NCBI GenBank assembly: GCA_029891345.1 | Contig: CM056994.1 | Coordinates: forward strand, 58,063,251-58,127,250 | Source of the DNA: Dryococelus australis | Taxonomy: Eukaryota > Arthropoda > Insecta > Phasmatodea > Phasmatidae | Direction: 5' to 3' | Length of the DNA stretch: 64,000 nucleotides | In this document: piece after piece, positions 1 through 64,000 of the stretch | Layout of the letters: every line of letters begins with the position of its first letter | Position numbering within the stretch: position 1 is the first letter of the stretch | Position numbers and translations under genes: made by a program | The notes under the pieces: generated by a model | Told to the model about the DNA's origin: nothing | What the model saw: only the letters and a program-made list of their open reading frames with translations | Database searches by the model: none

Positions 1-1740
1 CATATTTCGGGAACCATTTAACTAAATTAAACCAAAATTTGTATGTTGACAGTACATAATGTAAGCATTAAATTCAGTTATAGATATTGTTCTTCGTCCG
101 CCATTTTGGAACATGGCACCACATAAATGAATAAATACGTAACTAAAGCATTTATGTTATAACTCGAAACCTGTTCAATCAATTATAGCCAATGGCGGAC
201 ATACAAGTATATTAGGTGTATTTGATATATCTGCCATAGCGTTTAACCAATTTCGGCCAAATATTTTATGCTAAAAGTATTTATTACAAGCATCATAAAT
301 GCCAACACACATCCACTTTTGTTCCCCGTTTTGTAAGCTAGTGCCACATATGAATTAATAAACGTTCTATGTCATATATTGGGACACTATTAACCGATTC
401 CTGCCAAATTTGGCAAACAAGTAGTGCTGGGGCATTTGATGCAAACTGGTATCTTTTAAGTAGGTCAGGCAGTTATTTCAACAATAATTGCGGCTATATA
501 GCCATATTAGCATAGTATGCTATATTGTCAAAACCAATTAATTAATTCCAACTTAACTTTGTGTGCTCGTAGTATATATTAGGACCATCAAATAACTATT
601 TTTTGTTCGTTGTCTTGTAAGATATCATCACATGATAAAATTAAATTTTTTATGTCATATCTTCCGAAAAAAAAAAAACAGATTCCCACCAAATCTGGCA
701 AACAAGTATCACTACAGCAGGCCATATAAACTAACGTCTTTTGAAGTCAGGCACTTATTTTCTAAATGACGGCCATATTTGTCTTTGAAGAGCCTCATAA
801 CTGCGCCATTTTGTCAGATAGCTGCACATGAAAATATTATGTTTTATGTCATATCTTGAATTATATTTCAATTTGATTTAATTGGTGTTCTATATCTACG
901 AAACTACGGAACATTTTTTCACTTAACTTTATTATTCGTAAAGTCTATGATAATATTCATATGCGCGAATATATAAAATTTTTGTCCTTTGCTTATGAAG
1001 GTCGTCACATTAAAAAAATGGAAGTTTTATGCCATATTTCGAGGACCAATCAAACAATTCCACAAAATTTTACACGCATGCAGTGCTACAGTAGTGTATG
1101 TAAACTAAGAGGTTTTAGGTACAACATGCCTTTTTTAATGGTGTTAATATACATAGTTTAGTTTAATATGTTAAATAATTCAACAAAAATCAACCAACTT
1201 TTGTACATTATATCAGAATTCATAAGGAGCATCGATTATGCGCACAAAGATGTCTACTATTTTGCGTTTTTTTTTTTTTTTCATAATAGTGCCAGGTGAA
1301 AAAAATAACATTTAGCCAATTTTCCGGAACAATTTGATTTCCACCAAAATTTTCACATCAGTAGTACTCCTGAAGGCCATGCAAGGTCACGTAGTTTACG
1401 TGGGGTTAGATATTGATTTTCGGAATGGCGATCAGATAAGTATTTTTATAAGTTTTTCATATCTATTAAACTGTTTAACCAAATTCAACCAAATTTTGTG
1501 TGTTGAGAGTATCTATTAGAAGTGTCGTTTATAAAATTTTCCTTTAAACAATTTTGTACGATAGTTCCAAATTAGAAAGTAAAGTTTCTATGCCATATCT
1601 CGGGGCCAATCAGTTGATTCCCACCAAATTCTTCACAAAGGTAGCACTACAGTAGACTATGTAAACTTAGGTGTTTTAAGTAGCTCAGACACTTATTTTC
1701 AAAATGACTTTGTAAATATTTCGGGTTTGTAAACTCTATC
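1..1740 (+). repeat. Diverged tandem repeat array, ~280-bp period
   Basis: A recurring block reads roughly: 'gtcatatctt', then 'gattcccaccaaattt', then 'aagtagcactacagtagg', then 'gttttaagtaggtcaggca', then 'cttattttcaaaatgacgg'. Clear copies start near 366, 654, 1032, 1316 and 1592, and weaker ones near 7 and 147. Spacing is mostly 276-288 bp. Short ORFs inside (961-1161, 1334-1519) are not conserved between units and look non-coding. The same block occurs in reverse orientation at 25.3-26.5 kb, so this is a dispersed repeat family. Confidence 0.7.
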
Positions 1741-1748
1741 ATTCAAAG

Positions 1749-2385
1749 TCACTGTTGCCCCTGCACACGAAATAGTTCGGGTCTCCAATTCGCCATGGAC
1801 CCTTTCTCGAAGATACCTTTCTGTTTGTAGATGCACACCAGGTCGCCAACCATAGCTTTAGGCTTGTGTGGGTCCCTCCTTTTCACATTAGTGTACACGG
1901 TGCGAAGTAAGGAGTTGTTTTTCACATCTTCGGACTTCATGCCTGTGGTAGAATGAACGGCAGAATTGTACTCGTGGACAAGTTTCGGCAGTAGTGTCAG
2001 CCACTTGTAGTCCTTTCGCAGCGAAATGCCTCCACATTTTTCCCTTCAGAGTCCTGTTGAATCTCTCGACAATAGAAGCTTTGAGATTGCTGAATGTGGA
2101 ATAATCATTTATTTTATGTTTCTTCATCGGAGGCTTGAACTTTTAATTGTAGAATTCCCTGCCCTGGTTGGTTTGCAGATTAGTCGAGATGCATCCTTCG
2201 CAAAATACGTCAGCCATGGCATCGGTGATATCAGGTGCATTCTTCGACTTGACAGGTCTAGTCCGAACGAATTTTCTATAGGCATCGATGACTGCCAAAC
2301 ATGTATTTGTAGTTCTTGTTGACCCAAGCACACAGTATTATCTCGAAGAAGTCGGCTTGAAATAGATCGCTCATTCCACATTACA
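1749..2385 (-). pseudogene. Polinton integrase (rve, DDE) remnant
   Basis: This is the remnant of a retrovirus-like integrase, which in Polintons inserts the linear element DNA. The minus-strand frames hold recognisable core pieces: 'DLFQADF' near the first catalytic Asp, 'NLQTNQGREFYN' around the second, and 'ASIVERFNRTLKGKMW' around the catalytic Glu. A C-terminal stretch 'KPKAMVGDLVCIYKQKGIFEKG' in shortened form (KPKAMVGDLVCIYKQKG) matches the chromo/SH3-like tail common in Polinton integrases. The similarity is spread over several frames, so the gene is broken. It is the leftmost gene of the element, where integrases commonly sit in this family. Confidence 0.8.
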
Positions 2386-2439
2386 GGACATTGCGGCAGT
2401 GGTAGATAGGGCCTGCAGATGCATGAGGTTCATTGATGT

Positions 2440-3240
2440 TACCCAATCGACTCATCGTATCAATCCTCCCTCCTTAAGTTCTTCGATGATTGAAACTATC
2501 TTGTTAGTGTGGGAGAAATTTCCAACCCTTTGCGAAGTGAACAGTAGGTGCAGCCTATCCACCAGTTCGTATGGGTCGTCCCATAATATGTAGTCAATGT
2601 CCTTGTTGCCACCTATCTTCTTTAGATCTTCACCGCTTTACAGTGCTAGACCGCTGAAGAGGTCTGCGAGAATTTCAAATTTTCGTTATCTTTGTCCTTA
2701 TAAGCACCTGCCTCGGGATCATTATCTTGATAAATTGTGTATGTGAGTTCGAGTAAAGTCTTGTTTTCCAACAGGTCAAATTCTGTAGACTCACTGGGCT
2801 CCTTCTGAAACAGAAGTTCGTAAAGCCCAGGGGTTCCATGTGTCTTGTAATCACCAACTCGGATGATTCCACCTGGTAGAAACTCTATTTCATCAGCACC
2901 GAGGAACCATTTATAATTATGCCTGTATACATCGTACATCATATCATTATTACGAGATATGTACGATCGTAGGTACCGGCGAACCAGAGTATCGGGTTTG
3001 AAGGCTCTCTTCCGTTCTTTTTTCTTGTGTGGCAAATCCGCATCCAATCCATCATCCCCATATTTCTACACATCATCATGTTTTTGCTTCTTCAGAAGTT
3101 CAGCAGTATCATAGATTTCGGTCTTTATGGCAATCAAAGCTCCATCGCTCTCCCTGAGTACATCTAGATGACGAGTAATAGGCTTAAATATATCTTCATT
3201 TATAAGGTCGCATGAAATTTAGGCATTCTTGGCGATAAAA
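2440..3240 (-). pseudogene. Conserved Polinton-linked protein, function unknown (remnant)
   Basis: The longest piece (2646-3047) has the block 'EFLPGGIIRVGD' followed by 'GTPGLYELLFQKEP'. Further downstream on the same strand is 'DDPYELVDRLHLLF' with 'NKIVSIIEELKEGGLI'. From memory, these blocks belong to one widespread, uncharacterised protein encoded by insect and hydrozoan Polinton-like elements, where it sits near the ATPase or integrase. No enzymatic motif is visible. The similarity is split across more than one frame, so it is broken. The family assignment is from recognition only. Confidence 0.65.
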
Positions 3241-3419
3241 TAGTTCAAGCGAATAGACAGAATCGTCCGATATAATTAACTGGCAATGTCCGACATCCTA
3301 CTGAATTAAAATTTGTACTATTGCTCTATTTTATAGGTTTACTTTTGGGGCTCTGCCAAAATACTTTCGATCTTGCCCAGGCATTCGCTGCAGACATTCA
3401 ATATGTCCCTGCTGTAATT

Positions 3420-3911
3420 TTAAATATCAGTTTTAGTGGCAAGGTGGTAAATCGAGTTAGTGAATGTACATGTTATATATCCTTCCAGGTTTATCAGATT
3501 CTCTTCATTTTGTGCAGATGCCATATTCAATCTGTCATCAATTCCCTTTGAACATTCGTCACATGATAGTCCATGACCACCATACCATGGGCGATCTCTG
3601 TCTTCACATAGTCCATCTTCGCCCCGAGCTTGGACAGAGTTTCGAAATAATGTGGTTTGTATGGCCAACATACTGCGCAGTTCCGAGATGATACCATTAT
3701 CAGTTTCGAGAACGAAATGTTTAGTAGCATCGTCCTTGGATCGTTCGGGTTCGCCAACATTTCGAATTATTCTTCTACCAGCATCACAAGTTCCATCGCT
3801 TCTTGGTATGGGACAACCTCCGTCGTCGTCTTTTTGAAGACGCAGCTTGAGGTTACTTTGCCCGAATTTCGATATGGTGTATCTCATTCTCGACAGCCAG
3901 TGATCAAATGA
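3420..3911 (-). pseudogene. Uncharacterised Polinton ORF (remnant)
   Basis: A 155-residue open frame, with an overlapping frame containing 'HYFETLSKLGAKMDYVKTEI', lies between the conserved Polinton-linked protein and the packaging ATPase on the same strand. I do not recognise the protein. A TATA box (3942 reading left) and an initiator-like TCATTT (A at 3909) sit just upstream in the minus sense, suggesting this was an independently transcribed gene of the element. Confidence 0.4.
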
Positions 3912-3942
3912 TCTAACCCATACCTGTACCTCCTATTTTATA
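3905..3942 (-). promoter_or_regulatory. TATA/initiator pair before ORF 3420-3911
   Basis: Reading the minus strand, TATAAAATAGGA begins at 3942 and TCATTT has its A at 3909, a spacing of 33 nt. This equals the spacing of the other pairs in this element. Confidence 0.5.
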
Positions 3943-4385
3943 GGGGCCCGTCCTCAACGATCATCAAAAATCTGTATTTCTTTTTCCAGCACAAGACACA
4001 CAGACTCTTGAAATCTGATCTTGTCATATCTGTATTTATGTGGTTGTCATAAACATGGTGTAAATTAGTGTCGTCCCTGCAGGAAAGCACCAACATGTTT
4101 GCATTGTCGCATTTGCATATGCGCGAGTAAGTCTGGCCAAGGTACACACAGTCCACATTCCTGTGCCATCCCATGCAAGAGTATTCTTGAATACAAGTTT
4201 GTTTCTCGAAGGCAGTGTTATCGAAGACAAATATGGAAGTTGGCAGTGCTTCGCTCGGTGGTACGATGGCTTCATTATCGCTGCAGGGGGGATAACCCAT
4301 GCCTTCCATGGCCTGCAGTACTAATGCCAATCGCAGGTATTTCGGTTGCTGGAGCGATTTATAATTAAGGTACCTGTTCATGAAC
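3938..4385 (-). pseudogene. Polinton genome-packaging ATPase (FtsK/HerA, A32-type) remnant
   Basis: The open frame of about 147 residues holds the C-terminal half of the family's packaging ATPase, which in relatives pumps viral DNA into the capsid. Visible blocks are 'SIFVFDN' (Walker B-like strand), 'CMGWHRNVDCVYLGQTYSRI' (the conserved sensor/QTY block), 'DNANMLVLSC' and 'NLHHVYDNHINTDM'. Together these are highly characteristic of Polinton and Mavirus-type A32 ATPases. The N-terminal Walker A region is not part of this frame. The gene is adjacent to, and on the same strand as, the integrase side of the element. Treated as a fossil. Confidence 0.8.
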
Positions 4386-4554
4386 CGGCCGCTCTCTTCT
4401 TCCAGCAGACTTAGTAAAATGCATGCTTACCCCCATTTTGTTAGTCCTACTATGATACACCTTACTGTATTCAGAAATAGGCTTCCATGTCACGATTCGT
4501 GGAAAATATTTTCATCTTTAGCATGAATGCCTATCGGTAGAGTAGCATCTTATT

Positions 4555-4764
4555 TTACGATCCGTAAATTGATTTCTTCTGATTGGTTTTAAACCTACAT
4601 TGGAGGAGGGGAGGCGTTAGCATACACCAGCATCTTGATGACATTAAGAATGTTTTCTTGGTAATGTAATTTCTCTTCAAATCATCACTCTGTTTAAACT
4701 GCCTCTGGCAGAATTCGCACTGAAATGTCATATTTGAATATGTGGTACGTCCATAGTGTTCCAA
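4555..4764 (-). pseudogene. Small C2H2-like zinc-finger ORF of the Polinton (remnant)
   Basis: A short minus-strand frame contains 'FQCEFCQRQFKQSDDLKR', the first half of a C2H2 zinc finger (Cys-x2-Cys, then the hydrophobic and Leu-x-Arg positions). It sits back to back with the PLA2 gene. A minus-sense TATAAATAG (from 4812) lies 33 nt before a CCAAT initiator-like site at 4779. The partner gene is unknown and the function is not assigned. Confidence 0.4.
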
Positions 4765-4778
4765 GTCTATAATTATAT

Positions 4779-4827
4779 TGGAATTTAAATGTATAAAAGT
4801 ATTCTATTTATACTTTTCTCACTCAGT
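4779..4827. promoter_or_regulatory. Divergent TATA/initiator pair of the Polinton
   Basis: Plus strand: TATAAAAG starts at 4792 and TCAGTTC has its A at 4825, 33 nt apart; the PLA2 frame opens at ATG 4836. Minus strand: TATAAATAG starts at 4812 and a CCAAT-type site has its A at 4779, also 33 nt away. The two TATA boxes lie 20 bp apart on opposite strands, which would make a compact bidirectional promoter between the zinc-finger-like ORF and the PLA2 gene. Confidence 0.55.
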
Positions 4828-4835
4828 TCACCGCG

Positions 4836-5444
4836 ATGCCTCGAAGAGGTAAAACCATGGCTGGAAGCAGGATCATTGATACGCTGATCAACAAGCTACC
4901 ATTTGAGCAGCAAATTCCCAGATACAGGTTCTGCAGGCTGGGAACCAAGGCAGCTAAAAGGCTGTCATTCAATGATATAGTCATCAACATGCTGGACGAA
5001 GCATGGAAGCAGCACGCCATAGCCTATTCCCAGCACAAGGATATACATGCCAGACACCAAGCAGACAAGATACTTGCACAGAAGGATGATGAGAAGAAAA
5101 TCATCAGACACATGACTCTGAGAAAAAATAACACCATAGAGGTGATGAAGGTGATGGTGAAGATGGGCATGGTTGCAAATAACAAAATAAAGGCACAAGT
5201 GGAACGAAAAGGGGTGACCAAAGGATCAAAAGCACGCAAGACCAAGAAAATCTCTACTGGCAGATTTTTCCATTCCTTTTGCCTGCACTCAGAGCCCTCA
5301 GGGCATAATAAAAGCCACGACCGGTATCGTCGGAGCCATCAACACAGCATCGAACGATCAGGAGAAGTTGTCCGAGGCACAAAGACACAATGCAAATATG
5401 GAAGCTATCGCCATGGATTAAAAAAATCCAAGGCATGTACCTAA
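4836..5444 (+). pseudogene. Polinton PLA2-domain (parvovirus VP1-like) protein, remnant
   Basis: The 202-residue frame starts 'MPRRGKTMAGSRIIDTLINK' and continues with 'IPRYRFCRLGTK' and 'DIVINMLDEAWKQHAIAYSQ'. These correspond to the calcium loop and catalytic helix region of the parvovirus VP1-type phospholipase A2 domain found in many Polintons and adintoviruses. In parvoviruses this domain opens the endosomal membrane during entry. The basic, lysine-rich C-terminal half fits a capsid-associated or DNA-contacting tail. A TATA/TCAGT pair lies directly upstream. The protease remnant follows on the same strand. Broken copy. Confidence 0.75.
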
Positions 5445-5489
5445 GGCCATGCCCAGTAGGAAGCAGAAGTTTGCAAAAGCGACACAGCA

Positions 5490-5880
5490 GGAAGAGGCGA
5501 TAATGGCATCTTTACCGATACAAGCGCTCACAAAAGTGGATTTAGAACCGTTTGCACACAAATTGAAAGTGCCTAATTTTAGAGGAGTGTTTTTATGAGA
5601 GATGATATGTCCCTTAAACCCAAGGGAGAAGAATGCGCCATAATTAATCTGGACACGACAGCCGGGCCCGATACACAGTAGTTACCTTGTGTAAAAAAAG
5701 GGTAACACACATACTATTATGATAGTTTTGGGAATTTGCGGCTTCCACCCAAACTGCGATGGTACCTGAAATATATAAAACTAACACACAATTACAAGAT
5801 GGAGCAGCTGCCTAACCCGTATAACTGTAGACATTTGTGTCTTTGTTTCCTGGTTCGCTCATACAAGTAATGGTATAAAA
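5490..5880 (+). pseudogene. Polinton adenain-like cysteine protease (remnant)
   Basis: Plus-strand frames give 'PIQALTKVDLEPFAHKLKVP' with 'NFRGVF', then 'AIINLDTTAGPDTQ', then a region resembling the 'YDSFG' strand, and finally a 'HLCLCFL' stretch near 5.84 kb. This order matches the adenovirus maturation protease (C5/Ulp1-like fold, His-Asp/Glu-Gln-Cys) of Polintons, which cleaves capsid precursors. The homologous pieces are spread across frames, so the gene is broken. It lies between the PLA2 gene and the penton-like gene. Confidence 0.7.
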
Positions 5881-5909
5881 TAGCTATACTTTGTGAGGAA
5901 ACCATCAAT
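5874..5909 (+). promoter_or_regulatory. TATA/initiator pair before the penton-like gene
   Basis: TATAAAATAG starts at 5874 and TCAATC has its A at 5907, 33 nt later. It lies immediately before the penton-like frame. Confidence 0.5.
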
Positions 5910-6330
5910 CTTGTCCATAACGCTTACCTTGGAGGGCTGTAGGTCCGAGCTGCTTGCGGTACATTTTCTGTCACTCGACCTGGAGGAGGAATGGAACATA
6001 GGCCTTGTCGATTTTCAAACCTACAATGCGATACCGAACATCGATGAAGAAAAATGTAAGCTGCACCTCGTTAAAAAGTGGAAATGTTTCTCATGAGGTG
6101 ACATTGTTAAGTAAATTGAAGATTCGCTGTCACCTGAAAGAGAATTCGAACTATGTGGAAATCCCAATACTCTGAAGAGTTATCAGATGCAGTGCAGATA
6201 TTGACTATACGAAACCGTATACTATAGGATCGATACTGGGGTTCGAGCCAAGAATCTACGAAGCTGGAAAAACATAATGTGCTGTCGCAGTGCATAAGCA
6301 TCTTGCCAGATAACATGATACGAATAAATT
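5893..6330 (+). pseudogene. Polinton penton-like / minor capsid protein (remnant)
   Basis: The opening frame contains 'LSITLTLEGCRSELLAVHF' and 'NIGLVDFQTYNAIPNIDEEK'. These blocks are typical of the N-terminus of the minor capsid (penton-like, single jelly-roll) protein of Polinton-like elements, whose usual form ends in a 'YNSIPNIDE' block. Weaker remnants continue to about 6.3 kb. In the virion this protein would occupy the five-fold vertices. Broken. The assignment to 'penton' rather than another minor capsid protein rests on memory of the family. Confidence 0.6.
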
Positions 6331-6537
6331 GAAATTTGGCAAGCAGCACATATCTCAATGACAGACTGAGTGCAATGCTACACAAATTTTTGCCCATGGT
6401 CCCTCCAAGTTTTATACTGGCTGAAGCACCTCAAAGCACCACTTATGTTCCGGTCATCGCGAAAGAGCACAGAGGGTGGCCATGACAGTCGTCGACCAGC
6501 ACAGAGAGTCGGTGATCTTTCGAAATGAAGAAATCAC

Positions 6538-6572
6538 TATAAAATAAGACTCGTGCATAACCTGTAATCAGT
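6538..6572 (+). promoter_or_regulatory. TATA/initiator pair before the capsid gene
   Basis: TATAAAATAA starts at 6538 and TCAGTA has its A at 6570, 32 nt later. The first ATG follows at 6573. Confidence 0.55.
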
Positions 6573-7860
6573 ATGTCACAGGTCCCCAAGGAGTTAAGTT
6601 CTAGACCGGGTTATCCTTTGCAGCCTCAGCTACGAGGTCGATTGTCATGGAAGATTACCTAAACATCGAAGAGCTAGCAATTTTCGAAGACAGTGTAACA
6701 AATGTGGAACTTCATGCATACCAGCCATTCCTGATCGGACAATACCATCGGGAGTTCGGATAGCAGTCCAACACCAAGATATCTGCACTCTTCCTTGCTA
6801 GTCTTTCCTGCAAATTAGGGGGAATCTAACAAAACAAAAAAAGTTTGGTCCAACCCAGCATCTACAAAAATAATGAGCAATGGAATTCTTCACCTGATCG
6901 ATCGCATCGCATACTTTCGGCATCAAGGTGGACCTGTCGTGAGATGCAGGCATATCCTCAAAGAATAAATATTACCTTTCACTCATGCTGATTGAGAAGT
7001 CTGCAACCAAGATGACAGGCTGGGGAATCGAAGATGACTACAGTGTTCCTGTATACCCTGGGGGCAAGTTAGAAGTGTGCATTCTGCTATCCATGCTATT
7101 GGGATTTACCGAAGACTACAAACGAATTATCTTAAATTAGAAGCAGGAACTGGTGCTGCTCCTAGCCAATACACATGTGACAACCATCGTAGGTACTGGA
7201 AAAAACTTGGAGACAGTGGAACTGAAACTAAATTCTATAAAATGGATGCTGCCTCATGTGTAGTTGAACACTGCATAATTCATCAATATGCTGAAGAACG
7301 TAGAAGATGGCAAACACATCGATTTGGCTTTCAGGTCGTGGAGTCTCGAGACATACCCCAGATTGCCAGCAAGCCAGCACATCAGCTGAATGGTAAAGTC
7401 TAGCTTTGCTTCTGAGAAACAGAGGTACATCATCGTTGGGCTTGAGACTGGAAGACAGCACAATGTAAGAGTGAGCCATTCACAGTTCGACACATGTCAA
7501 ATAGAAAAGCGAAAATATTTTTGAATAGCGAAAACTACCAGTATGTTGACATGAACATGAACTAAGAAAATTGACAGTATCTGTAGGAATATCAGATTTA
7601 TGCTTAGTTCCAAAATGCATATTATGGGCGCTCCCAATCCACGATATTGAGTCCTGACACTGTCAAGAGTTTGGCCCCACTCATTGTATTCGATGTGAGT
7701 AAACAGGACGAGAGTTTAATCAGTAATGTGATAGACTGCAGAATCGAATTCACTGCAAATGGAAATATCCCTGCCAACTTGTACATATTCTTCCTTATAC
7801 TTCACGACCAGATTGTATCATACAATTACTGAGATAATGCCGTCAAGACACTGTCGTAAG
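6573..7860 (+). pseudogene. Polinton major capsid protein (double jelly-roll), remnant
   Basis: Separate stretches match successive parts of the Polinton major capsid protein: 'AYQPFLIGQYHREFG' and 'VRIAVQHQDICTLP' near 6.72-6.80 kb, 'LLGFTEDYKRIILN' near 7.10 kb, 'IDLAFRSWSLETYP' near 7.32 kb, and 'RYIIVGLETGRQHNVRVSHS' near 7.42-7.48 kb. The order and spacing fit the double jelly-roll capsid gene that would build the icosahedral shell. The pieces lie in several frames, so the gene is broken at multiple places. This is the best evidence that the element belonged to the capsid-bearing Polintons. Confidence 0.8.
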
Positions 7861-7880
7861 CGCAGCTGAGAATATATAAT

Positions 7881-7916
7881 TATAACTTCTCTCACACTAT
7901 AACTGTTTAGTCATTT
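7881..7916 (+). promoter_or_regulatory. TATA/initiator pair before the last Polinton ORF
   Basis: TATAAC starts at 7881 and TCATTTTC has its A at 7913, 32 nt later, continuing the spacing rule of this element. Confidence 0.45.
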
Positions 7917-8450
7917 TCGAGCAACATCAGCTTCAACATGTACATCTGCAGGATTTCCAGAGCCAAAATTGCTTCGTGCTCAAGGAGATTGCAGTGTCCT
8001 ATGACGATGATGGTAAAACACGAACCCGCTCCTTCCGCCTTCCATACCCCTGAAAACTGTTGTATGAGAAGATCAAGATAACAAACACATGGTTGTGCAC
8101 GTATTACATATTCCATGTCATCCGATGGGAAATGTGCTACAAGACTTGCTGATGCAGTACCTGTAGGCCCCGATTTATGTAGTTGGACCCGAGCAGAAAA
8201 AATGGCTTAGCAATTTGTGTAAATTTAAAGTGGTAATAATCGATTAGTAGGCCGAGTATGGATGTCCTTCGATTCGCAAGCTCTTTAAAATGCACGGGGC
8301 GATTCGCATCGTCATGTCTGCGACAGGTCTGAACCTGACCGGGTCTGTGCACTGAAGAACGTACAGTTGCTGCCCAAATGGTGCACCTCATCCTTGCACC
8401 AGGAACTGGGTGCCTATGAGTAGACACGAAATCGTCCGAATCGAAGAAGA
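7913..8450 (+). pseudogene. Uncharacterised terminal Polinton ORF (remnant)
   Basis: One plus frame reads 'NCFVLKEIAVSYDDDGKTRT' and later 'CTYYIFHVIRWEMCY', 'LDPSRKNGLAICVNLKW' and 'SISRPSMDVLRFASSLK'. The pattern resembles an uncharacterised protein often found in insect virus-like elements, with a 'VLKEFAV ... HGIRW ... KKWL' layout, possibly a decayed DnaQ/exonuclease-like fold. I cannot confirm the fold. An AATAAAA at about 8454 could be its polyadenylation signal. Broken. Confidence 0.4.
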
Positions 8451-8460
8451 TTAATAAAAA

Positions 8461-9984
8461 TTATTGATATTGTGCTGATTATGTATATCTTATTATGTGT
8501 ACAGTCAATCTTGCATAAAAAAGGCTGCTCTTTATTTATTTGAAAAATTTCCACTTCATATGACCATTCTTTAATTTAAAAAAAATTAAATATGACAGTG
8601 TATGTAATTAGCAGAAACAGTCAATGTCACCATTCGGTACAGGCCGATAGCAGGTGGTATAATCGACAAATTAACACCACTTATTTGTTGCAAATATAAT
8701 CCAATATGGAGGGTGCCGACAGTGCCACCTATACTTTAAAAAACATAAACAAATATGGCCGCCACCTGGTGACGATATCGATCATTCTTACACTAGTGTC
8801 CTCTAGGTAATGAAAACCAACATGGCAGTCGAACGAAGTGAGAGACAAACTCCAGCAATGTATAAACAAATGACAAACTAAAAAGCAAGATGGCGAACAT
8901 CGACTGTGATAATTACCAATATGGCAGTCGAACAAAGGTGAGAGACAGCCTACCAAGATGGCAGTCGTGACACCTACCAAGATTGAGGAATTATTATGGG
9001 TGAGGGGTGCCCACCAGAAATTTATATTTCTTAAAATACATTTTTAATAACTTTTGATAATTTTTTAACAATAACTTTTTATAAATTCTTTGGGATTTTT
9101 TTAAGAATTTTTTTTGGGAAAGGGGGAAATTTTCAGGGAAAAAGGGAAATTTTTTTGGAAATAATGGCCACTGGGTGACTGGGATTTTTTTAATAATTTT
9201 CTAATATTTTTGTATTTATTTTAGTACAGTTCATTTTTTTGGAATTTTTTAGAATTTTTTTGGAATGTTTTTGAATTATTTTCGAATTTTTTGGATTTTT
9301 GTGGTTAAAGGTCAAGATTCAATTGTCAAAGGTCAAAGGTCAATTATCAATTGTAACTGACTTCTAAGAGGGCCACTGGCAGATCGGAATTACAGGGCAT
9401 GAACAGCTCCGAGCTCTGGTCCCTTTGCAACTGAATCGGTCAAATCCTTCTACTGCCGTCTTTTTAACGAAATAACTCTAAACACGTCAGTAGTAAGAGA
9501 TGGTAACAGTTGTAACAGGGTTAAATACAGTAGCGGCAATATATTAACGTGTATTGTCTGTAATGTGCTATATCGTAAATAATGCAAGATGTTAACAATA
9601 TGTAAAATAATAACCATAAGAACTATTATCAATACGTAATAGTTTATTATGGTTATAGGGCTAAATTTCTAACATTTATACGCAATGCTTTCAGAAATGT
9701 GCCAGCATTCTTTGAACAGCTGAAAACAGTTAACAAATCATTTGACAGTTGAAACATAGAAATCATATGGCAGTGTTTTTGTTTACATGTAGCAGAAGGA
9801 TACATAATCGGCACCAAAAAGTATAACTTAAGCAGGGCTTCAGAATAGTGTGAAGTAACCTTGAATGGCCTATAAATGTATCACCTGCACGAAATAATTA
9901 TGTTACATACTCTCCCTTATAGTGGAATTTCCATAAAGCATATACAAATATTCTGTGAAATGCTATGTCCCCAGGTACAGAGAC
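8461..9984. other. Non-coding gap between Polinton and odorant receptor
   Basis: No supported gene. 8810-8965 holds three imperfect repeats beginning 'accaayatggcagtcg' (8817, 8917, 8952), the first two followed by 'gaacRaa..gtgagagaca'. 9001-9340 is very T/A-rich low complexity built on 'ttttttggaattttt'. 9300-9355 holds a short 'ggtcaaaggtcaa' run. The odorant receptor starts at 9985. Confidence 0.6.
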
Positions 9985-10730
9985 ATGGGCGAAAATGTGG
10001 AAGATTTGGAAAGTCATATCTTGGCTTTCACAACTAAAAGGTTGGCAAAAGTCGGTCTTTGGCCCTATGGGCGGGAATCGAAGTTTTATCAGACGCGAGC
10101 CTTGCTAATGGCTGCGAACGTCTATACAGTTGCGATCCTGCTCACTTCTGTCTACTTCGAGGAGCTGCCGAGCGTGAGCACGCTGATAGAGAACACAGGC
10201 CACATCCTGACGATCGTCCCCTGCTGCGTGGCCGTGGTTCGCCTGCGGTTCTGCTGCCCGGCCTTCCGGACCGTCGTCGCCAGCATGAGATCGACTATGT
10301 CTCCGCAAGATGAGCTGGTGCGCTCGGCGGTCGCCGAAGAGGAGAGGATCGCCCGGATGTACACCTTTGTCGTGTGCGCCACCAGTCTCAGCATGTTCAC
10401 CGGTCCGCTGGTGGACCTCGCAGTGGGTCGCCGTGCAGCATCCCTGCCGCTCGACACGTGGCCGCTGACGCCCAGGGTAACCCCCGCCGACTTGGCTGTC
10501 GAATATATTATCCAGCTGGTCGTCGTGTCCACCCTCCTCGTCGCTATGTCGTCCATCGACTCGTTCGTCTTCGGGCTCGTCAAGTACTCCGCCCTGCAGC
10601 TACGGCTGTTCAGCGCGTCGCTGGCGGCTCTGGGTCGAGTGAGTCGGCGACCACGTGGCGTCCAACAAACCCAAGTATCATCCGAGAAGCAACTTGAGGA
10701 ATACGTGAAGCGTCACCAGGGGATACTCAA
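9985..10730 (+). CDS. Odorant receptor exon 1
   Basis: It encodes residues 1-248 plus two bases, covering the cytoplasmic N-terminus, TM1-TM4 and most of the second intracellular loop ('KQLEEYVKRHQGIL'). It is GC-rich compared with the flanks. It ends at a strong donor, gtgagt at 10731. Confidence 0.92.
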
Positions 10731-13700
10731 GTGAGTTTAATTATTATTTTATTTCCTCCTCGTACTCGTTCGAGGCAGCACAGCACTCGAAGTTGTCTGC
10801 TGGCATTCCAAAGACCACAATGCGGTTGCAGCGAATATAATGGTTACCTAAGAGAAAAGGAAGGAACTCTTCCAAGAAAAAATAGTTTTTCTTAGTTCCA
10901 TAAATAAAAAGACTGTATAGATGTTTTAATGAAATCGCTAAGATAATCGATTTAGCCATGAAGGAAAACTGGGTGGAAACATCAGCAACATTATAATATT
11001 GATGTCCTTCTAAACATCAAAGGGAAGATATGGCTTAGAAACTAACTCGCGAAGAAACTTAGCTTAAGCAGCTGTGACACGCTTTTGAATATTTATATAG
11101 CCTCCATCAGGGGGTGGTAAAATAATAATTTAATTTATTTGGAGATTTTTGTGCCCCCCCCCCCCCCCGACCGGCAACAAGGCCTTAGTAGGGGAAGCCA
11201 GACATTTAGGAATAGAGAAGGAACCGGCCAATGCATGTATTTCTGAACCATCCCAGCATTCGCCTGGAGTAATTTCAGTAAACCCTGGAAAATCAGGGCC
11301 GTGGTGGTGTAGTGGTTAGGCCACTCGCCTCCCACCATGGCGAATTTGGGGGGAATGCAAGTGAGATCATTTAGGGGATGTAATTGTTGTTTTGCCAGCC
11401 TGCCACCCCTAATAGTAATAATATACCATTTACAGCACTTAAATATGTTTAAAACCAAATAAATAAATAAATAAAGTCATGAAGTAAATGTGATTACATC
11501 ACAAGATAGCAGCCATGACCACAAAAAAAATTAAGTTGTTAGCCCTGCCAATGTTAAAAATGGTGTTAGCGTGGCAGTGGTCCGTAACATTAAAGCATTG
11601 CGTTCTGGTGCTGCTCCGTACTCATCTCACTTCATCCTCATCGGCTCTCAAGGCCTCGATATTAAGAGCCGCCGAATCTCTTCACACTTCACCTTGGAAA
11701 ATCAAAATTAGGATGGCCGGACTGGGACCAGATCCTTCCGAATACGATCCCAGTGGCTTCCCACTGTGCCATCTCGCTCGGTTACCTGGAAAGGTGGCAA
11801 CATGCAATTCATTATTTTGTTGACTCTAAAAAAATTAATAAGTGATGATTAATTATGTTTGCTTATAAAGGATTCAAGATAATTAATACAACTGGTTATG
11901 CACAGTTGTCGTAATCACTCGAATGCTACGTTCGTGTGGCGATGAGGCCAGACTTTGAAATATTTATATATTATCGTTTGTATTGTGTATTTATTTGTAT
12001 GTATTAATATATGGTAATGTATTTTAGCATAAGAATGTTCTAACACACATATTTATAATAATATTCCTTTTTTCGTTTTTCATTATTTACTATTATTATT
12101 TTAAGTTTACTTGAGCTTTAAGTATTCATTTGGCTTAAGTTTATTTAATTGTTTAAATAATATATTTTATTCGTTTATTTTCTTTTCGTTATACATATGT
12201 AAGTTATTTTAGTAATATATTTAATAATTATGTTTTAATGAATGTTTTAAGGAATAAGTGTGTTAAAGCAGTAATCCTGTGGTTCTGAGCCCACTCTAAT
12301 CGAAGTGTCTCGTGGCCTTTAGTCTAACTACATAATCTATCGTTGTAAAATGCAGCTTTTAACTATTCTGTTATGTAAATGCAGATCTTAACTTATAGAC
12401 TAGCATCAGTTATCGACGTTGGATCATCCCACAAGCATGCAGTGAATGGCAAAAATCTCATCATAACATCCTTGTATTTAGATTATAGGACCCTTCAAAA
12501 TCGCCCTTTGACCAAGAAACCCTTTCTCTTGATATGCTGATGCTACAGACAAATCCTGTACCTTACTTATTCTAGTGTTTTTTTTTCTTTCTTTCTTTCT
12601 TTCTTTCGTTTTTAGGAATATGCGGAATTTGGCTGATCTACTGAGTCCTTTATTCTTCGCGCATTATCTCGTTTCTTCAGCTGTCATCTGCCTAGTTGGG
12701 TGCCGAATGTTTGGGGTGAGTTTTAAAAGATGAGAATAAAATGTTAAAACATTTCCATCTTTCTTAATTTTTAAAATGAAAATCAGTTAATACATCCTAC
12801 ATAACTATATCGTTATTTTTGTCATACATTTCTTGATGCGCGTATTGCTTCGTGTGGGAATGTTTTCGCAGGCGAAGGAACTGCCTAACATGATCACCAG
12901 TCTTGGCCAACTCGTATGTATCGTCTACAGACTGTTCTTGCTGAGCTACTTCTCATCAGAGGTCATGAGCCAGGTACAGTACTGCATCACGTACGACGAA
13001 GCCGCTGTCTTTCCAGCAACGTGCAGAGCACGATGGTTTGAAGCTAGCTTTTTACTCTGAGGCACATTGTTTTATGCCAGCCCCGGACTGACCGGGGACT
13101 TCTTTGGTACTGTGATTATCTCGTGTTGACAAAATTATTTTCCCGGTGTGCTATAGTTTCCCTACCGTCATAACCTATCACACATCGATAATTCTCGACG
13201 ATAGACAGGAATAATATACATTTCCATCAGGTAGATACACTGCGAGAAAATTTTTTTTGGCCAATTAAATAATTTGTTTGAATAGCTTTAACAAAACACA
13301 GGCGATTGTTTCCAAAAAAATATGTGAATAAAAACCTTAAACAAAACATGAAGGAATCATAAGCAATAATGGGGCATCCTCCCTATCTTATCGTCACCAT
13401 TTCCAGATGTAAATAGGCTGATGAAAGATAAAACCTGCAACATGCATATTTAATTAATTTTACTATAATATTTCATAGACTCTGTAAAATATTTTATTTG
13501 CAATAAATGTATTGTTTACCTACGGCCTTACAAGTTAATCATTCATATGGGTAAAAACCTATTCCATCACACAAAAATGTCCAAATATTTATTCTTAGTT
13601 ATTAAGTTAACTGAAAAAAAATTTTGTACAATTGTATGAAAAAAAATATGTTTGTTCAAGTACATTAATAATTTCTCAATCCTTCTAACGGACCATACAT

Positions 13701-16700
13701 TTTGAAAAAGAAAGCACGCCTGAAAACCGAAACCTTCGCTTTATAAAAATTTCTTTATAGTGCGGGGCCACGGTGGCTGAACGGTTGGACTGCTCGCCTC
13801 CCACCAAGGCGAACCGGGTTCAATCCCCGGCCGGTTAAATCAGGGTTTTCTTGGGGATCTCCCGTTCCCCCCACCTTTTTATTCCGGCGCTGCTCCATAC
13901 TCGCCTCACTTTGCCTTTATCGACTCTCAATACCTCGATGTTAAGAGCCACCCAATTATCTTCACTCACTCTTTATATCACAAATGTTTTAGTTATTTTG
14001 CGAAATTTCTAATATACGCTCTCGTTTCAAATTAGGCAAATAATTCCCATCAATAAATATAAAATACGCTAGTTACAATTAGAAATTCACATTTGCGAAC
14101 TTAAAAATACCCTTCAAATTGTATGTGTTGTCATCTGAGCTCGGACAAAACGTCCTTTGACCAGAAGGTGTTGTATATCTGGAAGTCTTATAAATTTATT
14201 TCTAACTCGTCACTGAAGCTTCGGAAGCTTATGGAAACTTGTAAATTGATTCGAATACGATTTCATACCCCTTACTTCTCACATTTACACACATTGAGAA
14301 GAAACTTTACAAACATGTGTCTTTAATAAAGCCTTTAAAATTATGAAACTGGCCAATTTCAAGGGTTAATAGAAATATCACATTAAATTACATCTACGCA
14401 ATAGTTAGAATTCATTCCTCCGGACTGGATCTGCTGGCCGCCGCACGACTGAGCAATGCTGCTGGTGTCACTTGCAGATCGCCAATCCGAAGACACCACG
14501 TTTGGCATCATGTCATCATTATGCGCCCTCGCTGATAGCAGGTATGTGGTTTCTCTGGAAGTAGAACGTATAGCTGTTATGTTGCTCGACTACGGCTCCG
14601 GGCTCGTATAACTGCCATTTCCTGAGGTGCAAGAACAGCTCACGACGTAGACGACTTTAAACTTAACATAAAATTAATTCATTTTGGTGTTGTAGGTTGT
14701 CTAGGAAAACCATGCTTAATTGGTGATGTGTTTTCGAACTTGGGTTGTTACGATGTTATGAAGCTTTGCCACACTAGCAGAAGGAAACAAGACAAAGGCG
14801 TATCACTAACAAATACACTTTGTGGACAGAAATCATCAAGACACCCACTGCTGTTGGTTAAAAGGTGCAAGCTTCATAGCTAAAAATGTGTGGGGTCCTC
14901 GTTTGTTGTTATTACAGCTATTGGGGTAGATTCTCCGTTAACTGCTGATACACAGCTCATGGATTACATTTCTATTCTTTCTGTAGTATCATCCCGGCGA
15001 GAGGTAACTGCGACCTCCCTCTCCCTCGACGGGCCGTTGTGTCAGCATCATGGGGAGTCAGGACCAGCCTGTATTGGGTGTAAGGCGTGGGCTCCCTCGG
15101 ATGATTTGCCGGGGGATAGGGCCGGACAACTAGCCTGTCGTGGGTGTAAGGGGTGGGTGTGACACACTGCAAGGCCGGAGCTTGGGCGAGGAACCAGCCC
15201 ATAATGGGTGTAAGGCTTTGCCTGGTCGGAATTGTGTTGACTACAGGAAGCACATTCCTCTTTCGCCATTGTTAATGGCCACAGGGCGTATCATTCGCTA
15301 AGTGCTGGTTGGGATATGGTTGACTAGAGGAGGCCTATTCCTAGTCCGGTTCTGCTCCCGCTGGGTGCCGGCCGGGATGCTTGAGCCCTGGTGTGATAGT
15401 TGCTGATCAGTACACTTCCTCCTTCTGCTGTCTCCCTTTGCGTCACGGTGGCTTGCTGGGAGTGGATGGTAGCATCTGATCTGCGACGATTCGGAGCTAT
15501 TGTAGCTCTATTATCTGAGAGTTAAGTGTCGAGATTAGCAAAAGTGGGAAAACTCCCGGGCGTTCCCTATACCTGTCTTACTAAATGGGGTATCTGCCTC
15601 CCTTGCTAAACTTAATCATGGGCAATTATGATGGTGGTGCTTGGTGGCGGGTCAGTAGACTCCTCTGTGGTCAGGGGCCCAAAGGCTGAAATTCAAAGTG
15701 AAAAAATTCAAGTAATGTAAACGGACCATTTTAGGGTTGGGGTATTAGCCCACTCGAAATGGAGAGCCCATAATGAAAAGGAAGGAGTTACAGGGTCAGA
15801 CCTCGCTACTTCAGAGATTCCCTCAGCCGGTGGGGTAGGGGGCACTTCTCGTAATGGGTTTGTGTCAGTATCCAATCGACTCACACGGTGCCCAGAGGTC
15901 AGATTGAGGATGGTCTCGGGCTGGCAGTGGTTTAAGCATTCGCTATGGTGGTGGATATTTTTTCCCGAAAAGGAGAAGAGATATGCCCAGTGGGACAGGT
16001 GGCTAAGGAGAATAAGCCTAAGTGGAGGAAGTGGACACAGTGCACCAAGGGCCGGAAGGCTGACTACTGGTCCAAGGGGGCCAGTGCCTGCGGAAACCAC
16101 AAATGGCAAGTAATTCCTGGATAATGATAAAACCCTGAATGGCCTTTGGCTTAGGAGGGTCCATGAAGTTAAATATGTAATGTAGCATCATCTTAAATAT
16201 GATTTATAAGGTTTAAGTCAGAGATTTGAACTGGCCAGCTAAGCAGACCAGCAAAGCATCGCCTCCAAACCACGACACAGTGACCTTAATTCACAGGCAG
16301 AAGTGCGTGAATGAAGATATTTGGGCGGCTCTTAACAGCGAGGTCTTGAGAGCCGATGAGGGTGAAGCGAGGTGAGTATAAAGCAGCTCCGCAATTCAAT
16401 GTGGGGGAAACGGGATATCTATGAGAAAACCCACCGACCATTGTCCGGCACGATTCCCACATGCGAAAATCCGGGGGTGACCCCACAACGTCATGGACAG
16501 GATCATTATCGTGCTGGTAAAGATAAGGGCCTATTACAATCTGTTACCACAGTGTGGTAAGCATGTATTTGACACAAAAAATCCTGGTACATACCAGAGT
16601 TCACCGATCCAATGATTTTAACCACCCAAGCTCAATTCCAGAGGAACAGCCTCACACAACTACCTGATTCCACCTTCTATAAGCCAACCAAATACTATAC

Positions 16701-19700
16701 GCCAAACATATGCCAGCTCTACACACGTCCATCTAGTAGAATAGCCATAGATTTGTCAGGGGGGGGGAACTGCATTGACTGAAGGGAACGGAAGGAGGTT
16801 ACAAGGCATTATCATTACCTACACATGTGTCAATTAGGATAAAAACTAGAATAAAAGTGACTTCCAACATAGTGAAATATATTATAGTATCAGGTATTTT
16901 CATCACAATAAAAGAAGTATTATAACTTTAGTACCAATTGATGACAACATTAAGGGCAAAGAGAAGGGAGAATTACGACCCCGATATACCCACTCCCTGG
17001 CTATATCCCTGTGTCCATCCGATTTCCAAACTGTGCATTGTGATTCATCACTCCATAAGACATTCTTCCACTGCTCCTCAGCCCAATCATGGTGTTGTTT
17101 GCGCCACTCCAAATGACATCGCGTATTGGTGCATGTGATCAGTTGCTTCCTGGCTGCGACAAGACGGCTACAGTCATCTCTCTCACCGCTGTACCTGAGT
17201 TGCAACGGAAATCTTCTGCAATCACTGACACGATTGCATGACGATTGGCTCTCACGACACGCCTCAGAGCTCGTGGATCTCAATTAGTCATTTCCAAGGG
17301 CCCACAAGAGCGATACTCAGTGTCACTGCTCCATAGAGTTTCTACTTGAGAGTGACATTGTTAATAATGTACCAGGGCACCTTTAATTGCTGAGAATCTC
17401 TCTGATAGAACACGCGAATTTTTGGGCGCTAAAATCGTGCCCCTTTCAAACGGACGTAACTGTCCGTTGACACATTATAACAGCAAATATATTTATTGTG
17501 TTCGAGTATTTGTGTCTTTGTATATACAGGATGCTCGGAAATTCCCCTTATAAACTTCTAGGGCTTGTAGAAGGGACTGAGTAGATGATCTTTTGAATAG
17601 GAGCCCATGTCCGGAAACATACTGTTTCTGTGCTACAGCCATTTTTTATCAGGTATTTTAAACATGACCATCCAGAATACCTGCCCACACATTGGTACAA
17701 AATCTGTGCTGGAATCCCTGGACATGCATCGTGTTAGGGTTTTCGTCTGCCCACGCATGGCTGTTTTGAGAATCGAGAACACTGTTCTTAATGAATTTAC
17801 ATTCATCTGTGTACAGAATGCGATGTGGGAACGGGCTCGTCGGTGCAGCGGTGCAGGAACCACGTCCAGAAGTTAACACGTGGTGCTAAATCGGCTCGAC
17901 GCAAATATTGTCCCTTTGGAGGTGGTAAGAATGTAGTTGTTGCTCATGCAGAACCTTCCAGACGATGCTGGGAGCCACACCCATTGCACGCGCAACTGAT
18001 CGCATACTCGTTGACAGGCTCTGTCTAACGTGATGCAGTACAACCTCTTCCAATTCGGGAGTGCGGTGTCTCTTTGGAGCACCACAGTCGTTCCTGTCGG
18101 TGGTGAAGGCACCTTGTTCTCGGAGCCGTTGCGTAACTGTGGAAAAAAAAAAGGGTATGCGATGGTATCGCACGTTGTGGATAACACTCTTGATACAGCC
18201 GACGAGCTGCTCTTCCATTACCTTCAGCTGTGCCATACACAAGATTCATGTCTGTGTATTCCGCAAACGTGTACTCAACCACGTTAATCGGAGACACAAA
18301 GGAGCGTGAATGGAGCTCGAGGCAGGGTAGACGTCGCGTGCCATCAGGTGATCGTCTGAAGTAATGTACTGAGTACCCAGTTGCATACCAACACAGGCAC
18401 ATCCGATACATTGCTCTTCCCGTCAGCGGAAGTGGACGAGTGATACGCCTGATTCGAAATGGTTGTAGCACGGAAACGGTACGTTTCCGGACACTGGTTC
18501 CTGTTCAAAAAATAGTCTACTCAGTCCTCTATACAATCCCTAGGAGTTTGTAAGGGGAATTTCCGAGTATTCTGTATAATATCCTACAGGGAAAGTTGAC
18601 TAGAAAAATGGGGTGTTCAGTGAATTTTGGTAGCATAGTTTATATAGGTGCTTGTAACTAATAGAGCAAATTATAAGGTATAAAACTAACAATTTTCTAT
18701 GAGAAATGTAGCTGGTTTCGTTTGATGCTGGCAAGTCTCAGCACATAAAACATGTCACAAGTACAATCTCACGAGTAAATGACACCCTTAAAAAAGAGGC
18801 TAATCGTGATATAAAGTTTCCGAGAAATTTTGTTACAAGGATAGATGCATTACGGCACTACAAGGGACCGAACGTGGACGGATGTATAGTATGAGTGCAT
18901 ATCAGGGGTTCACTTATCGACCACTTTGATGCTACTTAAAATGTCAGAGGACACGACATGGTCATGGAATGAGAAATAAGGACAAGCGATTCGATACACA
19001 CCTAACTAGCAGCCACCCATTATATTAATGTGGCTATTATGTAGTCTACTTGTTAATTATTCTTAGTAAAGTTCCGATACTTCCTTATGTTGGAATGCTC
19101 TGATTTCATAAAAGTTTGCCTATTCAAAAGTTGTAAACTTGGCCTATTTTTAACTTTAATACAAAAGTTGTCTTGTTTTTTTAACATAGAGTACTTATGG
19201 AGTGCCATTAATTGTGTATATGTGTATGTATGTGTTGCAGAGTGTGGATGTGGGAGAGGCGGCATATAAGTGTAACTGGTACAGCTTCGACAAGAAGGGG
19301 AAAAGACTGTTGGCATTGATGATATGTCGAGCACAGAGACCAGTAGTCATGCGCACCGGAATGTTCGGTGTCCTTTCTTTGGAGACATTCGGCGGGGTAA
19401 GTTGTAAGGGCCGATTGCACAGTCAAGGGAAAACACAAGCTGAGAAAATTTTAAGGAATATCCATAGCAGAAACTTGTTTGAAGTGAAATCAAAGGAAAA
19501 TCTTAGTTTTATCTTAAGGGGCCGACAGACCACCCTTATATAAAACTTCACCCACCTCGAAACGTAAAAAAATTCATAACTATTGAAATAATGGACCGAT
19601 TTACAAAATTCAAACTCCATTATGTTACAAATGAATGGCGTAATACTTACATAAAAAGTATACAGAAATCCCTTGGCAACCGCGGGGGATACGTTTTTTT

Positions 19701-22051
19701 TTTAAGAACACCACGATTGAAAAAAACCGTGGTAGGAGAATATAAGCTTTTATGGGGGAAAGGGGTATATGTTAAGTTGGCCGACTATTTAGCGTTTCAT
19801 TGCTAGAAAATCGGATGTATTACGCACAAAACTGTAACTAAACGCACTGTTGGAGATGTCTTGTGTTTGAAGCAAAACATAGCGCTTTATTTATCGATAA
19901 TAGATATGAAGATACATATTCATCACTCGTGAGCTGGGGCTGGCAGCGAATACATTGCCGTGCACACGTAGCTGAGCGAGCGACTGGATGCTCTGCAGCG
20001 CGGCCGGGCTTGGATGCTCTGCAGCGCGAGCGGGCGTGGTGGCTCGCATCTGTCGCTCGGCCGGGCGTGGCGGCTCGCATCTGTCGCTCGGCCCTAGGTC
20101 CTCGGGCCTGGGCAGCTGTCGGTCGCTACAAAATTATTTTGGTGCCGGCCGCCGCCACTGCTGTCATTGGTATGGTTGGTTTACTTCATAACAGCGGCCC
20201 GGCGTTGAGAGAACATACTGATAGATACGAGTCATGTCAATATGTTGAATTTCTAAGAAATTTAGGCGGCGTGTTGGCCTCTGCACTAGCACGATGAGGT
20301 CCTGTAATGTTTACGGGAAAACAAAAATTTAGCGCGGTCTACTTGAAAAAATAATCATCCCTAATTTTTTATCAAAAAACTTCTGACGTGGCCTATACGC
20401 ACACACGGCCTTACTCGCCAAAATATGGTAATATAAGAACACATTTTATTTGCAGCAAAAGAATGCCCTTTCTTACCTTTGCAAGAATCTTATGTGCATT
20501 GACCTCTGCAGTGAGTTTTTCCCACGCTTTGTTTTTCATTGCAACGAAAGGCGTAGCACTCTTCTTAACTTCAATATTTTTAATTTTTGTAATTAACTGG
20601 CACAATACATCTTTTTCTTCTGTAGTGAAAAAATTTTGCGGGAAGTCATTATACAGTTGAAGATGACAAAAGAAATAAAGAAAACTTCTTTTTTGCCTGT
20701 TAGTGCAATTAATATTATAATTATTTTGTGATTACAAGTCGGTGCAACAGACGATTTTTTTTCCTCACCATGTGTGTGGTATCACTTCAACTTACATTTT
20801 TTCTCACTTAAGGAATTTTTTTTCGGAGAACTGTGCAACACTGAAGAAAAATCTTAGATTTTTCCTAAATGATACCTTGCCTTTATCTTTGTCTTAAGAT
20901 TTTTCTCATAGAGCTGAGCAAACGACCCAAAGTCTGTAGGGGCAGTTGAAAACGCAAAAATGTGTGCTTTGTTCTTGGCAATGTTATTTTTTTAGTAAAT
21001 TTTTGGTTTGATGGCCTCTTCTTTGAGAAATAATTATGGATGAATTGCCGTTTGGAAGTTCAGAAGTAAAATTCGGCGTCTCCCGCGGAGATCTTTCGGT
21101 TGATTTTCTTGTGCACGTCCCCGTAAAGCAGTGGTATTCTTCGTTTTCGTCTGCCATTTACTTCTGTCATGTGTTTTTTTTTTGTACTTGCTTCAAATTG
21201 TCCATCAAATTGCGTGATTCCCATCCTACAACCTGCCAAATATTGGAGCTCATACATTTGATCGACATCTGGATCCACACATAATTTCATAAATAATTAA
21301 TAATCTTAATTTACTCACAATTTTAGATTTTTTTTAAAGCATATTTTTTATTTAGGAGGTACCAAATTACGTGTTATCTTTATTCTGAAACATGTCTGCT
21401 GTGTTATGCTTTTGAGTAGAATATTGTTTTTTTCTTCTAAGTGTTATCCCTATCTATAGTTATTGGCTTGTATAGTGTTGCTATGTGTTACATTACATAT
21501 GAGCATGAACACATTTTCACATCAGTGTGGTTCACATATAAATACTCTCCTCACCTCCTTCCTTAACAGTGTAGACGCTGGCATATACGTATGTGTTGTA
21601 ACGGGTTGAGTTTATTACGAATGTGCAATTATTAATTATTTACTATTATTTTAACACAATTCTATTAATTTAAGATGAGTTAATGTTTATTGATGATTCT
21701 TATTAATATTTCAAGTTATTTCTAGGGGGCAAGAACATTTTAAAAAGTACTTGTACTACAGTATTTTAATGTGTTTTTTTTTGTACTCAACGAGTAATAA
21801 CTAATTATTGTATATTTATGAAAGCTGCAAGTTACAATAATCAGAACGAATTTCCTGCAATTAATTTAAAATCACTCCATCACGTTGAAGTTAATTTTTA
21901 AACAAATTTAGTTAATGTGCGAAAGAAGCCTATAATACTTCTTTGCAGAGGAAGCAATGTGGTGAACTTGCTAATCGTGACTTTTGTTTTACAGCTTGTC
22001 CAGGGAGCTTACTCCTATTACACCTTGCTGAAGAAACTCAGTGATAACTAG
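9985..22051 (+). CDS. Insect odorant receptor (Or, 7tm_6), five exons
   Basis: This is a complete odorant receptor. Family knowledge: these are inverted seven-helix proteins in olfactory neuron membranes that form ligand-gated cation channels with Orco. Exons 9985-10730, 12616-12715, 12872-12973, 19241-19396 and 21995-22051 join with GT/AG borders and intron phases 2,0,0,0 to predict 386 residues, the usual family length. Hydrophobic segments fall near residues 37-57, 70-90, 126-146, 171-192, 260-280, 286-308 and 353-378. The second extracellular loop has 'LPLDTWPLTP'. The C-terminus 'GAYSYYTLLKKLSDN' is the hallmark TM7 motif. The start is the first in-frame ATG; upstream in-frame sequence lacks another Met. 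Introns of 1885, 156, 6267 and 2598 bp hold SINE and Tc1/mariner debris. No stop or frameshift was seen, so it looks functional. Which subfamily or ligand is unknown. Confidence 0.92.
11284..11480 (+). mobile_element. tRNA-headed SINE-like repeat in Or intron 1
   Basis: The head 'gccgtggtggtgtagtggtt' resembles an RNA polymerase III A box region. It continues through 'ccactcgcctcccaccatgg' and ends in an 'aaataaataaataaataaa' tail at 11456-11475. The tail type differs from the main SINE family of this window, so it may be a second family. Confidence 0.45.
11606..11695 (+). mobile_element. SINE 3' fragment
   Basis: 'tgctgctccgtactcatctc', 'cctcatcggctctcaaggcc' and 'ttaagagccgccgaatctct' match the 3' third of the SINE family found at 13.8, 42.6 and 58.2 kb, without the tRNA-like head. 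Confidence 0.55.
12575..12608 (+). repeat. (TTTC)n microsatellite in front of Or exon 2
   Basis: The run of tttc units lies within the polypyrimidine tract just upstream of the exon 2 acceptor at 12615, so repeat-length changes could affect splicing of the receptor. Confidence 0.7.
12616..12715 (+). CDS. Odorant receptor exon 2
   Basis: Acceptor 'tttcgtttttag' precedes it and donor gtgag begins at 12716. One base completes the Lys codon. It then encodes 'NMRNLADLLSPLFFAHYLVS' and the rest of TM5. The 100-nt length restores phase 0. Confidence 0.92.
12872..12973 (+). CDS. Odorant receptor exon 3
   Basis: Acceptor 'ttttcgcag', donor gtacag at 12974. The 34 residues start 'AKELPNMITSLGQLVCIVYR', which is TM6 and its flank. 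The short 156-bp intron 2 precedes it. Confidence 0.92.
13764..13970 (+). mobile_element. tRNA-derived SINE copy 1
   Basis: The head has an A box, 'tggctgaacggttgg', and a B box, 'gggttcaatcc'. The body has 'gcgctgctccatactcgcct' and 'ttaagagccacccaattatc'. 'tctttata' occurs at both edges as a possible target duplication. It sits in Or intron 3. Confidence 0.75.
13971..16300. other. Or intron 3: unclassified GC-richer repeat
   Basis: From about 14.4 to 16.2 kb the sequence is clearly GC-richer than its surroundings. No conserved protein is recognisable in the ORFs at 14890, 15708 or 15862. 15055-15235 holds three ~65-bp tandem units, each with 'gggtgtaagg' (15076, 15142, 15206). The composition and repeats would fit the 5' region of a LINE, but no reverse transcriptase was seen. 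Confidence 0.4.
15055..15235 (+). repeat. Three ~65-bp tandem units
   Basis: Each unit holds 'ccagcctg/ccagccc...gggtgtaagg', with the shared core starting at 15076, 15142 and 15206. Confidence 0.65.
16305..16485 (-). mobile_element. SINE copy 2, 5'-truncated
   Basis: In minus sense it has the body 'cgcatgtgggaatcgtgccg', 'gctctcaagacctcgctgtt' and a tail toward 16305. The tRNA-like head is missing because the copy stops at 'gggtcacccc'. Confidence 0.7.
16903..17290 (-). mobile_element. Tc1-like transposase fragment
   Basis: The 126-residue minus frame has 'LVAARKQLITCTNTRCHLEW' followed by 'WAEEQWKNVLWSDESQCTVW'. This is the end of the N-terminal DNA-binding region and the first catalytic Asp block ('WSDES') of a Tc1-family DDE transposase. 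The remaining catalytic residues and both ends are absent or unrecognisable, so it is an inactive fragment. It lies in Or intron 3, opposite the receptor. Confidence 0.8.
17527..18574 (-). mobile_element. mariner-type (DUF4817 family) transposon with ~60-bp inverted ends
   Basis: The ends match as inverted repeats for about 58 bp (left CAGGATGCTCGGAAATTCCC, right complement CAGAATACTCGGAAATTCCC) and are flanked by TA duplications at 17525-17526 and 18575-18576. Minus frames carry the helix-turn-helix DUF4817 region ('EYTFAEYTDMNLVYGTAEGN' and 'GAPKRHRTPELEEVVLHHVR') and the first catalytic Asp block 'RILYTDECKFIKNSVLDSQN' with 'FCTNVWAGILDGHV'. The C-terminal catalytic part is missing and the frame is shifted between pieces, so it is a 1048-bp internally deleted, defective copy. 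Confidence 0.85.
18590..19240. other. End of Or intron 3, nothing recognised
   Basis: AT-rich sequence without a supported ORF or repeat. It ends in a TG-rich tract and the acceptor of exon 4. Confidence 0.5.
19241..19396 (+). CDS. Odorant receptor exon 4
   Basis: Acceptor 'gtatgtgttgcag', donor gtaagt at 19397. The 52 residues include 'SVDVGEAAYKCNWYSFDKKG' and 'LLALMICRAQRPVVMRTGMF', the conserved pre-TM7 region of Or proteins. Confidence 0.92.
19986..20100 (+). repeat. GC-rich short tandem duplications in Or intron 4
   Basis: Two 26-bp units start 'ggatgctctgcagcgcg' (19986, 20012). Two 31-bp units then start 'ggctcgcatctgtcgctcgg' (20041, 20072). The surrounding 19.93-20.2 kb segment is an isolated GC island. 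It could be part of an LTR, since 'attattttggtgccg' follows, but no element was resolved. Confidence 0.55.
20477..20660 (-). CDS. Myb/SANT-like DNA-binding exon (antisense in Or intron 4)
   Basis: Minus frame: 'FTTEEKDVLCQLITKIKNIE' then 'KKSATPFVAMKNKAWEKLTA' then 'EVNAHKILAK', ending exactly at a donor, gtaaga (plus 20476-20471). The layout matches the first part of the Myb/SANT-like (zeste/Apontic-type, Myb_DNA-bind_5) domain: an FT-x-EEK start, a hydrophobic helix and the 'AWEKLTAEVNA' helix. Such domains occur in host regulators and in the second gene of Harbinger transposons. I found no downstream exon, so it may be a transposon remnant or a host exon. The upstream edge is not defined. 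Confidence 0.5.
20661..21994. other. Rest of Or intron 4
   Basis: AT-rich, no supported gene. Around 20845-20915 'aaaaatcttagatttttcct' and 'gtcttaagatttttctcata' form imperfect palindromes. An 'aatcttagttttatcttaag' stretch at about 19500 is similar and may mark the ends of an unclassified element spanning part of this intron. Confidence 0.4.
21995..22051 (+). CDS. Odorant receptor exon 5 with stop
   Basis: Acceptor 'ttttgttttacag'. It encodes 'LVQGAYSYYTLLKKLSDN' and a TAG stop. This small terminal exon carrying the SYYTLLKK motif is typical of insect Or genes. Confidence 0.93.
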   Translation, partial: LVQGAYSYYTLLKKLSDN

Positions 22052-22958
22052 AAATATATTTCCTCACGTTCGTGTTGTTGTAAGCTTTATACAAAAAAAG
22101 TGTAAGTATAAAATACATAGTATGATCACTTATGGTTTGAAGACTATCGCACGGAAATGTTTAACTTTAATTATTAATGGACTGTAAGTAATGCAATAAT
22201 TTTTAAAAACATAGAAATAATTATTTATTCTGAAAAGTAAAAAATAAGGAGTATGATACCTGTTATAATTTCAAATAATAATTCCATACATTTCACAAAA
22301 TATTTGTTTTACATAAATATGCTCGTGATTCAAACTGTAAAATCTAATAGTATTTTTATATAAATGCTGAGCAATATTTTCCAGGTACTTTTTTAGATAA
22401 AAATTTAAGTACCTTTGCAACTTACATGCAACCCGGCACAAAATCATTTCACGAAAACTGAGCATAATATTTCCATTTGTGTGAAATAAAAGCGATGTAA
22501 ATAAAATACCTAAAAACAACACAGAAATTCTACACGAATATGTTTTCTATGCTTGCTAATTCCTACGTTACAGGCATTCTAAAGGTTTGTCTAAATTGTC
22601 AATACCCTCTCCTGCTACACACATGGTCGTGTAGCTGCATCCCTACGTGAGTACCAGCAGAAAATGTCACTCTACAATAAACACTAAGTATGTCAATACG
22701 TGAGATACATGGGCGCTATTTCACGATTGGAATGTATTCACGATTGCAGTGCCTTGTGAAGAGAGACTCTGGATTGTTTTAACTGTTAATACCAGCAGTT
22801 CCTGGCGTCCTATGTAAGTAGGATGTCAGCAGTTAATACCCAATAACCAGGAGTATACCTGCTACCAATTACAGAACCAAACACACCTGTTAGCCTGACT
22901 CATAAGTAGAGCCACCTGCTTTTCGAGAAAAATTCCATGATTAGTTGTATTCCATAAC
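22052..22958. other. 3' flank of the odorant receptor
   Basis: No further exon or gene. 22785-22845 contains 'gttaataccagcagtt' and 'cagcagttaatacc' as a near-duplicate pair around a small palindrome. Confidence 0.5.
22485..22490 (+). terminator. Possible polyadenylation signal of the odorant receptor
   Basis: AATAAA lies about 435 nt past the stop codon. No closer canonical signal was seen, and in AT-rich sequence this could be chance. Confidence 0.25.
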
Positions 22959-23232
22959 TAGAGACCCGAGAAATTCGCGAGTGCAATGACCTGTTGGCTA
23001 GACTTCGCAGTCTTATATACCATCATACAGATATCAACTGTTTACTGGTTGATCGTTGTGGTAGTAAAAGGCGGTGGTTGGGCGCACAATTTATTACATT
23101 GTTTTTATTGGCTCGTTTATCTTCAGGAGATGTCAAACAACACATACACCAATTACGAAAGTAACATGAACGTACAAGTATGTGAATTCCAACTTGTCTA
23201 GAAATGAACCCGCGAAATTCTTGGGGTCTCTA
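22959..23232. mobile_element. hAT-like MITE with 8-bp target duplication
   Basis: A 274-bp element whose ends form an inverted repeat (left TAGAGACCCGAGAAATTCGC, right complement TAGAGACCCCAAGAATTTCG). It is flanked on both sides by TCCATAAC (22951-22958 and 23233-23240). An 8-bp duplication is the hallmark of hAT elements. The inside has no transposase, so it is non-autonomous. Confidence 0.8.
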
Positions 23233-23240
23233 TCCATAAC

Positions 23241-24720
23241 ACGTTAGTTCAGAATCAGTGTCGCTGTTGGATGATTTTAACTTACTCGTTTTAGGTGTCT
23301 GCCAACAAATTACGGACATTTGGTGTCGGGGTAATTTGTTTTGATTGGCCCAGTCGAGTAGAAAATGTATTCTCACAAAGACACGCACTTAATGCACTGC
23401 AAAAAATTTTCTGGTAAACTTCCTAAATTGTTATAGAAGTTGTTAACCTACACAGGTTATGGAAATAGTGCTACGTATCAGGCTGAAAATATAAGAATGT
23501 TTAGTATCGCTACTATACAAAGTTGAGAATTTCCCTGCGAGTTTGACTCTTTGCTGAGAAACTGTAGGAGCGTTACCACGCATATATGGGAAAGTATTTT
23601 ATCGTTCGCACTTTGTCACTGTAAGTATACATTGATATGGTAAATGTACAAATTATTTCTTAGAGTGTAACCGAAGGAAATTTGCAAGTATGCACGTTGG
23701 AAGTAGTGTAGCATGCCCACAAATCTTTTCGTGTAAAGTATGCGCACAAATCTTTTTCTCGTAAAGTAGGTGGCACTACTCTTAAGCGATACATCATTGG
23801 ATGGTTGCACAGAACGAAGGGAAAATCACCCGAAATAATTTTGGAAGGAATTTCTTCAGGAAAAAGAGGAAGAACTATACAGCGTGACTCATAACCTAGC
23901 TCAATATCTGAATAAGATCTTCAACAATTAAAATTGTTGTACAAAGTGGTATCATCTGTAAAATATCACAAACTAAGTGGTGAAACTCTCTGGCTGGTGT
24001 TTCGCGTCATCACGATTTTAAACCTATCAATCAACTACTGCTAACACGAGCCTCTGTTATGTATGAGTCAAACATTGTATCGCTGCCGCTGAAATAATCT
24101 GTATACGGTTTGAACGGAAACGGTGCTTCCTTGGCAGTTGCAACAAGAGGGCCATTTTTGTTAATTAATTAGGAAGTCTTTCTCAAAAAGACAACATGCC
24201 AATTACACGAAATCTAAACGAAAAAATTTCCAATCCAATTAAATTGTGTTCAGTCATGTTATTTTTATGAAAGGGAAAGGTTTCAACAATCGTATGTTTG
24301 CAGGTTCAAGATCTCGTCAATATAAATACTTTCCTGAAAACAAGCTGCGCTTTAGTTTCACATCGTTTCTGGTATTTCAGAAGAAAGTCTTTTATAAATT
24401 CTATTTTCGATGGTGGATGTCTCCCCAATATTAAACAGTCGCGTGTAAATTTCTACCTCATTTTCCCTAAGGAATTCCCTCCCGAGCTATTTCGGTGAAT
24501 GTGCATATGTTGTTCTATTTAATATTATGTTGACTCCTCATCTGAAGCTAAGGGGGTAACTCATGATGATAGAGCAATATGGGGTAAATGAGTATAAAGA
24601 GCTAAGGTTACTATCTGGTTATATAATTGAACATCCTTACATGACATGAAATATTGAAAGGTCGGGGCAGCATTGTTATTGCAAGTACATTAACTGCCGT
24701 ATTTAGAGCAACGTTATTGT
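23241..24720. other. Intergenic, nothing recognised
   Basis: Short ORFs only (e.g. 23616-23810, 24246-24498), none with recognisable protein features. Confidence 0.5.
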
Positions 24721-24724
24721 ACTG

Positions 24725-25045
24725 TGTTGGTCCCTCCTTTAGTAGTACCCTGAGACTGTTGAAGTATGGCGTGTCACGGCGGTCGGCACAGTAGGTTTCT
24801 TGGGTCGTCCATCTCGGCCGGCGTCACATGGAGAAAGACGCCTTCCGCCTCTCTGCATTGCCCTCATATCAGCGTCACTAACGCAACCCGGCCTGATTCC
24901 TTGACTGGTAGAAGGGATTCCTGCTTACCGGGGTTTGGCAAATGCGAACCCCGATTGCGGCGACTGGCTGTCCTGAATTTTGCTCAAGTGTGATGGCGTA
25001 TTCAGGCGGGCCGTCCAACTGAGGCCCGCCCTACGACATCGTAAC
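24725..25045 (+). mobile_element. Possible solo LTR
   Basis: A GC-rich 321-bp block in AT-rich surroundings starts TGTTGG and ends GTAAC(A). 'actg' flanks both sides (24721-24724, 25046-25049). Size, near TG..CA ends and a 4-bp duplication fit a solo LTR, but no internal region or second copy is in the window. Its 75-residue ORF is not recognisable. Confidence 0.35.
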
Positions 25046-25339
25046 ACTGTGTATTCATATAGCATTTTTTTGTATGTTTTGAGGTGTACTACCCACACGT
25101 CAGTTACTTACCGCATATATGGAAACGTACGTGTGGTGTTGCTTACCGAAGAGCTCTACAAGGGAACGTGTAACATGTTCTATTGGTATGACATTTATAT
25201 TTACTTTTTGGATCAGTACGCAAGTGAGAAAATAACTGAAAATGAAAATGTGCGGAGTTCATCAAAAATAAACTGTTTAATTGTTTCACCCACATAACAT
25301 GTAACAAATTGTAATAAGTCAGTCATTTTGAAAATAAGA

Positions 25340-26530
25340 AACAGTTTCTTTTAAAGTTACTCATTTCATAATGTCTGAAATATGATGTTCAAAATATTTA
25401 TAATTCAAGTGGAGCTATTTTACATAATGACAGACAAAAGTGGCTGTGACTTAGCACATTAAATGCTCGTAATAAACACAAAGAGCACACCATGTTCGTT
25501 TCAAATGATGTGTTTAATTATTTATGGCATACTTACCTTAAAATATTCACTTTACCGCAATTTTGAAAATAAATGTTTGATATTCTAAAATGACATTAGT
25601 TAAAGGTATGCTACCATAGCACTGTGTACGACACTTGGCGGTAATCGTTTGGTTGAATCCCGACATAAAAGATAATATTTTTTTTCCACGTGTTTAATTT
25701 GCCCGACGAAGAGGATGTGAATCAGTGTACTTAAATCTTGTAATCGGTACAGAGAGCATGCCGAAATGGCTTTAATATGTGTAATGGTTCGTAGGATATA
25801 GCATACAAACCTCAAACATGTATTTCCCCGTTTTGAAAAGGATCGCTTGATATGCTAAAATGGTATATTTAACTTATCATTGCACTACTTGTGTGCCAAA
25901 TCGGCAGGAATATGTTGAATAGATCCCAAGATATTAATTAAAGCTTAATAGTTTAAAGTGGCACTATTTCTTAAAATAGAAAAACACAGGGCTGCAAATA
26001 GCATACATAATGTTTGCAATAGGCACTGTCAGAGCACCAAGTTTGGCTGAAATTTGTGGAGTGTTTCGGGATGCGTTCTTCTAGCGTAAAATATTCATTC
26101 AGCCTCCATTCTGAAAATAAGTGCCTGATATATTAAAGTCACGCACATCCATCACTAACTGCACGCCAAATTAGATGGGAATCGGTAGTGTATTTGTCAG
26201 ATACGTTGGAAGAACTTTATTTTTTCAAGTGACACTTTCCTCCCAAACGACGGTCAAGTGAAGATGATATTCCTTGAATTTAACGTTTCGTAACGGGAAC
26301 CGCCAACATATAAATGTTGGTTCAAATTGCTTGAATATATTCTGAGTCATGATTCAGATTCCAGAAATTAAAAATGGCCGCCATTTAAAAAATAAGCATC
26401 TGACAATGCAGGAATTAATGAAATTCTGGTAACCTTGCTTAGTACTACGAGAGTGCCAAGTTTAGTTAAAATCGAAAAATGGGTTCAAAAGAACTTTTAG
26501 GATACACACGACAACTCACAGGAAGGTGAT
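25340..26530 (-). repeat. Inverted array of the 1-1740 repeat family
   Basis: The complement of the left array's core appears near 25618, 25880, 26022, 26153 and 26440, e.g. 'gcactacttgtgtgccaaat' at 25883 and 'ctgcacgccaaattagatgg' at 26158. Divergence between copies is high. Confidence 0.65.
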
Positions 26531-26544
26531 CTTATATACTTAAA

Positions 26545-26773
26545 GGGGCCGCGGGGGCTGAGCGGTTAGCCTGCTCACCTCCCCCATGGCAAACCGGGCC
26601 CAATCCCCGGTCGGGTCACTCCGGGATTTTCGCACGTGGGAATCGTGCCAAATCTATCGTTTCCCCCGCCTTTCATTCGGGGGTGATCCATACTCACCTC
26701 GCTTTACCCTCATCGGCTCCCAAGACCACGATGTTAAGAGATGCCCAAATCTCTTCACTCACTCACTCACTCA
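26545..26773 (+). mobile_element. SINE copy 3
   Basis: A full-length member: tRNA-like head 'gggggctgagcggttagcct', B-box-like 'gggcccaatcc', body 'cgcacgtgggaatcgtgcca' and a (tcac)n tail at 26755-26773. It is inserted directly next to the inverted repeat array. Confidence 0.75.
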
Positions 26774-29079
26774 TAAACCTACAAAAAGTAGTATGTGCAC
26801 AACATTTGTCATTAAGAGCAGATTACTTATTTAATTTAGGAATTATCCCTACTGTAATGAACAGAATATTATTAAAATTTCATGACTGTGCGTTGTTTAA
26901 AAACAGTTAATTAAACGCATTTGGAAAATGTGAAACGTAAAATGATTTTCAATAAATAAGGTCATTATAAAATAATTATTGTTATATAACAAATATTGGT
27001 GTAAGAAAATTTTATTTATTAAACAGTCGCATACAAATTTTCCATAAAAAATATTCCTCTAAGTGTGATGAATTTTGATACTGAATGACAAATCTTGACA
27101 TTAATTACAATTAAACAACTTGGCCTCATTCAGGGAATGAAAAATCTTATCACAGAATATTGAATTGTATTAAAAGCATTACGACTTAACATGCTGTTTT
27201 TGAAAATAGTCTCCATGAATGTAGAATGGAAAAAAGTCTCGACAGGATACTCAGCATTTAAAGATTCTAATCTACTAAATTATTAACAAACTTATTTTAA
27301 CTTATACTAACATCAAGTATTCTTCTCGTCTTTTTTTACAATATTTTACACTTTCATAAGAAAACACACGAAATGTCAAAATTTAATTTAGGCACATGTA
27401 AGCTGGTCGCTCAATGTTTAAATGTTAAAGGACGGAATATTGTGAATGTTTAATATAATTCAGGAACATTTTCCAGCTACAAAAAACTGGAAGAATTTAA
27501 GGCAAAAATAATTTTTCAATCAAAATGATATTGTGTTGTGATATGCATAACTGTTAGAAAATATTCTTAATATATATTCCACCTGTGTGCTGAGCTGTAA
27601 AATCCTAACGTAAAAATGTCTCAGATCTTTTACATATGTATTAATTCCCCGCAAGTTTCTACACAGGAACTTAACAAGATGGTTCTCCTAACTGCACTTC
27701 GAACACACATCACTTAAATTACCATAGATGCATAAAATGTACATGTTAACAATGCATGAGTAAAATACGAATATCCTCTAAACTACTCATATTTCAACTA
27801 TCAAAATAAAGTATAATCTCAGGGCTGCCGGTGGGATGGAGATTGGGCGTGCGCCAGTCTATATATTTTAAGGCATAGAGATATCTGGCATTATATAAAT
27901 GGAATGTAGATGCGAAATATTTTATGAATTATTTCGGCAGTAGGGCAAACTCCAATCTTCTATAAACTTGGACAATCTACACTTGTACATGATCCTTTGG
28001 GCATGGTTGTTCATGACTCGTTCACTATATTTTCAGCTAAATATTACTGGACGACTGTCCGTCAAGGCTTTCCAAACTAATTGCGGCACATAACGAAAGC
28101 ACAAATGCACAAGTGTTCGAAGTGTAGTCTGGCAGCGAATGAACTCCAAAATGTTTCGGGACTCAAAAGTATGGTTCTGTTTGTCAAAAATTCTTCTGTC
28201 CAAGAATCATTTGCACGTACTCGTGATTTCTCTTATCCCTACTTATTAGGAACTGATGACTGTGGCTCAGAAATATGAACATCGCAGTATAGATAAAGAA
28301 AACTGCGTACATTTTTACACACAAAAGCGAATGTAAATCTGTAAACTCTCCCAAACTACTGGTAAAGCGAGCATGTCAGAATGAAACTGACACCATTGTA
28401 TAACCGGCTGTCCAATACTAAAGGAACTGCCTTGCATATTTAGCCAGAAGAACTGTGGAAATGAATCGGATGATGGAGTATAACTGGCAGAAATATGACA
28501 CGAGGATAAACTGAAACATTTCAAAGAAACACCACATATATGTTAGACTTGTTATCGCTTGGGGGATTACCTTTAAAAAATTCACATCTCATTTACAACA
28601 CATTATAACATTTATAGCCTAGTTTATTTCTTGTTCTTTACTGACAGCCAGTAAGGGAGGCCTTCAATTACTATAACCGCAAAGGAGTAGGGAAATAAGG
28701 TAAAGTAAATCATGTTAAGAAATTCAACATTGGCACGAATGAAAATTCAGGCACCAAGCTGTTAACCCAGGAGTTCATAGTGAGCTATTCTCGGGATGTC
28801 CCGTTACTTTTGACCATTTCTGTGAACTAAATTGTGGCGTCGAATACCAATACAACATAGAGTAGTTGAATGATGACACCAGAAGATACAAATGAAACAA
28901 CTGCCATAAGGCAAACTGAGTCAGATTTCCGATAAATTTTATAAGATTTTAGTGAAAGTACGAAAAATATCACAAGAGATAAGCAAAATTTTCTTCCCCG
29001 TAATGGATGGAATAAAATACCCCCTCTCTTACATTTTTAACTGTAACAACTTATGGCGATACAGCAGAGGGGGACAAGG
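26774..29079. other. Intergenic, nothing recognised
   Basis: AT-rich sequence with only short, unsupported ORFs. Confidence 0.5.
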
Positions 29080-29700
29080 AACTTACAGGTTGGACCTAAA
29101 GACGATGGTGGGAGCAGATGAAATGCAGCCACAGCAACTGCCAGAGCATAACCGATAATCGCACAGTATTTTCGGTGGCGATACATGTGGAGGTGTATAC
29201 AGGCGATCCTTTAGGGGAATTGACTATAACGAAGAACCTCAAGGATGGGCCAAAGGGTGATAGCAAGATCAGATTACGTGGATCGCTCTCTTGCATGCCG
29301 AGCAGTTTGCTGGTGTTTCCGAGGTCTTAGCAGTGTAGAATCAAGTGGATATGTGGGTGAAGTACAGCAGGAGGCTTCACGTCAACTTAAAAAAAAAACT
29401 TAGAGATAGTATCAAGAGCAGATGTCAGATGCAGGTAAGGTAGTTCCATGTTTGTCTGCCAAAGCAGTTTACTGGTGTTCTCGAGTTGATACAGCAGGGG
29501 TCTTTACGTTAACGAAGAACTTCAAGGTTGAGACAAAAGCGAATGGCAGTTGCAGACGAGATGGCTTACATGTTTGCTTGCCAGATCAGTTTATTGGTGT
29601 TGCCGAAGTTATTTCGGTGGAGATCCGAGTGGAGGTATGGACAAAATATACAACAGGGAGCTTCATGACGTCGGAGAACTTCAAGGATGGGCCGGTGCAT
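29080..29700. repeat. Imperfect long tandem repeat downstream of the minus-strand gene
   Basis: Blocks like 'gaacttcaaggatgggcc' recur at about 29232, 29514 and 29679, and 'gcagttt.ctggtgttnccgag' at about 29300, 29463 and 29585, with 'ggtggagatccgagtggagg' between. Units are about 120-280 bp because of indels. It would lie in the 3' UTR or just beyond it. Confidence 0.6.
29590..29595 (-). terminator. Possible polyadenylation signal of the minus-strand gene
   Basis: AATAAA in minus sense, about 190 nt past the stop codon at 29784, inside the tandem repeat. Plausible by distance only. Confidence 0.35.
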
Positions 29701-29783
29701 ATGAGCTGGCTTCCACGTTTCTCTCTCGTAGTAGTCTCGGCTACCCGAGCGGAGCCGTGCAGAGGGGCGGGGCCCGGGCCTGT

Positions 29784-29982
29784 CTAGACGTGCTGGTGGT
29801 CGGCGGAGCAGCCCTTGCCGAGGTGGGGCCGTGTGAGGTCGCGCTCGCTCATGGTGGGCACGCGTGGCTTCTTTTCGGGCGTGATGGCGGAGCCGGTGAT
29901 GGCGAGGCCCGACTCCAGCACCACGGCGCTACGGTCGTCGTCCAGCAGCTGGGAGACGACCCTCGCTTCCCGCGAGGCGTTC
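29784..29982 (-). CDS. Unnamed gene, terminal exon F
   Basis: 199 nt with acceptor 'gtgtgatgttgcgcag'. One base completes the Gly codon. It then encodes 65 residues, starting '[20 protein letters not shown]' and ending '[17 protein letters not shown]', followed by TAG. GC-rich, with a strongly coding-like composition. Confidence 0.8.
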
Positions 29983-32900
29983 CTGCGCAACATCACACAC
30001 AACACTCTACACTCTGCTCAGACGTCTCTCTCGACCAACAAAATACTGGACATCACTGATAAAAAAAAAAACAGCAGAGGAGTAACAACAGAATAGTTAC
30101 ATAGTCTTGTTGCATGGTCGCAGCAACCGAACTTCTGAACCGGCAACATAATGTTTTGTCAGTTTATTACAGTTGTATTTGTTCAAGGAACACTTCCAGT
30201 ATCGCTGAAGTTGTTCTGATGAAGGAACTCTCTGTCCTATAGGATGAACAGAATGCTCTGCTGTAGGGACTTTAGTCATGGTTGCAGATACACTCATAGA
30301 CATCACAACTGACATTTCTGCTGTCACAATATTTAGATGATACCAAGAACCAATCTGATTGATGACCCTACAGTAACAATCTAGATGGGTTATTGGTACA
30401 AATGTTTGGTACCTATTGCCTTATTTTTTTCTCAGTGCTGCAGGTTCGTCGTTAATTGAACACTTTGAAAAATCAACTTACAAAAAAAACCTTGCATATA
30501 TTTAAAAATAACTTACCGACTGGCAGGCTCACAGTCAAGTTGGCAACAATATCGGGAAAGTAACTCCATGACTTGGTGCTGTATTAAAAGTCTGTTTGCA
30601 AATATGTACACACAGAATTATTTATTTCCTTTTATAGTAGTTTTATGCTCATAAGAATATAAGATATTTCATATTATCATCGTGTTTGCATTGCTGGCCA
30701 TGCCACATTTACACCTGAACGACAAATGAAATTTTATCGGGTCATTGTCAATGCTTATTTTATGGTAGAAGCACACGAAATGAGTATAGGCTGTTCACGG
30801 TAAAATTAGCACTTTTGAAAGCCCTGCTTAAGATCTACTTGTATGCGCATTGTGTATTCTTCCATCATTTGTAAAATTAACCTTACCACTGGCCTAGTCA
30901 CTTTATTCGTGCGTCGATCAATGGCAACAGTAATTTTTTTTATAAAAGTAAATATTTTACAGAAGTTTTTATTTTTACACTTACATGCATCTAAAAAAAA
31001 CCAAAAAGTAAAATAAAATATTTAAATATCCACAAACGTTTACTTAACACAAGTAATTTATCATTAACGCGTGAAACTACTTTCTCTCAATCGTTGCTAA
31101 CTTTACTGGGGGCGTGGCAGTCAATGTGCTCGTTAAATTATATGCAGGCAGGGGCAGTGATATTTTTCTAAGGTTGATTTCAAAAGTGCTCACTTTACCG
31201 TGTTCAGCATTTAGCACAGTATATCCTAAGCAAGGCGTAGAAAAATGCTCTATTAGTCGCAAACAACCGATATCAGTCAGTGAAACACGAGTTAAAGGAA
31301 GTTTGTCTCGCTGACTGGACCAACTTGTAAGTCAGTCCAGTGAACAGGGTAAATAGGGGGTTAACGTTTAATCGACAGTGTGGTCGTTATAGAAAATAAT
31401 TGCTCAGACAAGCAGGAACAAGGATATAAATGGACACGACGTGTATGAAGAAACCTTTTTACAAATCGCGTGGAGAGATTTCAGGAGAACGACGGCTGGG
31501 ACTCAAACCCAGGTCCTTCTGATTGAGACTTCAGTCATTTCGCTTAGAAAACAAACAATGAATATGTGTCTCAAAGTAATGGGATTCACTAAAATTCAAT
31601 GGAAACCATCATTGGATCTGTAATATTCTTCTAGAGCCTACTCTATAAACCAAAAAAATGTCTAGGCTTTCCAGTAGAGCCATCCTCACAAGTCTCACTG
31701 ATTTGGGAACTCACCCACTAAAAGTACATTGCTAGAATGTTGATAGTTTTAAACTGAATAAAAATAACGTTAAGTTATAACGTATGACTATACAGGTTAT
31801 ACATAATATATTTGTTACGAAAAAGTTATAACATTTATAGGGTTCGGGCTTAATCGATTCCTAAAGGCGGTATGTGTTTTTGCAACTAATAACTAGTGTA
31901 TTGCAAATATCTGAGGAAGTATTTAAGAAGGAAACACTGAGTACCAAAATAATATGTAACATATTAAATATGTGATGCCACTAAAAAAAACCTAGTGATG
32001 TTATAAAATTATTTAATGAAAATAGTATACTTGATGACATCACCACGCCATACAAAAATTACATTTCCTCACTCCCTATGTAATACTACTTTCAATCTAT
32101 TTCTCTTCCTTTCTCGTCTCTCAATTCTTTGCCGGTTAGCCTACATGGAAGCGACAGTCCTAAGAGGACTACAGGCTGTTCACAGTAAAGTGAGCACTTT
32201 TGAGTCCCTAGTTAATTCTTTCTTATCGACCATTTTTTATCCTTCCGCCACTTTTTAAAATGATTATTACCATGTAAGTAATAAACAAAGTGCATATATT
32301 TCACTGGACTCGAAATCAACGTCTAAGGCTACAATAAAATATATTTATTGAATATCATTCCGAATGAGAGGGCTTCAAAAGCGGCTCACTTTACCGTGAA
32401 TAACCTCGTATGTACCTAGAGCTTCAATTGCGTTGCAGTGTTTGAAATACACGCTTTTTACGAAACTACTTAATGTGCGTTGTATGTACTAATATATGAA
32501 TTAAAAACGCACTTGAGGCGAGGTGCGAAGACAATTTTCAAGACACCACACACAATATAAATTATATTTCCGAGCTCTTCAACATAGCAAAAGAACTGCC
32601 TTTTCGCACTGCCTTATTCACAAATTGTACTGATGATAAACACTCAAAATTAGAATAGGGACATGTACTGATCATCGTTACAGACTTTGCACTAATGAAG
32701 AGACAGGTTCGCCGCTCAGAGCTTCAAAATTGCAGCGGTACAATGGGAATACTGCACGCCATTTCAGAACCTTGGCCGTGTTTAAAATGAAAAATTCGGC
32801 ATTTCGTAATTTGTCATTTTGTAAGTTTCAATTCGGACGTTGTCGACAGTCAATTGTTTAGCACTCGCAGCCACGCATCTTTACATCAACAGTGAAAATT

Positions 32901-35900
32901 ATTTTGATCCAAATTTAATGCTTAAAACGGACGAGATACCTATGATGATCACTGGAATGCCGTTATTGTGTTAATAAATCAGAAAATAATTGTTTATGCA
33001 ATAATGACTTTAAAATAAATTGTTGCGATATATATACATATATATATATATATAAAGCACAACAATTACTTGATTTTTAAAACATGTCTAGGGTATTTTA
33101 TGAACGCTAACATGTTTTAAAATTTTTTTTAATTACGCATTCGCGTATGTATTTTGAAGTTCAAAACCAAAATGGCGCTGATTTTGCCATTTTGTATTTT
33201 TGCTATCATCCGCTGGGTACAAAATACGAAATACCGAATTACCAAATATGTCACCATTTTGTATACGAAACAGGGTCACGTGACAATTTTGTCAACGAGA
33301 TCTGCCATTTCGGACACGGCCCTTGTGTGTAGATGCGCCGGGGTGATAAAGGCTGTTCACGATACTTTTGAAATCAACCTTATAAAAAGTCACTGCCCCT
33401 ACCTGCAAACATTTTAAAGGCCGCACTGAGTGGCATGAGTCCAGTAAAGTTGGTAACGATGAATGGGGAGTAGTTCCGTATCTTAACGTCTAATAAGAAG
33501 TGTTGGATAACCATTTGTGATAACTTAAATTATTTCTTTCGCTTTCTGGTTATTTGAATGCATCGAAGTGTAAAAAAAAAAAAAAAGCCAGATTTGTAAC
33601 ATATTTACTTTCCTGATATTTCCATACTATCACCTGACCGACGCATGAATAAAGTAATGAGGCCAATGGCAATGTTAACTTTACATAAGGCGGAATAATA
33701 CACAATGTGCTTACAAGTACAGGGTGAGTCCTTTAAAAGAGGCCCCGTGGGATTCCATCCCGCAGCATGTCCTCGCCCGTGCCTTTCACAACTTTTGGAT
33801 GTCGTTTTCACACCTGCCTCGAGGTCAATGGCGGTCACTTCCAGCACCTAGTCTAGGTATTTTGTTGTCACGCTGGACTGTATTTCCTCATTCCCTCGTT
33901 CCGTTACGCACACGTCCCACGGAGCCTCTTTTAAAGGACTCGCCATGTAGATCTTCAGCGCGGCTTTCGAAAGTGCCCATTTGACCGCGAACAGTCCACG
34001 ATACGCGAAGTCGGTGTCGCCCTTAAATCGCTCCAGGCACACATGTAGTCTCTGGGGGGGGGGGGGTGAAGCACGCGAGTGGGTCACTCACCCGCTCGTC
34101 TTGCCGACCGCCACCACTTTGCCGTGCACCACGCTGTGCACTCTGGGCCAGGAGCACAAGGACAGCCTCCGCCTGGCCCTCGCCTTCTTCGTGTCCTCGT
34201 CCATAGGCGAGCACGTCGGCAGCCCCGTCCCAGGCCTCTGCAACCACACACTAGTTCACGCCACACTGACGCTGTGTAGCGCCACTGCCCGGCAGACATC
34301 TGCGCGGGCCCTCGTCACTCGACCAAGGAACGCGAATTCTCACCAAGGATTCCCCAAGTCCCCAGGTTCTACGGCCTTACAACGTCTTCATTTGGAGAAA
34401 AAAAAATTGCTGCTTATTTAAACATAGCACTTACTACATACACATCACATAAAATAAACGATCGTGTTGTTTTCTTTAGATAGCGTAGAAACACGTGCTT
34501 GGTTACACATTTTCATTGAATGTTGGTAGCACAGTATTCTCCTTGTGGCGTTCACATCTGTTGTTTTCTTACCACGGTTATTTTCATGACTGTTCGCATG
34601 AAACTGTCTATATGCTATTCAGGGTAAAATGAGCACTTTTGAAGTCCCTGTTTAAGATCTACTTGTATGCAAGTTGTGTATTCTTCCCCATTACGTAAGT
34701 TTAATATTCCCATGGGCCTCATCACTTTATTCATGGGTCGGTTAGTGAAACTGAAATTATTAGAAAAGTTGATAATTTACTAATCTACTCATTTTTGCAG
34801 TTTGGTTCATTTAAAGGAACAGAAAGCGAAATAAATAATTTAAATTATTATAAATTATTACATGACGCTTTGTATTTGACGTTAAGATACGGAACTACTC
34901 CCCATTCATCGTTACCAACTTTACTGGACTCATGCCACTCAGTGCGGCCTTTAAAATGTATGCAGGTAGGGGCAGTGACTTTTTTCTAAGGTTGATTTCA
35001 AAAGTGCTCACTTTATCGTGAACAGCCTTTATACAACAGTGTTTCATCGCCATGATTATTAGTCTCATTCTCTGGAATGCATTTGTGGTATGAAAAAACT
35101 GCAAATAAACGAAGGAATCAATAATATTGCACAGACGACATGAGCTACTCATAAAATTAAATACTGGCTCGCGACATCATGCACATTGTCAGCTAACGTA
35201 ACAGAACGAACATTAGTAGGGTATTAAACCTATGTTCTAAAGCTGGCAGTACGGTAGAGTCTACTTTGGCAAACAAGTGAATAAGATATGGTTTTCTCGT
35301 TATACTAAAAGTATGTTTGTACTGTCAGCCTTAACTATAGATTCGGAAACTCAACTTTTCAAACTGAGGTTTTAGTGAAGTGTTTATACCGTCAGACGAA
35401 ACTCCGTTTTGGAAACTTATGTTTCGTGTGTTATTTTATGCCGGAAATCACTAGTATCAAAATATTGAAAACAAAACTAATTCTTTCTGTTATGCTGATA
35501 CGAAAAGGAAGCATATTTTACAGAGAATCATAAATATGACAAAAAGTTACTTACGTATCATATATTGCTTTCTAAAACACAATTTAAATGTGGCATTTCG
35601 TAACTGTTTACAACATACTTATTGTGTATTAGTTAGTTTCCTACTTACACCAAAATTATATAATCGCACTTTACTTCGGCATTAATTTTAACCAATTAAA
35701 AATCGTGTTCTACACTTCAACATAAACTAGTTATAAATTTAATACAATATTTGCATACGAAACCAGAGTTTCGTTGTTTATACTGCACGCTAAACCTAAC
35801 ATTCTACGTGAAACTTGAGTTACAAACTCAGTTCCGAGATACAGAGAAACTTAATTTCGCGGTGTTTGTACCGCACACAGACCCAAGTTACCAAAACTCT

Positions 35901-38900
35901 GTTTTCAGGTGAACTGATTGTTGAGTTACAGTTCTTCCCTTGTAGGCTCCTTGTATTTGGTCATGTATGAGAAGGGGAGCTGGGCGAACATCGAAAGGGG
36001 GTAAGAGATGCGCGCGCAGCACTGTTAATGCTATCAGCTGTTTCACAGACATCGAGTGATGCGTCCTTATTGCTGTAATCGAAAACTGAAGACCGGATGT
36101 TTGCGGGACGGCGCGTATGCTACCGGGCCGTTCCGATGTCGCTCAGCTACGGACCGGTCCGCGACGGGCTACACACTGGCGAGTATGAGGGAACTTGGAT
36201 GCCCAGACGTCTGCCGGGGACTGTGGTGTCCTTGTCCTGAATGTGCCAGCTGCGAGACGTGCGTTGTGCTGCAAGGGGAGCAGTGCTTGTCCATGGCTGT
36301 GCACCCTAAGCCCGAGTCAGGGAAATGCCACTCACTGGAAATCAGTCAATAAAAAAACTACCGACTGGCAAATCAGCAAAATTAACTGGAGCTATTTACT
36401 TACAGTAGTGGAATGTTTGATATACATGGGGAGAATCACAAATTGTTAGCGAAATTCTGCTATCGCAGTAATAAATTATCTGACACGGATTATACAAGTG
36501 GAGTCACTTTCACAGCGTTTCACTTATTTGACATGTTCCCTGTTTCAGGTAAGTATAGGCTCTACACAGCTCTGAGTGGCTAGTCTGCCCAATCGGCCAT
36601 TTGCTACCCACAGTGCGTCAGGGGGAACCGTCCCTCGAGTGGCGTGTAAAAGACTAGTACATGATATCGGTGACTTTGGAGGCCGGTAGCTTCACCGCTT
36701 GTATAATAAGTATTATTCGCAGTTAATTGAGAATTTTTGAGCGCTGCGCCTAGCAACTTCTCTCTGCCCACTTTCTACCTTCTTCCGCCACTTATTAAAT
36801 ATATGCAACTGGCTAAACGGCTTGTGTATGCCATGTGATAATCCAACAAAATTGAGAAACTGCAAGAACCACAAGTATATTATTTGGGAAGGAAATTCTT
36901 ATCCAACGAAACACTATTATGAAACACATACATACCGAATCAATACCGGGCACTGCTATATTCTTTGGAGGATTCTTGCAGTAAGGTTATCACGTCTAAC
37001 GAAACACAAGCGCTTGTTTCATTAGAGATGTGTTAGCCCCATTGCAAGAATCCTTCAAAGAACACGGAAAATTCTTACTTTAAAACAAAATAAACGAAAG
37101 GTTTATGGATTTAAAAATTTCACTTAATAAAAGGCTGGAACATGGATCTAATTTTCGTGATTCGCTTCCAACATTATAGTAGGATTCTCTCTTTATCTTT
37201 AGCTCCCCCAACCCTCCCCCCCCCCACAAATAATTAGATCTCACAAGTGTCCACTTTACGCGCATTTAAATAAAGGCTGTTCACGATCAAGTGAGCACTT
37301 TTGAGGCCCTAATTATTGTTTTCCCTTTCAGCCATTTTCTATCGTATATCCACCAATTTAGATCAATATTGCCATTTAAGTAATAAACAGAGTGTGTATA
37401 TGCCACCGCACTCTGAATTTAACATCTAAGGCTGCCATACAATATATTTATATGACTATCATTCCAAATGAGAAGGCCTTCAAAAGTGCTCACTTAACCG
37501 TGAATAGTTTATAGTGTGTTTTACGACTACTTAAACACCTCACGAAAGACTCGCCAGTAAAAACAGTCGTTTCTTCGAGAATATAAGTTTGAATACACTA
37601 ACGCACATTTATTACACTTAAGATGCTCTCGTACGCCGCGGAAGCTATTTTCTGGCTTGCGTAACCCACAGAGACTTCCGCTGTTCCCGTATTCAAGGTT
37701 CGTGACTCGCATGGTGAGTGCTAAGCTGTGTAAAAAATGCATCGTACAAACACAAATCTTTAAAGAACCTGCAGTACTGTGTAAAATATCTCTTTAGGAA
37801 ACGTCTTCACGATAAATCACTGTCTCCACTAATTGATGTTATTAAGGTTGTCACCGACCAAATTGAGAGGTGATTCTTATATACGCAAAATGATTCGGAA
37901 AACGTAAAATGACATATGGCCTAAAGCGATTGTTAAAATAGTTAAGAGATGTAAAAGGACGAGGTTTGAACAGGAATTTATTAAAACATATAAAAATACT
38001 TGAGATCAGGCAGCAAACTCGAGTGTGATTTTGTTAAACGAAGATGCTAAACGAGTGCTTATTAGATCCGTGACATTACACCTGCCGCTAGTAACATAGA
38101 AGGTGTCCTATTGTTATTGCTCACAATATTGTGGCCGTTGGCTTGAATTGATTTTGTTGCCTTGATACAATGCTCTCAGGCCAAAGGTTCTCGTCAAAAC
38201 ACACAATTAATGGATTGGTGTGTTACAACGCCTGGATGATATGCAACCTGTCCGTAAGCTGACCGGTCTTGGAACTGCACATGGGTTGATGTGTATGAAG
38301 ATAGGTAATTTTGGCCACACTACACGCGCAGCATTGCTATTGGTAGAATACTTTCAAGGAACTTGTGTTATACAATACTGGCAGTGTGACAGTGCGCTCT
38401 GATGGTAATATGTAGGTGCAGCAGTAATGGAACCGTACTCCTTACAAGAGCTCGCTGATATGTACTTAGCATGGTGCTGCTGATTGCAATGGTAGAACAT
38501 CAGCACGGTTGTATGTACTGGCACACAATGTTTCAACAACTTCACCAGCAACTTCGGGACACCGGTTCACTGCGAGTAAAACAAAGCATATGTACCTAAA
38601 GTAGACGTTCACGGAGCCATAAGTCATGCGCCTTCTACAAATGCACATGCAATCTCAAATATTGTTATTGAAAGTCATGTGTCAGTGAGGCGCATTTCCT
38701 GTGAGCAGCTGCTACCATAGCACCTGCAATGTGAACAACATTTACTCCGGGTTGATTGCCCAAGAAGACTTCGGTTTTGCATGTGGTTTCTGCAACAGTG
38801 TGCTGTAATACCTCATTTTACACGTTTAGTGCTGTTCACGGGCGGGACAACATTTACGCGAGTTGGGATGTCTTACAACAATTGAGCACACATCTGGGCT

Positions 38901-41900
38901 GAAGAAAATCCGCCTGCCACATCTGTTCTTGCACATCAGGCGAGATTCTCTGTCAGTATGTGGAGTGGTATCATCGACGATCACCTAATAGGACCAGCTT
39001 TACTTCCTAGTAGTTTCAGTGGCTCACTGCAGTGTGGATTTTTATCTGAGATACTACCTGTATTGTTGTAAGATGTACTACTTCGTGTTAGACACAGCAT
39101 GTGTATCCATTGCTGTAGTGCTCAAGCTCACAGCGTAGCTGAAAGGGCAATGCAACATTTGGAAACAGGCGGATTGGATTTTGCTGCCCCATCGAATGGC
39201 CTGCACGATCACCTGACATAAGATTGTGCCATTTAAAACGTGTGATGTTGGCTACTCCTGTGGAATGACAAGAAGGCCTTTTTCTGCGGGATATGAATAC
39301 CTGCGACGTCATAAGAAATATGCCAGGAATGTTTGACAGACTCCGGAAACCCTTGCTGCGGCATTGTCAGTTTTGTATTGACGTACAAGGTTGTCACTGT
39401 CAAATTGGCCGTAAAGTTTCTGCTAAATAAATAACTTTTGGATAACCATTGTACGAATACCAATTTCAGTCATTCTCTGTGATGTGCGGGGCATGTGTTA
39501 GTTGCTGTCATTTGGCAGTTGTTATTTGTTACATAAACGACTGCATCGGCGTACAGAGTCGAAGAAGTGACCCAATTACTGTGCACAGGATTATTGACAT
39601 TTTACTGCACCTGCATGGCTGCCAAATATGTCAGCTTACGGATTACAGGTTTTATAACTGCCAGGCGTTATACTGCACCCTTTCTAAGATTGTGTATTTG
39701 GGCGAGAACCGTTGTCCTGAGAGAGTTGCACAAACGCAACCTTTTTGTTATTTAAAGATGATTATTAATAATTAGTTTGAAAAATCAATTGCAGTCATGA
39801 ATTACACAATTTTGAACAATAAGAAGAGGACGCCCCCTGCGTTCATAATGACAGGCGGGCTATATTACGAATAGAATAAGCACTGTTTTTAGTAACTTCG
39901 TTCAAGAAAACACACTGGAATATGCTGTCTGAGCTCAGGTAGTTTAGTAAATGTATTAATAAGTTCTAGTTTACACCCCGTGCTTTCAGGGCACACACCT
40001 ACTTCAAAAATCGGTTTAGGCCGTATGTAGTATCGCGTTTTCCGTCTCATTTTGCAAAATGAATAAGCTCCTAACATTTGTCGCTTTTAGCTGGAGGCAA
40101 CTTGTAAGACTTGTACGGTACTTCTTTCCTGATGCAGACTCCCCAAACTGAGCGCGGAAGCTCTACATGATTCCCGGATAATCAAAGCTGCCTTATGTCT
40201 GGTCCACGCTAGTGGATTTCAGTTCCTTTCAAGACCTTGGAAGACGTGGATTGTCCTTGGTGTACATCTCTTACGAGGCCGGGACCAGAGGGTATGGTGT
40301 GGCCCAACTGTTCTTTAAACGAAAATATATAACAACTAATTTCACTGCAACAAATGTGTTCAATTTTACTCTTTCGCATTCCGCAGAGCATGAGGAATGT
40401 TATGTAAGCATAAATGACGCCTTGGCTTAAAATTATCTTACGATACCTGTACGGAGAAAAAATCATTTTACTTATGATCCACTGTTGCCATCTATGATTT
40501 TATCGTGTTCCCCAGACAATGTGACCTCAAAAATTATAATAGTTAATATGATTATCATCGGAACTAATGGGGGTTGTAATATTTTTTTTTTTTTTGTAGT
40601 GGCATGTTTCACTGGTTGAAATACGTTATACACGAGAACCATCAAACTTCAATGTCATATTTTATGCTTAGTCCAGTCCATGTTAAATGTTGCTGTAAAT
40701 AACAAGGCAAGGTACGTACTTAACAAAGTAGTATTATGAAGTGTAACTCAAATTTGATAGTGAATTGTGGTCAAGTTTCATTAAAAACTGCAAAGCTAAT
40801 TGGGTAACTGACTCATTAAATTCGACCTTTGAATCTAAATCCTGCCCAACTACCTACAACTTATGAATGCCAGATTATTAGTTGCTTTTAACAATAGGCA
40901 CAAAAAATATTTTCTGTGTTCAGGGTCTCGATGGAAAGCCTTATTTCCACCAGGCTTTACATGGCGCCTTAAAGTCTTATTAATAAAAACTGCTATAGTC
41001 TGTTCACAATTAATTCAGCACTTTTCAAACCGATCTTTAAAAAATACAACTGCCATTAGCGGCATATATTTTAACGGGCACTTTGACTGACATGAGCCCA
41101 GTAGAGTTGGCAACGCAGAAGGGCAAGTAGTTCCGTGTATTAACGTCGAATTAGAACTGTTAGGTTAACATATTTTGTAAACACATAAATTATATTTTTT
41201 GTGTGTTTTTTTTTTTTTTTTTTTTTTTTTTTCATAATCCATTAATGTGTAAGAATGAAAAGAATAGTAGAATATTCACTTTTATAATAATTTCACAGTT
41301 TCGCTTGACTGACGCGTGAATAAAGTGATCAAACCCACTGTAAAATTATAATTTTCCATATGGAGGAAGAATACGCAATGTACTTACAAGTAGATCTTAA
41401 GCATGACTTATAACATTGCTACTTTGCAGTGAACAGTCTATTTCTCCATTCTTTAGAGAGAAGTTCCCTCCCTACATTACATTTTTGCTTTACTGCAATT
41501 TTGATTTTTTCGCGAATTTTAACACTACGCTTCTAACATCTAACGCTTAAATTACGTCTTAGGTAGAAAAAAATCAGGAACTTGCATGCATTGCAATGAA
41601 ACCCGTTCTACCCTAAGATACACTCGTTAGTTCTCCCACTATTTCATTTCTTAAATATTTCTTAGCGCCATCAATATTTTACAAAAATGTTCCACCAAAT
41701 TCTAAGAATAAGTTTTAATTGTGAACGATTCACTTATGGCACATAAGTAGGTAAGTTCTTGGGGTTCACAAATACAACATAAAATCACATAAAGTGTAAG
41801 AGTAGCAACAAAATAATCACATATCTTTTCTTAGTCCTAGTGTGAGTTAAATTCAATAGTAAGAATCCTGCAATACAGCCATATTTGTTTGGCTAACAAT

Positions 41901-44900
41901 TGAAAAATATATATACATATATATATATTTAAATTATATATCGAAAATGTTACTCAGATTTTCGTGTTTATTTTTATGTACAACACTTTTATTTGTATGG
42001 ATAAGCCCACCCTCGTGACTTTCTGTAGTGAATAAAGTAAATATAGGTCGACTCACTACTGTACAGGCCATCTGAATGACAACATACGTAAAAAAAGGCA
42101 TAGTTGTTTGTGGTTGATAGTTTTGTGATTTTTAACGTAATTGTTTCTATTTACAAAATATTATTTCAGTTTACGAAATGCTGTACGTATACAGCAATAA
42201 GCTAGACAAAGCTTAATGCTTCCTATCGAAAAAAATCTCTCTTTCAAGACATTTTTTCTAAACTAAGCAAATTTTTAATGCGTGTTAGTTCACTCTTCGT
42301 CAGTAATAAATTTTTTTAAATATTTTTACTATTATATAGGGGTTATTTGTGTATGTGGTTGATTTAAAAATCCATGCAACTTGTTCTAATATTGATCTTG
42401 TAAAATTGACAAAAAGGAAAGTTATAAGCGTGTAGGTTAAAAATTATTTCTGACTATTGTAAACATCTCAATATTTACTCTGTACGAGTGTATACGGCCT
42501 AAACGCAATGCAATGCTTAGTGAAAGGAGCGGAACACTTAATGTTCACAACATGCAGCGCATAAGTGCTCCACGTTTTGTCTATGCCGTAGAAGTATACA
42601 GTATTGCTGGGGCCGCGGTGGCTGAGCGGTTAGCCTGCTCGCCTCCCACTGAGGCGATCCGGGTTCAATCCTGGGCAGGGTCACTCCCGGATTTTCGCAA
42701 GTGGGAATCGTACCCGCTGATCTGCGGGTTTTATTGGGGATATCCCGTTTCCCCGTCCTTTCATTCCGACGCTGCTCCATACTCACCTCACTCACCGTCA
42801 TCGGCTCTCAAGACCTCGCTGTTAAGAGCCATCCGAATCTATTCAACTGTACAGAATTGCTCACTCTTGGAAAAACTACACAACATGTCACAGAAGCCTC
42901 GTTACATACTTGTAGTATTAATACATGCCCCTTTTAGAGTTCTGTATAAGATTATATGTAATTCGTACGGAAATCCACCTGAATAGTAAAACCATATAGT
43001 CCAGAAATGTAACTTGTGGATGTTCAGAGCATAAAAATTAAACCAGTCTGTGTCACGTATAGATAACGCAGCACTTTCATTTTCGGTCTAAATACGCGGA
43101 CAGAAAATGCCGCCTTCCAATAATACGGCTCGGCTTCATTCAAATATCGATTTGTTTCATTTCCTGCTGATTAAAATAATTGTCGGGAAAACTTGAAGCA
43201 AAAATAAATATAAAAAAAAGAAATAACAATACTATAGAAGTTTATCTGTTTGCCTTACTCCTCAGTGCAGATATGAAATCCGAACTATCGACGCAACATT
43301 TTGTCACAAATAGCAAAATACGAACTTTATAAAGTATCAACAATTTTCCTGCCTTTTTACAGTTATTAAACAACGCGTAGTAGAATTTAGTGACATAAAT
43401 TTTAAACGACTCGTAAAAAGTAGATTTTCTGCAGACGAAAATTTTTAATAATCACTCGAAATAAAATTATTATAATAAAATTAATAATTCCTGTCTGTGG
43501 GGTGACGTCGAGACGTTAGGTGCCTCGTGTACATCGACAACATTTTGTCACGAAATAATTGGTAATTCTCTCAAATTTCAAGTTCCATTTTATGCATTGC
43601 CTGTTTTCGTGCCATGATTGGGTTTACCAAGGTCAATGTGCCAAATAAATATGTCTCTAGTCAAGCGAAATATCATTCATTAAAATAACTCAAAGATTAT
43701 TTACTAGCGGTACAATTAGTAAAGGCTGTTCACGATAAAGTCAGCACTTTCGAAATCAAACCTTAGAAAAAAAGTCACTGCTCCTATACCTGTGTATATT
43801 TTGACGGGCGCCTTGAGTGACATGCACCCAGTTAAGTTGGTAAAAATGATGGATGGGAAAGTAGTTCCGTGTCTTAAAGTCGAATAAAAAGTCTTAGGTA
43901 ACCATCTCTTTTAACTTAAATTATTTCTTTCACTTTCCGGTTTTCTTTTTTACGCACCGGAGTGTAAAAATGAGCAGATTTGCAAAATATTTATTTTTCA
44001 TATAATTTCACAGTTTCACTTGACGGACGCGTGCATAAAGTGATAACGCACATGATAATGCTATTCTTACATAAGGCAGAATAATACACGACGTGCATAC
44101 AAGTAAATCATAAGCAGGGCTTTCGAAAGTGCTCATTTTATCGTGAATAGCCTATATGAAAAAATCAATAAACGTCTTCTTCACTCAAAAGTGCTCTAAG
44201 TTAAGCAGAGTCTTTGAAGCGGTGCATAGGAGTGAGTGCGTGAAGAGATTTGGGCGGTCTTTAACAGCGAGGTCTTGAGAGCCAATGAGGGTGAAGCGAG
44301 GTGGATATGGAGTGGCGCGGGTGTGAAGGGGCGGGGAAGCAGGATATCCCCGAGAAAACACGCCGACCAGCGGCATCGTCCGGCACGACCCCCACATGCG
44401 AAAATCCGGGAGCGACCCCGCCGGGAATCTAACCTGGTTGGCCCAGGTGGGAGGCGAGTAGTCTATCCACTAAACACTGCGGCCCCTGGTGCATAGGAGT
44501 ATGCTTTAAAACCTGCATAGCTTTTCTCTTGAAAACGTGCGTGAAATTGCGTGTATGTGGATGATTGAAATTGTTCGAAATATTTCATGTTTTTCGTCTC
44601 AGCTGTTTGAAAATAAAAACTAAAATTGACAAGTACAAGCTTGAAAAAGATGTGCAAATTATGCGAGAAATTGCGTCACAAAGAGCACGAACATACAAAA
44701 ACGAATGAAAGTTTATTTTAGGCATACGCAACTGCAGAGCTCTCCTACTCCCATTGCAAGAATAAATCAAAAATACACGCCACTACGGATCAAAAAATAA
44801 TAATTTCAGTGTTAACGAGGGGCCACCTACTAGATGGAGACTTGGTAACTTAGGCTAAGTTAGTCTTATGCCATACTGAAACAAGTTTCCATGTCACGAT

Positions 44901-45629
44901 CTCTTACATCAGGTTTCATAGAAAACTGCATTTTATCGTCATTCTGAATGCATTGTTACACGATAACGCTTACTGAGCCTAATTAAAAACAAGTACATAT
45001 GGCAGTATTACAGGATCTTACAAGAAAGTTTTAAGTGAAAAGAGTTATTGTAACAGAGAAATCAAATTACCTAGTCTTCATTCCCAACTACAACAAAGTA
45101 ATCCGTATTCTTTTCAGTACCTTGACTATCTTCTTTGTATGTTTTAATTGGCCCGTATTGCACGTTAGATCTGGGAGGCACTGATGAGGGTCCTTCTCAT
45201 TTTTCACTTCCTCACTTCCGTCAAAACCATCTGTGAAATACAAAAACAAAAATCAACCCACCGTTAAAGTAGGTATTTACGACGATTTGTTCTTATTAAT
45301 GTGTTAGAAAACATATGCATGTGTGTAAGCTCATGAAAATTTCATTAATTTCTATTCTGTCCGGTTACTAAGCAAACAATAAAAAAAAATGATGGCTTAT
45401 TCAAGAAAGAAAAAGTCCTAGTAAGTACCGAATTTACTTTATCAGGTACATGGATTGGTTAGTTGAAAATACGAAATTAGCATAGGAAAAACTTTATTGG
45501 GCAACAAAATAATCATTTCACAATATGCATATATTTATTCATTAATTGTTTTAAAATTTATGTATATCGTTATTGTGCTGTAGAAATGATACTACCGCTT
45601 GTACTCCCTATTCTCATTACTCCGCATTA

Positions 45630-45672
<43 letters not shown>

Positions 45673-48600
45673 GTACTTACATGCTACAGTTACATACAAT
45701 AAAAACTTACCAAAGTGTTTGGATTTGAAGATATCTTAAATAAGTGGTCCTATAAAGCATTTGACACAAATTCCTTTTAATTGGTGTGTTGAAAGTGAGA
45801 GAAAGGTAAGCATGAAAATATACCAAATACACTCAACGCCATAAAAATTTTCGCGCTTGTAAAAATCAGTCCGTAAAAATGAAAGTTGGGAAACAGACAA
45901 TATATGATTGATGTAGAAATTATTAAAATTTCCTGCGTTAGTGCAAGCACATGAGGGCTCTGACGTCGCTCTTTGTGACACATAATTTAGCCTTCATCAG
46001 ACTGCACCATGTGCTATGACATGTAATATACTTGCCAGGCGAGATAAAATAGTGCTGTGTACGTCGAGAAGGCATATTAGGTAGCCATACGAACAAATGA
46101 CGGAGTTTGAGAGAGGCCTGATGTAAGGACTGCGAGAGACAAGGTGTCGTATTTAAGGCTATTGCATTAATTAGTCAGACTGTGTTGGGAGCAACGGACA
46201 TGTGGAAGCATCCGTACACGGCTGGCCGATTCTGGATGATCCTGACAGACTACCAGCACAGAGGACCATTTTGTTGTTAGACAGGCAGGAACAGAACAAA
46301 TGGCTTAATTAATTTACTACCATCCAGCGTCATTGTGTTGTTTTACAAGATCAGAGAAACTTTTACTGTTTTACAAGAAACTTTTCCAGACATTACAAGC
46401 ACGTCTGCGATCCCGACTACCTTCCGTTTTCTGAAGTTAAAACAACAGCATCATCATCTTCGTTTGTAGAGGTGTCAGCAGAGATAAACATTGGATTCTA
46501 CAGACTGTGGAAGTATTGCCTGTATAATCTATTTCATATAAGTGGGGTAAAATCTGGCAGACAATGTGACCAACCTATACATAGAGAAAACAGTAAATGC
46601 TCTCGTTTGTAAAGTATTGTATCAGCTGATGAACTACTATGGGATGCATATTGTTAAGTTGGCGATTTTGATAATGACTTTGGAAGAAAGTAGTACTCAG
46701 AACTAAATGCTGTAATTTAAAATTCTAATTGTACTTACGACATTTATTGCTTAAATTATGTTTCTAAGCAATATTAGATTTTTTTAGCTTTTACGGAATG
46801 GTCTTTAAAAGCATGTTTAGCAATAATGACAGAGCTAGTCGACACGTACGAACAGTAAACGTTTCCAGCCAATGGCCAGCCATGTTTATATTTCCAGTTT
46901 CCAGTCCGGTGAACGCCTTTGTGCATTTTTTTTTTCTCATCGTGTTTGTATGAGTATCTTGTTGGTGTTGTCGGAATATTTTATGGGTAGTTAATAATTT
47001 ATATACATATATATCGCTGTTTGTATTCGTATATATATATACATACATATATATGTATCACGTTTTGGTTTTTAATTGAAGTTGACATTTTCGAAGTTAC
47101 ATTAATATTTAAATGTTATTTCCATACAAGCAAAATTTTCCACTGTCCCATCAAAACAATATGCAACTCTAAATGCCACACACTCGTAAGAACATCAAAA
47201 CAATGCAGTCTCGCGAAAGACATTAAACTAAAGCTCCCAACCTGTCACCATTTCCTTTTTTCCCTCGAAATAAAATAAACAGAACCTCAACAAAGTTAAC
47301 TTGGCAATTATAAAAATAAAACAGGTTGTAGCTATAATGTCCTACATTAATTACTGGACGGAAGTTAGCTAACGTCAGTCTTTCAGTGCCTGCCATGACA
47401 GGAAACACGAGGAAAGAGGAAAATGCAAGAGTGCATTGGAGTCAAACATTTGTTTACAAACGTTGTTTTCTTCGATGACAAAAGATCTGTGACGGAAGGA
47501 TAAATTGTGGCCGTGATACTTTTTTTATAAATGTCAAAATTGACCTCACATGAAATGGACTAAACCGACTAATCACACTTTTCTTTGGGAGATGATGACC
47601 TAGATGCCGGAGTTTGGAGGACTGCAAGTGAACACTACAATCCCAATCTCACTTTACAGGGACACTCATTGCCTGCTACAGACACATTGGTATGGAGAGA
47701 CATCACATACGATCGTTGTAACAACACGCCCATCTCACATATTTCTGAAGGCGAATTTACAATCGACATTCTTTACTGCATTCTCTATTTTATATTGTAG
47801 TATCGCCCAAGGCAAGTTGCGGGCAGAAACTCGATATAAATTGTCTCACTTCGGGAAAATTACTTTTGGTAATTTTCTATACGCGAGTGTACGAGACTTA
47901 ATGCTTCTTAGAATCACAGTACACCATATAATTTACATTTCTCGTAACACTACAGTAGCTATTTTTACTTAGCGCGGACTTTTATTTCGTGATAATATGG
48001 GAATTACTTGTCGACTGCACACAGTTATGGCTTCCGTATCTCAAGCGCATGAGGAAAGCAAAGAATAGCTGCTTATCTCAAATTTCTAAGCCAGTGTGAG
48101 TTAACTTTTGCTTTGCACGCATGTTGCCTTTCGTTTCTTTCTTTTTTTCACGTTTCCTGAAATATCATGTGTTTTTAGGCTTACTAATTGGGTTAGCCAA
48201 TTTCTCGAGCTTCCTGGGCTTAACATTTGAAATAATTGGTGTACGGTTCGACAAAGCGTTTCATACACACATACATTTTTCTTTACACTGATTCGATTTT
48301 AATAGTTACTAAGAAATTCATTCAGGCATTATTTTTGGGTGTTGAGTTACACCATCTTTCGCCAATGGTAGTGATGAGAACGTTATTGAACGCACAGCCG
48401 TATGCTGAAACGCCCTGCGACCTCATGTGCTATCTTACCTCGCTGAGTGCACAAGCGCGAGTTTTCAGCAAGATAATGCTCACCCATATAAGTTCATATT
48501 TACGAAGAAGCTTCAACATTTCAGTGGCCTGCTCAGTTACTTGATTTGTCACCAACTGAACAATTGTGAAAGTAGGTGTGACAACAGCGACCTCCATATC

Positions 48601-51600
48601 GAAGTGCTCGTTATCCGGAGCATATTTGCAACACATGTTAGCAACACTAATGTAGGATAACGTACAGCGTTTGCCTGATCCGATGTCCGATCGTCATCGA
48701 CGCATTATTGAGGCATGAGATGGTCCTACAAGATATCCTTGCTTCAGGTGGGTGGGACATTGTCATGATGCAAATACGAGTGCTAGTCGGAAAATAAGTA
48801 TCCCTAGTCTGTCATTTGCAGGAAACTTTATTGGCTTGGGCGGATAGAGGCCCTAGTAGTCTATTCCTCTACACAGTCCACACCGACATTGTTGCATTTG
48901 TTCCGCCGCTTTACGAGCGTGAAGAACCACTGTTGGTCAAAGTCCGTGTCCTGGATACTGATGAATGTCCTTACAGCTGCTTCAGCGTCGTCATTGATGG
49001 TAAAGTGGCACAAGGCCAGTGTCCTCTTCAACACAGGGAAGAAGCATAAATCAATGGGCCTCCAGTCGTTATTGTAGGGGGCGTGGTCCAGGCGCTCCCA
49101 ACCTAAGGTGGCAATATAGCTGTCTGTTGCAACTGCCATATGGGGTCTCGTAGTGTCATGCAGAACGATGACTCCTGCTATGAGACTATGAGAAGGCCAG
49201 GTCTCTTCTGCCGAATGGCATTTTTTTAAATCGTATCACTTTCTGGTAGTAGCGTTCTGCATTGGTTGATATTTTCTCCTCTCGTTCACATCCTCCTCTC
49301 TCCAAAAAATCCAACATAAGAACCCCTCTAGCAGCCCAGAACACAATCTAAAGCATCTTGCCTGCTGAGGGGGTTGTCTTGATCGTCTTGTGGATGAGCG
49401 ATATCATATGCTTCCTTGCATAGGAAATGGCCTTGGACTCGGGGGTGAAATAATGGACCCAGATCTCGTCTCCAGTCACAATTCGGAGCAGAAACGTATT
49501 CCCCTCCGTATCGTAGTGCAAAAAACGCTTAATACTTGTTTCTATTCTTTGTAATTTGTTGTATGGTGTGAGCTGGCGAGGCACCCACCGTGATGACAAT
49601 ATACAGTACTACAGGATGTCATGGATGATTTTGTGGACCTACATGTGGCCGATACCGACATCAGTAGCGAGTGATCCACCATCACACATATCTCGTTAAA
49701 TCAGCTCATCCACTCGTCCAGTAATGGTCTCTCCCATAGCTGTTGCTGGCTGCCTGAGTCTCACATCATCCAACACACTCATATGTTCATCTTAAAGCTG
49801 CTGGCACCATCGCCGCACCATTTGCATCAATATTACGTCAGGACTGTACACTTCCACTAGACGGTGATGGATTCTGTACCAAAAGTCTCACTGGTCCATT
49901 CGTAGTGAAAAACGCAACACTTTTATAGCCCATCAGTTCAATGCATCCTCTGGAAATAAAAAGGGAAACCTTTTTCCGACTAGCAATTTGTATATTATAT
50001 TGTAATCACGTCCTCTCGTCTGTACCATCACACTGAAAAGAAATTTAGTTTGAATTCAATGGCCCCTTAACAGCTCATAATTTTTTTTTTGGCAATGAGT
50101 GTAAAGCTGCAAAATTCTAACCCTATTAGACTGAGATGTCTCGAAAATGGTTGCTGGAATGCTGGAAAAGAAAGGACAGCAGCGAGGAGGGCGACAGCAA
50201 TTACCTGCCTGGTTTTTCACGGTGAAGCTCCAGTGGTGGCCGGGCGCTGCGGGCGGTAGGAAGTGGTGCGTGCTGTCGCCGTGGTTGTCCTCGCCCAGGC
50301 CGGAGTCCGACTGGCTGGCGGGTTGACGTCGCGCGCACGCTGGGAACGACAGCCTCATCTCGACGTCGTGCTGCTGCTGCGGACAGGCCGTCGTGCCGGC
50401 TACCGTCACCGTCCAGCCGCTCCCTGTAACTGCACCCCGGTATTCCACAGCACACAGGTTTCTAACCCGTTCACACCAAGCCTACATGGTTCTGTATAGT
50501 CAATTCGCAGTTTCTTTACACTTTTTGAAACAAACCTTTGAGAAATCACCCCATGTATAGTGTGTTTGGATGAATTCTAAATATGTCATGTATCGTAAGC
50601 GTTTTATATTTATGTTACCACTAAAGTATTTTATTTTTATTGAATTTAATTTTTTATTATAATTAATATTAATAAAACGAAGAGACATTAGGTGTGTTGC
50701 TAAAACCTAGTAAGACATAGATCTCTGCGTAAATATTGTAACAGGTGGCCACCCTTTCAGCATGCGACGCACGGATGATTTATTTAAGCATGCGTGGTAT
50801 CAGTTGCAACTGGAGACGCAGCGGCTTTTCACAAAGGAATGTTTGCAAAGTGTCCCTGTTATGCCTATCAGGGCGCGTGCCACTCCCGACCTTGGGTATC
50901 GGGTGTCTTTGAGACATCTGAAGAATACTCTGGATTACTGGCATTGTTTCTCTCAGCTACACTGGGGGTGCGGCGAACCTTCCAGGTCAAGGCCAGCAGC
51001 TACACAAACTGCGTTGAGCCTCCGAGCCCGGAGTTGTTGAGGGGCTGAATGGCTGAACTTTGGCAATAGACAACGAACGAGCCAGAAGAGCGGCGAGAGA
51101 AGTGACCAGCTGGAGGAAAATCTGCAACTGCGAGCATCGGCGCAGCGAATAGTATGACTGCAGGCTGGACTATTGTACTGTATGAATGAGTAAAAGGCAT
51201 TACAAATGATGGCACAGATACTCTGAAAGTATGCTAGTGTTGATTATGATTTAATTGACTATAAACATATACGTTGAGAAGGATAATAATTAGAGTTGAA
51301 ATAGACGTAAAATACTGCGCTCACTGATCAATACAAAAGAGTAATAGTGGAGATCGATAATTTAATGCTGTAAATAATAGCTGTGTGATTATATTAGAAA
51401 TCAACATTAGTTCTTCTTATTTTTATTAAGCCCTCCATCCCTCACTGGTTCACTGGTATGGGAAGTTGGGATGGAGGCAATTATTAATTGATAGATTTAA
51501 ATTAAGTCAGGCAATAGGCAAGAAATTATTGAGATTTAAAAAATTCATTTTAATAGTTAAGGTTGCAAAATTATGACTGTTGTGTAAAAACATTGCAGTG

Positions 51601-54600
51601 AATGTTAACTAGAAAAATGTCTGCAGTACTGCAAGTATTGTCAGCATTAATTGAATGGCTAGATACCCAAATGGTTTGTATGAGCGCAAGTGCAAATAGC
51701 TTAAAAGTAAATGTAAATAACAAAACCAGTAGTGTAAACTATAATATAATTAGTGTAAATGAGAATGTAAATAGCCAGGTAATTAATGTAAGTGATTTAG
51801 TAGACATGACAATGGATAATGTAGATAGGAAAATAGACACTGAAAAATGAAAATGTAGACAAAAAATAGACCTTGTATATGACAAAATTAGACATGAAAA
51901 TAGACACTGTAAATGAAAATGTAGACAAGAAAAGAGATTCTGTAAATGAATATGTAGACAATAAAATAGATCATGTAGATAGTAAAATGGACAAAATTAG
52001 ACAGGAAAGTAGACTGTAAATTAAAAAGTAGAGAAGAAAAGAGACTCTGTAAATGAATATGTAGACAACAAAATATATCATGTAGATAGGAAAATAGAAG
52101 GCATTAACAAGTTGGCCGAGAATTCACTGTACGAACGAAATAAAGAACAGTGTAAATCAAATAGTGAATAGTGCAAACAACACAATGAACAGTGTTGAGA
52201 ATGAAGTAAAACAGCAAATAAGTGAGAAGAAGAAGGAATGAGAGGAATTTATTCAGCAACAGAGTGCACTACCTTCACACCTGCAAACGAGAAAAATGGG
52301 GAAGCAGTATAAGTCGTCACCAACAGAGCAACATCGGAAGATAGCCAGTAGCTGTGTAGCAGTAGCGTCGCGCAGCCAGGAGTAGGGAAAGGGGTCTCAA
52401 TTAAACCTGTCCCTTATGGTGGCCAGAATTCTTGGCGGTAGTACGAACACCAGTTTGAAATAGTCGTCATCCTGAATGGCTGGTCAGCCGAACAGCGGGC
52501 TTATTACCTCGCAGCTGTACTGAGCAACCCTGTACCCAGCATATTATAATCTCTGCCAGAGCAACATAAACTGGAGTACCCCACACTGGTGTCGACCTTT
52601 GAGCTACGTTTCGGCGACTGGTACCTGCGACATGCCCACCATTCTCAGCTGCAAAGTCGCACACAGCGAACAGGAGAGCCTCTGCAAGAACTATGCCAAG
52701 ACATCGTGCGACTCTCCCACCTATCTTTTTGGAGGGGTGCCCCGAGGAGGAGCGCGACATCATCGCAGTCGGCTTCTTCATCGATGCCATCGGCGACACA
52801 GAGGTTTGGCAGGTGGTACGTCTAACTGCTGCCCACAACATGCAGGACGCCCTGGACCGAGCACTGGAGGTGGAGTCAGCAAGACAAGGAGCTGCACCCC
52901 GACGTCCGGAACGGGCTGTGACGCTGAACGAAGACGATGACAGCATCAAGAAGAAGACATTGAAGAAGAACGAGACGGCCATCAAAGACATCGCTTCCAG
53001 GGTCCAAGCTACAGAGCTTAGCCCCCCTCCCCCAACCCAAACGGCCTGAGTGTTGATCATGTGGACAGCCGGGCCACCTGAGAGCCTATTGCCTATAACA
53101 GCAGCAGCAACAGAAGCAGCAGTAGGACAATAGGCAGCGAGAGGCAGGTGAGCATACAGCACATTCACAAAACTAGTAAACACCGATCTTGAGGAGTGAA
53201 GTTGAGTGATTGCTGGAAGGTGGGCCCCAATTTTCTTACATACGCATCTGTTGAAACAGGATTTGGATGGAACACTGGTGGAGTGGAGCCAAAATGACGT
53301 TTTTTGCCTGATGGTCGTGGACACTGAGGTGATCATGAGAGCAGTAACACCTGACATCCTCGTGCCTTCCCCCCAGCGATCACCCGACGACAGTATGGAA
53401 CGATGTTATTTGACTACAGTAACATGTGAGACCAAACCAGTTAGAGGTAAGAGAAAAGTGATCTTGAAGGTTGGTCAACTTATCATAGAACATTATATAT
53501 ACATAGCACATATAGAAGAAGCATTTATTTTTGGGCTTGATGAACTATGTAGGCTGGGCTGCTGTATTGGTACTCGACTTGGTGTGCTACGAGTAGGCAG
53601 TACAGAGTTGATGGTGTCAACATGGCATGATTAGTGCTCCTCAGTTAGCTGGCCAGTAGTATTTGGTCAAACCACTGTGCTGCCCTTTTCTAGTAAAATT
53701 GTCATTACAGGCAGATGTTAAGGGGAATTTGTCAGGCATTTGGATCTAATTGAGCCAGCAGTGAGGGTTGGCATCCTGCCAGGTAAAGTCGTTGTAGCAA
53801 GGACTTTGGTCTCTTCTAATGCAAATAATTTTCAGTTAGAACGATAAAGGCCATTGATCTTGAGAAGGGAGCCATGATAGGTGTTTGCAAGCAGGTCACA
53901 CACATATTTCCAAATGTTCCAGAAGATTGTAGATTAGAACAAACAGAATGTCTTCTAAACAGAAGTACCAGATGAACTGCTAGTACGAACAAAATGAGAT
54001 CATAACTGGCACCAGGAAAAAGCTGTCTCTGAATTACTTCAGAGAAATATGGATGCCTTCCCCTGTGGACCAAAGGACCATAGAACGACTAAAGTGACCT
54101 GCCACTACAATTATACAGGAGATTCCAGGCCCATAAAGCAGCCACCAAAACGACTGCCACTAGCCTCGCATGAGGCAATTGAGGAAATTCTGAAATAAAT
54201 GAGGGAGTTAGATATGATTGAACCATCGGCTAATTCGTGGTCGTCACACATTATATTTGTTAAGAAGAAAGATGGCTCTCTGAGGTTTTGTGTACATTAT
54301 CGCCAGCTTAATAATGTGACCAAGAAAGACTCTTATTCGCTTCCTAGGAGTGATGACACATAGAACAGCCTAGTACATTCGCAATGTTTTTCTACTTTGG
54401 TCATGAAGAGAGGGTACTGGCAGTGCGAGGTAGCACCAGAGGACCAAGAGAAGATTGCATGTTGTGTACAAGGGAAAGGGATCTGGCAGTTCTAAGTTAC
54501 GCCTTTTGGGGTGTATAATTTTCCTGCCACCTTCGAATGCCCAATGGAAAAAATTTTGCCTTTAGATATCTGTCAAGTTTACCTAGATGACATTGTTGTG

Positions 54601-57600
54601 AGGAAGGACATGTGAAGAGCACCTACCATGCATAGACTCTGTATTCCAGAAAGTGATCACAGCCAACTTGAAACTAGTTCCTAAGAATTGACCCCCCTGA
54701 AAGAGTCAGCATCTTCAAGAATATGACTTTGAAATACAAGACAGATCTGGACACCTTCACAGCAATGCATATGCAATTTCTAGAAAACCACGTGAGTCAT
54801 TCTGTCATCATTTTGAACACCAAGAAGATAACAGTGGTGGATCACTGAAGGTAAAGAGGACAAGAATTCAAGGTTCTTTATCTCGTGATCGGACGCCTAT
54901 CTGGAGTACTGAGGATATTAGGAAAAATCAGCTGAATGACCCCACTTTGCAGCCATTATTAAAGTGGAAAGAAGCTGGCTGTCGGCCAAGATGGGAAGAG
55001 ATATCCAGTGTGAACACAGTAGTCACAGCGTACTGGGCACAATGTAATACCCTTGTACAGAAGAATGGCGTAATTTACAGAAACTGGGAAAGTGATGATG
55101 GAAAACACGTCCATTTTCAGTTGGTCCTTCCAGAATGTAGGGTTAAAGAAGTCTTAGAGGAACTGCATAATGCGGCAGCCAGTGGGCACTTTGGTGCTAA
55201 TATAACCCTTGACAGAGTTAGGCTGAGATTTTACTGGATTCATTGTCGGGAGCATGTTGAGAACTGGTGCCGAATGTGCGACACCTGCACTGCTAGGAAG
55301 AGCCGAGGGCCAAGGGACAAGGTCACCTCCAGAAATACAATGTTGGAGCCCCAATCGAGAGAATGGTAGCGAATATTCTGGGACCCTTGCCTGTCAGAGA
55401 GAGAGGAAATTGGTATCTCCTGGTGGCCCAAAATTACTTGACTAAGTGGTCTGATGTCATTCCCCTCCCAAACAAAGAAGCACCTACTGTGGCCGATGCA
55501 CTCATAGAGCTTGTCTTCTCGAGGTTTGGGTGCCACTAGAACTCCATTCTGATCAGGGAATAAACTTTGAAGCTTCGGTGTTCCAGGTGCTAACAAAAAT
55601 TTTGGGGATGAAAAAGACTGGCACTACAGCCTTACACCCTCAGTCGGATGGAATGGTCGTGAGGCTAAACCACAGATTTTGAACACTACTTGTCGGATTT
55701 TGTGGCAGACAACCAAAATAACTGGGATTCAAAGCTGTCATTGTTTCTTCTTGCTTAGTGCTCGGTAGTTCACAAGTCTACAAGGGTAACACCATCAAGG
55801 ATGCTGTTGGAAGAGAGCTACACCTCCCTAGTGACCTGCTGTTTTACCGACCGACAGAAGAGGAAGCTGCAGCTCCTGATTATGCCAGCGAATTATGTAA
55901 CAGACTAGTTGGCATTCATGAATTTGCTCGACAGCACATCAGAATAAATAGTGACAGGATGAAGATGCGGTATAATAGGGAAATGACGGGCGAGGTATTT
56001 CTAGAAGGACAACTGGTGTGGCTGTGCAACCCACAGAATAGAAAAGGGTACTGCTTGAAGCTACAGAAATGTTAGGAATGCCCCTACAGGATTCTATAGA
56101 AGATTAATGACCTGATCTTTCGTAATTGTTGTCAAGCCTCTCGGGCGAAGCCGAAACTTGTCCACATCGACCGAGTGGCACTCTATGAAGGACCAGATGT
56201 AGCAGAGTCTGTCTGGGATAAACAGACTCCAGGAGAGGGCAGTATTACAGGCGGACGCTTTTTGAGCATGCGAGACACGGATTATTTATTGATGCGCGCG
56301 CTATGAGTTGCAACTAGAGATGCAGCGTCTTTTCCTAAAGGACTGTTTACAAAGGGTGTATGTTATGCCTATCAGGGTGCATGCTGCTCCCTACCTTGGG
56401 TATAGGGTGTCTTTGAGACATCTGAAGAATGCTCTGGATCACTGACATTGTTTCTCTCAGCTAGACTTGGGGTGCGGTGAACCTTTCAAGTCAAGACCAG
56501 TAGCTATATAAACCAGAAGTTGTTGAGTGGTTGAATAGCAGGAGTTTTGGTGATAGACGACGGACGAGCGAAACGAGTGGCGACAGAATTGACCAGCGGG
56601 AGGAAAATCTGCGAGTGCGAGCAGCGGCACAGTGAAGAATACAACTGCAGGCTGGACTATTGTACTGGATGCGTGAGTGAAAGACATTACAAATGAGGGC
56701 AACAGACCGACTGAATGTGTGCTAATGATGAGAATGAGTTAATTGAGTATAACGAAACAGACACATTCAGAAGGATGTTAATTAGAGTTAAGTAGACATT
56801 AAACATTTCGCTCACTGATAAATACGAAATAGAAATAGTGGGAATAGATAATTTAATGCTGTAAATAATAGCTGTGTGAATAAATAAGAAATCAAATATA
56901 ATTCTGGTATTTTTATTGGGATCTCCATCCCTCACGAATTCAGATACACCCCTCAGGCATTCATGTGACAATATTATTACACTGTGTGCTCACGAATGCG
57001 GTCCATTGTCCCTTTGGTGTAATTTTCTAGACTTTGTTAAGCTTTGTTTGCCTAAGGGGAAGGAATATCCTGAAAGTTGAACTTTAGCAGGACTTCAGAA
57101 AATTTGGGAGAAACTGTGAATGGTCTATCTTAAATTAATTGTTCATGTCATCATCATGTAATGGGAATATTTACATCGTCATTTTGTATGCTGTTGAGAT
57201 AAACTTTAAAGTCGGTGTAGATAAAAGTTAAACTATAATCGCAGGTAAACCAAATCAGACTTCAAATAAATTGCCAACATGGCAAATATGACTTCAAGAA
57301 ACACTGTACCCTTAAAAAAAAAAAAAAAAATGTATCAAGAGAATTTTTTGAAACTGTTAAAACTCTCATATGTATTCTAAGTAACGTTATATGAATGTAA
57401 TAGTTCAAATAATTTTACATATTTTATTAATTTATAATTGATACATACCATGTCTCGAAACAATAAACTACCCTTAAAATACATAAAATAATTTTGGTTA
57501 ACGAACGGCCTTTTGTACCTGGAGCTTGAAGTTATGCTGCAGTATGTTTGAAACATTTGTTTTTTTTTTTTTTTTTACGAAACTATTTTACATGCGTCAT

Positions 57601-60140
57601 ATATTCCGATCTAGGGAAAGAAAATACACTTGAGATAACGTACTTGGACTACTTTCAAAACACCACGCACATTACAGACACTATTTCCGAGCTCCCCGAC
57701 AAAGTTAAAAACCACCTTTTCGCACTACCTCATCGCAAGAATGTAGGTACTAATCGAGAAACTGAAAACTAAGGGACATGCACTAAACTTTGCTACAGAC
57801 TTTGCACTAATAGAATGATAATGTCACTGCTACGCCCGACAGTTCCAGTGGTAAACGGGATCACCGCACGCCATCTCAGAACTTGGCACGTGGATGCGCA
57901 GGTGCGACAGGTACGTGAGTCGGTGTCGCCTTTGTATCTCTCCCACGCTTCTCTGCCTCGAATGCCCAAAACAGCTCCAGGGACATGCCACTTTCAAGGC
58001 TGATCAGCCCCGGCCATCTTAGATTTATGGAATTTTCTCCGTAACTTGCATCACGCATTTTTTATTTTATTTTGGGCAATGCCAATTCATAGAGCATTGC
58101 TTTGCACATGTTATAAAACAGTTATTGCTAGAATACCCTTGCCCGTATCTTCTCTGTAACCGGCCGCAAGAAAAAATTGATTATTACTTGCCGGCACAGT
58201 CACTTGTCAGAAATTAATAGAGACAAGCTTCAGAAGCTGGGGCACGGTGGCTGAGCGATTAGCACGCTCGCCGGGTTCAATCCCCGGCCGGGTCACGGGA
58301 TTTTCGCAAGTGGGAACCGTGCCCGACGATGCTGTTGGTCGGCGGGTTTTCTCGGAGATCTCCCTCTTCCCCCGTCCCTTCATTCCGGCGCCGCTCCATA
58401 TTCACTTCAATCGCCCTCATCGGCTCTCAAGACCTGGATGTTAACAGCCGCCCAAGTCTCTTCACTTCACTTCAGAAGCTATTATTTATGCCATGCCGTG
58501 CGAAAACATTCGACCTTGTGGCAAACATAATGAAAATCCAAAATGGTGGGGATAGGTCCCCCATATCTCCAATACAAATGGGCCTCTAAGGATGTCGCTT
58601 GAAGAGCGCTTCGCGCGCGGTGAGGGGCGGTGGAAGGTGGACTCACCACAAGGGCTCTGCTGGAGGTAGTGGTGAGGGTAGGGCACCACCTCGCCGCGGT
58701 GGTGCTGCAGCCTGGACCGCGACCTGCACCACAAAGCAAGCAAGATGAACAGACGAAAATCTATGCTATTTTGGTGGGGCCTTATTTTCCTCTACGTTTA
58801 GACTATTGGGTAGAATTTGATGCCAACATTACAACTCTTAAACATAAATGTTTACGTTTTAACAAAGACGTTTTGGTTATTGCTAGCAACAATTTGTTAA
58901 AAACGTTGTAATTAAATGCTGTATTTACACACGGTAACATGGAACTAAATATGTGTATAGGTCTAACAACTAATGGTAGAGAATACATGGGTTCGCTATT
59001 ATGTTCACTACACAATATATATTAATCGTTTATTAAAATGATAATTATACTTATTTTTCCTTTAAAAAAACACAATGTCGCTTGTATCAATAACTCTTGT
59101 TCCATTTATTCTCAGACAACCAGAATTTGAAAATCCAATATAGTTCAATTCCTGCGATTGGTTGCAAACATCAACACCTCCTCCAGAAACGATCATAACC
59201 ACGGAAACGAAACAACTCAACGCTATGGCGTTGACAGTACATGCCTACATCAAATTAATATATTTTATGAATGATGACAAAAATAATTTAATTTAATTTA
59301 CTTTTGACTCAAGTAGATTTAAAATAAAACTATATTGTTTATAAAATATATAACTTTCTTTATTAGTGAGCGTTATATTCACTTTTGAACAGTTGGCAAA
59401 GTCATTCTATACCCTATAATTTAGTGGAACACGAAATCCCTATAGAGCTTCGACGCCTTGACATTCAGAAGATTCGGTGTTCTGAGCCTCAGCGTCGGGT
59501 AGCGGCGTCATGTTGTATTTGTGCTGCTTTGACTGTTTTCGTGAGTTCAATTGACTTTAGATTTTTGGGTATATCGTCTTATGAATAATTTGTTGTCTTT
59601 CTGCATGTTTCATTTGGAATCGTCGATGACAGCCCCTTAAAGAAGAAAAAAAGGCCCAACTGACCTGGACAGCCTGGGGTATCTCCTCTGCCTGACGGGC
59701 CACCTGAGCGGCAGCAGCGGCGGGCTGGGCGCCTCCCTCTCGCAGCCCGAGATCCTCTTCGAGGAAGACGAGGAGGAGGACGACGACGACTCGGAGCAGG
59801 CGAGCTCGCCGGAGCCGGCGCACGAGGGCCTGCCTGTCGGCGGGCGCAGGTAGACGGTGCTGCGATCCGAGTCGGGGGATGCCGGCGAAAGGTCGAGCGG
59901 CAGGCCGTCCGCGGACACGGGCGACTGCTGCCTCGAGCTGGGGATCTGCGGCAGCGTCGTCGTGCGCTCCTCCGCTTGGGCCCTGGCCGGCAGAGTGCAC
60001 TGCCGCGGCCTTCCGTCATCCGCGCCAATCACCGACACCGTCCTCGTCGGCGCCTTGCGCCTCTCCTCCTTTTCCGAGGTCACGGCTCCTCCTGCGCCAG
60101 CCAGCTCTCTCACACACTCTAGGCCTTGTTTGAAAGCCAC
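29784..60140 (-). CDS. Unnamed six-exon host gene, C-terminal part (~408 aa)
   Basis: Six GC-rich minus-strand exons, 59665-60140, 58647-58723, 50205-50423, 45121-45230, 34092-34237 and 29784-29982, are all bounded by GT/AG. Their phases (2,1,1,0,2) fit, giving one uninterrupted frame of about 408 residues to a TAG stop. The product looks intrinsically disordered: a Ser run and Pro/Ser/Arg-rich stretches in exon A, a Gln/His-rich exon C, basic '[14 protein letters not shown]' in exon E, and a C-terminus ending 'CSADHQHV'. No membrane segment or catalytic motif is visible. It may be the cytoplasmic tail of a larger receptor, channel or scaffold. I do not recognise the family. Exon A has no in-frame Met, so the 5' end lies further right or outside the window. 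Introns of 0.9-10.9 kb are packed with transposons. Confidence 0.75.
29983..30787. other. Intron E/F, start: nothing recognised
   Basis: AT-rich intron sequence. No supported ORF or repeat. Confidence 0.5.
30788..31207 (-). mobile_element. GGCTGTTCAC MITE, long body, copy a
   Basis: The left end is AGGCTGTTCACGGTAAAATT. The right end is 'gatttcaaaagtgctcactt' plus 'taccgtgttcagc', an inverted match. The inside has 'aagatctacttgtatgc' and 'gcaggcaggggcagtgatat', shared with copies d, g and h. No coding capacity. Confidence 0.7.
31208..32172. other. Intron E/F: nothing recognised
   Basis: AT-rich intron sequence between two MITE copies. No supported gene. Confidence 0.5.
32173..32406 (+). mobile_element. 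GGCTGTTCAC MITE, short body, copy b
   Basis: Ends AGGCTGTTCACAGTAAAGTG and 'ctcactttaccgtgaataac'. The 234-bp inside ('aagtaataaacaaagtgcat', 'atatcattccgaatgagagg') is shared with copy e but not with the long copies. Confidence 0.75.
32407..32773 (+). repeat. Dispersed ~370-bp repeat, copy 1
   Basis: It aligns by eye along its length with 57512-57893, e.g. 'tttccgagctcttcaac', 'ccttttcgcactgcctta', 'cagactttgcactaatga' and 'gcacgccatttcagaac'. It is fitted between a short MITE and the Harbinger-like element. Confidence 0.7.
32774..33321 (+). mobile_element. Harbinger-like MITE, 548 bp, copy 1
   Basis: Ends 'ggccgtgtttaaaatg' and 'gccatttcggacacggcc' are inverted repeats, with a CTT direct duplication on each side (32771-32773, 33322-33324). 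The interior matches 61764-62309 in reverse. A three-base duplication and GGCCGTGT-type ends fit PIF/Harbinger. No transposase inside. Confidence 0.75.
33350..33998 (+). mobile_element. GGCTGTTCAC MITE, long body, copy c (interrupted)
   Basis: The left end 'aggctgttcacgatac' and body ('gtcactgcccctacctgc', 'tccagtaaagttggtaacga') run to 33719. They resume after the nested element at 33948 with 'tagatcttcagcgcggcttt' and the right end 'gaccgcgaacagtcc'. Confidence 0.75.
33720..33947. mobile_element. Nested Tc1/mariner-type MITE inside copy c
   Basis: 228 bp with inverted ends, left CAGGGTGAGTCCTTTAAAAG and right complement CATGGCGAGTCCTTTAAAAG, flanked by TA on both sides (33718-33719, 33948-33949). 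It splits 'acaagta/gatctt' of the host MITE, so it is younger. Non-coding. Confidence 0.85.
34092..34237 (-). CDS. Unnamed gene, exon E
   Basis: 146 nt with acceptor 'tagtgtgtggttgcag' and donor gtgagt (plus 34091-34086). In phase 0 it reads '[20 protein letters not shown]', '[20 protein letters not shown]' and VVAVGKTS, with GG left over. The RRRLS stretch is a possible basophilic kinase site. Confidence 0.78.
34611..35028 (-). mobile_element. GGCTGTTCAC MITE, long body, copy d
   Basis: The right end 'gtgctcactttatcgtgaac' plus agcct and the interior 'ccagtaaagttgg' block (in complement) identify it. The left end is eroded ('tgctattcagggtaaaatga'). Confidence 0.7.
35029..36055. other. Intron D/E: nothing recognised
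   Basis: AT-rich. A loosely repeated 'gaaactcagttt..gaaactt' motif (35345-35420, 35760-35900) occurs, but no gene. Confidence 0.45.
36059..36352 (+). CDS. Orphan cysteine-rich ORF (97 aa), uncertain
   Basis: A GC-rich 290-bp island encodes a frame from ATG 36059 to TAA, opposite the unnamed gene and inside its intron. The C-terminal half is '[20 protein letters not shown]' then [14 protein letters not shown], nine Cys in 34 residues. 'tgtttcacag' just upstream would be a good acceptor, and AATAAA overlaps the stop (36347). No signal peptide is evident at this Met. It could be a terminal exon, a domain-like zinc or disulfide fold, or a chance ORF in a repeat. No family recognised. Confidence 0.3.
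   Translation: MRPYCCNRKLKTGCLRDGAYATGPFRCRSATDRSATGYTLASMRELGCPDVCRGLWCPCPECASCETCVVLQGEQCLSMAVHPKPESGKCHSLEISQ
36962..37061. repeat. 100-bp near-perfect hairpin (foldback)
   Basis: TCTTTGGAGGATTCTTGCA (36962) pairs with TGCAAGAATCCTTCAAAGA (ends 37061). The inner arms 'taacgaaacacaagc' and 'gcttgtttcatta' continue the pairing to the centre. It may be a foldback MITE or a small-RNA precursor. Confidence 0.7.
37273..37509 (+). mobile_element. GGCTGTTCAC MITE, short body, copy e
   Basis: The left end 'aggctgttcacgatcaagtg', the short body shared with copy b ('aagtaataaacagagtgtgt', 'atcattccaaatgagaaggc') and the right end 'gtgctcacttaaccgtgaat'. Confidence 0.75.
37510..38426. other. Intron D/E: nothing recognised
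   Basis: No supported gene or repeat. Confidence 0.45.
38427..39430 (+). mobile_element. Second DUF4817-type mariner transposase, decayed
   Basis: Pieces in order along the plus strand: '[17 protein letters not shown]' (N-terminal DUF4817 helix-turn-helix), '[20 protein letters not shown]' (linker to the catalytic domain), '[20 protein letters not shown]' with '[20 protein letters not shown]' (catalytic core) and '[20 protein letters not shown]'. This is the same family as 17527-18574 but in a different state. It keeps the C-terminal half and has many stops and frame changes. The usual first-Asp block 'LFTDEATF' reads 'LFTGGTTF'. Terminal repeats were not resolved. Confidence 0.75.
39440..40996. 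other. Intron D/E: nothing recognised
   Basis: AT-rich with short, unsupported ORFs (39449, 40209, 40863). Confidence 0.45.
40997..41439 (+). mobile_element. GGCTGTTCAC MITE, long body, copy f (eroded)
   Basis: The eroded left end 'agtctgttcacaattaattc', body 'cagtagagttggcaacgcag', a long T run (41204-41232) and right end 'actttgcagtgaacagtct'. Confidence 0.65.
41440..42596. other. Intron D/E: nothing recognised
   Basis: AT-rich; 'atatatatacatatatatat' at about 41908-41930. No supported gene. Confidence 0.45.
42609..42849 (+). mobile_element. SINE copy 4 with target duplication
   Basis: The full head 'ggtggctgagcggttagcct' (A box) and 'gggttcaatcc' (B box), then the complete body and 3' end. 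Flanked by TACAGTATTGCT (42597-42608) and TACAGAATTGCT (42850-42861), a 12-bp target duplication with one difference. Confidence 0.85.
42862..43722. other. Intron D/E: nothing recognised
   Basis: AT-rich. No supported gene. Confidence 0.45.
43723..44153 (+). mobile_element. GGCTGTTCAC MITE, long body, copy g
   Basis: Complete: left AGGCTGTTCACGATAAAGTC, body 'cacttgacggacgcgtgcat', right 'gctcattttatcgtgaatag' plus cct. Confidence 0.8.
44234..44487 (-). mobile_element. SINE copy 5 with 13-bp target duplication
   Basis: Minus-sense full-length SINE: head 'ggggccgcagtgtttagtgg' and body down to the 'tcttcacgcactc' tail. GGTGCATAGGAGT occurs at 44221-44233 and again at 44488-44500, a perfect 13-bp target duplication. 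This is the youngest-looking SINE in the window. Confidence 0.88.
44501..45120. other. Intron D/E near exon D
   Basis: AT-rich intron sequence leading to the donor of exon D. Nothing else recognised. Confidence 0.5.
45121..45230 (-). CDS. Unnamed gene, exon D
   Basis: 110 nt with acceptor 'tttttgtatttcacag' and donor gtactg (plus 45120-45115). With one base from exon C it encodes '[20 protein letters not shown]' then [17 protein letters not shown], in phase 0 at the end. It is less GC-rich than the other exons, so it is supported mainly by splice sites and phase. Confidence 0.65.
45626..45672 (+). repeat. (ATT)n microsatellite
   Basis: About fifteen att units. Confidence 0.9.
46095..46440 (+). 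mobile_element. Tc1-like transposase, N-terminal fragment
   Basis: '[12 protein letters not shown]' starts the N-terminal helix-turn-helix typical of Tc1 transposases. It is followed in other frames by text resembling the usual 'RRPGSGRPR' linker region. No catalytic block is present. A C-terminal Tc1 piece lies on the same strand at 48.34 kb and may be the other half. Confidence 0.55.
46441..48339. other. Intron C/D: between two Tc1 pieces
   Basis: AT-rich, with 'atatatatatacatacatat' near 47030. No supported gene. It may be sequence inserted into one Tc1 copy. Confidence 0.4.
48340..48750 (+). mobile_element. Tc1-like transposase, C-terminal fragment
   Basis: '[20 protein letters not shown]' and, in another frame, '[20 protein letters not shown]' (the 'FQQDNARPH' second catalytic Asp block) are followed by the usual C-terminal 'RRIIEA..GPTRY' text near 48.72 kb. 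The third catalytic block is degraded. Frameshifted and inactive. Confidence 0.65.
48777..49990 (-). mobile_element. mariner transposon, 1214 bp, defective
   Basis: The ends share 'tgctagtcggaaaa' as an inverted repeat (left 48781, right complement from 49985), with TA at 48775-48776 and 49991-49992. Minus frames encode a mariner transposase in pieces: '[20 protein letters not shown]' (linker), '[18 protein letters not shown]' (first catalytic Asp block), 'TTPSAGKML', and '[20 protein letters not shown]' with '[13 protein letters not shown]' (third catalytic block, where the usual 'YSPDLAPSD' is altered). Frames are shifted between pieces, so it is inactive. It abuts the Tc1 fragment on its left. 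Confidence 0.85.
50205..50423 (-). CDS. Unnamed gene, exon C
   Basis: 219 nt with acceptor 'ggggtgcagttacag' and donor gtaatt (plus 50204-50199). In the phase dictated by exon B it is fully open and reads '[20 protein letters not shown]', '[20 protein letters not shown]' and '[11 protein letters not shown]', leaving one base. Alternative frames are also open because of high GC, but they do not fit the phase. Confidence 0.75.
50737..51444 (+). repeat. 5' LTR of the Gypsy element
   Basis: Starts TGTAACAGG and ends CCATCCCTCA. It aligns throughout with 56243-56934, e.g. 'gggtgtctttgagacatctg' and 'ctggactattgtactg'. Confidence 0.85.
51600..53060 (+). pseudogene. Gypsy gag region (remnant)
   Basis: The frames include '[20 protein letters not shown]' and '[20 protein letters not shown]', typical of retrotransposon Gag capsid-like domains. 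An N-terminal Asn/Lys/Asp-rich segment (51780-52110) is built from short repeats and looks coiled-coil-like. Broken. Confidence 0.6.
53206..53634 (+). pseudogene. Gypsy protease region (remnant)
   Basis: The frame has '[20 protein letters not shown]' followed by '[20 protein letters not shown]', the 3' half of a Gypsy aspartic protease ('GLDEL..' block). Fossil. Confidence 0.6.
54180..54620 (+). pseudogene. Gypsy reverse transcriptase (remnant)
   Basis: '[20 protein letters not shown]' with '[20 protein letters not shown]' and, later, 'VYLDDIVV' (the catalytic YxDD box) identify a Ty3/Gypsy reverse transcriptase. Fossil. Confidence 0.8.
54947..55720 (+). pseudogene. Gypsy integrase (remnant)
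   Basis: '[20 protein letters not shown]', '[20 protein letters not shown]' and '[13 protein letters not shown]' form the HHCC zinc-binding N-terminus. Core-domain pieces follow (55.4-55.7 kb). A later frame (55758-56075) resembles the C-terminal integrase domain. Fossil. Confidence 0.8.
56243..56934 (+). repeat. 3' LTR of the Gypsy element
   Basis: Starts after the purine tract and ends 'tctccatccctca'. It aligns with the 5' LTR. Confidence 0.85.
56935..57511. other. Intron B/C: nothing recognised
   Basis: AT-rich with a poly-A run at 57315-57331. No supported gene. Confidence 0.5.
57512..57893 (+). repeat. Dispersed ~370-bp repeat, copy 2
   Basis: Homologous to 32407-32773 ('tttccgagctccccgac', 'ccttttcgcactacctca', 'cagactttgcactaata', 'gcacgccatctcagaac'). 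Here it is not flanked by the two MITEs seen at copy 1. Confidence 0.7.
58239..58469 (+). mobile_element. SINE copy 6 with 11-bp target duplication
   Basis: The head 'ggtggctgagcgattagcac' with a small deletion before 'gggttcaatccccggccggg', then the full body. CTTCAGAAGCT flanks it on both sides (58228-58238, 58470-58480). It lies about 180 bp from exon B. Confidence 0.85.
58647..58723 (-). CDS. Unnamed gene, exon B
   Basis: 77 nt with acceptor 'gctttgtggtgcag' and donor gtgagt (plus 58646-58641). One base completes the Arg from exon A. It then encodes '[20 protein letters not shown]' plus QQSPC, leaving one base. Confidence 0.8.
58724..59664. other. Intron A/B: nothing recognised
   Basis: AT-rich 941-bp intron without repeats or genes that I can support. 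Confidence 0.5.
59665..60140 (-). CDS. Unnamed gene, exon A (5' edge uncertain)
   Basis: The open frame runs through '[20 protein letters not shown]', '[20 protein letters not shown]', a run of ten Ser, and '[15 protein letters not shown]'. It ends at donor gtcagt (plus 59664-59659) with two bases left over. Possible acceptors are 'attctcag' (around 60138-60145), 'aacaag' or 'cctag' just inside. None has a strong pyrimidine tract, and a MITE begins at 60155, so the true 5' edge needs a transcript. Confidence 0.7.
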
Positions 60141-60154
60141 TGAGAATCTGGTGA

Positions 60155-60575
60155 AGGCTGTTCACGATAAAGTGAGCACTTTTGAAATCAACCTCAGAAG
60201 AATATCACTGCCCATGCCTGCATATACTTCTACGGGCCCACAGAGTGACATGCGCCTGGAAAAGTTGGTAACGATGGATGGAAAGTAGTTCAATAACTTA
60301 ACGTCGAATAAAAAGTGTTAGGTAACCATTTGTGATAATTAAAATCATTTCTTTCACTTTCTGTTTTTTTTTAATGCACCAGAGTGTAAAAATTAGCAAA
60401 TTAGTAAAATATTTACTTTTATAATAATTTCACAGTTTCACTTGACCGACGCATGACTAAAGTGTTGGGACCAATGGCAATGTTAATTTTACATAAGACG
60501 GAAGGATACAGTACGTGCATACAAGTAGAGCTTAAGCAGGACTTTCAAAAGTGCTCATTATACCGTGAACAGCCT
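60155..60575 (+). mobile_element. GGCTGTTCAC MITE, long body, copy h
   Basis: Complete 421-bp copy: left AGGCTGTTCACGATAAAGTG, right 'gtgctcattataccgtgaac' plus agcct. It starts within about 15 bp of the putative 5' edge of exon A. Confidence 0.85.
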
Positions 60576-60581
60576 CTATAA

Positions 60582-60889
60582 GAAATACATGTTAATGAAA
60601 TTCGGTTTATTCTGAATTCCTGTTAAAGATACTGTTTACAACCAGGGACTTTTTGAGCATAAAAATACGCGCTTCCTTGCTGTCGAAGCCTGTTGTAACA
60701 TTAATGTATAGCCTGTTTCCTGGAAAGACCAGGTAGCTTAATTATTAAATTAAAAATACTGAAAAACATATTGTTATAGTTGCCTCGATAAAGAGCTCCA
60801 GATTATCACTTCTCACACTTAGGTATTTGTTTCAATTATTTATCTTAAAAATTGACTTCCAAAAACCCAATTTCATTAACATGTATTTC
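60582..60889. mobile_element. Possible MITE with ~24-bp inverted ends
   Basis: GAAATACATGTTAATGAAAT opens the segment and its complement closes it (ends 60889). The inside is AT-rich and non-coding. Target duplication unclear. Confidence 0.5.
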
Positions 60890-61763
60890 GATATACTAAA
60901 TTCTCACAGCTTTCACATCAGGCAACAGCCCTAAGGGGTTTACACAATGAGAAAATTAAACAGTAGACAGTATATACAGAGAGATTCGGGGGACCCTGAG
61001 GCCACTCCAGCTCTTCTGGGTCGCTATGAAACCCGCAACAGCCAATTTCAATCTAAGGATAATATTGGTTATTGTTTTGGGAACAAAACTGGGGCATTGT
61101 TAGAAATTATATTCTCATTTTGTCACATAAGAAGTCGTTTCAGTTTGAAATGCGTTCTCCGAAATAAGCTATAATTGATGGTCCCATCATAAAACTTAAG
61201 GGACAGCGGCAAACGCAATTATCACGATAAAATCATTCCTTACGTCTGTTTCTTGAGCAAATATTTAAAAACATGCCAGTGGCATCTTCAAAATAATGCA
61301 AAGATAGATTAACTTTTTACTTCCCTTATCGCTATAATCATAACGAAATTGGTTCTGATATAAATGCGTTTATATCGGGTTGCGTAGTACGCTTAAAACA
61401 CTGGAATATCCTCTTGACAACAAGGTCTTGAGAGTATTAAGAAGTAAGAATTATGCAGTATGCAGGGGGCTCCGAAAATTGAATTGGCACAATGACAATC
61501 CTACTGTCCGAGTTCTACTGTTGGAAAAAAAACATTTCACAGTGTGTTATTTGAAATTAAAATAGAAGCAGGTTTTTAATGAACTTTATTTCTGCAGTCG
61601 ACAATTGTTTTTAGAAGCAAGCCAACATACATACGTCAATCAACATTTTCGTAATGTTTTTTCCATAAGTAAATCACCTCCCAAAGTCTGCAGCATATGT
61701 TACGAAACACTCTGTATACACAACTCACAAGCACTATATCCGAATCAGCGACAAAGTCACTAA
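60890..61763. other. Right flank: nothing recognised
   Basis: The ORF at 60947-61174 has no recognisable feature. 60955-61070 is a locally GC-richer patch of unknown origin. Confidence 0.4.
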
Positions 61764-62309
61764 GGCCGTGTCCTAACTGGCAGATTTTTTTGACAAAATG
61801 GTCACGTGACCCGATTTTGTATACAAAAATGGTGACTATTTGGTAATTTGGTATTTCGTATTTTGTATCTAGCGGATGTTAGCAAAAATACAAAATAACA
61901 AATTCAGTGCCATGTTTGTTTTACTTTAAAACACATGCATGAATGCGTAAATAAAATTAATTTTAAAACAAATAACTGTACATAAAATACACTAGGCATA
62001 TTTTAAAAAGCAAGTAAGTGTTGTGCTTTGTATATATAAATACAGCAAAAAAAAAATTTTAAGTCGTTACTGCATAATTCATTATTTTCTTATTTATCAA
62101 CGTATTCGTAGCATTCCAGTGATGATTGCAGAAATATTACGTCTGTTTTAAGCATTAAATTTAGATAGAAATATTTTGCACTGTTAATGTAATAATGTGT
62201 TGCTGCGAGTGCTAAACAAGTGACTGCAGACAATGTCCAAAATAATACATACCAAATCACGAATTTACAAAATAACAAAATAATGAAATTTGTCAAATCG
62301 GACACGGCC
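61764..62309 (-). mobile_element. Harbinger-like MITE, 546 bp, copy 2
   Basis: Inverted ends 'ggccgtgtcctaactggc' and 'gtcaaatcggacacggcc', flanked by TAA on both sides (61761-61763, 62310-62312). The reverse of copy 1 at 32774-33321, nearly the same length. Confidence 0.82.
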
Positions 62310-62362
62310 TAAAATATGAGTTCCAGCAAGTTACTTAAGCTGCTACCGATTGGCGAGTCAGT

Positions 62363-62535
62363 AGTGGAGAGTGAAGATATTTGGGCGGCTCATGACATCG
62401 GGGTCTTGAGAGCTGATTAGGGTTAAGTGAGGCGAGTATAGAGCGGCGCCGTAATGCAAGGGTGAAAGAAACTGGAGATCCGCGAAAAAACCCGCCGACC
62501 AGCGGGATCGACCGGCACGATTTCCACATGCGAGG
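62363..62535 (-). mobile_element. SINE copy 7, 5'-truncated
   Basis: Minus-sense body only ('catgtggaaatcgtgccggt', 'gctctcaagaccccgatgtc'). The head is missing. Confidence 0.65.
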
Positions 62536-62798
62536 CGAATCAATAGAGCGAAGTGGGAACCGCTGCCTTTGAGTAGTGATATTCGCCGGAACTCGGCTTG
62601 AAATCATCATTAGATCAGGGAAATTCAGTCACAGCAATGATGAGTGAGTTGCCACTGATTGCCTAAGGAGCCCACGTTTTAACATAAATTCGTCTTGAAT
62701 TGGTTGCACATAATATTGTCCGTTTTGTCTATCGTTCGTTTAAGGATGAGGTATCTCAGCCCACGTCACATTTTAAAGGGAGTTTTTTTCGTACTACC

Positions 62799-62800
<2 letters not shown>

Positions 62801-62869
<69 letters not shown>
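62801..62869 (+). repeat. (GA)n microsatellite
   Basis: About 34 uninterrupted ga units, followed by CT-rich sequence ('tctcgctctctcg'). At 63200-63310 'gtgctctcgctc' and 'gagcgagagcac' form a second inverted GA/CT patch. Confidence 0.95.
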
Positions 62870-62871
<2 letters not shown>

Positions 62872-64000
62872 CTTTCGTACGTTCTCGCTCTCTCGATTTA
62901 GAGCGATACTCTCTTGTTTTTGGAAAACAACCACAGCGTACGATGAAAACACGTGAGTGAAAGTACTCAATTAAAGTACCGCTGAAATGATTTTTTCGCC
63001 AAACGTTTAATTCAGTGCATTTTACGCTTATTATGTCCGAATATCACAAAAACTAAAACATAGTACAGTTTAAATAAATTGTGTCATTAAGCACGACGAT
63101 GGCTTTAAAATATTTTACAAATACGTCGTCTGAAATTACCTCACATAATTGTTGTGAAAGAACATGGGGAGTGCCAAAGAGCCCGAGAGGGTACAGCGAG
63201 TGTACAATTTCGTGCTCTCGCTCTTTCGCGCTCCCTCCGACCAACTGAGACGACCAGAGAGCACTCTCTGTGACATCATTCGTGAGAGCGAGAGCACAAG
63301 AGAGTGTTCTCTAGGCCAATTGAGGCACAACCCACCATGTGTCAAAGAAACTGTGGTCCAATAACAAGTATATCACAATCATGGAAATATTTGAAATTCT
63401 GCCCCAATAATTTAGAGAGTTTCCCCGGGGTTTGCATATTAAAGCATATAGTTTCGGGTATGGTATCAAGTAATTTTATAAAATTATAAAGCAACAGTTT
63501 CTCGCTATACCTTCACACGAGCGTCACTCTAGCTGGGCAGATAAAAAGCAAATAAAAACAGATTTTACTTACTTGAATTCAATACAGTAAGTTCTTTCAC
63601 AACCTTTGTATATTATGGTGATTTAAATCTTCAAAAATGTATAGGTATTCGTACAAAATAAGTGAAAATAATGAGACCTATCATAACTTATATAGTATAG
63701 TAAAGTGAGGAGTTAAACCTTCGAAGTTTTAAAGTTATTTATTTGAAGAGTAGTGCTATAAACTTTGCACGCCTTTTTTTATATGAATCTCAATAAGCAT
63801 AAAAATATTCTATACTAATTATGCAAAAACAATAATGTAGAGATGTTGAAAAAAAATCTCAACTTTTGTAAATTGCATATTGTGCAGTAATATTATTTAA
63901 GTCTTTTATATGTAGCTGTGACAGGCCTAAAATGAAGCTTAGGACATTTTATAGAGGACGTGTGATGAATATACCTGTGATATTTTTGTGTCATTGATAA
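62870..64000. other. Right end of window: nothing recognised
   Basis: AT-rich sequence. No exon of the unnamed gene could be supported here. Confidence 0.45.

What the first reader, a model, noticed from the sequence alone, without database searches (positions are those of the whole stretch)
1741..8460. Polinton fossil that still shows its whole capsid-building module
Packaging ATPase, adenain-like protease, PLA2-type protein, penton-like protein and double jelly-roll capsid protein can all be recognised within 6.7 kb, beside an rve integrase, although the copy is broken. This places it among the capsid-bearing Polintons. The family B polymerase is not visible, so it may belong to a compact or truncated lineage.
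Basis: partly seen in the sequence, partly recalled or inferred. Interest (0 to 1): 0.75.

Follow-up and report, generated by a model that had tools for sequence, protein, structure and literature searches.

The report
Polymerase-less capsid-bearing Polinton family in insect
This is a decayed copy of a small virus-like mobile element in an insect genome that kept shell-building and integration genes but shows no DNA polymerase gene of its own, and it has many smaller relatives that carry little more than the DNA-packaging motor.

Summary
Window 1752-9454 is one decayed, left-truncated Polinton/Maverick copy: integrase, an unnamed protein X and packaging ATPase (minus strand); PLA2-like, adenain-like protease, penton-like and double-jelly-roll (DJR) capsid genes (plus strand); right terminal inverted repeat (TIR). 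Best proofs: Pfam DJR E=1.8e-15 in the window; rve 4.2e-11 and PLA2 1.2e-11 in a sister copy. Protease and penton rest on motif and position. Host: almost certainly Dryococelus australis.

'Compact' is right: the best sister copy is about 8.1 kb, gene-packed between TIRs, with no PolB hit. PolB lies elsewhere (54 matches).

New here: of 16 ATPase-bearing loci read, 11 are a smaller derivative ('B') with the same termini and essentially one ORF: finger(s)-ATPase-tail. Its ATPase shows purifying selection on internal branches (dN/dS 0.16, 0.07-0.31; shifted-frame controls 1.35 and 1.69). Two of 7 B loci read widely are head-to-head palindromes inside one target-site duplication. My reading: replication by a trans-supplied polymerase, B a packaging-motor satellite. 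The genome search with the capsid piece did not complete; capsid copy number is unknown.

The parts
1752..2473 (-). RVE-type integrase gene, broken, C-terminal end next to the cut left edge
   Evidence: tblastn with sister pieces L017:7639-8081 and 7189-7710: 51-75% identity; sister piece is Pfam rve E=4.2e-11. By eye the second catalytic Asp (TDQG in the sister) reads TNQG here.
2482..3164 (-). Protein X (C-terminal part), unnamed
   Evidence: tblastn with sister pieces, about 70% identity; no Pfam hit for the window piece above E=0.12 or for the sister piece.
3420..3932 (-). Open frame that probably belongs to the N-terminal part of X
   Evidence: ORF of 170 aa; 130 codons align with sister piece L017:9079-9471, dN 0.231, dS 0.442. 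Assignment to X is inference.
3899..4567 (-). Genome-packaging ATPase (A32/FtsK type), Walker A destroyed
   Evidence: tblastn with P0001, 51% over 230 columns; Walker A reads GLTKWG*A, Walker B SIFVFDN, 4 stops in the aligned stretch.
4555..4803 (-). C2H2-finger-like piece upstream of the ATPase
   Evidence: Pfam zf-C2H2_4 E=0.016, zf-C2H2 E=0.028, both under cut-off.
4866..5195 (+). Phospholipase A2-like domain
   Evidence: tblastn 50% to sister piece; PF08398 E=0.0094 here, 1.2e-11 in the sister.
5491..5867 (+). Adenain-like cysteine protease (motif-based)
   Evidence: tblastn 54-67% to sister pieces; THW / YYDSFGN / NCGHLCL in the sister recalled as the H-D-C pattern of adenain; no Pfam peptidase hit.
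5788..6541 (+). Penton-like (minor capsid) protein, by position and recalled motif
   Evidence: tblastn 44-59% to sister pieces; no Pfam or homologue hit.
6611..7790 (+). Double-jelly-roll major capsid protein, in several frames
   Evidence: Pfam PF21738 E=6.9e-8 and 1.8e-15; tblastn 55-71% with sister pieces in at least three frames.
8578..9454 (.). Right terminal inverted repeat; outer end about 9454
   Evidence: Four blocks within 8578-9314 match the left TIR of the L005 copy inverted, 74-80%; terminal motif AGTAGAAGG at 9454.

Best explanation
A decayed member of a compact Polinton/Maverick family of a stick insect. Shown: gene order TIR-INT-X-ATPase | PLA2-protease-penton-capsid-TIR, about 8.1 kb in the best sister copy, no PolB hit, shared termini, and target-site duplications near 6 bp. 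Inferred: linear element DNA was integrated by an RVE integrase (its own in the window and L005 forms, another's in forms without INT), replicated by the protein-primed PolB of other Polintons in the same genome, and packaged by the ATPase into a DJR capsid. Derivative B kept the shared ends and a finger-ATPase ORF and used the rest in trans.
For: Gene content. L005 copy: TIR arms L017 5962-6921 / L018 4113-3200, 75.2% over 992 columns, integrase and capsid ends directly beside the arms. L011 copy: arms 82.4% over 988 columns, no PolB, no INT. PolB queries: 0 hits in the window and the A and B loci read. PolB present elsewhere: 54 matches. A and B termini share AGTAGTAGG-like ends. Duplication agreement 6/6, 5/6, 5/6, 4/6 in 4 copies. 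ATPase fold: best solved matches are STIV2 packaging NTPase B204, E 2e-3, TM 0.32-0.36, so weak; predicted viral structures: 24 at E<=0.001, many named packaging ATPase (the model is of homologue P0004, mean pLDDT 74.8).
Against: Only 4 full-type (A) copies were read, only L005 with both outer ends in view, all found through ATPase similarity; the ATPase list scored 150 of 20060 candidates and the PolB list 91 of 6288, so a PolB-bearing parent with a more distant ATPase could be missed. No TIR was found around the one PolB copy read further out, so nothing ties those polymerases to these TIRs. One of four target duplications is weak (4/6; 9.7% of shifted comparisons reach it), and I set the element ends by eye. 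Two of 4 A copies lack INT. Capsid-side dN/dS between A copies is 0.53-0.73, a weak sign of selection.
Confidence: 0.65

Rival explanations
1. The compact A form is only one internal-deletion product among many of an ordinary 15-20 kb Polinton with PolB; it was moved by its parent and has no history as a lineage.
For: Deletion forms are plentiful: L008 (ATPase plus capsid end plus right TIR), the INT-less pair L010/L011, B. Fragmentary Mavericks with only PolB or only integrase are on record in a midge (PMC8504770, passages).
Against: L005, L011 and the window copy share one gene order across dS 0.26-0.60 in the ATPase, and integrase, X and ATPase between window and L005 have dN/dS 0.31-0.35. 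The same pattern would arise if a full parent had evolved that way, so this is not decisive.
Confidence: 0.3
2. The B elements are dead passengers; the ATPase signal reflects an unsampled full-length parent that shed B copies repeatedly.
For: The tail shows no clear selection (pairwise dN/dS 0.70; shifted frames 0.72 and 0.80). Closest B pairs approach 0.5-0.95. Tail internal-branch dS is only 0.044 against 0.355 for the ATPase on the same tree, which I cannot explain and which could mean recombination.
Against: 13 ATPases from 11 B loci form one clade, bootstrap 100; one tested tree that splits them is rejected, AU p=4e-5; 11 of 11 B loci carry the tail; ATPase internal dN/dS 0.16 (0.07-0.31).
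Confidence: 0.35
3. A host gene family or an artefact: chance similarity in repeats.
For: Window genes are broken, and some gene labels lack profile support.
Against: DJR E=1.8e-15, rve 4.2e-11, TIRs and target duplications, co-linearity over 2.7 kb at 76%.
Confidence: 0.02

Closest known systems
Polinton/Maverick (Polintoviruses of Krupovic et al. 2014, PMC4028283, passages seen)
   Same: RVE integrase, packaging ATPase, DJR capsid protein, TIRs; protease and penton probable.
   Different: About 8.1 kb instead of 15-20 kb, no PolB seen. That survey removed elements under 10 kb as incomplete, so such forms would not have been counted.
Adintoviruses (PMC11071296, passages seen)
   Same: Virion-gene set and rve integrase in an insect.
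   Different: Defined there by PolB with an OTU-like domain, a hexon, and an integrase with a C-terminal chromodomain; no PolB here, and the integrase C-terminal piece of the sister gave no Pfam hit.
Polinton-like viruses (PLVs)
   Same: DJR capsid with other than the full Polinton replication set.
   Different: PLVs mostly lack both pPolB and RVE integrase and carry other replication proteins (PMC11071308, passage); here integrase is present and no replication protein was recognised.
Maverick repeats of stick insects (Timema cristinae, Clitarchus hookeri; PMC5691397, one passage)
   Same: High-copy Mavericks in stick insects are on record (145,675 copies, 3.13% of T. cristinae).
   Different: The passage gives counts only; no ATPase-only derivative or layout is described in it.
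Snap-back or copy-back defective genomes of protein-primed viruses (recalled, no call)
   Same: Head-to-head inverted duplication of one genome end between identical termini.
   Different: B keeps an ATPase under selection; defective genomes usually keep no selected gene (recalled).

Membership tests
Polinton/Maverick | Protein-primed PolB | tested here: not met
   PolB queries from two families in this genome: 0 hits in the window and in the A and B loci read; PF03175 places (54 matches) do not include them. Partial PolB queries, few copies.
Polinton/Maverick | RVE integrase | tested here: met
   PF00665 E=4.2e-11 in sister L017; window match by tblastn. Absent from 2 of 4 A copies.
Polinton/Maverick | FtsK/A32 packaging ATPase | tested here: met
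   Window 51-55% identical to Pox_A32-family proteins; fold of homologue.
Polinton/Maverick | Adenovirus-like cysteine protease | tested here: inconclusive
   Recalled H-D-C motif in sister pieces; no Pfam peptidase hit.
Polinton/Maverick | DJR major capsid protein | tested here: met
   PF21738 in window, E=6.9e-8 and 1.8e-15.
Polinton/Maverick | Single-jelly-roll penton | tested here: inconclusive
   Position before the capsid gene and recalled motif; no hit.
Polinton/Maverick | Terminal inverted repeats | tested here: met
   About 1 kb in L005 and L011; window copy keeps only the right one.
Polinton/Maverick | 6-bp target-site duplication (recalled as a Polinton mark) | tested here: met
   6/6, 5/6, 5/6, 4/6 in 4 copies; not testable for the window copy, which lacks its left end.
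Polinton/Maverick | Length 15-20 kb | tested here: not met
   L005 copy about 8.1 kb.
Adintoviruses | PolB with OTU-like domain plus matching hexon | tested here: not met
   No PolB in the copies read.
Polinton-like viruses | Mostly no RVE integrase, other replication proteins | tested here: not met
   Integrase present; no other replication protein recognised.

The most novel reading that the evidence does not exclude
A helper-satellite system fossilised in one genome: capsid-bearing Polintons without a polymerase, polymerase-bearing elements elsewhere, and small satellites (B) that carry only a zinc-finger-fused packaging motor, which directs borrowed capsids to their own DNA, with copy-back palindromes as by-products of protein-primed replication.
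Probability: 0.2. Interest if true: 0.8.

Novelty: new variant of a known kind. Interest (0 to 1): 0.5.

Why it matters
Whether Polintons ever moved as virus particles is an open question. A family in which capsid genes persist without a polymerase, beside small derivatives in which only the packaging motor shows purifying selection, makes it testable by sequence: a selected packaging motor is hard to explain unless packaging mattered. Surveys that discard elements under 10 kb would not see such forms.

Tried and rejected
Horizontal transfer of B between cockroach and stick insect: my first guess at the host was Periplaneta; the published N50 (262.27 Mb) equals contig C4 (262,277,254 bases) and 17 large scaffolds fit D. 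australis, so the D. australis proteins P0016, P0028, P0097, P0098 come from the same genome and the idea was dropped. Viral contigs as a source of relatives: three scans gave no true relative; the one hit, L001, is a phage contig by its long ORFs, a chance match. Penton homologues: none. TIRs around one PolB copy: none found within about 4 kb on either side beyond the locus. A sharp end common to four P1 PolB copies looked like coding homology fading, not a terminus.

Literature: searches (listings, with passages of the papers cited) showed no description of a PolB-less capsid Polinton family or an ATPase-only derivative; I did not read all listed papers, so this is not proof of absence.
Full report
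Setting. The window is G000:C2:58063251-58127250 of a 3,415,067,245-base genome. I treat the host as that stick insect; no name was given. An odorant-receptor-like ORF lies beside the element (7tm_6 E=1.9e-9).

The element. Sister pieces map integrase, X, ATPase, PLA2, protease, penton-like and capsid genes in order onto window 1752-7790. Pfam supports DJR capsid in the window and rve and PLA2 in the sister copy L005. The ATPase aligns with a family of which 94 of 98 proteins found are 209-247 aa long. The right TIR lies at about 8578-9454. To the left, similarity to the L005 copy stops at window 1763; no left TIR was found in window 1-2000 or in the 10 kb before the window. Decay: Walker A reads GLTKWG*A, the capsid gene runs through at least three frames, and the window copy has the longest terminal branch among 18 ATPases (dN 0.123, dS 0.281, the largest dS). 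The genome paper warns of indel errors in its long-read assembly.

Compact layout. The L005 copy lies between TIRs of about 1 kb (75.2% alike over 992 columns), about 8.1 kb in all (ends), with integrase and capsid genes directly beside the two arms. The L011 copy has arms 82.4% alike over 988 columns, its right outer end was not reached, and it lacks integrase; L010 also shows no integrase hit. So 2 of 4 A copies have integrase, and none of the A copies shows PolB at the stretches read. Arms 18-25% apart speak for old insertions; I have no calibrated rate.

PolB elsewhere. PF03175 gives 54 matches in this genome, about 47 places when neighbouring matches are merged by eye, 91 of 6288 candidates scored. 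The ten loci fetched include two families and share no DNA with the window, L014, L017, L018 or L025 at E<=1e-8. By eye no listed PolB place lies within 80 kb of a listed ATPase place; both lists are capped.

Derivative B. The window ATPase piece has at least 150 relatives (150 of 20060 candidates scored). I read 16 of those loci: the first 12 by score, plus 4 chosen for long open frames, so not a random sample. 4 are co-linear with the window (A: window, L005, L010, L011), 1 is another deletion form (L008), 11 are B. B shares with A the ATPase and the terminal sequences, and adds a tail whose last 60 residues resemble the end of X (38% over 64 columns). Sizes: about 3.0 kb (L004, one end just outside the locus), 4.2 kb (L015/L016), 7.2 kb (L031/L032), 10.3 kb (L025/L026). 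Some B copies have C2H2-finger-like sequence in one open frame with the start of the ATPase (L030:2-664; zf-C2H2 E=0.0021, below Pfam's cut-off; ATPase residues 1-44 in the same stretch). A strict C2H2 pattern occurs in 0 of the 98 homologues.

Selection. 13 ATPases from 11 B loci form a clade (bootstrap 100); one alternative that splits it is rejected (AU p=4e-5). On that tree dN/dS is 0.16 on internal B branches (0.07-0.31, 100 codon bootstraps) and 0.49 on terminal branches, L008 included. Repeated without L008: 0.17 and 0.50; the same codons read one or two bases out of frame give internal values of 1.35 and 1.69. Finger plus linker: internal 0.25, controls 0.96 and 0.83. The tail gives no clear signal: pairwise 0.70, controls 0.72 and 0.80. 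Close pairs are near 0.5-0.95 (0.35 in one of the twelve closest), as expected for copies decaying after insertion. The sample favours copies similar to the query, which lowers dN/dS somewhat.

Termini and palindromes. Ends read AGTAGTAGG or close to it in A and B. Flanking 6-mers agree 6/6 (L031/L032), 5/6 (L005), 5/6 (L025/L026), 4/6 (L015/L016); 0.07%, 1.3%, 0.65% and 9.7% of shifted comparisons reach as much. I chose the ends by eye at the motif. In 2 of 7 B loci read over 20 kb the unit between one such pair of ends holds two head-to-head ATPase regions (L031/L032; L025/L026, whose second copy is incomplete). The list has two more close pairs (C1:163.08 Mb, C2:277.23 Mb), both head-to-head. 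This fits snap-back replication of linear, protein-primed DNA; that step is inference.

Mechanism. Shown: gene content, TIRs, target duplications, absence of PolB hits in the copies read, PolB genes elsewhere, selection on the B ATPase. Inferred: integration by an RVE integrase, replication by a trans-acting PolB, packaging into DJR capsids, the finger as a self-recognition device.

Known context. High-copy Mavericks in stick insects are on record (PMC5691397, one passage), and fragmentary Mavericks are too (PMC8504770, passages). The D. australis paper has no mention of Maverick or Polinton in its main text. Elements under 10 kb were removed from the 2014 capsid survey (PMC4028283, passage). 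So the fossil itself is ordinary; the polymerase-less layout and the selected ATPase derivative are a new variant.

Noticed in passing
window 9937-10734 (+): Odorant-receptor-like ORF (7tm_6 E=1.9e-9) beside the element.
   Followed up: partly
L016 1910-4986: A palindrome of about 3.1 kb, 72.6% alike with its own reverse, holding B-tail sequence in both arms but no ATPase hit.
   Followed up: partly
G000 C1:278433945 and C3:65957846: Two ATPase copies on different contigs with the same score and the same three stops: duplicated DNA, or a dead copy that was copied again.
   Followed up: no
G000 C3:107700700 (-) and C3:107724071 (+): Two ATPase copies 23 kb apart in opposite orientation with identical scores and 398-aa open frames.
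   Followed up: no
L045 3547-3912: C2H2 fingers (PF00096 E=1.1e-13) before a family-P2 PolB gene; fingers may be common to polymerase and ATPase genes of these elements.
   Followed up: partly
L019 69-962: Protease-like and PLA2-like fragments on the minus strand, upstream of the L010 copy: probably another Polinton fragment.
   Followed up: no
B tail versus B ATPase: On the same tree the tail has internal-branch dS 0.044 against 0.355 for the ATPase; unexplained, perhaps recombination.
   Followed up: no
window 52470-55366: Long ORFs that look like retroelement pieces by eye; not tested.
   Followed up: no
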